A DNA stretch of 35,389 nucleotides, taken from contig JAFDEW010000004.1 in the NCBI GenBank assembly GCA_019310125.1, positions 1-35,389 on the forward strand, written 5' to 3'. This document shows positions 1 through 35,389 of this stretch, piece by piece. The first letter of the stretch is position 1, and every line of letters begins with the position of its first letter. Below the pieces are notes generated by a model. That model searched no databases, had not been told where the DNA came from, and saw only the letters and a list, made by a program, of their open reading frames with translations. The position numbers were made by a program, and so were the translations under genes. Source of the stretch: Deltaproteobacteria bacterium (GTDB lineage: Bacteria; Desulfobacterota; Desulfobacteria; Desulfobacterales; UBA11574).

Positions 1-11
1 GTTTCTCTCTT

Positions 12-818
12 TTACCTCACATAGGTTCTTGCACCGGCATACCGGGTCTTGAAATATTTCTTTGACAGTGAGGCGGCACATATTCTCCGGCCTTTCCCCG
101 GTGCATGTATAAATTTATTGCCACCGGTATATATGCCCACATGAGAAACTCTTTTACGTTTGGAGGTAGAAAAGAAAACAAGATCCCCGCTTTTGAGTTG
201 ACCTTTCTTAATGGGAATGCCGGCTCTGTATTGTTCTTTTGACGTACGCGGAAGATTCAGGCCGTTAATCCTGTACACCGCCATGGTAAGTCCGCTGCAA
301 TCAAAACCATGATCCGGTGAGGAACCGCCCCATTGATAGGGAAGACCGATAAAGCGCCTGGCGGTTTCCACAATTTCGTTTCTGAGATAACTTCCGCCAT
401 ATTTCCTCTGCCTTACCACCGCATAATCATGAGGACTTACCAGGTAATACTCATGGATGATTCCCGCGGCACGAATAGTTTCAGCCTTTGCGCGGGCCGC
501 CTGTTTTGAAGGATAATCCCCGAAACGAACCTTATAGATCCCTGTTTTGTGAACAAAATAATAGGCATCCACCCCATTGTCTTCTAATACCCTGGTGAGC
601 CGGATCGCGTTGTCCGGATTTGAAAAGGCGCCTACTTGGATAGAATAGCCCATCACGGCTAATCCTGTTTCCGGCATTTTGGGCTGTGAAGCCCGTGGCA
701 CAACAGGTTTGCCCCCGCAACCCGCTCCCAGCAGGAGGAAAGATACCACACAAAAAACAGGGGTCCATTTCGCCTTAAGCGTTGAGAACCGGCCTTGTCT
801 TTTCAGCGTTTGTTTCAT
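12..818 (-). CDS. SPOR + NlpC/P60 peptidoglycan hydrolase lipoprotein
   Basis: Predicted envelope lipoprotein of 268 aa that would cleave peptidoglycan peptides. The N-terminus is basic, followed by a hydrophobic stretch ending in LLGAGC, so Cys34 is the likely lipidated residue, although Gly at -3 is not ideal. Residues about 57-128 form a SPOR-like domain (YSIQVGAF near its start), a fold that binds denuded glycan in family members. Residues about 147-268 are an NlpC/P60 domain with the catalytic Cys in DCSGL (Cys174), His226 in SHVGIY and a third polar residue at His238. All catalytic positions are present, so it is probably active as a D,L-endopeptidase. It lies downstream of the glycosyltransferase on the same strand but 375 nt away, so co-transcription is uncertain. 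The family call is firm; the exact bond cleaved is inferred. Confidence 0.9.
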   Translation of the reverse strand: MKQTLKRQGRFSTLKAKWTPVFCVVSFLLLGAGCGGKPVVPRASQPKMPETGLAVMGYSIQVGAFSNPDNAIRLTRVLEDNGVDAYYFVHKTGIYKVRFGDYPSKQAARAKAETIRAAGIIHEYYLVSPHDYAVVRQRKYGGSYLRNEIVETARRFIGLPYQWGGSSPDHGFDCSGLTMAVYRINGLNLPRTSKEQYRAGIPIKKGQLKSGDLVFFSTSKRKRVSHVGIYTGGNKFIHAPGKGRRICAASLSKKYFKTRYAGARTYVR

Positions 819-1193
819 GGATAGTCCATAACTTTCATTTCCTGGAATCAGTAATTGGGCAAATAAAGGAGGTCAGACTTCATATTTACAAATCCACGAA
901 GCTTCTGTCAAACCAGTTGCAGACTTCAAAAAGCCCTAAAATTAAATAGTCGAAGTGTTCTTATCGCCTATCAGTTGAAATTATAACACAATTTTGAAGC
1001 ATCGAAAAGCCGGAGATGGATACCGGAAAGCACAAGTATTGGATGGATGATTTCAAACTGAAATCCAAACAGTTGCAAGGTGGTGCGGATACAAGATTTA
1101 AGGCAAGGTACCGAGATAACCTCAAGCCAGATCTTTGCTTTATTTTAAGGTACCACCCATTTTAGAGGTATGTTTAAAAAAATCAGAGCACTC
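819..1193. other. Intergenic gap with no supported gene
   Basis: This 375-nt gap separates the NlpC/P60 gene from the glycosyltransferase gene. The 74-aa plus-strand ORF that starts here runs mostly antisense to the glycosyltransferase and reads like a shadow. I saw no tRNA, terminator hairpin with a T-tract, or convincing promoter. Confidence 0.5.
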
Positions 1194-2621
1194 TCAGGCG
1201 GCTTTTGAAAATACTCTGGACGCGCCGGCTGTCGGAAGGGCCGCCGGCAGTTTAGACGGCTGGACAACTTTGTCGGGCAGTCCGCGGGTTAGCCAGCCAG
1301 ATCGGGAAGCCGTTATCAGTCCCCAGAGCGAAATCCAATACAGGCAGAACAACCAGTAAAAAGCATAGGGAATCGCCCATCTCCATCCGAACCACCCGCC
1401 GTAGCGCTTCTGATATACCAAAGCAGGTAAGGAAGCGCTGATAATACACGCTACCGCCAAGAGAAATAGCGTATGCACGGGAGCCATCAGCAGTTGGGCC
1501 ACCACAACGAATTTGAAGGCTTCGCTTAGGGTCATACGAACAAATTGGGTTGTGCTGAACAGTCGAATCCAGCAACTACCGCTATCAGTGGGTCGAAAAC
1601 GACCGATGATGAAAGTAAGCATCACCAGGTTTTCACGGACGTTACTTCGTGCCCATCTTAACAACATCCTGCGCAGACCCGTGAACGTGTTGGGTATCTT
1701 GGTCAATACCACGGCCTCACGCTGATAAACCACCCGAAAGCCGGAACTTAGGACCAGGTTAGTCATAGCGCGGTCTTCACCGATGGCGGCACGGTGCCCC
1801 ATAAAGGTTTGATGGATCCATTTCGGCAGTTGGGGGGTGATTACATCCGCTCGATAGGCTGAAAGTGCACCGGGCGTACAAAATACCCCACCGTAGACGC
1901 TCTGTCCGGCTCGGATGAAATCAAAGCCGCTGGTAAACGAAACTTCCATCATTTTAGGGATAGCGCCTTGGGCAAGATTCAACACACGCACATTGCCGGC
2001 CACTGCGCCCACACGAGGATCACTGATCAGAGGACTGACCAAATGACGGAGGGTATCGGGCAGCACTTCTGAATCGGAATCAATGGTCACATATACCTGC
2101 CCTATAGCTTGAGCGAACCCGGCCATCAACGCATGGCGTTTACCTCGGTTAACGGGCTGACGAATCAACCGCACTCGCCAGGGAAACTCTTTTTGAGCAG
2201 TTTTCATCCATTCCCACGTATCGTCCTGTGAGCCGTCATCAACACAAATCACCTGCATTTTTTCCATGGGGTACCGACTGTTCATCACCGATCGAACGGT
2301 GGGCAAAATCTGTCGGCCTTCGTTGTAGGCGGGTATCACTATAGTAACCGTGGGCAAGGCACTGTCGGACAGAGGCGCATAGGACCGGTAACGACAGGCA
2401 AACCAAATACGCCAGGCCAACGTAAAAAAAGTAAAGAGAGTTAATCCAACGGCTAAATATTTTATAGTGGACCAGGATTGCACAACCTTCCAGGATTCTA
2501 CAGATTTCAGTACGTCCACCTGCCACCAGGTCAAGGTTATTGCCGATATTAAAGTGAAAAGAAGAAGCCAAGGGAAAAAACTATCCGCCTTGAAGCGGTA
2601 TGAACCATTTGTGTTTACCAT
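1194..2621 (-). CDS. Processive-type family 2 glycosyltransferase, membrane bound
   Basis: A 475-aa inner-membrane glycosyltransferase of the GT2 group that includes hyaluronan, chitin-oligosaccharide, poly-GlcNAc and cellulose synthases. Two N-terminal membrane segments (about 16-36 and 53-75) precede the catalytic domain. It shows VIPAYNEG (95-102), DDGSQDDT (128-135), the metal/nucleotide-binding DSDSE (181-185), GED (281-283, catalytic-base region) and RW (322-323) in a degenerate QxxRW position (R-R-M-L-L-R-W). More hydrophobic segments follow at the C-terminus, as expected of a synthase that threads its polymer through the membrane. A basic C-terminal tail ends the protein. Its neighbours (LysM, ExeA-like ATPase, outer-membrane barrel, NlpC/P60) fit a role in cell-surface polysaccharide. 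The sugar donor and polymer cannot be determined from the motifs. Confidence 0.88.
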   Translation of the reverse strand: MVNTNGSYRFKADSFFPWLLLFTLISAITLTWWQVDVLKSVESWKVVQSWSTIKYLAVGLTLFTFFTLAWRIWFACRYRSYAPLSDSALPTVTIVIPAYNEGRQILPTVRSVMNSRYPMEKMQVICVDDGSQDDTWEWMKTAQKEFPWRVRLIRQPVNRGKRHALMAGFAQAIGQVYVTIDSDSEVLPDTLRHLVSPLISDPRVGAVAGNVRVLNLAQGAIPKMMEVSFTSGFDFIRAGQSVYGGVFCTPGALSAYRADVITPQLPKWIHQTFMGHRAAIGEDRAMTNLVLSSGFRVVYQREAVVLTKIPNTFTGLRRMLLRWARSNVRENLVMLTFIIGRFRPTDSGSCWIRLFSTTQFVRMTLSEAFKFVVVAQLLMAPVHTLFLLAVACIISASLPALVYQKRYGGWFGWRWAIPYAFYWLFCLYWISLWGLITASRSGWLTRGLPDKVVQPSKLPAALPTAGASRVFSKAA

Positions 2622-3151
2622 ATGTTACCTCTGATTTTATAAAATGTTCCGGAAGGTGATGACCTTTTTAGTATTACCAAATTCTGAGCTGCTTGCCGCC
2701 TAAAACAGGTCTCCGGTGGGGAGGGAGATAGGGTCAAACAGCCTGAACCTATCTGTGTTCATCCATAGAGTCCATAAGCGATGTATAATAAGACATCCCC
2801 CCAAAAAAACAATAGTAAGTTTACCCGGATCGCCACTTTTTTTATGGTTTGTTTCTCCGATTGTTACGATACGAATGGAAAAGGTGATTGCAATAGGTGT
2901 GCCAAGCAGAAGAGCTTCTCTATCTATTTAGTATTAATAGCATTATCGTTTGTTGTTGTATTAATGCATAAGGGATTATGAAGGGAAATACATACAAGTT
3001 CTGTAATAAAAAATTTAAGAGCTACACCTAACTGTCAATAATTATAGTATTTTTATATGAAGGAATTTACATACACCATGGATAGGGCTTGATGGCCCTT
3101 CCTGTAATATCCTATGTTTTCATCAAGTTGTAGAAATTTCGAGACATTGAA
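2622..3151. other. Intergenic gap; one doubtful small plus-strand ORF
   Basis: This 530-nt gap lies upstream of the glycosyltransferase and downstream of the barrel gene. A 66-aa plus-strand ORF (2781-2981) has a cysteine-containing middle (CNRCAKQK) and a hydrophobic C-terminal segment (YLVLIALSFVVVL), so it could be a tiny tail-anchored protein. It has no clear Shine-Dalgarno sequence and overlaps another open frame, so I do not call it. The glycosyltransferase promoter probably lies between 2622 and 2760. No riboswitch family was recognised. Confidence 0.3.
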
Positions 3152-4429
3152 CTATATCTGAAACTTTAGTTTAAATGACGTGGATAACGCATTGTAGGAG
3201 CTATTCCGGCAAATTTTATCATAATATTGGTCGTATCCTAACTCAAAGGAATAACTACTTTTTGGAAAAAACGAATAGGTGGCGTCCCAACTTAAACCCA
3301 CGGAGGTGTCCAATATCGCCGCATCCTGACTTCCATCAGTATTCCTCGTTTTAGAGTATCCCCCCCTTAAAGATAGATCGACCACATTGAAGATTCGACG
3401 ATAATTAATGGAGAGTGAGGCAGAGGGATTTTCTTTGCGTTCTCCATACCAATATCGATATTCGCCAAAACTTAACGTTGGGGTAATGGTGAGATTGGAA
3501 GCAGGGCGGATAGAGGAACTGATTCTATGCCAGAAGCTTTCAGTTTTTTTATTTGTATCAAACAGCTCCTGGCTATGAGAATATTTTGACGAAGCTGTCA
3601 TGTTAAAGGCCTTGCCTCCACAGTAATACAAAAAACCGGCATGGGTTTCTTTGTGCTTCCCTTGATAGTCTGTGTTGTCGGGTTTGATGCTATCCTCAGA
3701 TTCCTCCCTGGAATGAGAAAAAAAGAAGTTAATGGGCAAGGAATGGATTTTGTATTTCATTTCAAGGCCGTATTTATTGGTCAGATTTTGGGCGTGCAAA
3801 GGGTCGCGATCAACGTTGTCCCAAAACCTCGAGAAAAAAGTTTTTAAACCAATAGCCCCGATTTTTTTTTCTCCCCAAATCTCCACCCCTTGCTGATCGT
3901 TTTGTAAATCAACTTTTGTTTTAGTTTCCGTTTTCTTCTTATAATGGTTAGGATCGTTCAAATTTTTCCCCACATAGCGATACTCCACACCGTAATTAAA
4001 GCCATTTAAGTTTTGTTTTAAACGAAAAATCTCAAGATGCTTATCAGACTCATTGGAAGCTACATTTGACGGAAAGCAGGCCTGATCAAATTCGCAACTT
4101 TTTTGAAAAATATCGATTTCCGGCTTAAACGTTCCAAAAAAGTCAGCCTTTACATGAGATTTTAATAACACACCTTCAGGTCCGTTATAAATTACAACAG
4201 GTTGTAGCAAAGGGTCTTTGGCAGAAAAATCTGATGGATTAATTTGTGAATTTTTTACCGCTGGTTGTTTTTGGCACTGATTCCCGGAACGTTCCGCTGC
4301 TTTTACGGTGTTAACAGGAATGGGAAAGTAAGGATTCCAACACAAGATAACGAAAACCGGAATAAGCCATAGCGCACACAAGCGCACCTTGAAAGAAACT
4401 TCTTTTATGCGGATAAATAATCGTACCAT
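3152..4429 (-). CDS. Predicted outer-membrane beta-barrel protein
   Basis: About 425 aa. I start it at the ATG at 4429, because the track start at 4447 is a TTG; neither has a good ribosome site. The N-terminus is basic then hydrophobic (LCALWLIPVFVILC) and looks like a signal peptide. The rest is rich in alternating aromatic/polar stretches such as FNYGVEYRYVGKNL, NMTASSKYSHSQ and SYSFELGYDQYY. It ends in a short strand (STSFKLKFQI) typical of barrel C-termini. Length and composition are compatible with the outer-membrane proteins that accompany ExeA-like ATPases in exosortase/PEP-CTERM loci (TIGR03016-like), but I cannot confirm membership by eye. It sits 220 nt downstream of the LysM gene on the same strand. 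An inverted repeat about 110 nt upstream of its start may regulate it. The function, possibly polymer or protein passage through the outer membrane, is inferred from context. Confidence 0.6.
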   Translation of the reverse strand: MVRLFIRIKEVSFKVRLCALWLIPVFVILCWNPYFPIPVNTVKAAERSGNQCQKQPAVKNSQINPSDFSAKDPLLQPVVIYNGPEGVLLKSHVKADFFGTFKPEIDIFQKSCEFDQACFPSNVASNESDKHLEIFRLKQNLNGFNYGVEYRYVGKNLNDPNHYKKKTETKTKVDLQNDQQGVEIWGEKKIGAIGLKTFFSRFWDNVDRDPLHAQNLTNKYGLEMKYKIHSLPINFFFSHSREESEDSIKPDNTDYQGKHKETHAGFLYYCGGKAFNMTASSKYSHSQELFDTNKKTESFWHRISSSIRPASNLTITPTLSFGEYRYWYGERKENPSASLSINYRRIFNVVDLSLRGGYSKTRNTDGSQDAAILDTSVGLSWDATYSFFPKSSYSFELGYDQYYDKICRNSSYNALSTSFKLKFQI

Positions 4430-4442
4430 CGTTACGTTAAGA

Positions 4443-4458
4443 TGCAAAAAACGTGCAA
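4443..4458 (-). promoter_or_regulatory. Weak sigma-54-like sequence before the barrel gene
   Basis: Read on the minus strand this is TTGCACGTTTTTTGCA. It matches the -24/-12 pattern except for T in place of the first G of GG. It overlaps the TTG that the ORF track uses as the start, and it would give an almost leaderless mRNA for the ATG at 4429. A similar TTGCAT-N5-TTGCAT stretch occurs at 7567-7584 upstream of the ATPase. Tentative only. Confidence 0.2.
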
Positions 4459-4540
4459 AATCTAATAGTTCTATTTGATATTATTAACGTCGATAGATTC
4501 CAAATAGTTATCATAACGTTCCGATTGCATATCTCTAGTA

Positions 4541-4559
4541 TTTGACAATTTCTGTCAAA
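4541..4559. promoter_or_regulatory. Perfect inverted repeat TTTGACA-N5-TGTCAAA
   Basis: A perfect 7-bp inverted repeat with a 5-nt spacer lies in the gap between the LysM gene and the barrel gene, 112-130 nt upstream of the barrel ATG. Its size and position suit a dimeric transcription factor site. The arms differ from the TTTACA palindromes found in the signalling array, so a different regulator is likely. Confidence 0.5.
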
Positions 4560-4667
4560 GAAAGTGCCATCCTCCGTTAGGTTTTAAATTAGTTTTGCGA
4601 AATATAAAGGGAACGGAGAAAAACAACGGGGCTTAAACCTGTATTAGAAACGACCAAACATATTCGC

Positions 4668-5285
4668 CTATTCTATGGGTTTAAATAGCTCTATTGTATT
4701 GGAATCAACAAAATCCGGATCATTTTCTATTGGTCCATATAGTTCGACGGTAGCGGATTCTATTGACGGCAAGTCTGACTCTATCGGCTCAAACATTTCC
4801 GTTACATGGTTTTCCTTCGATGGCTTATCGGATTCAAAGGATGGAACACTTTTTTTGCGGATAAAAGAGGACAGGAAAGAAAGCGTCATGGGTTTGCGAT
4901 ATTTGATTAGATTTTCAGGAATAACGATATTATCATTGATGCTCATTCGGTTAGGATTAAGTTTAGGGTTGGCCTTGGATAAGGCCTTCCAATTTCTCCC
5001 GGAACCGGTATACCATTTTGCGATGATGAAAAGTGTCTCCCCCTTCCAGCGAACCCTGTGCACATAGAAGTTGGGAGCTGGTATGGGTGATGGTGACACA
5101 ACCGCTAAGGGACTCTCAGGAACCAAAGTAGCTGTTTCAGGTTTTTCCGGAACCGGTACAGGGAGCTTTTGTAATTTTGACCGGGAATGTGTTTTTTGGT
5201 AAGTACATCCGGTTAACACACTGAATATGATGAGAACCCGCAGACCCCTGGTTAGCCATATGGCAGACATTATTGTGGGTTTCAT
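4668..5285 (-). CDS. LysM-domain lipoprotein with C-terminal PIE repeats
   Basis: A 205-aa predicted lipoprotein. The signal peptide ends in VLTGC, giving Cys27 as the lipidation site. A proline-rich linker (about 41-72, with PVPVPEKPE and PSPIPAP) leads to a LysM-like module at about 74-126 (VHRVRWKGETLFIIAKWYTG ... NIVIPENL), a fold that binds GlcNAc-containing glycans. The last 45 residues carry three copies of a T-x-E-[ML]-[FY]-x-P-I-E motif, the final copy ending exactly at the stop codon. The start codon overlaps the stop of the upstream ATPase gene in an ATGA, so the two are translationally coupled and probably act together. It is likely an envelope anchor or periplasmic partner for the ATPase machine. 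The LysM call is solid; the role of the terminal repeats is unknown. Confidence 0.82.
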   Translation of the reverse strand: MKPTIMSAIWLTRGLRVLIIFSVLTGCTYQKTHSRSKLQKLPVPVPEKPETATLVPESPLAVVSPSPIPAPNFYVHRVRWKGETLFIIAKWYTGSGRNWKALSKANPKLNPNRMSINDNIVIPENLIKYRKPMTLSFLSSFIRKKSVPSFESDKPSKENHVTEMFEPIESDLPSIESATVELYGPIENDPDFVDSNTIELFKPIE

Positions 5286-7204
5286 AATTTGCTCTTAAGA
5301 TGGTTTAGATATGTTCGCACTCTTTGATTCTCGGGGTTGATATTCAGAGCCTTTTCAAGATTTTTAATACATTGGTTTGTTTTTCCTTGTTTTTGTTGAA
5401 CCACAGACAGATTGAAAAGGGCTTTGTCAAGATAGTCTGTCCTTGAATCAGTCACGAGAAGAAACATTTTTTCCGCATTCATATAATCCTTTTTTTCCGA
5501 ATAAATAAAGCCGAGATTAAAAAATGTATCAACAGAACGGTAATTAAGGTCTGCGGCGTTTTGGTATGCTTTGGTGGCTTTGGAATAGTCTTTGGATCGG
5601 GTATAAAGCTTTCCCAAATCAAAATGTGCCTCGGCGTTTTGAGGATCAATCTCAATGGCTTTAACTAGTAATCGTTCAGATTCTCTTGGATTTGTCCCTA
5701 AGAGACTGCCTGCCTGCCCTCGGAGAGCCTGCGAATAATACCCTTTAATTTTTTGAATAGTTAGCGGATGTAGGGCGATGATATCTTCAAACAATTCCAC
5801 GGATCGCTTGTAGTTTTTGTTGTTAAGTTCCTCCTTAGCCAGTTCCAGAACAATCGGTTTATTTGTCTTGGATTTGTCGTTGTGGGCTGCGCTTATGGAG
5901 AGAGGTGGTGCAGGCGTAGCACCCCTATCTGTTAATGTTTGTGAGGAAAAATTACGATCTGTTTTGATTGGGGATGATGCAGGCGCGGTGAGCACGGAAG
6001 TTGCTGCTTTCTGAACATTTTCTTTTGAGGATATCCCGTTTTTAGATGGCCCGGTCAGAATCATGACGATGACCGCTACCGTCACGGCAGAGCCCCATAA
6101 AACCATTTTTTTTTGCGTGCTTGAAACGGCAGAGCCCCAGAGAAGTAGTTTTTTTCGCACACGAGCAATTGAAGACTCTTTAACATCTTTGGTAGCATTT
6201 CCCTTATTATATTCTTTTGAATCCATTCTCTTTTCGGTACGTTCTGCTTGTCGAAGAGGGATGGATCGAGCATCTTGATTTGTTGGAGTCTCCATTCCCA
6301 TGCTCATCTGATTCTCAAAAGAATGCTTAACTAAGCGGGGCGAATGTTCATAGTATGACGGCTGGTATGGAAAATTTGAAACTGTGTTATTCTTGCTTTC
6401 ACTGGGGGGACTGAGTTCTTGGGAGCATTCCTCTATGATATCCGGAGTAATCTTTTTTAAACCTCGGACATAACCTGTTAAGAGAGCGTGATCGCAAATT
6501 TTGTTTATCAGTCGAGGATAGCCGTTAGAAAAACGATATACTTCTTGGACTGCCCTTCGCTTAAAGAGTTTCATCTCAGTACCGGCAACTTTCAATCGGT
6601 ATTTAATGTATTCAAAAGTTTCGATTTCTGACAAGGGGTTAATTTGGTAAGTCAGCATGATTCTTTGCCGAAGCGCACGGCATTCTTGTGAAGCCAAGGT
6701 TTGATTTATTTCGTTTTGCCCAACCAAGAATATGTTGATTAGTTTTTTCTCCGGAAGTTCTATGTTTGATAAAAGCCGAATATCTTCAAGAAGTTCTATT
6801 GACAATCTATGGGCTTCATCAATAATCAGAAGAACATTTTTATTATCCAAAAATACTTTATTTAAGAAATGGCTGAAGTAAACAATAAAATCTACTTTGT
6901 TATCAAATTTTTTGGAAATATTGAATGATATTGCAACAAAATTATAGAAATCGATGAGGCTTAAAAAAGGATTTGTTATGTTTGCAACGAGCGTATCGTC
7001 TTGGAGACTTTCTAACAATGCATTAACCAATGTAGTTTTACCCGTACCGACGTCTCCGGTAACAAGCAGGAAACCCTTCTGGTCTATTACACCATATTTT
7101 AAAGTTGCCAAGGCCTCCTTGTGCTTATCGCCAAGCCAAAGAAATTCTGGATCTGTGGTTAACTTAAACGGCTTTTTAACCAAGTTATAGTGAGATAGAT
7201 ACAT
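5282..7204 (-). CDS. ExeA-like AAA ATPase with transmembrane segment and TPR domain
   Basis: 640 aa. Residues 1-265 are an ExeA/GspA-type AAA ATPase. They show the family N-terminus (YNLVKKPFKLTTDPEFLWLG), Walker A GDVGTGKTT (50-58), Walker B LLIIDEAH (125-132) and the sensor/arginine-rich region RALRQRIMLTY. A charged linker leads to a membrane segment at about 368-385. The periplasmic part (about 455-640) contains tetratricopeptide repeats (AEAHFDLGKLYTRSKDYSKATKAYQNAADL and following). This architecture occurs in type II secretion helper proteins and in the secretion ATPase of exosortase/PEP-CTERM loci (TIGR03015-like). A near-perfect 10-residue repeat, KK[LM][LV]LWGSAV, occurs at 351-360 and 365-374 just before and inside the membrane segment. 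It overlaps the LysM lipoprotein by 4 nt. It probably energises or organises envelope export; the specific cargo is unknown. Confidence 0.85.
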   Translation of the reverse strand: MYLSHYNLVKKPFKLTTDPEFLWLGDKHKEALATLKYGVIDQKGFLLVTGDVGTGKTTLVNALLESLQDDTLVANITNPFLSLIDFYNFVAISFNISKKFDNKVDFIVYFSHFLNKVFLDNKNVLLIIDEAHRLSIELLEDIRLLSNIELPEKKLINIFLVGQNEINQTLASQECRALRQRIMLTYQINPLSEIETFEYIKYRLKVAGTEMKLFKRRAVQEVYRFSNGYPRLINKICDHALLTGYVRGLKKITPDIIEECSQELSPPSESKNNTVSNFPYQPSYYEHSPRLVKHSFENQMSMGMETPTNQDARSIPLRQAERTEKRMDSKEYNKGNATKDVKESSIARVRKKLLLWGSAVSSTQKKMVLWGSAVTVAVIVMILTGPSKNGISSKENVQKAATSVLTAPASSPIKTDRNFSSQTLTDRGATPAPPLSISAAHNDKSKTNKPIVLELAKEELNNKNYKRSVELFEDIIALHPLTIQKIKGYYSQALRGQAGSLLGTNPRESERLLVKAIEIDPQNAEAHFDLGKLYTRSKDYSKATKAYQNAADLNYRSVDTFFNLGFIYSEKKDYMNAEKMFLLVTDSRTDYLDKALFNLSVVQQKQGKTNQCIKNLEKALNINPENQRVRTYLNHLKSKL

Positions 7205-7932
7205 AAACTCTAGAATTTAATTAGTCTGCTATATAATATCGTGATTGCGAGTGTGACGGAAAATCCACCAACCTGATCAGCGCAACGGCTCCTAATTTCA
7301 TGAAATTTTATGTCCAGTTCCCCTAATACCGATAAGGTTTCTGAATCGCGTGTTGAACCTACTCGGTTTTTATTGAAATATATCTATATCAAATGGATGG
7401 ATGGTTTTTAGCCCATTTGTGTCAAGATTTGATAATAACCTGCGTCATGCTCTATTAACGTGTTGAACAATTCATGGGCAGAACTTCCGTCAAAATCACC
7501 AGCCAATTTCAGGTAGAGGCTGTCTTTGGTTTTATCTTGTCTAATTAAGCGGTTTCTGTTTTTATTATGCAAAATTCATGCAAAATCAGTAAGTTGTAAT
7601 GAATTGGTATGAATATTATACATTATCGGATAGTTATGTTTATCATAAAGAAAAGGCACCGATGCTAATTCGTCGAAAAACATCTAAAATTGTGGAATAA
7701 ATCACATAATATTTATTACATTTATTACACATATTTGTTAAAAACCTAAATCCTTATCTATTACATGGTGGTTGTAATGGATGCAATGTGTCGAGGGAAA
7801 AAAATTGACAAAGAAAATAGCCTAAGATAGGCAAATGGCAAATAACCAACCAATATTAAAAGAAATATAAGAGTTTATCTCGTACAGCCGGCCACTGTCC
7901 CGAATTGGATCTTATTACAGGCTACGAACCTG
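7205..7932. other. 728-nt gap with regulatory AT-rich DNA and a possible gene remnant
   Basis: This is the upstream region of the ATPase operon and the downstream side of the amidohydrolase. It is AT-rich. A TTGCAT-N5-TTGCAT direct repeat on the minus strand (7567-7584) resembles the sequence before the barrel gene. A short open frame (7408-7572, minus) is listed separately. I found no tRNA or clear terminator. Confidence 0.4.
7408..7572 (-). pseudogene. Short ORF, possible truncated small-protein gene
   Basis: An open frame of about 54 codons with TTG as the only possible start and an in-frame stop just upstream. Its translation includes YLKLAGDFDGSSAHELFNTL and ends in ILTQMG. The G-D-F-D-G-S-S-A-[HW]-E-L wording resembles the start of small STAS-like proteins I recall from delta-proteobacterial genomes, but the downstream half of such a domain is missing. 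It could be a remnant of such a gene or chance. No ribosome site is visible. Confidence 0.25.
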
Positions 7933-8772
7933 TTATAGCTTAAGCAGTCTTGCAGCGTTCTGTCCGCAAATAGCGTCGATCTCATCTTGCGGCAGCCCGG
8001 TTTTTTCAAGCTCCTTGAAATATCTTGCCGGCTTTATCAACGGAAAGTCACTGCCAAAAAGAATCTTTTCCAGGCCGGCAATCTCTTTTGCATACCGGTA
8101 TATTTGAGGATCATAAAGAAACGGGGATGCTGCCGTATCAAAATATACATTTTCAAGGGATTCTTTTACATCCTTTTTTAAAAGATTGAAAAAGAAAATT
8201 CCGCCGCCCCAATGAGCCAGAACGATTTTATTTTCCGGAAATCTCTTGATAAGATCGTAGATCTGTTTCATGGTATTCGGCGTTTTGCCCGGATAGATGT
8301 GTCCCACCGGTTCATTGGTGTGGATCAAAAAAGGCAGGTCCCTGTTGCGGCAGATTTCCATAAGCGGGACCAACTTATCCAGAGCGGTGTCGTTAATTCC
8401 GGATTCATAGAAAGCGATTTCTCCGATCCCCGAAAGCCCCCCTTCTATACAACGGACAGCTTCAGGAACGGCCTCTCCATGAAACGGGTCAAAACATCCC
8501 AAACCGATAAGCCGCTCCGGGTATCTGGCCACGACTTCCATAATGTAGTCGTTTTGAGCTTGGAATATTTCCTTTGTTTTCCATGGAAAACCAAACACAA
8601 CCGATTTATCGATACCCTGTTCATCCATTGAAGCCACGATCTCTGTTGCACCCACCAGTTTTGACCCGGGTGAACTATATAAAAGCTTGAATGCAGATTC
8701 ATTGGGAAAATATTTTTGTCTGTTTTCACGTATGGCTTTCGGGAAAATATGCGTATGAAAATCTATGATCAT
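7933..8772 (-). CDS. Amidohydrolase 2 family metal-dependent hydrolase
   Basis: A 279-aa TIM-barrel amidohydrolase (PF04909 type, the group that includes ACMSD-like decarboxylases and lactone hydrolases). The N-terminal metal ligands are in DFHTHIF (His6, His8). Further conserved points are LIHTNEP (His, strand 5), VLAHWGG (His, strand 6) and FGSDFPL (metal-binding Asp, strand 8). Length is usual for the family and all metal ligands appear present. It is a single gene with gaps on both sides and convergent orientation to the signalling array, so context gives no substrate. It probably acts in the cytosol on a small carboxylate or cyclic substrate; the reaction is not predictable from sequence alone. 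Confidence 0.85.
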   Translation of the reverse strand: MIIDFHTHIFPKAIRENRQKYFPNESAFKLLYSSPGSKLVGATEIVASMDEQGIDKSVVFGFPWKTKEIFQAQNDYIMEVVARYPERLIGLGCFDPFHGEAVPEAVRCIEGGLSGIGEIAFYESGINDTALDKLVPLMEICRNRDLPFLIHTNEPVGHIYPGKTPNTMKQIYDLIKRFPENKIVLAHWGGGIFFFNLLKKDVKESLENVYFDTAASPFLYDPQIYRYAKEIAGLEKILFGSDFPLIKPARYFKELEKTGLPQDEIDAICGQNAARLLKL

Positions 8773-9170
8773 TTTTATCCACCTCTATTCCGGATGATTT
8801 TAAACAAGAACGGTAGGTCCTTTTATTTTTTCCATTACCAGAAGATGTTGATTAATATCATATTATACCTAAATTTTGCAAGCCTTGTATCTGCCGGATA
8901 TACAAGGCACCCATCGTGGAGCCGTTAGGTTATATGTTTTTATCAATTTAAATATGTTTGACATCCACCCCTGTCTGCGTGCGGACACTCACAAGGCCGA
9001 CATCATTTTTATCCACCCTTCCCAGTTCATTCGAAAATTTGTTTAACCGGGCGTCACGCTCATAACAAGTTGCCGACGTTGGCCCAGGGCAAACGCATTT
9101 GAATCCCAATACATGAAGAATGCTCCACGAGGGCGGGTTTCTCTTGGATGTTAGCCGATAAGCTGTTGGC
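8773..9170. other. Gap before the signalling array, no supported gene
   Basis: This region lies between the amidohydrolase start and the first copy of the array's regulatory motif. An 85-aa minus-strand ORF (8948-9205) is present but resembles no family I know, and its 5' end is occupied by the upstream regulatory palindrome. I therefore treat the region as non-coding or decayed sequence. Confidence 0.4.
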
Positions 9171-9196
9171 TTTACAACCTGTAAAAAAGACTGACA
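9171..9196 (+). promoter_or_regulatory. Enhancer-type site, copy 1
   Basis: Perfect TTTACA-N3-TGTAAA palindrome followed after 5 nt by CTGACA. It stands 98 nt upstream of the sigma-54 promoter at 9295, the usual range for binding of an NtrC-type activator. It is one of five copies in the window sharing the same layout. Confidence 0.75.
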
Positions 9197-9294
9197 CCCA
9201 TTCATTCCAAATTTTAGTAGCTATATTTTTTAAAAACAAAAAAAACCTGCATTATATCAATTGGTTCAGGATATATCTCGATGGGGCTTTATTT

Positions 9295-9310
9295 TGGTAC
9301 GGTTGTTGCT
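9295..9310 (+). promoter_or_regulatory. Sigma-54 promoter P1 for the REC-CBS unit
   Basis: TGGTACGGTTGTTGCT matches the -24/-12 pattern, with GG and GC separated by exactly 10 nt; the only notable departure is T for C after TGG. It lies 226 nt upstream of the REC-CBS start codon, so the transcript has a long leader. Confidence 0.75.
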
Positions 9311-9499
9311 TTTAAAGAAAGCGGGTGGCTTACCCCCGGATTCTAAATGAAACTAATTGTTCATAACACTCTCGAAAAAAATAAGAATTACAAAAACACA
9401 TTTCGAGCGGTATAACTTGCTAAAAACCGATGATCAGCTTCATGGAATGGGTAAAATTTCGACGGTTATAACTGATTTGCCGGGATAAAGGATCTTATT

Positions 9500-9518
9500 G
9501 ACCACGAAAGTCGTGGTC
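9500..9518 (+). promoter_or_regulatory. Hairpin directly before the REC-CBS ribosome site
   Basis: GACCACGA-AAG-TCGTGGTC is a perfect 8-bp stem with a 3-nt loop in the mRNA leader. It is followed 2 nt later by the Shine-Dalgarno AAAGGAGG. It could protect the 5' region of a processed mRNA or modulate translation. There is no T-tract, so it is not a terminator. Confidence 0.5.
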
Positions 9519-9536
9519 TGAAAGGAGGCAACTTCT

Positions 9537-10439
9537 ATGACAGAAGGAATTAAAATTCTGCTTGTGGATGACGAAAAACATTTTTTGGAATCATTGACCA
9601 AGCGTTTAAAGAGGAGAAAGCAATATGTCAAGACCGCCGAAAGCGGTTCGGAGGCTTTGGCACAGATGGAAAACGAGTCATTTGATGTGATAATACTCGA
9701 TGTCAAAATGCCGGGCATGAATGGGATTGAAGTCCTGCAGAAGATAAAACGTGGGTTTCCCGATACCGAAGTCATCATGCTTACGGGCCATGCCACAATA
9801 GAATCCGGGCTTGAGGGCGTCCGTTTCGGAGCCTTTGATTACCTGATGAAGCCCACTGATATCGAAATTCTGATGGCCAAACTGGAAGCGGCATACGAGC
9901 ATAAAACCGAAAGGGAACTTAAGATTCACGATGCTGAATTTGAACGCGATCGGGGATTAATCATCGAAGAGATAACCCTGAAAGACGTAATACAGCGCGA
10001 TATCCCAAATGTTTATGCCGATACCTCACTTGCAGATGCGGTGCGAACTTTTAAGAAAAAACCGGGCGCTCCGGTTGCGGAACAGCTCTATGTAATTAAT
10101 GATTCAGAGGAACTTGTTGGAAAAGTGAGACGCAAGCATATCCTCAGGGCGGTGATCCCCATATTTCAAAAAGAAAAAATCATTACCGGGGATGATCTTA
10201 CCTGGAATGAGTTTCTCAAAAAAGGAACAGGCCCTGTGGCCACTATGCCGGTAGGCGAAATTATGAATAAGGAAGTGAAATCTTTGGGCGCTGATGCACA
10301 GATTTTAGAGACGGTGAAGTTTATGATCGATAATAATTTGGCCGTACTTCCGGTTGTGGAAGGGAAAAAATTACTGGGAACCGTTCGGATCTATGATCTC
10401 CTGTTAGTAATCAACGACATTATGGCCGAAGCGCTATAG
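9537..10439 (+). CDS. Response regulator receiver with two CBS domains
   Basis: 300 aa. Residues 1-122 are a canonical receiver with the acidic pair in LLVDDE, phospho-acceptor Asp55 in ILDVKMPG, Thr/Ser switch in LTGHAT and conserved Lys in LMKPTD. After a charged helix come two CBS motifs at about 132-205 (DVIQRDIPNVYADTSLADAV ... ELVGKVRRKHILRAV) and 230-295 (VGEIMNKEVKSLGADAQILETVKFMIDNNLAVLPVV ... LLGTVRIYDLLL). A CBS pair usually binds adenosine nucleotides, so this protein may combine phosphorylation and energy-charge signals. It has no DNA-binding domain. A strong AAAGGAGG ribosome site fixes the ATG. It is first in a unit behind sigma-54 promoter P1 and is followed 36 nt later by a kinase-like gene. 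Confidence 0.9.
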   Translation: MTEGIKILLVDDEKHFLESLTKRLKRRKQYVKTAESGSEALAQMENESFDVIILDVKMPGMNGIEVLQKIKRGFPDTEVIMLTGHATIESGLEGVRFGAFDYLMKPTDIEILMAKLEAAYEHKTERELKIHDAEFERDRGLIIEEITLKDVIQRDIPNVYADTSLADAVRTFKKKPGAPVAEQLYVINDSEELVGKVRRKHILRAVIPIFQKEKIITGDDLTWNEFLKKGTGPVATMPVGEIMNKEVKSLGADAQILETVKFMIDNNLAVLPVVEGKKLLGTVRIYDLLLVINDIMAEAL

Positions 10440-10475
10440 CCAAACGCTTGAGGCTACGCCTAAAGGAGGTAACAC

Positions 10476-11102
10476 ATGGCTGTCATAACCATTTTTGGAT
10501 TATATGCTTCAAAAAAAAGGGGGTTCGGCAAGGCCCTTGCCAAGAAGTTGAACTATGACTACGCGGACAGGGAAATAATTCGCGAGCTGTCCCGTCGCGC
10601 AAATATATCTGAAGAATATGTGGAATCTTATGAAGATGGTCGATTCACAGGACTGATGGAGATTCTTTCCAAGACCGTCAGTATGAATTTCATCAAAAGG
10701 CTTATCGGTGATAGAGCAGGGTATATAGATTCCAAGATTTACTTCAAACTGCTGGAAGAAATTGTCATTTCTCTTGCCAAAAGGGACAATATTGTTATCG
10801 TTGGACGAGGAAGCCATTGTATACTTCAGGGATATGAAAACGCATATTTTATAAAGATTAAATGTGAATGGGAAGACAGGGTCAAAACCGCCGGTAAATT
10901 ACTATCATCGCGAGTTTGCGATGTAGAAGAGTATATCCTTGAACAGGATAAAAAGGAAAAGAAATTCATGGAGTATTTTTACAACGTTGACTGGTTAGAC
11001 CCTTCACTGTTCAGCCTGGAGATAAACCTGAGCCACGTGAGTAGGGAGGAAGCCATACAACAGGTCATTGATCTGATTTCAGCCAAAAAAAATGTTGCAT
11101 AA
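10476..11102 (+). CDS. Cytidylate-kinase-like family protein
   Basis: 208 aa, related to the cytidylate kinase-like family (PF13189). Recognisable points are the N-terminal ITIFGLYASKKRGFGKALAKKL, the YADREIIRELSRRA segment typical of this family, and IVIVGRGSHCIL in the middle. The N-terminal loop is not a standard P-loop: GLYASKKRGFGK replaces a GxxGxGK[ST] pattern, so nucleotide kinase activity is doubtful and a sensing role is possible. The start is supported by AAAGGAGG, again preceded by a small hairpin (AGGC-TAC-GCCT). It is almost certainly co-transcribed with the REC-CBS gene, another nucleotide-binding candidate. Confidence 0.75.
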   Translation: MAVITIFGLYASKKRGFGKALAKKLNYDYADREIIRELSRRANISEEYVESYEDGRFTGLMEILSKTVSMNFIKRLIGDRAGYIDSKIYFKLLEEIVISLAKRDNIVIVGRGSHCILQGYENAYFIKIKCEWEDRVKTAGKLLSSRVCDVEEYILEQDKKEKKFMEYFYNVDWLDPSLFSLEINLSHVSREEAIQQVIDLISAKKNVA

Positions 11103-11140
11103 CGGCTTTGTCAAATCGCGGTGTATTGTTTATCTTTTTC

Positions 11141-11210
11141 TAACTTCTCAATAAGTTCTGGTGTGTTAAATAGTGATATTGAGCCGAATCCGTAATTTAT
11201 TGAGAAGTTA
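11141..11210. repeat. Inverted repeat, REP-like
   Basis: Perfect 14-nt arms TAACTTCTCAATAA and TTATTGAGAAGTTA flank a 42-nt centre. Part of the same unit recurs near 33260 (taacatctcaataaattacgga), so this is a dispersed repeat rather than a gene-specific site. It follows the kinase-like gene and could limit read-through, but it lacks a T-tract. Confidence 0.6.
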
Positions 11211-11332
11211 CAATGAACGATTCGATTTTTTTAATAATTGCAATAAGGGATATGCTGTTGTAACATACAGGAAAAGATTGTCGGCGGTGCATGTTTTCAT
11301 TTTATATGTTGATTCATTTTAAGGAACAAAAT

Positions 11333-11602
11333 ATGAAAATTGAGATTAAGAAACCCACAGACAAGGATCTTGAAACTAAAGACATTTTATCCTGGCCCAT
11401 ATGGGAAAAAGAAATTTCTCGCTTCGACTGGCACTATGACAGTACCGAGGAATGCTATCTATTGGAAGGCAAAGTTATTGTTGAAACAAAAGATGGCAAG
11501 ACCGTGGAATTCGGGAAGGGAGATTTTGTTACATTCCCCAAAGGTCTGTCCTGTGTCTGGGATATTAAAGCGCCGGTAAAAAAGCATTACAACTTTAAAT
11601 AA
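11333..11602 (+). CDS. Small cupin protein (Cupin_3/DUF861-like)
   Basis: An 89-aa single-domain cupin. I start it at the ATG at 11333, preceded by AAGGAA, rather than the longer ORF start at 11291. The cupin core is visible as ECYLLEGKVIVETKDGKTVEFGKGDFVTFPKGLSCVWDI. It resembles the cupin group that includes the ureidoglycine aminohydrolase-type and EutQ-like domains (PF05899). Such small cupins bind a small ligand or metal, but the motif lacks the classic His pair, so a metal role is uncertain. It is alone between the P1 and P2 units and has no visible sigma-54 promoter of its own. Confidence 0.75.
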   Translation: MKIEIKKPTDKDLETKDILSWPIWEKEISRFDWHYDSTEECYLLEGKVIVETKDGKTVEFGKGDFVTFPKGLSCVWDIKAPVKKHYNFK

Positions 11603-11737
11603 AATACACCCCGAATATTTCACATACCGAATTTGTCCGAACAAGTCATACTTCTTCCATCCTGACAGTTCATAAAAAAGCCACTTTTCTGACTTTTCCC
11701 CAGCCCATCAACAATTAATATCAGAAATCCTCACATC

Positions 11738-11763
11738 TTTACATACTGTAAAAAATCCTGACA
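11738..11763 (+). promoter_or_regulatory. Enhancer-type site, copy 2
   Basis: TTTACA-TAC-TGTAAA palindrome, then 5 nt, then CTGACA. It stands 97 nt before sigma-54 promoter P2. The layout is identical to the other four copies. Confidence 0.8.
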
Positions 11764-11860
11764 TTAATCTATTTTTGCAAACAAGTTTTATAATTCCCTT
11801 CTCCAACATAGTTACCTATATTTTCAATTAGTTATAATAAATTTTTTCGGCAACCTTTAT

Positions 11861-11876
11861 TGGCATAGGTATTGCT
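11861..11876 (+). promoter_or_regulatory. Sigma-54 promoter P2 for the seven-gene unit
   Basis: TGGCATAGGTATTGCT is a near-perfect -24/-12 element. The first gene begins 221 nt downstream, after a leader holding an inverted repeat. The DNA between the enhancer-type site and the promoter is very AT-rich and could be bent. Confidence 0.85.
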
Positions 11877-11965
11877 TTTGAACTTATACAAAAGTTAGCT
11901 GCCGAACGCTTAAAACCTAACCCGGACAAACCGGCCTGCGGCTTGGAGAGAACCAAGAAATATTT

Positions 11966-12036
11966 GCCACCAAGGCACAAAGACACGAAGGATTTTATTT
12001 TGTTATTCTTTCTTAGTGTCTTGGTGCCTTAGTGGC
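11966..12036. repeat. Inverted repeat in the P2 leader
   Basis: GCCACCAAGGCACAAAGACACGAAG on the left pairs with CTTAGTGTCTTGGTGCCTTAGTGGC on the right with few mismatches, so it could form a long hairpin. The wording matches a common dispersed repeat (CACCAAGGCAC type) rather than a specific operator. It lies between P2 and the first coding sequence. Confidence 0.6.
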
Positions 12037-12097
12037 AGAATGGAAAAGGTTACAAGGAAAAACGGACTAAATCATTTATCATCAAAAAAGACGACGG

Positions 12098-12478
12098 GTG
12101 GAAAAGAAAATCAAAATATTAGTAGCCGACCGGAATCAGCATGTCCGAGAATTTCTAAAGCGTGAATTGATGGCAGAGGGTTACAGGGTTCGGCTGGCAA
12201 AAAACGTCCAGGAAGTTCTTAAGAAGGTATATCATACCGAAACTCTGGATCTTTTAATCCTGGACCCGGACCTGCCCGGTACCGACAAATTGGCCTTATT
12301 AAAGAAGCTGCAGAATCGGATTCCGGCCCTGCCGGTGGTCGTTCACACGTATCTTGCAGATTATAACGACTACACCAATGAATTGAGTAAACTCGCTTTT
12401 GTGGAAAAGTGCGGCAGCAGTGTTGAAAACCTTAAAAAGATGGTCCATGAAATTTTGCGAAAACACAAAACAAGTTAA
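12098..12478 (+). CDS. Divergent single-domain response regulator
   Basis: 126 aa, GTG start, with no strong ribosome site. It has a receiver fold with the phospho-acceptor Asp56 in LLILDPDLPG, a switch Thr84 and Lys104 in VEKCGS. The N-terminal acidic pair is reduced to a single Asp (ILVADRN in place of LLVDDE), and the loop after the Asp lacks the KMPGMDG signature shared by its siblings. It can probably be phosphorylated less efficiently or may bind constitutively. It is the first gene after P2 and precedes the histidine kinase by 95 nt. No output domain is present. Confidence 0.75.
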   Translation: MEKKIKILVADRNQHVREFLKRELMAEGYRVRLAKNVQEVLKKVYHTETLDLLILDPDLPGTDKLALLKKLQNRIPALPVVVHTYLADYNDYTNELSKLAFVEKCGSSVENLKKMVHEILRKHKTS

Positions 12479-12573
12479 CAAATTTTTTACTCGGATACTT
12501 AGCAGTGATATCGATTACAATTTGATATCATTTAAAGGTTTTTTAAATGAATTGCCTATAGAGGAATTTTGAC

Positions 12574-14289
12574 ATGACGACGGGTAGCCACAAAAAGGAC
12601 CCATATTATACCTCATTGACCAGAAGAATGATTTTAACCATCATCAGTGTATCATTTGCCCCCATGATCCTGGTCAGCGGCTCAATCCTATATCGGTTCC
12701 ACGTCTCTTATCATGAAAAAGTAGCGGCCCATTTAGAAGAACTGGTGAAAAAACATAAACAGAATATTGACTCTTTTTTAAATGAGAAACTGGGCGAGAT
12801 TCGTTTTCTGGTAAAAAATTCCGAATTTGAAAATCTGTGTAAAGAATCTTACCTGGAACAACAACTGGCAACCCTGCAGCAGGAACTTGATCCTGTATTT
12901 GTAGATCTTGGGATGGTCAATTCCAAAGGGATTCAAATTGCATATGCCGGTCCCTTTAAATTGGGAAAAGCCCAGTACTCGGAATCTGAATGGTTTAAAC
13001 AGGCCATCCAAAGCCAATATTTTATCAGTGACGTTTTCCTGGGCCTGCGGGGTTTGCCTCACTTTATCGTTACGGTGAGAAAAAGCTTCCACGGAGAATA
13101 CTGGATATTTAGAGCAACCATCGACTTTATGGCCTTTAACAATCTGGTGGAAAACGTTCGTATCGGCAAGACCGGATTTGCCTTTATCGTGAATAGAGAA
13201 GGAAAATGCCAGACCAAGCCATGTCTTGACATTATACCCAGTAAAACCAACTACATGAATTTATTAAAAAACGGAAACAGGGATATCGGCAAAATTTATA
13301 TCTTTGAGGCGAAGGACGATATTGGAAAGAAAAATATCTACACGTCGGCTTTTCTCAAAAGCGGTAACTGGATGCTCATATGTCAGCAAAATAAATCAGA
13401 TACCTATTCGGATCTTTACCGCGCTAAAAAGATTGCCGCTTTAATTTTTCTTTTAGGCGGGGTGGGGATTATCACCATGGCGATTTTATTATCCCGAAGA
13501 ATGGTGATCCATATTGCACAAGCAGATCGTGAAAAGGATATGATGAACCTGCAGGTAATCGAAACCGGAAAACTGGCAACCGTAGGTGAACTGGCTGCCG
13601 GTATCGCCCACGAAATCAATAACCCGGTTGCCATTATGGTTGAAGAAGCCGGCTGGATGGAAGATTTGCTGGAAGATGTAGAGGTTACGGAAAATGAAAA
13701 TTTGGAAGAATTCCAAAGAGCGTTGAGGCAGATCAACACCCAGGGAAAACGGTGCAAGGAAATTACCCATAAGTTGCTCAGTTTTGCCAGAAAAACAGAC
13801 TCAAGGATTCAGGTTGTCCTGATGAACGATCTGATCAAAGATGCGATCGGGCTTGCTGAACAAAGTGCCAAGTATAGTAAAATTACCATCAATACAAATT
13901 TTGAAGAAAACATACCTTTCATTCAGGCCTCTCAGACGGAAATTCAGCAAGTTTTTTTAAATCTTATTAATAATGCGGTTGACGCCATGGACAAAAAAGG
14001 CGGCGGCACCATAGACATAACCAGCCGTTTGGAGGGTAACGCCATTGTGATCGATTTTGCGGATAATGGCCCGGGCATCCACCGGAATAATCTTGCCAGA
14101 ATATTCGATCCCTTTTTTACAACCAAACCCGTGGGCAAAGGGACCGGATTAGGGTTGTCTATCTGTTACGGCATTATCAAAAAAATGGATGGGGAGATCC
14201 ATGTGCAAAGTGTTGTCGACGAGGGAACCACATTCAGTATCCGCATCCCCATTCCAAAAGATTTATTAGAGGAATCGTCAATGACTTGA
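12574..14289 (+). CDS. Membrane histidine kinase with Cache-like sensor
   Basis: 571 aa. TM1 at about 18-41 and TM2 at about 286-307 enclose a roughly 245-aa periplasmic sensor region with Cache-type features (WFKQAIQSQYFISDVFLGLRGLPHFIVTV ... RIGKTGFAFIVNREG). HisKA carries the phospho-acceptor His346 in [14 protein letters not shown]. HATPase shows the N-box [17 protein letters not shown], and [10 protein letters not shown]. The layout is that of DctB-like kinases that sense small periplasmic ligands. It shares the Y-[IF]-S-D-[VI]-[FY]-[LM]-G and PHF[IV][VI] blocks with the kinases at 24783 and 29545, so the three form one paralogous sensor set. There is no DNA-binding partner beside it; two stand-alone receivers follow. 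Confidence 0.92.
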   Translation: MTTGSHKKDPYYTSLTRRMILTIISVSFAPMILVSGSILYRFHVSYHEKVAAHLEELVKKHKQNIDSFLNEKLGEIRFLVKNSEFENLCKESYLEQQLATLQQELDPVFVDLGMVNSKGIQIAYAGPFKLGKAQYSESEWFKQAIQSQYFISDVFLGLRGLPHFIVTVRKSFHGEYWIFRATIDFMAFNNLVENVRIGKTGFAFIVNREGKCQTKPCLDIIPSKTNYMNLLKNGNRDIGKIYIFEAKDDIGKKNIYTSAFLKSGNWMLICQQNKSDTYSDLYRAKKIAALIFLLGGVGIITMAILLSRRMVIHIAQADREKDMMNLQVIETGKLATVGELAAGIAHEINNPVAIMVEEAGWMEDLLEDVEVTENENLEEFQRALRQINTQGKRCKEITHKLLSFARKTDSRIQVVLMNDLIKDAIGLAEQSAKYSKITINTNFEENIPFIQASQTEIQQVFLNLINNAVDAMDKKGGGTIDITSRLEGNAIVIDFADNGPGIHRNNLARIFDPFFTTKPVGKGTGLGLSICYGIIKKMDGEIHVQSVVDEGTTFSIRIPIPKDLLEESSMT

Positions 14290-14413
14290 TTTAAAGCGGA
14301 TAACTTCTCAATCTTGATGAGGGGAAAAACCGGTAAATTCGCTATTCCCCCGCAGGCGGGAACCTAAAACAAATTTAGAACGAACAACCAGATTAGATAA
14401 AGGAGAACATAAT

Positions 14414-14845
14414 ATGGCTATTGCAAAAGTACTTTTAGTAGATGATGAAGCTCCATTTGTGGAGACCATGACCAAGCGGTTAACCAAAAGAGCCCTCGAT
14501 ATTATACCGGCGTTTAGCGGAAATGAGGCCCTGAAACGGCTAAAAGAAGACGACAAAATCGAAGTGGTTATACTCGATGTCAAGATGCCGGGCATGGATG
14601 GAATTGAAGCCCTCCAGGAAATCAGGAAGAGATATCCTCTGGTCGAGGTGATCATGCTCACCGGCCATGCCACCGTGGAATCCGCTATTGAAGGGATGAA
14701 GTGGGGCGCCTTTGATTACCTGATGAAACCCTGTGATATCGATCATCTTATTTCCAAGGTATCGGAGGCCGCTGCCAAAAAGAGACAGCATGAAAATAAA
14801 ATCATAGAAGCACGCATGAAGGAGATTACCGGCAGGATGGTCTAG
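14414..14845 (+). CDS. Single-domain response regulator (REC)
   Basis: A 143-aa receiver with VLLVDDE, phospho-acceptor Asp55 in ILDVKMPGMDG, LTGHAT and LMKPCD. A helical, charged C-terminal tail of about 20 residues (ENKIIEARMKEITGRMV) follows in place of an output domain. The ribosome site AAAGGAG supports the start. It follows the kinase at 12574 by 124 nt and is its likely partner. Close paralogues are at 18264, 19342, 26785 and 31376. Confidence 0.92.
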   Translation: MAIAKVLLVDDEAPFVETMTKRLTKRALDIIPAFSGNEALKRLKEDDKIEVVILDVKMPGMDGIEALQEIRKRYPLVEVIMLTGHATVESAIEGMKWGAFDYLMKPCDIDHLISKVSEAAAKKRQHENKIIEARMKEITGRMV

Positions 14846-14943
14846 AGCCGTGGAGCGAACCGACTTCCACGAATAGGTGATCGTTGGAATCCATTTTGAT
14901 CGCTCGGCTAGACTTATGTCTTGTCCGGTTCAGGTAAAGCATT

Positions 14944-15345
14944 ATGTCGGAAAATGAGAAAAAAAAGGCCGATAAAATAAAGCTTCTGCTTGTGGATGAT
15001 GAAAAAGGTTTTGCGAACATCATTGCCAAACGGATGTCTAAACGCGGCATTGATGTCACCGAGGCCTACAGCGGGACTGAAGCGTTACAGGCCATAAGAA
15101 AGGCAGATTTTGACGTGGCCGTCCTGGATCTGAAAATGGAAGATATGGATGGAATTGAAATTCTAAAAATTTTCAAGAAAATGGACCCGGATCTTGCCGT
15201 GATTATGCTGACCGGTCATGGATCCGAAGCCGCGGCCAAAGACGGCATTAAATTCGGAGCTTTTGATTATCTTACCAAACCCTGTGATCTTGAAGAACTT
15301 CTGGAAAAAATCAGGGAGGCATATCAGCAACCCAAACAGATTTGA
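14944..15345 (+). CDS. Single-domain response regulator, variant active-site loop
   Basis: 133 aa. The receiver shows LLLVDDE, Asp62 in VLDLKMEDMDG, LTGHGS and LTKPCD. The loop after the phospho-acceptor is KMEDMDG rather than the KMPGMDG of its siblings, so the conserved Pro-Gly is absent. There is no output domain and only a short tail. The following DASS transporter starts 11 nt after its stop codon, so this receiver and the transporter are closely linked in expression. A truncated relative is preserved at 19205-19336. Confidence 0.9.
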   Translation: MSENEKKKADKIKLLLVDDEKGFANIIAKRMSKRGIDVTEAYSGTEALQAIRKADFDVAVLDLKMEDMDGIEILKIFKKMDPDLAVIMLTGHGSEAAAKDGIKFGAFDYLTKPCDLEELLEKIREAYQQPKQI

Positions 15346-15356
15346 AAGGAGAAAAA

Positions 15357-16937
15357 ATGTTTTTCAAAAGCAAACAGTTCCAACTCGGTTTAGCATTGGC
15401 ACTCGGGATTATTGTTTTTTTATTGCCCAGACCTGAAGGAACCAAATTTAAGATCACCGGTGATCAGGGGCGATTAGTGTTGCAGGACGTAGGCCAGCAC
15501 TTTACCTTAGTTCCCGCTGAAAAGGAAAAGGCCAAAGAATATATCGTGGAAGCCATACATCCCAAAAGCCCTGAATGTACGGCTCAGTTTTTAAAGGATA
15601 CGGCTGCGAAGCTAAACACAGAAGGGGTTGAGGTCGATTATATCAACGGTCTTTCGCCCAGAGGAAAACGGTTTCTGGCAGTGCTGGTGGTGCTTATTTT
15701 TCTCTTTGTGGCCGAACCCATCCCCCTGGAAATTACCGCCATTTGTATCGGCGTGTTTTTGGTGATCATGGGAATCACCGATGTCAAAGGGGCCTGGGCC
15801 CCGTATATGCATCCGGTGGTGGTTTTTATCATGTGCTGTTTAATCTTTGCCATCTCCCTGGATAAAGCCGGGATTACAAAACGGCTCGGGCATTTTATCG
15901 TCAAAAAAGCAGGAACCAGTGTGACCAAGTTCACTTTTATTATTGCCATCAGTTTAGGCATATCTTCCTCTTTTATGCATGATGCCGCGGCATGTGCCAT
16001 TGGCATTATAACCATGCTTCCGTTGATGAAGGCTGCCGGCATTGAACCGCACACAAAAACGGCCAAATTTATGATGCTGTCTCTCCCCTTTGGTTGTTCC
16101 TGCGGCGGCATGGGATCGCTGATCGGCGGGGGACGCTGTATGGTGGCGGCCGCTTTTCTCAAGGAATTTACGGGACTTGAGATTAGCTTTTTCGAATGGA
16201 TAAAGTATGCCATGCCGGCGGCTATTATTTGCGTACCTATAGCAGTTTCCATCGTTTATTTTGTGTTTCGTCCCAATCCCAAGTACAAACTGCCTGTATT
16301 TGATGAGGAAATCGGTCCCTGGACCGCCCTGGAAAAAAAGACGCTCATTATCATCGGGCTGACATTTGCTTTTTGGTTAACCAAGGGATTCCATGGGATT
16401 CACTATTCGGTTACCGGAATGTTAGGTGTTACCTTCCTGGTCCTTTTCGGCATTTTGAAATGGGAACATATTAATGATAATCTGGAATGGGGAACCGCCC
16501 TCTTTATTTTTGGCGGCGGTATTTCCCTGGGTCTGGCCATGGGCTACTCGGGAGCGGCCTCTTATTTTGCCTACCTGTTTTTCCCTCTGGTTCAAGGCGG
16601 GGGCTGGTTGTTGCTGTTTGCCGGCGTAGCCGTTTTCGGGGCTCTGGTTACCAATGCCATGGCCAACGTGGCAGCAGCAGCTCTGATCTTGCCTATTGTG
16701 ATTCCAATGGCCAGGTTGGAGGGCGTCGATCCCACGGTTATCGCGCTGTGTCTTGGAATGGCCACTTCATTTGCCATGCTTTTGGTGATCGGTTGTCCAC
16801 CCAATGCCATTGCATACAGCTATCGATATTTTAAGGCTGCGGATCTCACTAGAGTGGGACTTGTTGCCACACCGATTTTGTTGTTTGTTTTAGTGGTAGT
16901 GGCATCCACATGGTGGAAAATATTGGGGCTGGTATAA
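15357..16937 (+). CDS. DASS/SLC13-type anion transporter (first copy)
   Basis: A 526-aa inner-membrane permease. I start it at the ATG at 15357 behind AAAGGAG; the TTG used by the ORF track overlaps the upstream stop. TM1 is followed by an unusually long hydrophilic loop of about 80 residues before the standard transporter core. The core has the two-repeat layout of the divalent anion:sodium symporter family. The substrate-site SNT motifs of dicarboxylate carriers are altered (SSFMHDAAA in repeat 1, TNAMANVAA in repeat 2), while CPPNAIAYSYRYF near the end recalls the family signature. Members move sulfate, thiosulfate or carboxylates with Na+. In a sulfate reducer a sulfur oxyanion is plausible but unproven. 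It is embedded between receivers behind P2. Confidence 0.85.
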   Translation: MFFKSKQFQLGLALALGIIVFLLPRPEGTKFKITGDQGRLVLQDVGQHFTLVPAEKEKAKEYIVEAIHPKSPECTAQFLKDTAAKLNTEGVEVDYINGLSPRGKRFLAVLVVLIFLFVAEPIPLEITAICIGVFLVIMGITDVKGAWAPYMHPVVVFIMCCLIFAISLDKAGITKRLGHFIVKKAGTSVTKFTFIIAISLGISSSFMHDAAACAIGIITMLPLMKAAGIEPHTKTAKFMMLSLPFGCSCGGMGSLIGGGRCMVAAAFLKEFTGLEISFFEWIKYAMPAAIICVPIAVSIVYFVFRPNPKYKLPVFDEEIGPWTALEKKTLIIIGLTFAFWLTKGFHGIHYSVTGMLGVTFLVLFGILKWEHINDNLEWGTALFIFGGGISLGLAMGYSGAASYFAYLFFPLVQGGGWLLLFAGVAVFGALVTNAMANVAAAALILPIVIPMARLEGVDPTVIALCLGMATSFAMLLVIGCPPNAIAYSYRYFKAADLTRVGLVATPILLFVLVVVASTWWKILGLV

Positions 16938-16959
16938 TCCGATGAAGGAGTTCCTAACG

Positions 16960-16994
16960 TTGATTTTTTTAGAAAACTAACATATAATATGTTA
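16960..16994 (+). promoter_or_regulatory. Possible sigma-70 promoter overlapping a palindrome
   Basis: TTGATT (16960-16965) and TATAAT (16983-16988) are separated by 17 nt. The -10 lies inside a 7-bp-arm inverted repeat TAACATA-TAA-TATGTTA (16978-16994). This would give the REC-kinase gene an extra promoter inside the sigma-54 unit, with a possible repressor site on the -10. It is a sequence match only. Confidence 0.45.
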
Positions 16995-17037
16995 AGATTT
17001 TAATTTGCAACCCGAAATTTTTAACAAAAAAACACAT

Positions 17038-18240
17038 ATGAAAGATATACGCCTTCTTCTTGTTGATGACGAAGATAATTTTCGACAGACTCTCGCCAAA
17101 CGCCTGGCAAAAAAGGGGATTCCTCCCGAGCAGGCCGAAAATGGAGAGAAAGCACTTTCCATTCTTGAAAAAAAAGAGATGGATGTTGTGGTGCTGGACG
17201 TTAAAATGCCCGGTATGGACGGAATCGAGGTCCTTCGCCATATCAAAAAAAAGCATCCCGGGACGGAAGTTATCTTTCTAACCGGTCATGCCGCAACTCA
17301 GGATGGTGTTGATGGAATTAAAAGGGGCGCTTTTGATTATCTCAGCAAACCCATAGAATTCGAACATCTGTTGAGTAAGATCAAACAGGCCTATGATAAG
17401 GTCGTACGGGAAGAAGAAAAGCTCCGGGAAGCCGAATTCAGGAAGAAGATGAGACAGCAAATGGCAACCACTGAAAAATTGGCTTCCCTGGGAACTCTGG
17501 CCGCCGGTGTGGCCCATGAAATTAATAATCCATTGGCCATTATCAATGAATCGGCGGGCTGGCTGAAGCTGATTATAAACAGAGAAGAAATGGCTCAAAT
17601 GCCCCGCAAGCAGGACTTTGAAATGGCCCTGAATAAAATAGAAACGGGCGTGGACAGGGCCAAGAGAATTACCCATCAGCTTTTGGGATTTGCCAAAAAG
17701 GATGATTCCGTCCTTGTTGAAATTAATCTTGGGGATCTGGCCGATGAGGCCGTACAACTGGTACACAGGGAAGCAACCAACAAGGATATTGAAATTGTTC
17801 AGGAAACACAACCTGACATCGGAACGATCTGGAGTGATCCCTACCAGTTACGGCAGGTATTGATTAACCTTTTAAACAATGCCATTCATGCCACCGGATC
17901 CGGAGGCAGAATCACCATCATAATTGAAGCGTTGAACGGAGAAATAAACCTCACCGTTCAGGATAACGGGCAGGGCATACCCAAAGAGAACCTGGATAAA
18001 ATATTCGAGCCGTTTTTCAGTACGAAATCTCCGGGTAAAGGCACGGGTTTGGGGCTGTTTGTTACGCGCGGCATTGTTGAAAAGCTGTGCGGGACTATAA
18101 AGGTGGAAAGCCGCCTAGGTCACGGAACTCGCTTTTGCATCAGGCTGCCGAGATATTGTGAAATAAAAGAGGATCTGGACCAGGATGAACGTATCCCGTT
18201 TTTGGACAATATAGCAAAACACAAAGGTTCAACCCAATAA
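17038..18240 (+). CDS. Soluble receiver-histidine kinase fusion
   Basis: 400 aa starting at the ATG 17038 (the track's 17005 is a TTG; no good ribosome site is seen for either). Residues 1-120 are a receiver with LLLVDDE, Asp54 in VLDVKMPGMDG, LTGHAA and LSKPIE. A coiled linker leads to HisKA with His160 in GTLAAGVAHEINNP, and HATPase with LINLLNNAIHA, DNGQGI and GKGTGLGL. No membrane segment or sensor domain is present, so its input is the N-terminal receiver. It could pass phosphate between the membrane kinases and the single receivers, forming the hub of the network. It may have its own sigma-70-like promoter. The next receiver gene starts 23 nt after its stop. Confidence 0.9.
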   Translation: MKDIRLLLVDDEDNFRQTLAKRLAKKGIPPEQAENGEKALSILEKKEMDVVVLDVKMPGMDGIEVLRHIKKKHPGTEVIFLTGHAATQDGVDGIKRGAFDYLSKPIEFEHLLSKIKQAYDKVVREEEKLREAEFRKKMRQQMATTEKLASLGTLAAGVAHEINNPLAIINESAGWLKLIINREEMAQMPRKQDFEMALNKIETGVDRAKRITHQLLGFAKKDDSVLVEINLGDLADEAVQLVHREATNKDIEIVQETQPDIGTIWSDPYQLRQVLINLLNNAIHATGSGGRITIIIEALNGEINLTVQDNGQGIPKENLDKIFEPFFSTKSPGKGTGLGLFVTRGIVEKLCGTIKVESRLGHGTRFCIRLPRYCEIKEDLDQDERIPFLDNIAKHKGSTQ

Positions 18241-18263
18241 GCTTATAAAGGAGAAAAAAAGAC

Positions 18264-18710
18264 ATGATCAAGATACCAACCAAGGTGCTTTTAGTGGATG
18301 ATGAGAAAGATTTTATTGAAATGCTTTCCTTAAGGTTGACGGAGGTAGGGGAAAAAATTACCGTTGCTTTCAGCGGGCAGGAAGCGCTTGACACATTGGA
18401 AAAAGCCGACATTGATGTGGTCATTCTGGATATTAAGATGCCCGGTATGGATGGTATCGAAACCTTAAGAGAAATAAAGAAGCAATTCCCTCTGGTCGAA
18501 GTCATCATGCTTACCGGACACGGGAGTACCGAAACCGCTGTTGAAGGAATGAAATTAGGCGCTTTTGATTATCTCATGAAGCCGGCGGATTTTGATGATC
18601 TTACTTTGAAGTTGGAAGGGGCCAGAAAGAGAAAAGACGAACAGCAAGAACGGATCAGAAAAGCCGAAGCCAAACTTCTGGTAAGAAAAAGCGGTGGTAT
18701 TTTTTCTTGA
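18264..18710 (+). CDS. Single-domain response regulator (REC)
   Basis: A 148-aa receiver with VLLVDDE, Asp56 in ILDIKMPGMDG, LTGHGS and LMKPAD. A charged helical tail (RKRKDEQQERIRKAEAKLLVRKSGG) replaces an output domain. Ribosome site AAAGGAG. It is the last gene of the P2 unit and the probable partner of the REC-kinase 23 nt upstream. Confidence 0.92.
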   Translation: MIKIPTKVLLVDDEKDFIEMLSLRLTEVGEKITVAFSGQEALDTLEKADIDVVILDIKMPGMDGIETLREIKKQFPLVEVIMLTGHGSTETAVEGMKLGAFDYLMKPADFDDLTLKLEGARKRKDEQQERIRKAEAKLLVRKSGGIFS

Positions 18711-18786
18711 GACTTTTGTTTTTGGCCGGAATTCGCCACTGATTCGTAAGTGTTGTGCTTTTTGTGGAAAGAAACGAATACCCATC

Positions 18787-18830
18787 ACGAAAACACGAAA
18801 TTATGTTTATTATTTTTTTCGTGTTTTCGT
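18787..18830. repeat. Inverted repeat ACGAAAACACGAAA
   Basis: Perfect 14-nt arms with a 16-nt AT-rich loop, 77 nt after the stop of the P2 unit. It belongs to the CACGAA-type dispersed repeats (compare 11966-12036). It could slow read-through or protect the 3' end, but it is not a classical terminator because no T-tract follows. Confidence 0.55.
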
Positions 18831-18978
18831 AATGAAAAAATTTAGTTTGGGATTTTCAGAGTTAGACGATAACAAAAATATATGCCTTACTAAAATTCCT
18901 TTATGAATACCTGCTCGGCAGCCAACTCCATGACTCCATCATCAAAGGTGCGCCGTCAGCATTCCATATTTTTATTTC

Positions 18979-19004
18979 TTTACACTGTGTAAATAATTCT
19001 GACA
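18979..19004 (+). promoter_or_regulatory. Enhancer-type site, copy 3
   Basis: Perfect TTTACA-CTG-TGTAAA palindrome (TTTACAC-T-GTGTAAA), then 5 nt and CTGACA. It lies 94 nt upstream of sigma-54 promoter P3. Confidence 0.8.
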
Positions 19005-19098
19005 TATATTTTTTTCCGGCAAACTTCCCGACACACCAATTTCCAAAATAATCCTATATTTTTAAAGAGTTATCCAATATTGCTTGTTGCTTATTTTT

Positions 19099-19114
19099 TG
19101 GCACATTCATTGCT
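19099..19114 (+). promoter_or_regulatory. Sigma-54 promoter P3 for the TauE unit
   Basis: TGGCACATTCATTGCT is an essentially consensus -24/-12 element. The truncated receiver fragment starts 90 nt downstream and the intact receiver about 230 nt downstream. Confidence 0.88.
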
Positions 19115-19204
19115 GTAAGTTATCTTTACCCTTAGATTGTTTTTTCACAATCAGCGTGAAGAATTTCGAATGAAAGATAAAAGATCATCCCAATTTCCAA
19201 AAGG

Positions 19205-19336
19205 ATGTCCAAAAAAAACATTGATGTAACCAAAGCATATAGCGGCACTGAGGCTTTGCAGATGCTGAGAAAAGCGAATTTTGATGTGGTGGTCCTGGAT
19301 TTGAAAATACAGGAAGCTGTTCAATCAGGGAGGTGA
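19205..19336 (+). pseudogene. Truncated response regulator fragment
   Basis: A 43-codon open frame whose translation (SKKNIDVTKAYSGTEALQ ... FDVVVLDLKI) closely matches residues 31-65 of the receiver at 14944. The matching frame extends two codons upstream of the ATG (KRM). The N-terminal LLVDDE part is missing and the frame runs out right after the phospho-acceptor strand, then stops 6 nt before the next receiver's start. Both ends are therefore deleted. It is a remnant of a duplicated receiver gene, and its region now serves as leader for the next gene. Confidence 0.8.
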
Positions 19337-19341
19337 TGGAG

Positions 19342-19755
19342 GTGAATAACTTCAATGTCCTGCTGGTCGATGATGAACTGGAATTTTTAGCGACTCTGGT
19401 AAAGCGGCTGACAAAAAGAGGACTCAATATTAGTACGGCAAAAAACGGTGAGGATGCGCTGAAAATAATCGGAGGAAAAGTGATTGATGTGGTGGTTCTG
19501 GATGTAAGGATGCCGGGTATTGGCGGCATACAGACACTAAGAGAAATCAAAAAGAAAGATCCTTTGATGGAAGTAATTATGCTGACCGGCCACGCCAGCG
19601 TAGAAGTGGCCATAGAAGGGATGGAGCTGGGCGCTTTTGATTATCTTATGAAGCCTGCTGATATTGATGAGCTATTTTACAAGCTCCAGGACGCGTTTAA
19701 GAAAAAAACAATTCAGCGAGAGAAAATCAAAAAGCTTGAGGAAATAATAAGATAG
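19342..19755 (+). CDS. Single-domain response regulator (REC)
   Basis: About 137 aa. A very strong ribosome site GGGAGGTGAT ends just before or within the upstream start candidates (GTG 19333, ATG 19336), so the GTG at 19342 with normal spacing is the better start. It is a receiver with VLLVDDE, Asp54 in VLDVRMPGIGG, LTGHAS and LMKPAD, and a charged tail (REKIKKLEEIIR). No output domain. It is the first intact gene of the P3 unit, 28 nt before the TauE-type permease. No kinase is in this unit, so its donor must be one of the kinases in neighbouring units. Confidence 0.9.
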   Translation: MNNFNVLLVDDELEFLATLVKRLTKRGLNISTAKNGEDALKIIGGKVIDVVVLDVRMPGIGGIQTLREIKKKDPLMEVIMLTGHASVEVAIEGMELGAFDYLMKPADIDELFYKLQDAFKKKTIQREKIKKLEEIIR

Positions 19756-19783
19756 TAAAAAAAACAAAAGGATCGGTATCGAA

Positions 19784-21082
19784 GTGAATTTTTTTAGACA
19801 GTGGGGTCAATTTATGATGATGGGCGCAAAAGCCCATGCACGGTGGGAGATCGGTGTATCCAATACTATTTTTAGTGATAAAAAACGGCTTTTAATACTC
19901 GGTTTGCTGACCATTCCCATAATATTGGGAGGGATTGCGTTTGCAGATCAGATCGGTGGGGCCCTGCCGAATTTATTGGGCGGCAAGAAAGCTTACAGCC
20001 CTGCTTTTTACAGCACCGGTATATTTATCGTCTCGATCCTTATCGGCTTGGGCGCAGGACTGATTACCGGCTGCATCGGTGCAGGCGGGGGTTTCATAAT
20101 TGCGCCTGCTTTGATGAGCGCGGGTGTTAAAGGTATATTAGCCGTGGGGACAGACCTGTTTCATATTTTTGCAAAGGCCATCATGGGAAGTGTCATTCAT
20201 CGGAAGCTGGGGAATGTGTCCGTTGGCCTTGCAGCGGTCTTTCTGATCGGCGCTATTTTAGGCGCAACCCTCGGCGGTGTCATCAACCGCGTACTTTATG
20301 AGATCAATCCGGTGCTCAGCGACGCATTTATCACAACAGTCTATTCCCTTATGCTGGGTTTTCTTGGTACTTACGCCATGACCGACTTTCTCAGGGCAAA
20401 AAAGGCTGAACGCGGGGACTTTCATGGAAAGGATGCCGATGGCGGAAAAATAGAAGGGGTACAAATGGGAAATCTTCCCAAAAAGCTTCAGGCCATCAAT
20501 ATTCCTCCCAAAGTTAAATTTGATTTTGATCTCACACCAACCGGAAGGAGTATTTCATGGATCTTTCTGGTCTTAAGCGGCGTGCTGGTCGGACTTGCGG
20601 CCGGTATTATGGGCGTTGGCGGCGGCTTTTTAACCTTCCCGATATTTGTCTATATCTTGGGTGTTTCCTCCATGACCACGGTAGGAACAGACATTTTTCA
20701 GATTGTATTTACCGCCGGCTATGCCTCAATCAGCCAATACGCGATTTACGGGTTTATTTTTTATACCCTGGCCATGGGTATGCTGCTGGGATCCCTGGTG
20801 GGTATTCAGATCGGTGCAATTGTTACAAAGGTCGTTCCCGGTATCACGATCCGCGGTTTCTACGCCATGGCTGTCCTGGCCGGTTTTCTAAATCGTATCT
20901 TTGCATTGCCGGCCAAGCTGGGCGCCATGGATGTTATTACAATATCAAAAGGCACAGGCGCTTTCTTAGAGTCCATTGGTGTCTGGGCCTTTTTCATCGT
21001 AATTTCCGGATTCGCGATCTGGGTAATCGGTACGTTCCTTATTAATATCCGGGTGCTTAAAGGTGAGGGGATTAAATCATGA
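19784..21082 (+). CDS. TauE/SafE family anion permease
   Basis: A 432-aa polytopic membrane protein, GTG start with AAAGGAT upstream. It shows the duplicated glycine-rich motif of the TauE/SafE (former DUF81) family: GAGLITGCIGAGGGFIIAPALMSAG in the first half and GLAAGIMGVGGGFLTFPIFVYILG in the second. A hydrophilic cytoplasmic loop of about 60 residues lies between the halves, and an N-terminal extension of about 60 residues precedes the core. Family members export sulfite or sulfoacetate or take up sulfonates and other small anions; direction and substrate are not readable here. Its stop overlaps the start of the next gene in an ATGA, which indicates a two-protein unit. Confidence 0.88.
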   Translation: MNFFRQWGQFMMMGAKAHARWEIGVSNTIFSDKKRLLILGLLTIPIILGGIAFADQIGGALPNLLGGKKAYSPAFYSTGIFIVSILIGLGAGLITGCIGAGGGFIIAPALMSAGVKGILAVGTDLFHIFAKAIMGSVIHRKLGNVSVGLAAVFLIGAILGATLGGVINRVLYEINPVLSDAFITTVYSLMLGFLGTYAMTDFLRAKKAERGDFHGKDADGGKIEGVQMGNLPKKLQAINIPPKVKFDFDLTPTGRSISWIFLVLSGVLVGLAAGIMGVGGGFLTFPIFVYILGVSSMTTVGTDIFQIVFTAGYASISQYAIYGFIFYTLAMGMLLGSLVGIQIGAIVTKVVPGITIRGFYAMAVLAGFLNRIFALPAKLGAMDVITISKGTGAFLESIGVWAFFIVISGFAIWVIGTFLINIRVLKGEGIKS

Positions 21083-21765
21083 TCGAACATAAGAAAGAAT
21101 TTTATGGCGGTTTTGGATTACTAATCGGGTTTGCAGTCACATTGGGAATAATATTTTCGCCGATTTTCAAGGGCCAAAACGGTTTGCAATATTTAGACAG
21201 CCTGTACAACTCCATATCAAAAGGATCGGCCTATTACATTCAAACAGTGAAAAAAGAAACCGATACGTTTTCCGGAAAATCTGTTCAGGTGGTCATAGAC
21301 ATGGCAGACGAGGCCCGGGCACAACAGACAGCCTCTCTGTTTATGAAAGGCGGCGCACGGGTCAATGTATCCGGAACAGGTTTGAAGGTGGAGGGAGATT
21401 TGAGCAAGATCCTTTCAAACTGTCTCGCCGATGCAGACAGCATGTATATAAATGACGGTCAGACAATCTCTTCCAAATACGGATACAATGAAAGGCAAGT
21501 TCTGTTTAACTGGTGGAAAGCGCTCAAGTCCATGGACAAGGGCCTAAAAAAACAAAAGGAGTTCGAAGCAGCTAAAGTAGTATCTCAAGTTGTAAAAAAG
21601 GCGGTGGAATGTTCTTACAACTATTATAAGATCGAACCTCAGAAAATATCAGACCGGGTTGGAATTGTTATCTTTTCTCTGGTGTTTTATGTTGTCTATA
21701 CCCTCTGGTATGGTTTTTCAGTTATGTATATGTTTGAGGGGTGGGGGCTGAAGCTGGGGCACTAA
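21079..21765 (+). CDS. Membrane protein coupled to the TauE permease, unknown family
   Basis: 228 aa, not recognised. One membrane segment is at about 10-28 (FGLLIGFAVTLGIIFSPIF) and another at about 195-215 (VGIVIFSLVFYVVYTLWYGF). They enclose a hydrophilic region of about 165 residues with some alpha/beta character (SVQVVIDMADEARAQQTASLFMKGGARVNVSGTGLKVEGDL). It is translationally coupled to the permease by a 4-nt overlap, so it is a likely accessory subunit or periplasmic ligand-handling domain for it. A strong terminator follows, which closes the P3 unit here. Confidence 0.75.
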   Translation: MIEHKKEFYGGFGLLIGFAVTLGIIFSPIFKGQNGLQYLDSLYNSISKGSAYYIQTVKKETDTFSGKSVQVVIDMADEARAQQTASLFMKGGARVNVSGTGLKVEGDLSKILSNCLADADSMYINDGQTISSKYGYNERQVLFNWWKALKSMDKGLKKQKEFEAAKVVSQVVKKAVECSYNYYKIEPQKISDRVGIVIFSLVFYVVYTLWYGFSVMYMFEGWGLKLGH

Positions 21766-21798
21766 ATACAATTCGTTGGCAATACCATAAAAAAAAAC

Positions 21799-21811
21799 GC
21801 GGCTCTGCCGC
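21799..21811 (+). terminator. Short GC-rich hairpin
   Basis: GCGGC-TCT-GCCGC, a 5-bp stem preceded by a run of A and followed by TTT. It may work as a weak bidirectional terminator just before the stronger one. Confidence 0.4.
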
Positions 21812-21814
21812 TTT

Positions 21815-21865
21815 AAAAAGGCTGAAGGCAGGCTTGGGTTCCATCTTGCTTTTAGCCTTTTTTTC
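21815..21865 (+). terminator. Rho-independent terminator after the TauE unit
   Basis: AAAAAGGCT pairs with AGCCTTTTT, and the stem continues inward with mixed Watson-Crick and G-U pairs for about 18 bp. A run of T follows. It lies 50 nt after the stop of the accessory membrane gene and separates the P3 unit from the PEP-synthase-like gene. Confidence 0.75.
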
Positions 21866-21964
21866 TTATATCTTAACAGGAAAGATCGTAATTTTTCAAT
21901 AAATTATAGCGGATGCTGAATCTTAAGGTCCCGGCTTTAATTATTCTCGTAACAGGTTAATGTT

Positions 21965-24559
21965 ATGGGCAAACTGATTAATGGTTTTAAAAAGCTTTTT
22001 ATAAAGAAGCCAAAACTGGATGCTGCTGATGTCGAAGAGCTTCGAATTGCATTTAAGGACAGGTATCACAGTTTCAAGCTCCTATTAAATGCCAACAACA
22101 GAACGCTTGAAATTATGGCCGATATTGAGAGAGCCCTTCAGGGCAAACAACCCTTTGGCATGTCCTTTGTCAGGTCAAGTTGTACGGCTGTATCTGTCAA
22201 TATCTTTAATATGATAAAAAATATAGAAAAGCTCGCCCCGGGCAAGTACGGAAAGCTCAATGACCGGTTCAATAATATCCAGCAATATATAGACCTTTTG
22301 CTATCACAGAAGAAATCCATGGAAGATGAAAGACTTATTTTATCCCTGGATACTGTAAATAAGGAAATGACCGATCTTGTGGGAAGTAAGATGGCTAATT
22401 TAGGAGAAATAAAAAACAGGCTTCAGATCAAAGTTCCCGGAGGATTTGTTATTACAGCGGCCGCCTATGAAAGATTTATAAGGGAAAACGATTTGCAGGC
22501 GGAAATAGACAGGCGCTTTCAGTCCGCCGATGTGGACAATATGGAAAGACTTTACACCCTGAGTTCAGAAATTCAGCAGCTTATTATAGCATCCGTTATT
22601 CCGGATGATCTGGCCGTTTCTATTATGCAGGCATGGAAACACTTTACATCAGAAACCGGAGATCGGACAACTCTGGCCCTGCGAAGCAGCGCTCTGGGGG
22701 AAGATACACAGGAGAGCTCATTTGCGGGTCAATATAGGAGCGAATTAAACGTAAGTATTGAAAGCATTTTCCAGGCGTATAAGGAAGTTATTGCGAGTAA
22801 ATACTCTCTTCAGGCCGTCACCTACCGATTGAACAGGGGATTTAAGGATGAAGATATTTCCATGTGTGTGGGATGCATGGCCATGGTGGATGCTGTTGCG
22901 GGTGGTGTCATGTATTCACGTAATCCCGTTGATGTGAGGGATGACTCGATTTTTATAAACGCTGCATGGGGATTGCCCAAGTCTGTTGTTGACGGTAGTG
23001 ATGCCTGTGACCTTGTTGTTGTTTCAAGAAAAGCCCCCATGGAAATTATTCATGAAGATATAAAAACCAAGAAAAGAAAATTTATCTGCTTTCCCGAAGA
23101 AGGGGTGTGCCGGATGGAGTTGACCGGAAAAACCGGAAATCTGGCCGCCATTGATAAAAATCAGGCATTAGATTTGGCAAAACTTGCGGTTAAGATTGAA
23201 GAATATTATGCAGGGCCCCAGGACATTGAATGGGCTATTGCCCAGGATGGCGCGGTTTATATCTTGCAATGCCGGCCATTGCAGCAAACGGAGATGGAAA
23301 AAAGAGATATCCCTGAATCGGCGATGGAAGCAGATCGTGAGGTCGTGATTACCAGAGGGGGAGTTACCGCAAGCCGCGGCGCAGCCTTCGGGGCAGTTTA
23401 TGTGGTTGAAAAAGGAATAGATATGCTGCGATTTCCCGAGGGTGATATCCTTGTTACACGGCAGGCACTCCCCAGATGGGCCTCCCTCTTAAATCGATCC
23501 GCTGCCGTGGTTACTGAGCAGGGCGGTTTTGCAGGACACCTTGCCAACGTGGCAAGGGAGTTCGGAGTCCCGGCACTCTTTGGGGTGTCCGGTGCTGTAG
23601 ATCGTTTGAGCCATGGAGAAATGGTGACCGTTGATGCCGATTCTCGTGTAATATATCAGGGGAAAATCGAGTCATTGCTGATAAAATCCGAGAAAAAGAA
23701 AAACCTTATGCACGGAAGCCCGGTTTATGAAAATCTAAAACAGGTAAGCAGCCTGATTTTACCCTTAAACTTGCTCAACCCGGATTCTCCTGATTTTAAT
23801 CCGTCCAACTGCAAAACTTTACATGATATTACCCGGTTTATCCATGAAAAATCTGTTCAGGAGATGTTCAAATTTGGCAAGGAACACAATTTTTCCGAAA
23901 AATCAAGCAAACAACTTTATTATAATGTGCCGATGCAGTGGTGGGTATTAAATCTGGATGACGGATTTAAAGAAGAAGTGGAGGGAAAGTATGTTACACT
24001 CGAAAATATTGTCTCTATTCCCATGCTGGCCTTCTGGGACGGGTTCACGGCTATTCCCTGGGACGGCCCCCCCGCAATTGACGGCAAGGGACTCATATCT
24101 GTCATGTTTCAGTCAACTGCTAACAGGGCCTTAACCCCTAGTGTTCGTTCAGCTTATTCCGACCGCAACTATTTTATGATCTCGAAAAATTATTGCAGCT
24201 TAAGTTCCAGGCTCGGGTATCACTTTTCCATTATGGAGGCTCTGGTCAGTGAGCGATCCATTGAAAATTACACAAGCTTCCAATTTAAGGGAGGTGCTGC
24301 AGACTATCATAGACGGCTTAAACGAGTACATTTTATCGGAGAGATATTGGAAAAACATGGTTTCAGAGTCGAAATCAATGAGGACAATCTGATTGCCCGC
24401 GTGGAGGGTCATAAAATGGATTTTATGAAAAATTACCTTGCAATTCTGGGTTACCTGACGCTCCATACCCGTCAACTCGATATGATCATGGCCAATACTG
24501 CCGCCCTGAACCATTATCGATCAAAAATCGATAATGACATTCAGACAATTCTCAACTAA
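21965..24559 (+). CDS. PEP-synthase-like dikinase with a novel C-terminal domain
   Basis: 864 aa. An N-terminal helical region of about 120 residues precedes a pyruvate-phosphate-dikinase ATP-grasp domain (about 130-440) with NLGEIKNRL, ALRSSALGEDTQESSFAGQY (238-257), GPQDIEWA (417-424) and LQCRPLQ (434-440). A PEP-utiliser mobile domain (about 470-570) carries the swivelling His525 in EQGGFAGHLANVAREFGVPALFG. The usual C-terminal TIM barrel that binds pyruvate/PEP is absent. Residues about 590-864 form a different domain that I do not recognise (NYTSFQFKGGAADYHRRLKRVHFIGEIL within it). Phosphohistidine chemistry is therefore possible, but the acceptor is unlikely to be pyruvate. It lies after a terminator, so it must have its own promoter, which I could not identify. 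It is followed by the P4 module. Confidence 0.8.
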   Translation: MGKLINGFKKLFIKKPKLDAADVEELRIAFKDRYHSFKLLLNANNRTLEIMADIERALQGKQPFGMSFVRSSCTAVSVNIFNMIKNIEKLAPGKYGKLNDRFNNIQQYIDLLLSQKKSMEDERLILSLDTVNKEMTDLVGSKMANLGEIKNRLQIKVPGGFVITAAAYERFIRENDLQAEIDRRFQSADVDNMERLYTLSSEIQQLIIASVIPDDLAVSIMQAWKHFTSETGDRTTLALRSSALGEDTQESSFAGQYRSELNVSIESIFQAYKEVIASKYSLQAVTYRLNRGFKDEDISMCVGCMAMVDAVAGGVMYSRNPVDVRDDSIFINAAWGLPKSVVDGSDACDLVVVSRKAPMEIIHEDIKTKKRKFICFPEEGVCRMELTGKTGNLAAIDKNQALDLAKLAVKIEEYYAGPQDIEWAIAQDGAVYILQCRPLQQTEMEKRDIPESAMEADREVVITRGGVTASRGAAFGAVYVVEKGIDMLRFPEGDILVTRQALPRWASLLNRSAAVVTEQGGFAGHLANVAREFGVPALFGVSGAVDRLSHGEMVTVDADSRVIYQGKIESLLIKSEKKKNLMHGSPVYENLKQVSSLILPLNLLNPDSPDFNPSNCKTLHDITRFIHEKSVQEMFKFGKEHNFSEKSSKQLYYNVPMQWWVLNLDDGFKEEVEGKYVTLENIVSIPMLAFWDGFTAIPWDGPPAIDGKGLISVMFQSTANRALTPSVRSAYSDRNYFMISKNYCSLSSRLGYHFSIMEALVSERSIENYTSFQFKGGAADYHRRLKRVHFIGEILEKHGFRVEINEDNLIARVEGHKMDFMKNYLAILGYLTLHTRQLDMIMANTAALNHYRSKIDNDIQTILN

Positions 24560-24606
24560 AAATAAAACCTTGACTGGTTTGAATCCGCATCCTTTGTTTT
24601 CATTTT

Positions 24607-24632
24607 TTTGCAATGTGTAAATAATCCTGACA
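24607..24632 (+). promoter_or_regulatory. Enhancer-type site, copy 4
   Basis: TTTGCA-ATG-TGTAAA has one mismatch in the left arm, followed after 5 nt by CTGACA. It lies 95 nt upstream of sigma-54 promoter P4. Confidence 0.75.
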
Positions 24633-24727
24633 AACCCGCCACGCAAATCTTATCTTAAAAATTTTTCTTAATTATATAAATACCATTATATTAGCATATT
24701 AGATGTATTTTCCTTTGTTGCTATTTT

Positions 24728-24743
24728 TGGCATGCCGATTGCT
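24728..24743 (+). promoter_or_regulatory. Sigma-54 promoter P4 for the HK/REC unit
   Basis: TGGCATGCCGATTGCT is a near-consensus -24/-12 element, only 39 nt before the kinase start codon, giving the shortest leader of the five units. Confidence 0.85.
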
Positions 24744-24782
24744 CTATTTAAAAGAGTCTAAAAGCATGCGTTCCGGGAGGAA

Positions 24783-26471
24783 ATGATGATGCCGGATCAT
24801 TTTTCAACACTAAGGAGAGCCATTCTTACCTGTATGGTCCTGGTTCCATTAATTCCATTCATCCTGGCTCTGGGCACCGGTTATTATTATTTCACGACGT
24901 CTCTTGAGGACAGTTCCATTGAAAGCATGAAAAGAATTGTCGAAGATCACCGGCATATGATCGAGTCTTTTCTCAAAGAGCGGAAAAATGATTTAGATTT
25001 TATTATTCATTCCTATACCTTCGAAAATCTCAGTCAATCTGAAAACCTTGAAACCGTCTTTAATAATTTACAGAAAAAATCCCCGGCGTTTTTTGATCTG
25101 GGAGTTTTCAACCCGTCCGGGGTGCATGTTGCTTATCACGGGCCTTACAGTTTAAAAGGCAAGATTTATAAAGATATGCAATGGTTCAAGGAAGTGATGA
25201 AACATGGATATTATATCAGCGATATTTTTTTAGGGTATCGGCAGATACCGCATTTTGTTATTGCGGTTACCCAGGAGGAGATGGGCAAAAAGTGGGTGCT
25301 TCGGACAACCATTGATACGGTTTCATTCAATAATATTGTAAAAAGTATCCGCATCGGTAAGACCGGAGAGGCCTACATTCTGAATGCAAACGGCTTACTT
25401 CAGACAGAACCGCGTTCCGGCGGAAAACTCATGGACAAAAATCCGCACAACATCAACTATCCGTCATCCGACACCCGCACCGAAATTTTTATAAATAACA
25501 ATGTTAAAGGTGAAAAATATCTATGCACGACCACCTGGCTGCAGAATAAAAAATGGCTGGTGGTGGTCAGACAGGAAAAAGCAGATGCATTCAAAGCACT
25601 TACTTCGGCCGCTTATTTGATTATTCTCATCATGGGGGTTGGCGGGTCGGCGATCACCGTGATTGCGTTTTACCTTACGAATCGTATTGTCGGGCGCATG
25701 GAAAAAATGGATGTTGAAAAGGACCGCTTGAACCAGCAGCTCATCGGAGCGAGTCGACTTGCAGAGCTGGGTGAAATGTCGGCGGGTTTTGCTCATGAGA
25801 TTAACAATCCCCTTCAGATCATCAAAACTGAGCAATCCCTGATCCAAATGACTTTAGAGGACATGAAGAAAGCAGGCCAGCTAAAGGAATCGGAGTCTCT
25901 GGCAGAACTTGAGGATTCCATGGATCAGATCAGACTTCAGATTTCCCGGTGTTCCGAGATTACCCGGGCAATTTTAAAATTGGGCCGGCAGGACGAGCCC
26001 AAACCTCAAGATATAACCCTTAAAGATTTCATTCCGGAAATCACCGGTATGGTGGCTCAAAAGGCCATTGTCCACGGAATTTCAATCGAGCAGGATATTG
26101 CCGAAAACACGGTTCGCATACATGGAGATCCCACCCAATTCCAGCAAGTTTTAGTGAATCTTTATAACAATGCAATAGATGCGATTCTCGAACGTCATGG
26201 AACTTCGGGCGGCAAACTGATTATCAAAGCCGGGCCAAAACAAAACAACCGGGTCGAAATTATGGTCATTGACAATGGCCAAGGAATAAGTCCCGAAAAT
26301 TTGAATAGAATTTTTTCACCGTTTTTTACAACCAAATCGGTTGGGAAAGGAACGGGCTTAGGTCTTTGGATATGTTACGGTATCATCGATAATATGCGCG
26401 GCAGTATGGAGGTCAGCAGTGACGTCGGTGTCGGAACCACCGTCACCATACTGCTACCGGCAGCAGTTTAA
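24783..26471 (+). CDS. Membrane histidine kinase with Cache-like sensor
   Basis: 562 aa from the first of three consecutive ATG codons; the third (24789) has the best spacing from the ribosome site GGGAGG. TM1 (about 13-35) and TM2 (about 278-299) bracket a periplasmic sensor with WFKEVMKHGYYISDIFLGYRQIPHFVIAV and RIGKTGEAYILNANG. HisKA has His338 in GEMSAGFAHEINNP. HATPase shows LVNLYNNAIDA, DNGQGI and [10 protein letters not shown]. It is a paralogue of the kinases at 12574 and 29545. It is the first gene behind P4 and is paired with the receiver at 26785, from which it is separated by a repeat element. Confidence 0.92.
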   Translation: MMMPDHFSTLRRAILTCMVLVPLIPFILALGTGYYYFTTSLEDSSIESMKRIVEDHRHMIESFLKERKNDLDFIIHSYTFENLSQSENLETVFNNLQKKSPAFFDLGVFNPSGVHVAYHGPYSLKGKIYKDMQWFKEVMKHGYYISDIFLGYRQIPHFVIAVTQEEMGKKWVLRTTIDTVSFNNIVKSIRIGKTGEAYILNANGLLQTEPRSGGKLMDKNPHNINYPSSDTRTEIFINNNVKGEKYLCTTTWLQNKKWLVVVRQEKADAFKALTSAAYLIILIMGVGGSAITVIAFYLTNRIVGRMEKMDVEKDRLNQQLIGASRLAELGEMSAGFAHEINNPLQIIKTEQSLIQMTLEDMKKAGQLKESESLAELEDSMDQIRLQISRCSEITRAILKLGRQDEPKPQDITLKDFIPEITGMVAQKAIVHGISIEQDIAENTVRIHGDPTQFQQVLVNLYNNAIDAILERHGTSGGKLIIKAGPKQNNRVEIMVIDNGQGISPENLNRIFSPFFTTKSVGKGTGLGLWICYGIIDNMRGSMEVSSDVGVGTTVTILLPAAV

Positions 26472-26555
26472 ACTAAATGCAGGACTACTGACCTATTGTA
26501 GATTCAGATTCAACATATTTTAATGAAGAATTCACACCTTGAAGGCATATAAAAG

Positions 26556-26680
26556 ATGAACGTCGAACATCGAACATCGAACGTTGAACATCCAATAATG
26601 TATTCTACCATTTATAATAAAGACAAAGCGAAGCGCCTTCCACATTCGACGTTCGACGTTGAACGTTCGATGTTCAAATT
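26556..26680. repeat. NVEHRTSN-type inverted repeat
   Basis: Left arm GAACGTCGAACATCGAACA and right arm TTCGACGTTCGACGTTGAACGTTCGA are built of GAACRTCGAACNTC-like units in opposite directions. The left arm translates as NVEHRTSNVEH, a phrase often mis-annotated as a protein in many bacterial genomes. The 65-aa ORF here is therefore not a gene. The element sits between kinase and receiver and may fold into a large mRNA hairpin. Related arms lie at 29158 and 29463. Confidence 0.8.
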
Positions 26681-26784
26681 GTTACATCTAAAATTACGAC
26701 TAACCCCCCATATTACGTTGAAATTATGTATACAGTCAGGAGTTCTGAAATAAGTCTAAACAATTCGTTAACAGGGAGTCAATT

Positions 26785-27231
26785 ATGAAAAAAATGAGGA
26801 TGATAATAGTGGATGATGAGGAAAGGTTTTTGTCAACCATGAAAAAATTGCTTACCAAAAAAGGGTATGATGTGGTGACCGCCTCAAGCGGGGCAGAGGC
26901 ACTGGAAATAATCGGTGCTCAAAATATCCATGTGGTGATCCTTGATGTTAAAATGCCGGGCATGGATGGGAATGAAACGTTAAGGGAAATTAAAAAGCGA
27001 TTTCCATTGACCGAGGTGATCATGCTCACCGGACACGCGACCATGGAATCCGCGGTGGAAGGCTTAAAATCAGGGGCCATGGATTATTTAATGAAGCCGG
27101 CGGATCTGGATGAAATCATCAAGAAAGCAGAGGATGCTTTCGCAAAAAGACAAAACCTGGAAGAAAAAATTCGTGTGGCCCGGATGCGGAAGATAGTGAA
27201 ATCGCCGAGTGAAATTATTCAGGATTCATAG
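26785..27231 (+). CDS. Single-domain response regulator (REC)
   Basis: A 148-aa receiver with MIIVDDEE, Asp54 in ILDVKMPGMDG, LTGHAT and LMKPAD. The tail EEKIRVARMRKIVKSPSEIIQDS is similar to that of the receiver at 31376 (KIRDAKIQELIRYPSKVF). It is the second gene of the P4 unit and the likely partner of the kinase at 24783. No output domain. Confidence 0.92.
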   Translation: MKKMRMIIVDDEERFLSTMKKLLTKKGYDVVTASSGAEALEIIGAQNIHVVILDVKMPGMDGNETLREIKKRFPLTEVIMLTGHATMESAVEGLKSGAMDYLMKPADLDEIIKKAEDAFAKRQNLEEKIRVARMRKIVKSPSEIIQDS

Positions 27232-27279
27232 AACCTTTTTTCGCTTTTCAGCCAAGTATAGGGAACCCATTTTCTTTTT

Positions 27280-27305
27280 TTTACACTGTGTAAATAATCC
27301 TGACA
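27280..27305 (+). promoter_or_regulatory. Enhancer-type site, copy 5
   Basis: Perfect TTTACA-CTG-TGTAAA palindrome, 5 nt, then CTGACA. Apart from one base of the 5-nt spacer it is identical to copy 3. It lies 93 nt upstream of sigma-54 promoter P5. Confidence 0.82.
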
Positions 27306-27398
27306 TATACATCCGCACATTCCACCGTTAAAATTTCTCTCAGTCAATTAATTATCAGTTATTTTAAATGGTTATCCAAGTTTGTTTATTGCTTTATC

Positions 27399-27414
27399 TG
27401 GCATAAAGATTGCT
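27399..27414 (+). promoter_or_regulatory. Sigma-54 promoter P5 for the second DASS unit
   Basis: TGGCATAAAGATTGCT is a near-consensus -24/-12 element, 97 nt upstream of the transporter's GTG. Confidence 0.87.
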
Positions 27415-27511
27415 ATTATTAAACACAAACCTTGTATGAAGAGATTATGGAGCAAAATCATTTTTCAACAAATTACAGACAATTTTATCTAATTCAGTTC
27501 AAGGAGAATGT

Positions 27512-29146
27512 GTGAAAATTCAGACAACAAGTGCCGATGGCCGGTCCGCATTCTGGAAGAATAAGCCGGGTTATAAGCCGATTTTGTTTATTGCCGCAGC
27601 CGTGGTTTTTATTGTTATGGTTGTTATGCCGTCACCCCAAAGTATGATTGACATGGTGACAAAAGTCAGCCCTCCCGGGTATAAGCTGTCAAAGGGGTGT
27701 TCAACTATTGTTGAAACGGTTAACCAAAAGTTACGGCCCAAGGCCTTTAAAGCATCCCGTCAGGACAAGACAATAAAAGGGGAAAAACCACTGATGGATG
27801 AGAAAGGGGTGGCCCGGAATGCTAAAATTATGATTGCCATATTATTTTTAGCCGCTTTTTTATGGGGCACTGAAGCCCTGCCTCTGGGCGCCACGGACAT
27901 TATGGTGGGGGTCTTGATTTATCTTTTTGCTATCCTGCCGATTAACGAAATTTCCAGGGCGTATATGAAAGATGCCGTGTTTTTTATTTTCGGCATCCTG
28001 GCGGTAGCGGTTGGCGTTTCCAAAACCGGTCTTGACAAACGGATCGGCCTGATTCTTCTGAGCCGGATTAAGAGCGCTAAATCTTTTGCCTTTATCTTTT
28101 TTCCTCTACTGGCTATGTGTGCCGGATTTTTATCCGAACATGCCCTGGTGGCCCTCCTGATTCCCGCACTTATGGGGGTATATAAGGTTACCTGCAAAAT
28201 GCACGGCGTTAAAAAAGACCGGGCTCTGGCCATTTTTCTTTTTCTTGGGGTCTGTTTTGCGGCCAATCAAGGAGGCCCGGGGTCTCCGGCAGCGGGGGGA
28301 CGCAACGCCATTATGGTCGGCTATTTCATGGAATATGGGATGCCGATTTCTTTTTTGCAGTGGATGAAATATGGCCTGCCGTTTGTTCCGTTCATGGCGG
28401 TGGTCATCGGAGCTTACATGTATATTCTCTTTAAGCCCAAATTCAAGGTGCCGGATGTAAATCCCAGCGAAGTCGTAAAGGCTGAAGTGGCGAATATGCC
28501 TAAATTCGGAGGTCAAGAAGCCATAATGGCTATCATCTTGATCCTTTTAATCACTGGATGGATTACGCTGAGTAAAATTGCCGGTCTTGGCGGCCCCACT
28601 CTTTACGCGGTAATGGCAATGTTTGTATTCCGTATTGTCTCCTGGGATGACATCCAGGCGGGCGTGGCCTTTGATGTGGTCGGGTTGTATGCCGCCGCCT
28701 GTGCCATGGGAGTGGGTCTGAAATTTACCGGAGGCGCCCTCTGGCTGGCATCTACCTTTGTCAATTTCCTTCCGGATTTTATGACCAAAGGTGACGGCCT
28801 GATTATAGGGGTCAGTCTGCTGACCGGAACCATGACCAATTTTATGAGTGACGGTGCTACGGTTGCCGCTTTGGGACCAATCGTTCTCCCCATGGCCACA
28901 CTTGCCAATGTTAATGTTTGGAAAGTGGGGCTGGCCACCGCTTTTTCTTCCTCATTTGCGAATTTTCTGGTGGTCGGCACGCCCAACAATGCAATTGCCT
29001 TCGGCATGAGCCGGGATTTTGAAACCGGTGAAAGGTTGCTGGATGTAATGGATTTTGTTAAATACGGACTTCCGGTAACTATTCTGGCCTGGCTCGTCCT
29101 CTGGGGTTGGGCAGTCTTCGGATACTGGAAATTTTTATCCTGGTAG
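27512..29146 (+). CDS. DASS/SLC13-type anion transporter (second copy)
   Basis: A 544-aa inner-membrane permease, GTG start with AAGGAG 5 nt upstream. As in the first copy, TM1 is followed by a long hydrophilic loop (about 70 residues) before the transporter core (AKIMIAILFLAAFLWGTEALPLGATDIMVGV). The SNT substrate motifs are replaced by GFLSEHALVALL in the first repeat and TNFMSDGATVAALGPI in the second, while GTPNNAIAFGMSRDF keeps the end signature. The two DASS proteins are clearly divergent from each other, so they may carry different anions or work under different conditions. It is the first gene of the P5 unit, ahead of the frameshifted kinase and a receiver. Confidence 0.85.
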   Translation: MKIQTTSADGRSAFWKNKPGYKPILFIAAAVVFIVMVVMPSPQSMIDMVTKVSPPGYKLSKGCSTIVETVNQKLRPKAFKASRQDKTIKGEKPLMDEKGVARNAKIMIAILFLAAFLWGTEALPLGATDIMVGVLIYLFAILPINEISRAYMKDAVFFIFGILAVAVGVSKTGLDKRIGLILLSRIKSAKSFAFIFFPLLAMCAGFLSEHALVALLIPALMGVYKVTCKMHGVKKDRALAIFLFLGVCFAANQGGPGSPAAGGRNAIMVGYFMEYGMPISFLQWMKYGLPFVPFMAVVIGAYMYILFKPKFKVPDVNPSEVVKAEVANMPKFGGQEAIMAIILILLITGWITLSKIAGLGGPTLYAVMAMFVFRIVSWDDIQAGVAFDVVGLYAAACAMGVGLKFTGGALWLASTFVNFLPDFMTKGDGLIIGVSLLTGTMTNFMSDGATVAALGPIVLPMATLANVNVWKVGLATAFSSSFANFLVVGTPNNAIAFGMSRDFETGERLLDVMDFVKYGLPVTILAWLVLWGWAVFGYWKFLSW

Positions 29147-29157
29147 ACTGAAAAAAA

Positions 29158-29528
29158 ATGAACGCCCAACATCGAACGTCCAACATCGAATGATGAATGG
29201 AAAAAGATGAAGAAACAGAAATGATGCATTCGTAAAAAGTCGTCACTCCGGTGAAAACCGGAGTCCAGATGGTCTGTAACTGCTTGAAAAGACTGGATTG
29301 CGGCTTGGCCGTCATCCCGGACCCCGATCCGGGACGGAATGACGGAAAACGGTATTTTGGGACTTTTTACGAGGCCATCAGAAATAGCTGTTGAATGTTT
29401 GGTATTGGATATTTATTTTTTATTCGATTTTAAAATAATTTGAGGAGCGGAGCGACATCATTATTCGACGTTCGACGTTCAATGTTCGATGTTGGACGTT
29501 CATCTTTTAATATGTTGGACGTTCATCC
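29158..29528. repeat. NVEHRTSN-type arms flanking another repeat
   Basis: The left arm (29158-29195, AACGCCCAACATCGAACGTC) and the right arm (29463-29528, TTCGACGTTCGACGTTCAATG and a further GTTGGACGTTCATC copy) are inverted relative to each other. They are the same family as 26556-26680. The TCGTAAAAAGT element at 29230-29372 sits between the arms, which suggests insertion of one repeat into another. It separates the DASS gene from the kinase. Confidence 0.7.
29230..29372. repeat. MITE-like element with TCGTAAAAAGTC ends
   Basis: The 12-nt terminal inverted repeats TCGTAAAAAGTC and GACTTTTTACGA are perfect. The interior holds two GC-rich hairpins (ACTCCGG ... CCGGAGT and CCCGGA ... TCCGGGA). 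It has no coding capacity. A related element with the same end core lies at 31204-31328. Confidence 0.7.
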
Positions 29529-29544
29529 TTTAAACGGAATTTTA

Positions 29545-31205
29545 ATGGCATTTTATCAAAGAAAATTCATATACAAAAATCTTAAAAGAAAGATCACGAC
29601 GATCATCCTGTGTGTTGCCATTTTCCCTTTGATCTTTCTTGGAGAGACAATATATTAACATATGAAGAAAAGATTGAAGATCAGATAAAATACCGGACAA
29701 GATCCTTGTCTGATGCGGTGGAAGTTTTCTTAAGGGAACGAACCGCCATCCTTGCCACCATTGTGGACACCCGTTCTTTTGATGACTTAAAACAACAGGA
29801 GAATCTTTCCCGAATGTTTAAAGTGATCAGCCGGCGTACGGACGGCCTGATTGACCTGGGCGTTATCGACAGCGCCGGTCAACACCTGGCATACGCCGGG
29901 CCATATGATTTAAAAGGATTAAATTATTTTCAACAGCCCTGGTTTAATGAAGTTCTCAGCAAGGGCAAATATATCAGTGATGTTTACATGGGATACCGGC
30001 AATTGCCGCATTTTGTTATTGCTGTGCGCGGATACAGCAATGGCCGGGGCTGGATTTTGAGGGCAACCGTGGATTCGGACATTTTTAACAAACTTGTCAG
30101 GACCGCCCAGACAGGAATATCAGGTGATGCTTATATCATCAATAAAAAGGGGATTTATCAGACAGCTCCTCGTTTTTCCGGTAAGATATTAGGCAAATCA
30201 AATATTTCCTTAACGCTTTTTGGTCAAGGTACTACGGTTGCCGAAAAAATTAAGGCTAACGGCAAAACAAAACATGTTGCCGGCACCTGGTTGAAAAATA
30301 ATGAGTGGCTCTTGGTGATCACCCAGGACGTCGGAGATGAGAAAGGCGGGTTATTGACAACCAGAAATACGGAAATCATGATTATTGTCTTTGGCTGTCT
30401 GGCAATAATTATGACCACATTTTTTGCAATGCGTATCATCTTTAACCACTTGGAAGAAGTTGACAAGGGGATTAGCGAACTTAATGATCAACTGATTCAG
30501 TCTGATAAAATGGCTGCCCTGGGAAAAATGGCCACCGGAATTGCCCATGAGATTAACAATCCCCTTGCGATAATCGGTGAAAAAGCAGGATGGATGCGGG
30601 ATTTGCTGGACGAAGAGAAATTTCAGGAGAGTGAAAATTTTAAAGAGTATGAACAATCCGTGGATAAAATTGAGGAACATGTGGAAAGGGCTCGCAAAAT
30701 AACCCATAATATGCTCGGATTTGCCAGAAGGATGGAACATCGTTTAGATGATGTTGATATTAATAATGTGTTAAATCAGACCATAGAACTTTTGCAAAGT
30801 CATGCACAGACAAGCAACATCAAAATAAGCAAAGATTTCCAGTCTGAACTGCCGATTATCGCAAGTGATCAATCTCAGCTTCAGCAGGTATTTTTGAACC
30901 TGATAAACAATGCTATTGATGCTGTGGAAAAGGATGGATTGATTGAAGTCAAAACGCGGAAAAAGGATTCTCAGATTGTAGTCGCTATAAAAGATAACGG
31001 TCCGGGTATGGATGAAGAACATCTGAAAAAGGTCTTTGATCCCTTTTTCACAACAAAAGAGACCGGCAAAGGGACTGGTCTGGGTTTGTCGGTGAGCTAT
31101 AATATTATTAAAAAATTAGGCGGTACCATAAAAGCGGAAAGCAAACTATCAGAAGGGGCTGTTTTCAGCATAAAGATTCCGATTAAAATTCCGGATAAAA
31201 AATGA
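29545..31205 (+). CDS. Membrane histidine kinase with Cache-like sensor, frameshifted near its N-terminus
   Basis: The N-terminus ([39 protein letters not shown]1) starts at the ATG 29545 and stops at TAA 29656. The rest continues in another frame from about 29655 ([10 protein letters not shown]). Adding one base near 29655 joins them into about 553 aa with the same layout as the kinases at 12574 and 24783. Sensor motifs are [29 protein letters not shown] and [10 protein letters not shown]2 follows at about 270-290, and HisKA carries [14 protein letters not shown]. HATPase shows [17 protein letters not shown] and [10 protein letters not shown]. The ORF track start at 29610 is in the downstream frame and would lack TM1. 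The frameshift may be real or a sequencing error; all catalytic motifs are intact. Confidence 0.85.
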
Positions 31206-31328
31206 CGGTCTCGTAAAAAGTCCAACTTCTGCGTTGTGCTGCATTTCGCAATCATTCAACGTACGAAAAGTACGCCTCATGATTACTAAATTTGCACGCC
31301 TTGAATTTGAACTTTTTACGAAACCGTC
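31204..31328. repeat. MITE-like element with GACGGTNTCGTAAAAAGT ends
   Basis: GACGGTCTCGTAAAAAGT on the left and ACTTTTTACGAAACCGTC on the right form an 18-bp terminal inverted repeat with one mismatch. The interior contains ACGTACGAAAAGTACG-like symmetry and no ORF. The left end overlaps the kinase stop codon. A further half copy (CGGACTTTTTACGAG) follows at about 31334-31348. Confidence 0.7.
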
Positions 31329-31375
31329 TAAATCGGACTTTTTACGAGTTCATCAAAAGTAATAAGGAGATTCAA

Positions 31376-31825
31376 ATGGATATGTTCAGAATACTGGTCG
31401 TTGATGATGAAGTTGATTTTTTAGAAACAATTGTAAATCGACTGAAAAAAAGGAAACTGTTTACAACCGGTGTTACCAGCGGAGAACAAGCCCTCGCTCT
31501 TATAAAAGAACAATTATTTGATGTAATTATTCTCGACATAAAAATGCCCGGGGGTATGGACGGTATAGAAACCTTGCGGGAGATCAAGAAGATTCAGCCT
31601 CTGGTCGAAGTTATTCTTCTTACGGGACACGCTTCGCTGGAAACAAGTATTGAGGGGATGAAGCTGGGAGCTTTTGATTATTGCTTAAAACCCATTAAAC
31701 TCGAAGAGCTATTGCAAAAAATGGCGGCGGGATTTGAAAGGAAGTCCGGGCATGATAAAAAAATACGTGACGCCAAAATACAGGAACTGATCCGCTATCC
31801 CAGCAAGGTGTTTGATCAAGATTAA
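31376..31825 (+). CDS. Single-domain response regulator (REC)
   Basis: 149 aa from the ATG at 31376, preceded by AAGGAGA; the track start at 31292 is a TTG inside the repeat region. It is a receiver with ILVVDDE, Asp54 in ILDIKMPGGMDG (one extra Gly compared with its siblings), LTGHAS and CLKPIK. The tail KIRDAKIQELIRYPSKVFDQD replaces an output domain. It is the last gene of the P5 unit and of the whole array, and the likely partner of the kinase upstream. Confidence 0.92.
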   Translation: MDMFRILVVDDEVDFLETIVNRLKKRKLFTTGVTSGEQALALIKEQLFDVIILDIKMPGGMDGIETLREIKKIQPLVEVILLTGHASLETSIEGMKLGAFDYCLKPIKLEELLQKMAAGFERKSGHDKKIRDAKIQELIRYPSKVFDQD

Positions 31826-31882
31826 CCATAACAAAAGTTCATCGCGTAACAATGCTCATTAATTTCCTATAAGATTCAGGTA

Positions 31883-32863
31883 CTATGCTTTTACGATCAG
31901 ATATGCGACATATCCGGTATAGCAGACCAGGAGTATAAAACCATCCCTGCGCGTGATCGTGTAATCCTTTCTCATCATCAGCCACGGCAGAAACCCCACG
32001 AATATCATCACCAGGTAATCAACCAGCAGACCGCTGTTAATAAAGCCCCCTGGAATGGGAATCGGCCTGATCAAAGAGGCGGCTCCGAGCACGCTCAGTA
32101 TGTTGAAAACATTGCTCCCCACAAGGTTGCCGATGCTGATATCCATCTCTTTTCTCAATGCGGCAACAACGGAAGTGGCAAGCTCCGGAAGCGACGTTCC
32201 CAGCGCGACAACGGTCAGGCCGATGAACTTTTCACTGACGTTGAATATTTTCATGATGGCAACAGCCGAATCAATAAGAATTTCCGCACCCACGACCACA
32301 CCGATGATTCCCACCGCGATAAATAAAACCTGCCGGCTTCTGGAAGTCACATATTCGATTTCTTCCACGGCATCTACAAAAGCAACACTATCGCTTTTCA
32401 AGTTTCGTTGGGATTCTTTAACGGCAATATAATAATTAAAGCATGTATATAAGATAATTCCACCGAAAAGCGATGCACCTTCTATCCTTCCGATTTTTGA
32501 GTCAAAAGAGATTAGCAAAAGATATATGGATACGCCGAGCATAATCGGAATGTCCCGGCGGTACACCGACCGGTTGCTCGCTGTCGGATGTATTACCGCT
32601 GCCAAACCCAGAACAAGGCCAATATTACAAATGTTACTTCCCACAACATTTCCTACGGCGATCATGCTTTTATCTTTAATCGAAGATACCACACTGATAA
32701 ACAGTTCAGGCGCCGAAGTCCCGAATGCAACGACAGTTAAGCCGATGACAAGCGGTGTCAAACCGAGATTGCGAGCCAGGCTCGAAGATCCTTTTACCAG
32801 CCAGTTGGCGCCATAGTAGAGCATCAACAGGCCCATAACAAAATAGACCAGATCAAGTATCAT
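31883..32863 (-). CDS. Sodium/calcium antiporter (YrbG-like)
   Basis: A 326-aa inner-membrane exchanger of the CaCA superfamily. Each half carries the alpha-repeat signature: VVAFGTSAPELFISVVSS in the N-terminal half and VVALGTSLPELATSVVAA in the C-terminal half. GNVVGSNICNIGLVLGL and GNLVGSNVFNILSVLGA follow them. Length and two-fold layout are standard, and the ion-binding acidic residues are kept. It exchanges Ca2+ against Na+ or H+. It converges with the end of the signalling array, and nothing links it to that system. Confidence 0.93.
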   Translation of the reverse strand: MILDLVYFVMGLLMLYYGANWLVKGSSSLARNLGLTPLVIGLTVVAFGTSAPELFISVVSSIKDKSMIAVGNVVGSNICNIGLVLGLAAVIHPTASNRSVYRRDIPIMLGVSIYLLLISFDSKIGRIEGASLFGGIILYTCFNYYIAVKESQRNLKSDSVAFVDAVEEIEYVTSRSRQVLFIAVGIIGVVVGAEILIDSAVAIMKIFNVSEKFIGLTVVALGTSLPELATSVVAALRKEMDISIGNLVGSNVFNILSVLGAASLIRPIPIPGGFINSGLLVDYLVMIFVGFLPWLMMRKDYTITRRDGFILLVCYTGYVAYLIVKA

Positions 32864-33376
32864 ACATAAAAACCCCGAATAATTTAACGCCTCAAAAATT
32901 TTATAACTTCTTGAAAATACCAGTTTATCAACGGCAACCTATTTGTGCCATCAAGTTTATAGTATCGTATCCCTATCAAACTTACTTAATATATGTAACC
33001 CTTTGAATCAAATAAATTGTTCTTTATCTTTTGATTGCTCTCAAATGAAGTGCTTAATTAGTATCCATCCATAAATCTGTATTGAGCACAAATTATGTTT
33101 CCAATGCAGAAATTAGCAATTTTTCGCAAGGTCAAGGAAATCAAGGAATTGCGCGGAGGCGTACAAGTGGTACGCCGCACAAGTAATTCCGCAGATTGAC
33201 GCAGAGATTGCGGAAAAGGGCAATTTCTGGATGGAAACTAATTAAACTTCTCGGAATTTGTAACATCTCAATAAATTACGGAATAGTGGCCGAAGTTATG
33301 AAAAATTGGTTGCATATAAGTTTCGAGTTAGGGTAAGACTTTTAAAACGTTAAATTGCGGTTTGGGAGAATCAATA
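32864..33376. other. Gap between antiporter and radical SAM gene, mostly repeat DNA
   Basis: The central part is an inverted-repeat element (listed separately). A partial copy of the TAACTTCTCAATAA repeat of 11141-11210 lies near 33260-33285. The promoters of the two divergent genes must lie here, but I could not identify them. Confidence 0.5.
33054..33245. repeat. Inverted-repeat element, MITE/REP-like
   Basis: The ends TTAATTAGTATCCATCCATAAAT and ATTTCTGGATGGAAACTAATTAA are inverted repeats of 23 nt with two mismatches. A second, inner start (GTTTCCAATGCAGAAATTAGC at about 33098) also pairs with the right end, as if one copy had landed in another. The centre has CGCAAGGTC and the palindrome GCGTACAAGTGGTACGC. 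No ORF. Confidence 0.65.
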
Positions 33377-34269
33377 TTGCATTATGAGGGAAATATAATC
33401 CGGCCGCCCAGCGAAGCCAACAGCATTCTGCTGCAGATAACCGTGGGGTGTTCCCGGAACAAGTGTACATTCTGTGGTGCATACAAGGGGGAACGGTTTC
33501 GTATAAAACCGGATTCCATTATCATGGAGGATATCGCATTTGCGGCAAACTTCTGCAAACGACAGCGTCGCGTGTTTCTTTGCGACGGAGATGCGTTAAT
33601 TGTTCCCCAGAGAAGGTTGCTGAATATCCTTTGTGAAATTGAAAAAAATCTTCCCTGGGTAACACGGGTTGGTGCATATGCCAATGCCAAAAGTTTGAAA
33701 ATGAAAACGCTTGATGATCTCAAAACATTGAAGGCCCATGGCCTGGGTATCGTCTACCTGGGTCTGGAAACCGGTGATGATGTTACATTAAATAAAATCA
33801 TGAAGGGCGCAACATCAGAACAAATGATCCAAATGGGAAAAAAAGCAAAGGCGGCGGGTATCAAGCTCTCCATCACCGTGCTATTAGGCATTGCCGGCAA
33901 AACACGCTCGAAAATTCATGCCCGAGAAACCGGCCGGGTACTTTCAGCCATAGATCCCGAATATATCGGCGCACTGAGCCTTATGCTTATCCCCGGTACC
34001 CCTCTTTATCAGGATTATATGTCCGGAGATTTTACACTTCTTAAACCTGATGAAATGCTGCAGGAACTCAAAAACATGATTGCCGCTACGGAACTTTCCA
34101 AGGGGCTTTTCCATGCAAATCACGCGTCAAATTCCATGCAAATCACGCGTCAAATTACCTTCCCATCAAGGCACGCCTGCCAAAAGACAAAGCCATGACG
34201 CTGAGTCTTATTGACGAGGCTTTATCAGGTAACATAGCGTTGAAACCGGAATCTTTGAGAGCATTTTAA
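33377..34269 (+). CDS. Radical SAM protein, frameshifted by a 23-bp tandem duplication
   Basis: I prefer the TTG at 33377 as start, 8 nt after GGGAG; the track uses a TTG at 33362. The radical SAM cluster motif is CSRNKCTFC (CxxxCxxC) in an N-terminal QITVGC context, followed by barrel strands ([30 protein letters not shown]). After residue HANHASN the frame is broken by a perfect 23-bp tandem duplication and stops at 34198. Removing one copy restores a frame that runs [22 protein letters not shown] ... to a stop at 34269, giving about 289 aa. The catalytic core is intact, so the present product may still fold. The substrate is unknown. Transketolase starts 41 nt after the restored stop. Confidence 0.8.
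34111..34156 (+). repeat. Perfect 23-bp tandem duplication in the radical SAM gene
   Basis: Two adjacent identical 23-nt units beginning CCATGCAAATC at 34111 and 34134. Because 23 is not a multiple of three, the downstream frame shifts and the C-terminus is replaced. Confidence 0.95.
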
Positions 34270-34310
34270 CCCGAAATTTTCGAAAAAAATATAAAAAGGA
34301 GAACCCAATC

Positions 34311-35389
34311 ATGAATCAAGGCTTGTCTGAAAATCAGGCAAAAATCGATGAAATTTGTATTAACACGATTCGCACCCTTTCCATGGATGCTGTTCAAAAG
34401 GCTAACTCCGGACATCCCGGTGCACCAATGGGTCTTGCTCCCGCAGGCTATGTCCTTTGGACTCGTGTGATGAAACATAATCCCAAAAATCCCGGATGGC
34501 TGGACAGGGACCGATTTGTGCTTTCAGCCGGACATGCCTCAATGCTCCTTTACAGCCTGCTTCATCTTACGGGTTATGATGTAACCCTTGATGAGATAAA
34601 AAATTTTCGTCAGTGGGGCAGTAAAACGCCGGGACATCCCGAGTTCGGTCATACTCCGGGAGTGGAAACCACAACCGGTCCTCTGGGGCAAGGCTTTGCT
34701 AATGCCGTGGGTATGGCCATGGCGGAACGGCACCTTGCGGCCCGATTTAATCGTAACGGATATGAAATTGTCGACCATTTCACCTATGTGATGTGCGGGG
34801 ACGGAGACATGATGGAAGGGCTATCTTCTGAAGCTGCATCCCTTGCCGGACATCTGGGTCTTGGCAGACTCATTTGCATTTATGATGACAATAAAATCTC
34901 AATTGAAGGGGGTACCGAGATAACCTTTACGGAAGATGTTGCCCTGCGGTTTAAGGCCTATAACTGGCATGTTCTGAAAGTTGATGATGGGAATGATAGT
35001 GATGCAATTTTCAATGCGCTTGAGAAAGCCAAAGCTGAGACCGAACGTCCGTCACTGATTGTTCTGCGAACTCATATTGCTTTTGGAAGCCCCAACAAAC
35101 AGGATACGGCCGATGCCCACGGCGCGATGCCCACGGCGCTCCGCTTGGAGAAGAAGAAGTCCGCCTGACAAAAAAAGTCCTGGGTGTTCCTGAAGAACCC
35201 TCTTTTTATATACCTGAGCAGGCGATGAATAAATTCAGAAAATGCATCGACGCAGGAAAACAAGCCGAAGCCGGGTGGCAGGAAATCTTTCAGGCTTACA
35301 GCAAAAAATATCCTGATCTGACAAAACAATGGGTTGATGCCATGAGCGGTTTTTTAACCGCGGGATGGGATGACGAGATACCCGAATTT
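34311..35389 (+). CDS. tkt: Transketolase N-terminal part, frameshifted by a 14-bp tandem duplication, cut by the window end
   Basis: ATG behind AAAAGGAG. It is a thiamine-diphosphate enzyme of the pentose phosphate pathway that transfers two-carbon ketol units between sugar phosphates. Visible motifs are [55 protein letters not shown] and the TPP/Mg site GDGDMMEG ... [10 protein letters not shown]. At residue 268 (DAHGA) a perfect 14-bp duplication shifts the frame, so the ORF ends at 35168. The other frame continues [17 protein letters not shown] ... to the window edge as normal transketolase sequence. Full-length enzymes have about 660 aa, so the gene continues beyond the window. The frameshift removes most of the enzyme if real. 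Confidence 0.9.
35112..35139 (+). repeat. Perfect 14-bp tandem duplication in transketolase
   Basis: GATGCCCACGGCGC occurs twice in direct succession (35112-35125 and 35126-35139). Deleting one copy restores the transketolase reading frame exactly at the conserved DAHG[AS]PLG segment. Confidence 0.95.

Follow-up and report, generated by a model that had tools for sequence, protein, structure and literature searches.

A probable three-half-site operator repeated upstream of sigma-54 promoters in Desulfobacterales and its likely NtrC-type activator

The window considered here, the whole stretch of 35,389 nucleotides analysed from contig JAFDEW010000004.1, carries five copies of a composite sequence in which a palindrome is followed by a further hexamer, raising the question whether such a site is read by one protein or by two, and how its half-sites would be shared out. 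The layout consists of TTTACA (half-site a), three nucleotides, TGTAAA (half-site b), five nucleotides and a third half-site (c), which reads CTGACA in all five copies:

Composite operator 1, 9171-9196, plus strand: a, TTTACA, 9171-9176; b, TGTAAA, 9180-9185; c, CTGACA, 9191-9196
Composite operator 2, 11738-11763, plus strand: TTTACATACTGTAAAAAATCCTGACA
Composite operator 3, 18979-19004, plus strand: TTTACACTGTGTAAATAATTCTGACA
Composite operator 4, 24607-24632, plus strand: TTTGCAATGTGTAAATAATCCTGACA, one mismatch in half-site a (TTTGCA)
Composite operator 5, 27280-27305, plus strand: TTTACACTGTGTAAATAATCCTGACA

All five positions had been located correctly in the initial annotation. Its statement that a palindrome is followed by CTGACA at exactly 5 nt is borne out for the spacing in every copy, but the palindrome is imperfect in copy 4 (24607), where the left arm reads TTTGCA.

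Downstream of each operator, at a distance of 94-99 bp, lies a canonical sigma-54 element of the form GG(C/T)(A/G)-N6-TTGC, with an IHF-like sequence in between:

IHF-like site 1, 9255-9267, plus strand: TATCAATTGGTTC, 8/9
Sigma-54 -24/-12 element 1, 9296-9309, plus strand: GGTACGGTTGTTGC, 99 bp after operator 1
IHF-like site 2, 11822-11834, plus strand: TTTCAATTAGTTA, 8/9
Sigma-54 element 2, 11862-11875, plus strand: GGCATAGGTATTGC, 98 bp after operator 2
IHF-like site 3, 19060-19072, plus strand: TTTTAAAGAGTTA, 7/9
Sigma-54 element 3, 19100-19113, plus strand: GGCACATTCATTGC, 95 bp after operator 3
IHF-like site 4, 24689-24701, plus strand: TATTAGCATATTA, 8/9
Sigma-54 element 4, 24729-24742, plus strand: GGCATGCCGATTGC, 96 bp after operator 4
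IHF-like sequence 5, 27353-27374, plus strand: 27353-27365 (8/9) or 27362-27374 (7/9 by eye), the latter nearer the usual offset
Sigma-54 element 5, 27400-27413, plus strand: GGCATAAAGATTGC, 94 bp after operator 5

The IHF consensus WATCARNNNNTTR was used as quoted in PMC7962754, with a threshold of at least 7 of 9 positions and with the promoters aligned on the -24 GG. A match at -40/-41 from this GG is present in 59 of 105 non-redundant promoters, where other offsets average 2.8 and shuffled sequences 3.1, and the distance from operator to promoter is 93-100 bp in 98 of 105 non-redundant sites. The position of an IHF consensus between enhancer and promoter is that of an IHF-dependent sigma-54 promoter, and the source genome encodes one RpoN as well as IHF/HU-family genes. 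A good sigma-54 -24/-12 element also occurs near position 2903 on the minus strand, upstream of a glycosyltransferase-like gene; no composite operator accompanies it, so this promoter is probably served by another activator.

The following genes are assigned to the five promoters:

Promoter 1: RR-CBS protein, 9537-10439; cytidylate-kinase-like protein, 10476-11102
Promoter 2 (first genes): RR, 12098-12478; dCache histidine kinase, 12574-14289
Promoter 3: RR, 19333-19755; TauE/SafE transporter, 19784-21082; PPDK-like protein, 21965-24559
Promoter 4: dCache histidine kinase, 24783-26471
Promoter 5: DASS transporter, 27512-29146

Two DASS-type transporters are found among the products of the window operons. 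The PPDK-like protein (21965-24559) shows N-terminal ATP-grasp and mobile domains; no PEP/pyruvate-binding C-terminal domain was matched in it, and at the Pfam cut-off applied its C-terminal third gave no hit. The window also holds other repeats. Short tandem and inverted repeats with a GAACATCGAAC-type unit occupy two intergenic regions (26551-26675 and 29153-29533), which lie 2.6-2.9 kb apart and are 90% complementary over 51 nt, while the 25-nt sequence TCCGTAATTTATTGAGAAGTTACAA, possibly a small repeat element, is present at 11189-11213 and 33258-33282 (also at 11138-11157), in inverted orientation and 22 kb apart.

The composite site extends beyond the window. In pattern searches of the source genome, a 3.79 Mb MAG of 535 contigs, 13 exact palindromes TTTACANNNTGTAAA were counted, 10 of which carry NNGACA at the fixed offset; no sigma-54 element was found near the other three. 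Additional operators are located on contigs C50 (two), C91 (two, divergent), C305, C396 and C463. Each of the 12 strongest operators (at most 2 mismatches), which sit on contigs C13, C50, C91, C396, C305 and C463, is followed at 94-99 bp by a sigma-54 element, and a weaker operator on C455 is followed by one at 74 bp. Chance or paralogy as the origin of the sites was rejected in view of their recurrence on unrelated contigs and in unrelated genera.

Conservation of the single half-sites was assessed in 24 genomes from the family of the source organism by leave-one-out searches, in which two half-sites and the sigma-54 element were fixed and the third half-site was left free. With a and b fixed, 114 sites were obtained, 106 of which show GACA at the exact offset (no matches with the reversed control pattern); b and c fixed gave 118 sites, 106 with exact TTTACA and others with near-matches such as TTTGCA, TTTTCA or CTTACA; a and c fixed gave 113 sites, 106 with TGTAAA and the others with TGTTAA, TGCAAA or TGGAAA. 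Reversed-pattern controls gave zero in nearly every family genome. Half-sites a, b and c are absent from 12/118 (10%), 7/113 (6%) and 8/114 (7%) of the sites, respectively, and being about equally conserved they are parts of one signal, a three-half-site operator upstream of a sigma-54 promoter. The description of CTGACA as invariant holds for the window and fails across the family, where it accounts for only 66 of the 114 sites, next to CCGACA (21), TCGACA (10) and rarer variants; the core of half-site c is GACA, with the first two letters varying. The spacing is rigid and GACA is retained in 106 of 114 sites, rather than the palindrome being kept without CTGACA or the spacing varying freely, which the initial annotation had named as counter-evidence. 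Since a-b is symmetric, the search left the side of c free, and c was found on the promoter side in 106 of 114 sites; in one exception (G006:C409:10812) the palindrome is common to a divergent site.

As judged from a collection scan with the exact composite, the matches listed belong almost all to sulfate reducers and their relatives, mostly Desulfobacterales; the few others listed, in Mucilaginibacter, Flavobacterium, Pseudomonadales, Bacteroidetes and Clostridiales, all lack the promoter. Among the matches listed, a strict sigma-54 element is present in 52 of the 83 sites read, nearly always at 94-100 bp, and the domains seen most often in the 81 first downstream proteins are universal stress protein (18), receiver (12), dCache (10), kinase ATPase (10), TauE (8), CBS (8), cytidylate kinase-like (7) and cNMP-binding (6). 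The regulon is clustered in a genome of the same genus, where about 100 kb (G014:C1:222460-324997) hold roughly twelve composite sites together with the regulator gene discussed below (287345-288778).

Which protein would bind these sites? The sigma-54 activator domain is matched 28 times in the source genome. One of these proteins, an NtrC-type response regulator encoded on the minus strand of contig C396 (L011:2479-3915) and adjoining a histidine kinase, has a composite site starting 8 bp past its stop codon. It combines the Pfam domains Response_reg, Sigma54_activat and HTH_8, that is, an AAA+ domain with GAFTGA and a Fis-type HTH. Its orthologues share 58-99% identity, with the next paralogues at about 45% or below, and in most loci holding both, including that of Desulfovibrio sp. 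DV (L155), a site lies 5-263 bp past the regulator stop, down to orthologues of about 58% identity. At the family level 13 of the 16 genomes with sites have an orthologue and none of the 8 lacking sites has one (p=0.0002). Three family genomes and G077 have sites and no detected orthologue, which speaks against the link, though they are MAGs of 68-88% completeness (68-87% for the three). At the order level (76 genomes) an orthologue is found in 27 of 28 genomes with sites versus 19 of the 48 that have no exact site (Fisher p=4e-7); these 19 genomes, which have the regulator and no exact site with promoter, also count against it, some diverged sites being seen beside the orthologues and in some cases none being recognisable. 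With its AAA+ sigma-54 domain, its HTH and its linkage to and co-occurrence with the sites, this regulator, encoded outside the window, is the likely activator.

For the division of the half-sites, the geometry of the pair b-c is informative. It forms TGT-N11-ACA, a 6-5-6 inverted repeat in the arrangement of NtrC operators, and reads TGTAAA-N5-NNGACA in the 106 sites with all three half-sites. NtrC-type operators follow TGCACY-N5-RGTGCA; the 6-5-6 geometry and the REC-AAA-Fis HTH architecture of the regulator are shared, whereas the half-site letters differ, TGCACY being unmatched by TGTAAA and TGTCRG, and the divergent half-site a is extra. The TGT-N11-ACA pair had been recognized in the initial annotation, but its assignment to the same helix side is imprecise, since the half-site centres are separated by 14 bp, as is usual for NtrC dyads, and this is not a whole number of turns. 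No average signal for a conserved partner half-site upstream of a was found in the aligned sites, and a hidden fourth half-site c', which would have completed a symmetric dimer pair, was discarded on the same grounds. Perfect symmetric four-half-site forms (TGTC...TTTACA...TGTAAA...GACA) do exist at L157:1422-1458, L158:4553-4589 and L208:6490-6526; none of them is followed at the normal spacing by a convincing sigma-54 element, so they are not used as evidence for a fourth half-site.

The palindrome a-b may alternatively be the dimer site of the activator, with c as a separate contact of a third subunit of the same protein, as the initial annotation implied. This division agrees with a and b both reading TGTAAA outward while c reads TGTCRG on the opposite strand, and with a being nearly as conserved as c, but it is unlikely, given that the spacer between a and b is neither conserved nor AT-rich whereas the centre of b-c is A-rich (positions 16-18), that the 6-5-6 NtrC geometry belongs to b-c, and that the eroded sites L281 and L283, beside diverged regulator orthologues, retain an exact b-c and a promoter at 92-95 bp and have lost a. 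Together with the missing upstream partner of a, these features indicate that b-c is probably the main (canonical) dimer site and a an extra half-site, so that of the earlier scheme of a palindrome plus a separate CTGACA the conserved third element persists as GACA and the partition changes.

It had also been left open whether an activator alone or a second protein is involved. A further regulator, or a nucleoid protein, bound to the half-site not covered by the activator could account for the sequence of c, which is unlike a and b, and for the few promoter-less palindromes without c in the source genome; we regard it as quite improbable, because the elements almost never separate, their spacing is rigid to the base, they keep one orientation relative to the promoter and their presence tracks one regulator, and the regulon cNMP-binding proteins tested showed no DNA-binding domain. 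We favour a single protein that makes several contacts and may bind cooperatively, as the initial annotation had suggested for an activator, since a, b and c nearly always occur together, c almost always lies on the promoter side and presence follows a single enhancer-binding protein. That this protein is another of the 28 enhancer-binding proteins, the linked regulator being merely a neighbour, has similarly little probability: such proteins are numerous in the source genome and motif similarity does not always parallel HTH similarity (PMC4641369), yet site and regulator stay linked in orthologues with as little as about 58% identity, and both co-occur at family and order level.

Very probably, then, each site is the enhancer of one sigma-54 activator of the NtrC type, with three half-sites, an IHF bend and a sigma-54 promoter. 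The motif, its rigid spacing, the promoter, the IHF-like site and the regulator linkage are all visible in the sequence, and from them we infer the identity of the binder and a division into two dimers. Most likely, one dimer would occupy b-c and half-site a would anchor a second; as a has no conserved upstream partner, this second dimer would be half-specific, which counts against the scheme. The two dimers would nucleate the active AAA+ ring, IHF bound at about -40 from the -24 GG would bend the DNA, and the ring could meet the sigma-54 RNA polymerase about 95-99 bp downstream. The regulator would presumably be phosphorylated by the adjacent histidine kinase.

Three-half-site operators of enhancer-binding proteins are already known in Desulfovibrio. 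The operator of DVU2956 from Desulfovibrio vulgaris Hildenborough, a sigma-54 enhancer, contains three conserved half-sites, as shown by EMSA with a mutated control (PMC4641369). The likeness to the sites described here follows from that description; unlike DVU2956, which has no N-terminal sensory domain and one target operon (PMC4641369), the present regulator carries a receiver domain and would serve roughly a dozen targets. The D. vulgaris motifs of this protein class have TGT and ACA 9, 11 or 12 bp apart (Kazakov 2015; PMC4641369), so that TGT-N11-ACA is common to both, the third half-site being the difference here. IHF-assisted sigma-54 promoters (PMC7962754) likewise have an IHF-like site between promoter and an enhancer about 100 bp upstream, although the present sites show a highly uniform spacing across a large number of genes and genera.

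A description of this regulator, operator or regulon was not found in the literature searched. Judged by titles and abstracts, no relevant paper combines the half-site strings TTTACA and TGTAAA with sigma54, and a search on three half-sites of enhancer-binding proteins likewise gave none. We see an even balance for and against the sites representing an undescribed regulon of Desulfobacterales and some relatives, in which one NtrC-type activator would use an odd, three-half-site enhancer to seed its ring at a nearly fixed distance from IHF site and promoter; the gene classes concerned are universal stress proteins, sulfate/sulfite-type transporters, sensor kinases and a formate channel. A response to stress or energy limitation with altered anion transport is a guess at its role. 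Five repeats that lacked an explanation could then be tested as a regulon whose regulator, operator, IHF site and promoter are all named. This regulon may help to annotate genomes of Desulfobacterales and some of their relatives, and the near-constant distance between enhancer and promoter, together with the odd number of half-sites, would offer a natural test of how AAA+ rings are seeded on DNA.

Follow-up and report, generated by a model that had tools for sequence, protein, structure and literature searches.

The C-terminal third of a PEP-synthase-like protein

This locus raises the question of what a PEP-synthase-like protein does when the part of the chain that would bind pyruvate is something else. 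The protein, which we call PEPSL (PEP-synthase-like phosphotransferase), is 864 aa long and is encoded at 21965..24559 on the + strand of the window, by which we mean the whole 35,389-nt stretch of DNA analysed here; it is defined by its ORF translation, by Pfam, and by 58 related loci. An initial annotation had given it intact ATP-grasp and phospho-His domains with the active histidine at residue 525, and the ORF coordinates, the length, and His525 all agree with our analysis. Pfam places the ATP-grasp domain at residues 137–451 (22373..23317, + strand; PPDK_N, 3.9e-93). Residues 490–560 (23432..23644, + strand; PEP-utilizers, 2.6e-19) match the phosphohistidine swivel domain, and the His525 codon at 23537-23539 (+) lies inside it. 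Past residue 560, Pfam returns no match above cut-off, and the PEP-utilizers_C barrel is absent. Three things go beyond the initial annotation: an N-terminal domain, linkage to a TSUP permease and a small membrane protein, and a published phenotype in Desulfovibrio.

The AlphaFold2 model of the full-length protein has a mean pLDDT of 84. Residues 1–120 (21965..22324, + strand) form a helical domain of no known family that is conserved in the alignment and is modelled as helices at residues 20–58, 66–90, and 97–113; no reliable match to it was found in Pfam or the PDB. An HPt identity was ruled out for this domain because H35 varies among homologues. PEPSL is a single 864-aa chain, and its parts are also fused in homologues. 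The top whole-protein matches in NCBIfam are PEP synthase models, which score 369 bits (cut-off 598) and 352 bits (cut-off 739.75) and end near residue 590. The NCBIfam model for rifampin phosphotransferase (RPH) scores 226 bits against a cut-off of 999 and covers the ATP-grasp and swivel stretches only, and the PigC and RedH models are likewise far under their cut-offs. PADLOC gave no match that would indicate a defence role.

The C-terminal domain, residues 576–864 (23690..24556, + strand), is the proposed acceptor domain. The initial annotation held that it does not look like the pyruvate-binding barrel, and profile search and structure prediction of the C-terminus had been set beforehand as the test; a normal TIM barrel was not seen. 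Modelled alone with AlphaFold2, the domain gives a model of moderate confidence (mean pLDDT 80.5, pTM 0.68), in which two loops are poorly predicted. The predicted elements run as two helices, a sheet with mostly strand-to-strand connections, a helix, two strands, and further helices, without the eight beta/alpha repeats of a TIM barrel. A Foldseek search of the PDB with this model found nothing at E<=1e-3 (best 0.044, TM-score 0.14), and a search of the viral BFVD found nothing at that threshold either, so that when we speak of an unknown fold we mean one without a match in the PDB and BFVD. A profile search of PDB sequences, including those of PEP synthase, pyruvate phosphate dikinase (PPDK), and RPH, gave no meaningful match to the C-terminus, and a family search with residues 576–864 of 52 PEPSL relatives gave none above noise. 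Peptidase_C69 appeared in 5 of these 52 members under the cut-off (E 0.029), and we take it as noise. We conclude that PEPSL keeps the histidine-phosphorylating engine and that an unmatched C-terminal domain stands where the pyruvate-binding part would be.

Catalytic residues and expected activity

Across the alignment of 48 full-length PEPSL homologues, which share 44–97% identity, residues K142, R240, D420, E422, Q435, R437, and H525 never vary. PEP synthase is regulated at a Thr two residues ahead of the swivel His. At this position the window PEPSL has Ala523, and among 73 family members the residue is Ala in 51 and Thr in 18. The intact, invariant ATP and His residues, together with the mostly Ala regulatory position, suggest that the window PEPSL is likely an active dikinase enzyme, though one without regulation of the PEP synthase type.

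Distribution of PEPSL

The PEPSL C-terminal domain was found in 107 of 297 genomes sampled across Desulfobacterota, with up to eight copies per genome, and in 141 of the 199 genomes of Fundidesulfovibrio's family. A small number of MAGs with the labels Magnetobacteriaceae, Thermoanaerobaculales, and Riflebacteria have the domain as well. Open frames of PEPSL in Desulfobacterota are nearly always about 850–980 residues long. The window's own assembly has a single PEPSL copy, along with two genes (on contigs C50 and C124) that combine the ATP domain with a true PEP/pyruvate barrel and a 592-aa frame on contig C134 that carries such a barrel. Since barrel-bearing genes are present in the same genome, PEPSL is something other than the ordinary PEP/pyruvate dikinase of this cell.

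Some loci depart from the usual arrangement. Three consecutive PEPSL genes (L078:4419-13068, - strand) have as neighbours a kinase and an NtrC-type regulator as well as genes for a TSUP permease and a small membrane protein, and another PEPSL (L097:5362-8640, - strand) has about 260 added C-terminal residues with a jelly-roll (LamG-like) look and no Pfam match at E<=0.001. A 1833-aa PEPSL fusion in L095 was dismissed, as its additional N-terminal part is a likely spurious frame without a Pfam domain. No receiver–PEPSL fusions were found in long open frames.

PEPSL lies next to a TSUP permease in a two-component array

Sulfate reducers have many TSUP permeases, mostly without an assigned function. 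Upstream of PEPSL in the window, all on the + strand, are a receiver-only response regulator that clusters with the other receivers of the array (19333..19755), a TSUP/TauE anion permease of 432 aa (19784..21082; PF01925, 3.8e-36), and a 228-aa membrane protein with a hydrophobic segment at each end by hydropathy (21079..21765), the last two genes overlapping by 4 bases. Kinases and receivers flank these three genes. A receiver–kinase hybrid (Response_reg, HisKA, HATPase_c) lies at 17005..18240 (+), a dCache histidine kinase (dCache_1, HisKA, HATPase_c) lies directly 3′ of PEPSL at 24783..26471 (+), and a second receiver-only response regulator, of receiver cluster C2, follows at 26785..27231 (+). 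The array also holds two DASS-type anion symporters, at 27512..29146 (+) and 15342-16937 (Na_sulph_symp, 1.8e-38 and 1.1e-49). At the start of the array, a receiver–CBS protein is followed by a Cytidylate_kin2 protein (9537-11102, + strand); cytidylate-kinase-like neighbours recur at nine PEPSL loci.

To ask how far this arrangement is shared, we counted neighbours in the 38 PEPSL loci having at least 3 kb of upstream flank. A TSUP gene lies <=3 kb upstream of PEPSL on the same strand in 18 of the 38; seven of these 18 are the window's nearest relatives (L001–L007), and leaving them out gives 11 of 31. The small membrane protein family is found upstream, alongside the TSUP gene, in 15 of the 38, and in roughly half of the PEPSL loci a TSUP gene is not found close by. 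The window's genome, 3.8 Mb in all, contains just two TauE genes that score above cut-off, and therefore the probability of the PEPSL–TSUP adjacency arising by chance is well under 1%. A kinase, receiver, or NtrC-type gene is present at 33 of the 38 loci, which extends to the family the initial annotation's placement of PEPSL inside a phosphorelay array. No catabolic genes were found to recur across PEPSL loci.

The window is also rich in sigma-54-type -24/-12 promoter sites, with nine against an expected 2.2, a number reached in none of 100 shuffles. The five on the + strand (9295, 11861, 19099, 24728, and 27399) all end in TTGCT and precede genes of the two-component/transporter array. One of them, TGGCACATTCATTGC at 19099..19113 (+), is an exact match 220 bp before the run of receiver, TSUP, membrane protein, and PEPSL genes, and another, a motif match at 24728-24742 (+), lies ahead of the dCache kinase. 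No gene for a sigma-54 activator was found in the window.

An apparent PEPSL in the Desulfovibrio nitrate cluster

Nitrate inhibition of sulfate reducers is applied against oil-field souring. A poorly annotated "nitrate cluster" was described in two Desulfovibrio strains (Korte et al. 2014, PMC4001038). It comprises DVU0251 (TauE-like permease), DVU0250 (hypothetical), DVU0249 (PtxB-like binding protein), DVU0248 (kinase, a pseudogene in DvH), DVU0247 (receiver, 360 bp), DVU0246 (ATP-grasp/PEP-utiliser protein), and DVU0245 (dual-specificity phosphatase) (PMC4001038). With insertions in DVU0246, DVU0247, DVU0250, or DVU0251, growth is unaffected by 100 mM nitrate, and DVU0245 mutants are still inhibited, unlike mutants of the DVU0245 counterpart in G20, which did score as nitrate-resistant (PMC4001038). 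On thiosulfate, the cluster mutants of G20 are slightly impaired, and Korte et al. proposed that the cluster functions as a leaky thiosulfate transporter (PMC4001038).

Desulfovibrionaceae genomes contain a matching arrangement, with gene order and functions as in DVU0251–DVU0245. At L071 the order is TSUP, a 203-aa membrane protein, a phosphonate-type binding protein (1.9e-56), kinase, receiver, PEPSL, and phosphatase; the receiver is 119 aa, which is exactly 360 bp, and the PEPSL is 816 aa. A relative of this PEPSL at E<=1e-170 is present in 104 of 288 genomes. The nitrate-type PEPSLs align with the window PEPSL over residues 30–862 at about 32% identity, with the invariant residues kept. 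Thus the counterpart of DVU0246/Dde_0604 apparently belongs to the PEPSL family, the two being equated by cluster match only, and DVU0246 has an annotated length of 2235 bp, shorter than its PEPSL counterparts. The window and the DVU0246 cluster share, near PEPSL, genes for TSUP permease, small membrane protein, kinase, and receiver. The DVU0246 cluster differs in its phosphonate-type binding protein and dual-specificity phosphatase, neither of which is among the window's neighbouring ORFs, and its small membrane protein has no visible resemblance to that of the window.

Because DVU0245 is the sole cluster gene after DVU0246, a polar effect is an unlikely cause of the DVU0246 phenotype. From these mutant phenotypes (Korte et al. 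2014), we infer that PEPSL is needed for production or function of the TSUP permease; the nitrate phenotype could work via permease expression and not via permease activity. Neither the 2023 fitness paper on DvH nor the energy paper on G20 mentions the nitrate cluster in its main text.

Pseudoenzymes and phosphatase pairing

Intact nitrate-type PEPSL adjoins a dual-specificity phosphatase in 31 of 31 loci. Sixteen of the 199 genomes of Fundidesulfovibrio's family have a version of about 650 aa from which the whole swivel domain and the ATP-site residues are gone. The copies of this degenerate PEPSL that we read (L070:6178-8127 and L119–L127) stay in the TSUP cluster with the kinase and the binding protein. 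At the 10 degenerate loci the phosphatase is missing in all 10 and the receiver in nine, L122 being the one that retains its receiver. Seven genomes with the degenerate form have an intact PEPSL with a phosphatase at a second site (L069 and L132–L137), where no TSUP gene was found. As the phosphatase is present with intact PEPSL and absent with degenerate PEPSL, kinase and phosphatase travel together.

The degenerate proteins also separate the C-terminal invariants into two sets, judged from the 10 degenerate proteins against 73 other family members. None of the 10 keeps P606, C616, H620, H627, R749, G751, H753, T835, R836, D839, or M840; L601, F611, D621, R624, W699, N768, G776, G777, R787, D807, G829, and others are retained. 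This division, which is drawn from sequence comparison, suggests that the lost residues have to do with catalysis or the acceptor and the retained ones with the fold, and we propose that C616, H620, H627, R749, H753, R836, and D839 may line an acceptor site in the C-terminal domain. The degenerate form is one clade and hence represents few independent loss events. A second, separate pseudoenzyme (L088 10434-13277, - strand), in tandem with an intact copy, has lost the ATP residues and has H525 changed to R; it retains the proposed acceptor residues, which counts against the acceptor-site reading, and perhaps it cooperates with its intact neighbour. That the TSUP cluster stays conserved around the pseudoenzyme clade argues that the PEPSL C-terminal domain has some role independent of phosphotransfer.

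Comparison with known systems

PEP synthase (EC 2.7.9.2) and PPDK share with PEPSL the order of ATP-grasp domain followed by swivel His. PEPSL is unlike them in that it has no PEP/pyruvate TIM barrel, its regulatory Thr is replaced, it has an additional N-terminal domain, and its context is one of transporters and signalling. The initial annotation had also likened PEPSL to rifampin phosphotransferase, and the part of this comparison that stands is the two-domain engine. RPH and PEPSL both join an ATP-grasp domain and a swivel His to a non-barrel third domain, but in RPH the RIF-binding domain lies between ATP-grasp and swivel with the His C-terminal, whereas in PEPSL the unmatched domain comes last (PMC4844700). 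Their acceptor domains have no profile match to each other, and the low NCBIfam score likewise speaks against the likeness. PpsAB, CreHI, and HpeHI aim the same engine at a non-pyruvate acceptor, but they are two-protein systems of aromatic catabolism, and PEPSL is set apart by its single chain and its context (PMC12167813). PTS enzyme I also has a phosphohistidine swivel domain, which feeds transport-linked phosphotransfer; unlike PEPSL, it lacks an ATP-grasp domain and draws its phosphate from PEP by way of a barrel.

What was already known is that one PEPSL family member is visible in mutant screens. None of the papers searched describes the PEPSL C-terminal domain or the clade of pseudoenzymes, and none describes the TSUP linkage or the pairing with a phosphatase.

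Proposed mechanism and alternatives

We hold at an even balance the view that PEPSL, rather than being a PEP synthase, is a catalytically active phosphotransferase of the dikinase type that carries a new acceptor domain and regulates or energises a TSUP transporter. As the intact domains suggest, the ATP-grasp domain would phosphorylate His525 using ATP, with release of AMP and Pi. The swivel domain would bring the phosphoryl group to an acceptor near C616, H620, H627, R749, H753, R836, and D839, and this phosphotransfer would switch on or energise the TSUP permease and its small membrane partner, with the neighbouring histidine kinase and receivers in control, a step suggested by the linkage and by the published Desulfovibrio cluster mutants. 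In the Desulfovibrio subfamily, the dual-specificity phosphatase probably reverses the phosphotransfer. Several observations tell against this view: the mutant phenotypes come from a subfamily only about 32% identical to the window PEPSL, a TSUP gene is missing near about half of the PEPSL loci, and the window's cluster lacks the phosphatase and the binding protein. The candidate transport substrate is thiosulfate or another sulfur oxyanion, and the acceptor may be a protein or a small molecule. A more specific form, which we put forward tentatively and consider doubtful as it stands, is a PTS-like but ATP-run control of transport, where PEPSL governed by two-component proteins reversibly phosphorylates a component or ligand of the TSUP permease and so gates or energises sulfur oxyanion uptake, which a dedicated phosphatase would switch off in some lineages.

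The main rival is that PEPSL works as a small-molecule dikinase in the style of RPH, PpsAB, or HpeHI, phosphorylating an imported compound and thereby trapping it or starting its catabolism. We think this rather unlikely; it fits the domain type and not the nitrate phenotype. The engine is shared and the third domain is non-barrel and of substrate-binding size, the invariant C-terminal set is rich in His, Arg, and Asp, and the known two-component dikinases work on imported aromatics (PMC12167813), but loss of DVU0246 equals loss of the permease in nitrate resistance, and a step after uptake would differ (PMC4001038). The obligate phosphatase pairing in the Desulfovibrio subfamily and the lack of recurring catabolic genes also argue against it, and the small-molecule inactivation role raised by the initial annotation found no support. 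A second alternative makes PEPSL a phosphodonor or sink for the adjacent receivers in an ATP-fed His-to-Asp phosphorelay, with a C-terminal domain that merely docks. Receivers adjoin PEPSL at most loci, and receiver and swivel domain are gone together at nine of the 10 degenerate loci; however, histidine kinases already adjoin those receivers, L122 still has its receiver, the loss of C-terminal polar residues alongside the swivel domain points to chemistry there, and the C-terminal domain is left unexplained, so we regard this alternative as improbable. Least probable by far is that PEPSL is an ordinary PEP synthase whose pyruvate-binding domain has diverged. The one attraction of this reading is that PEP synthase models are the best whole-protein NCBIfam matches, but these score far below cut-off and stop near residue 590, the barrel is absent by Pfam, by the AlphaFold2 model, and by fold search, the regulatory Thr is Ala in most members, the genome already has proper barrel-bearing dikinases, and some genomes carry up to eight PEPSL copies.

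If PEPSL does act as a phosphotransferase on a TSUP system, the dikinase superfamily would gain a new acceptor domain. Control of TSUP transporters is made directly testable by the nitrate-linked PEPSL, the proposed acceptor residues, the apparent phosphatase partner, and the natural pseudoenzyme control.

Other features of the window

A search of the window with Rfam found no structured RNA. Near the contig end, a transketolase-like ORF (34311-35168) stops at 285 aa; the gene in the same relative place at L003 is 672 aa, and the window ORF is probably truncated or frameshifted.
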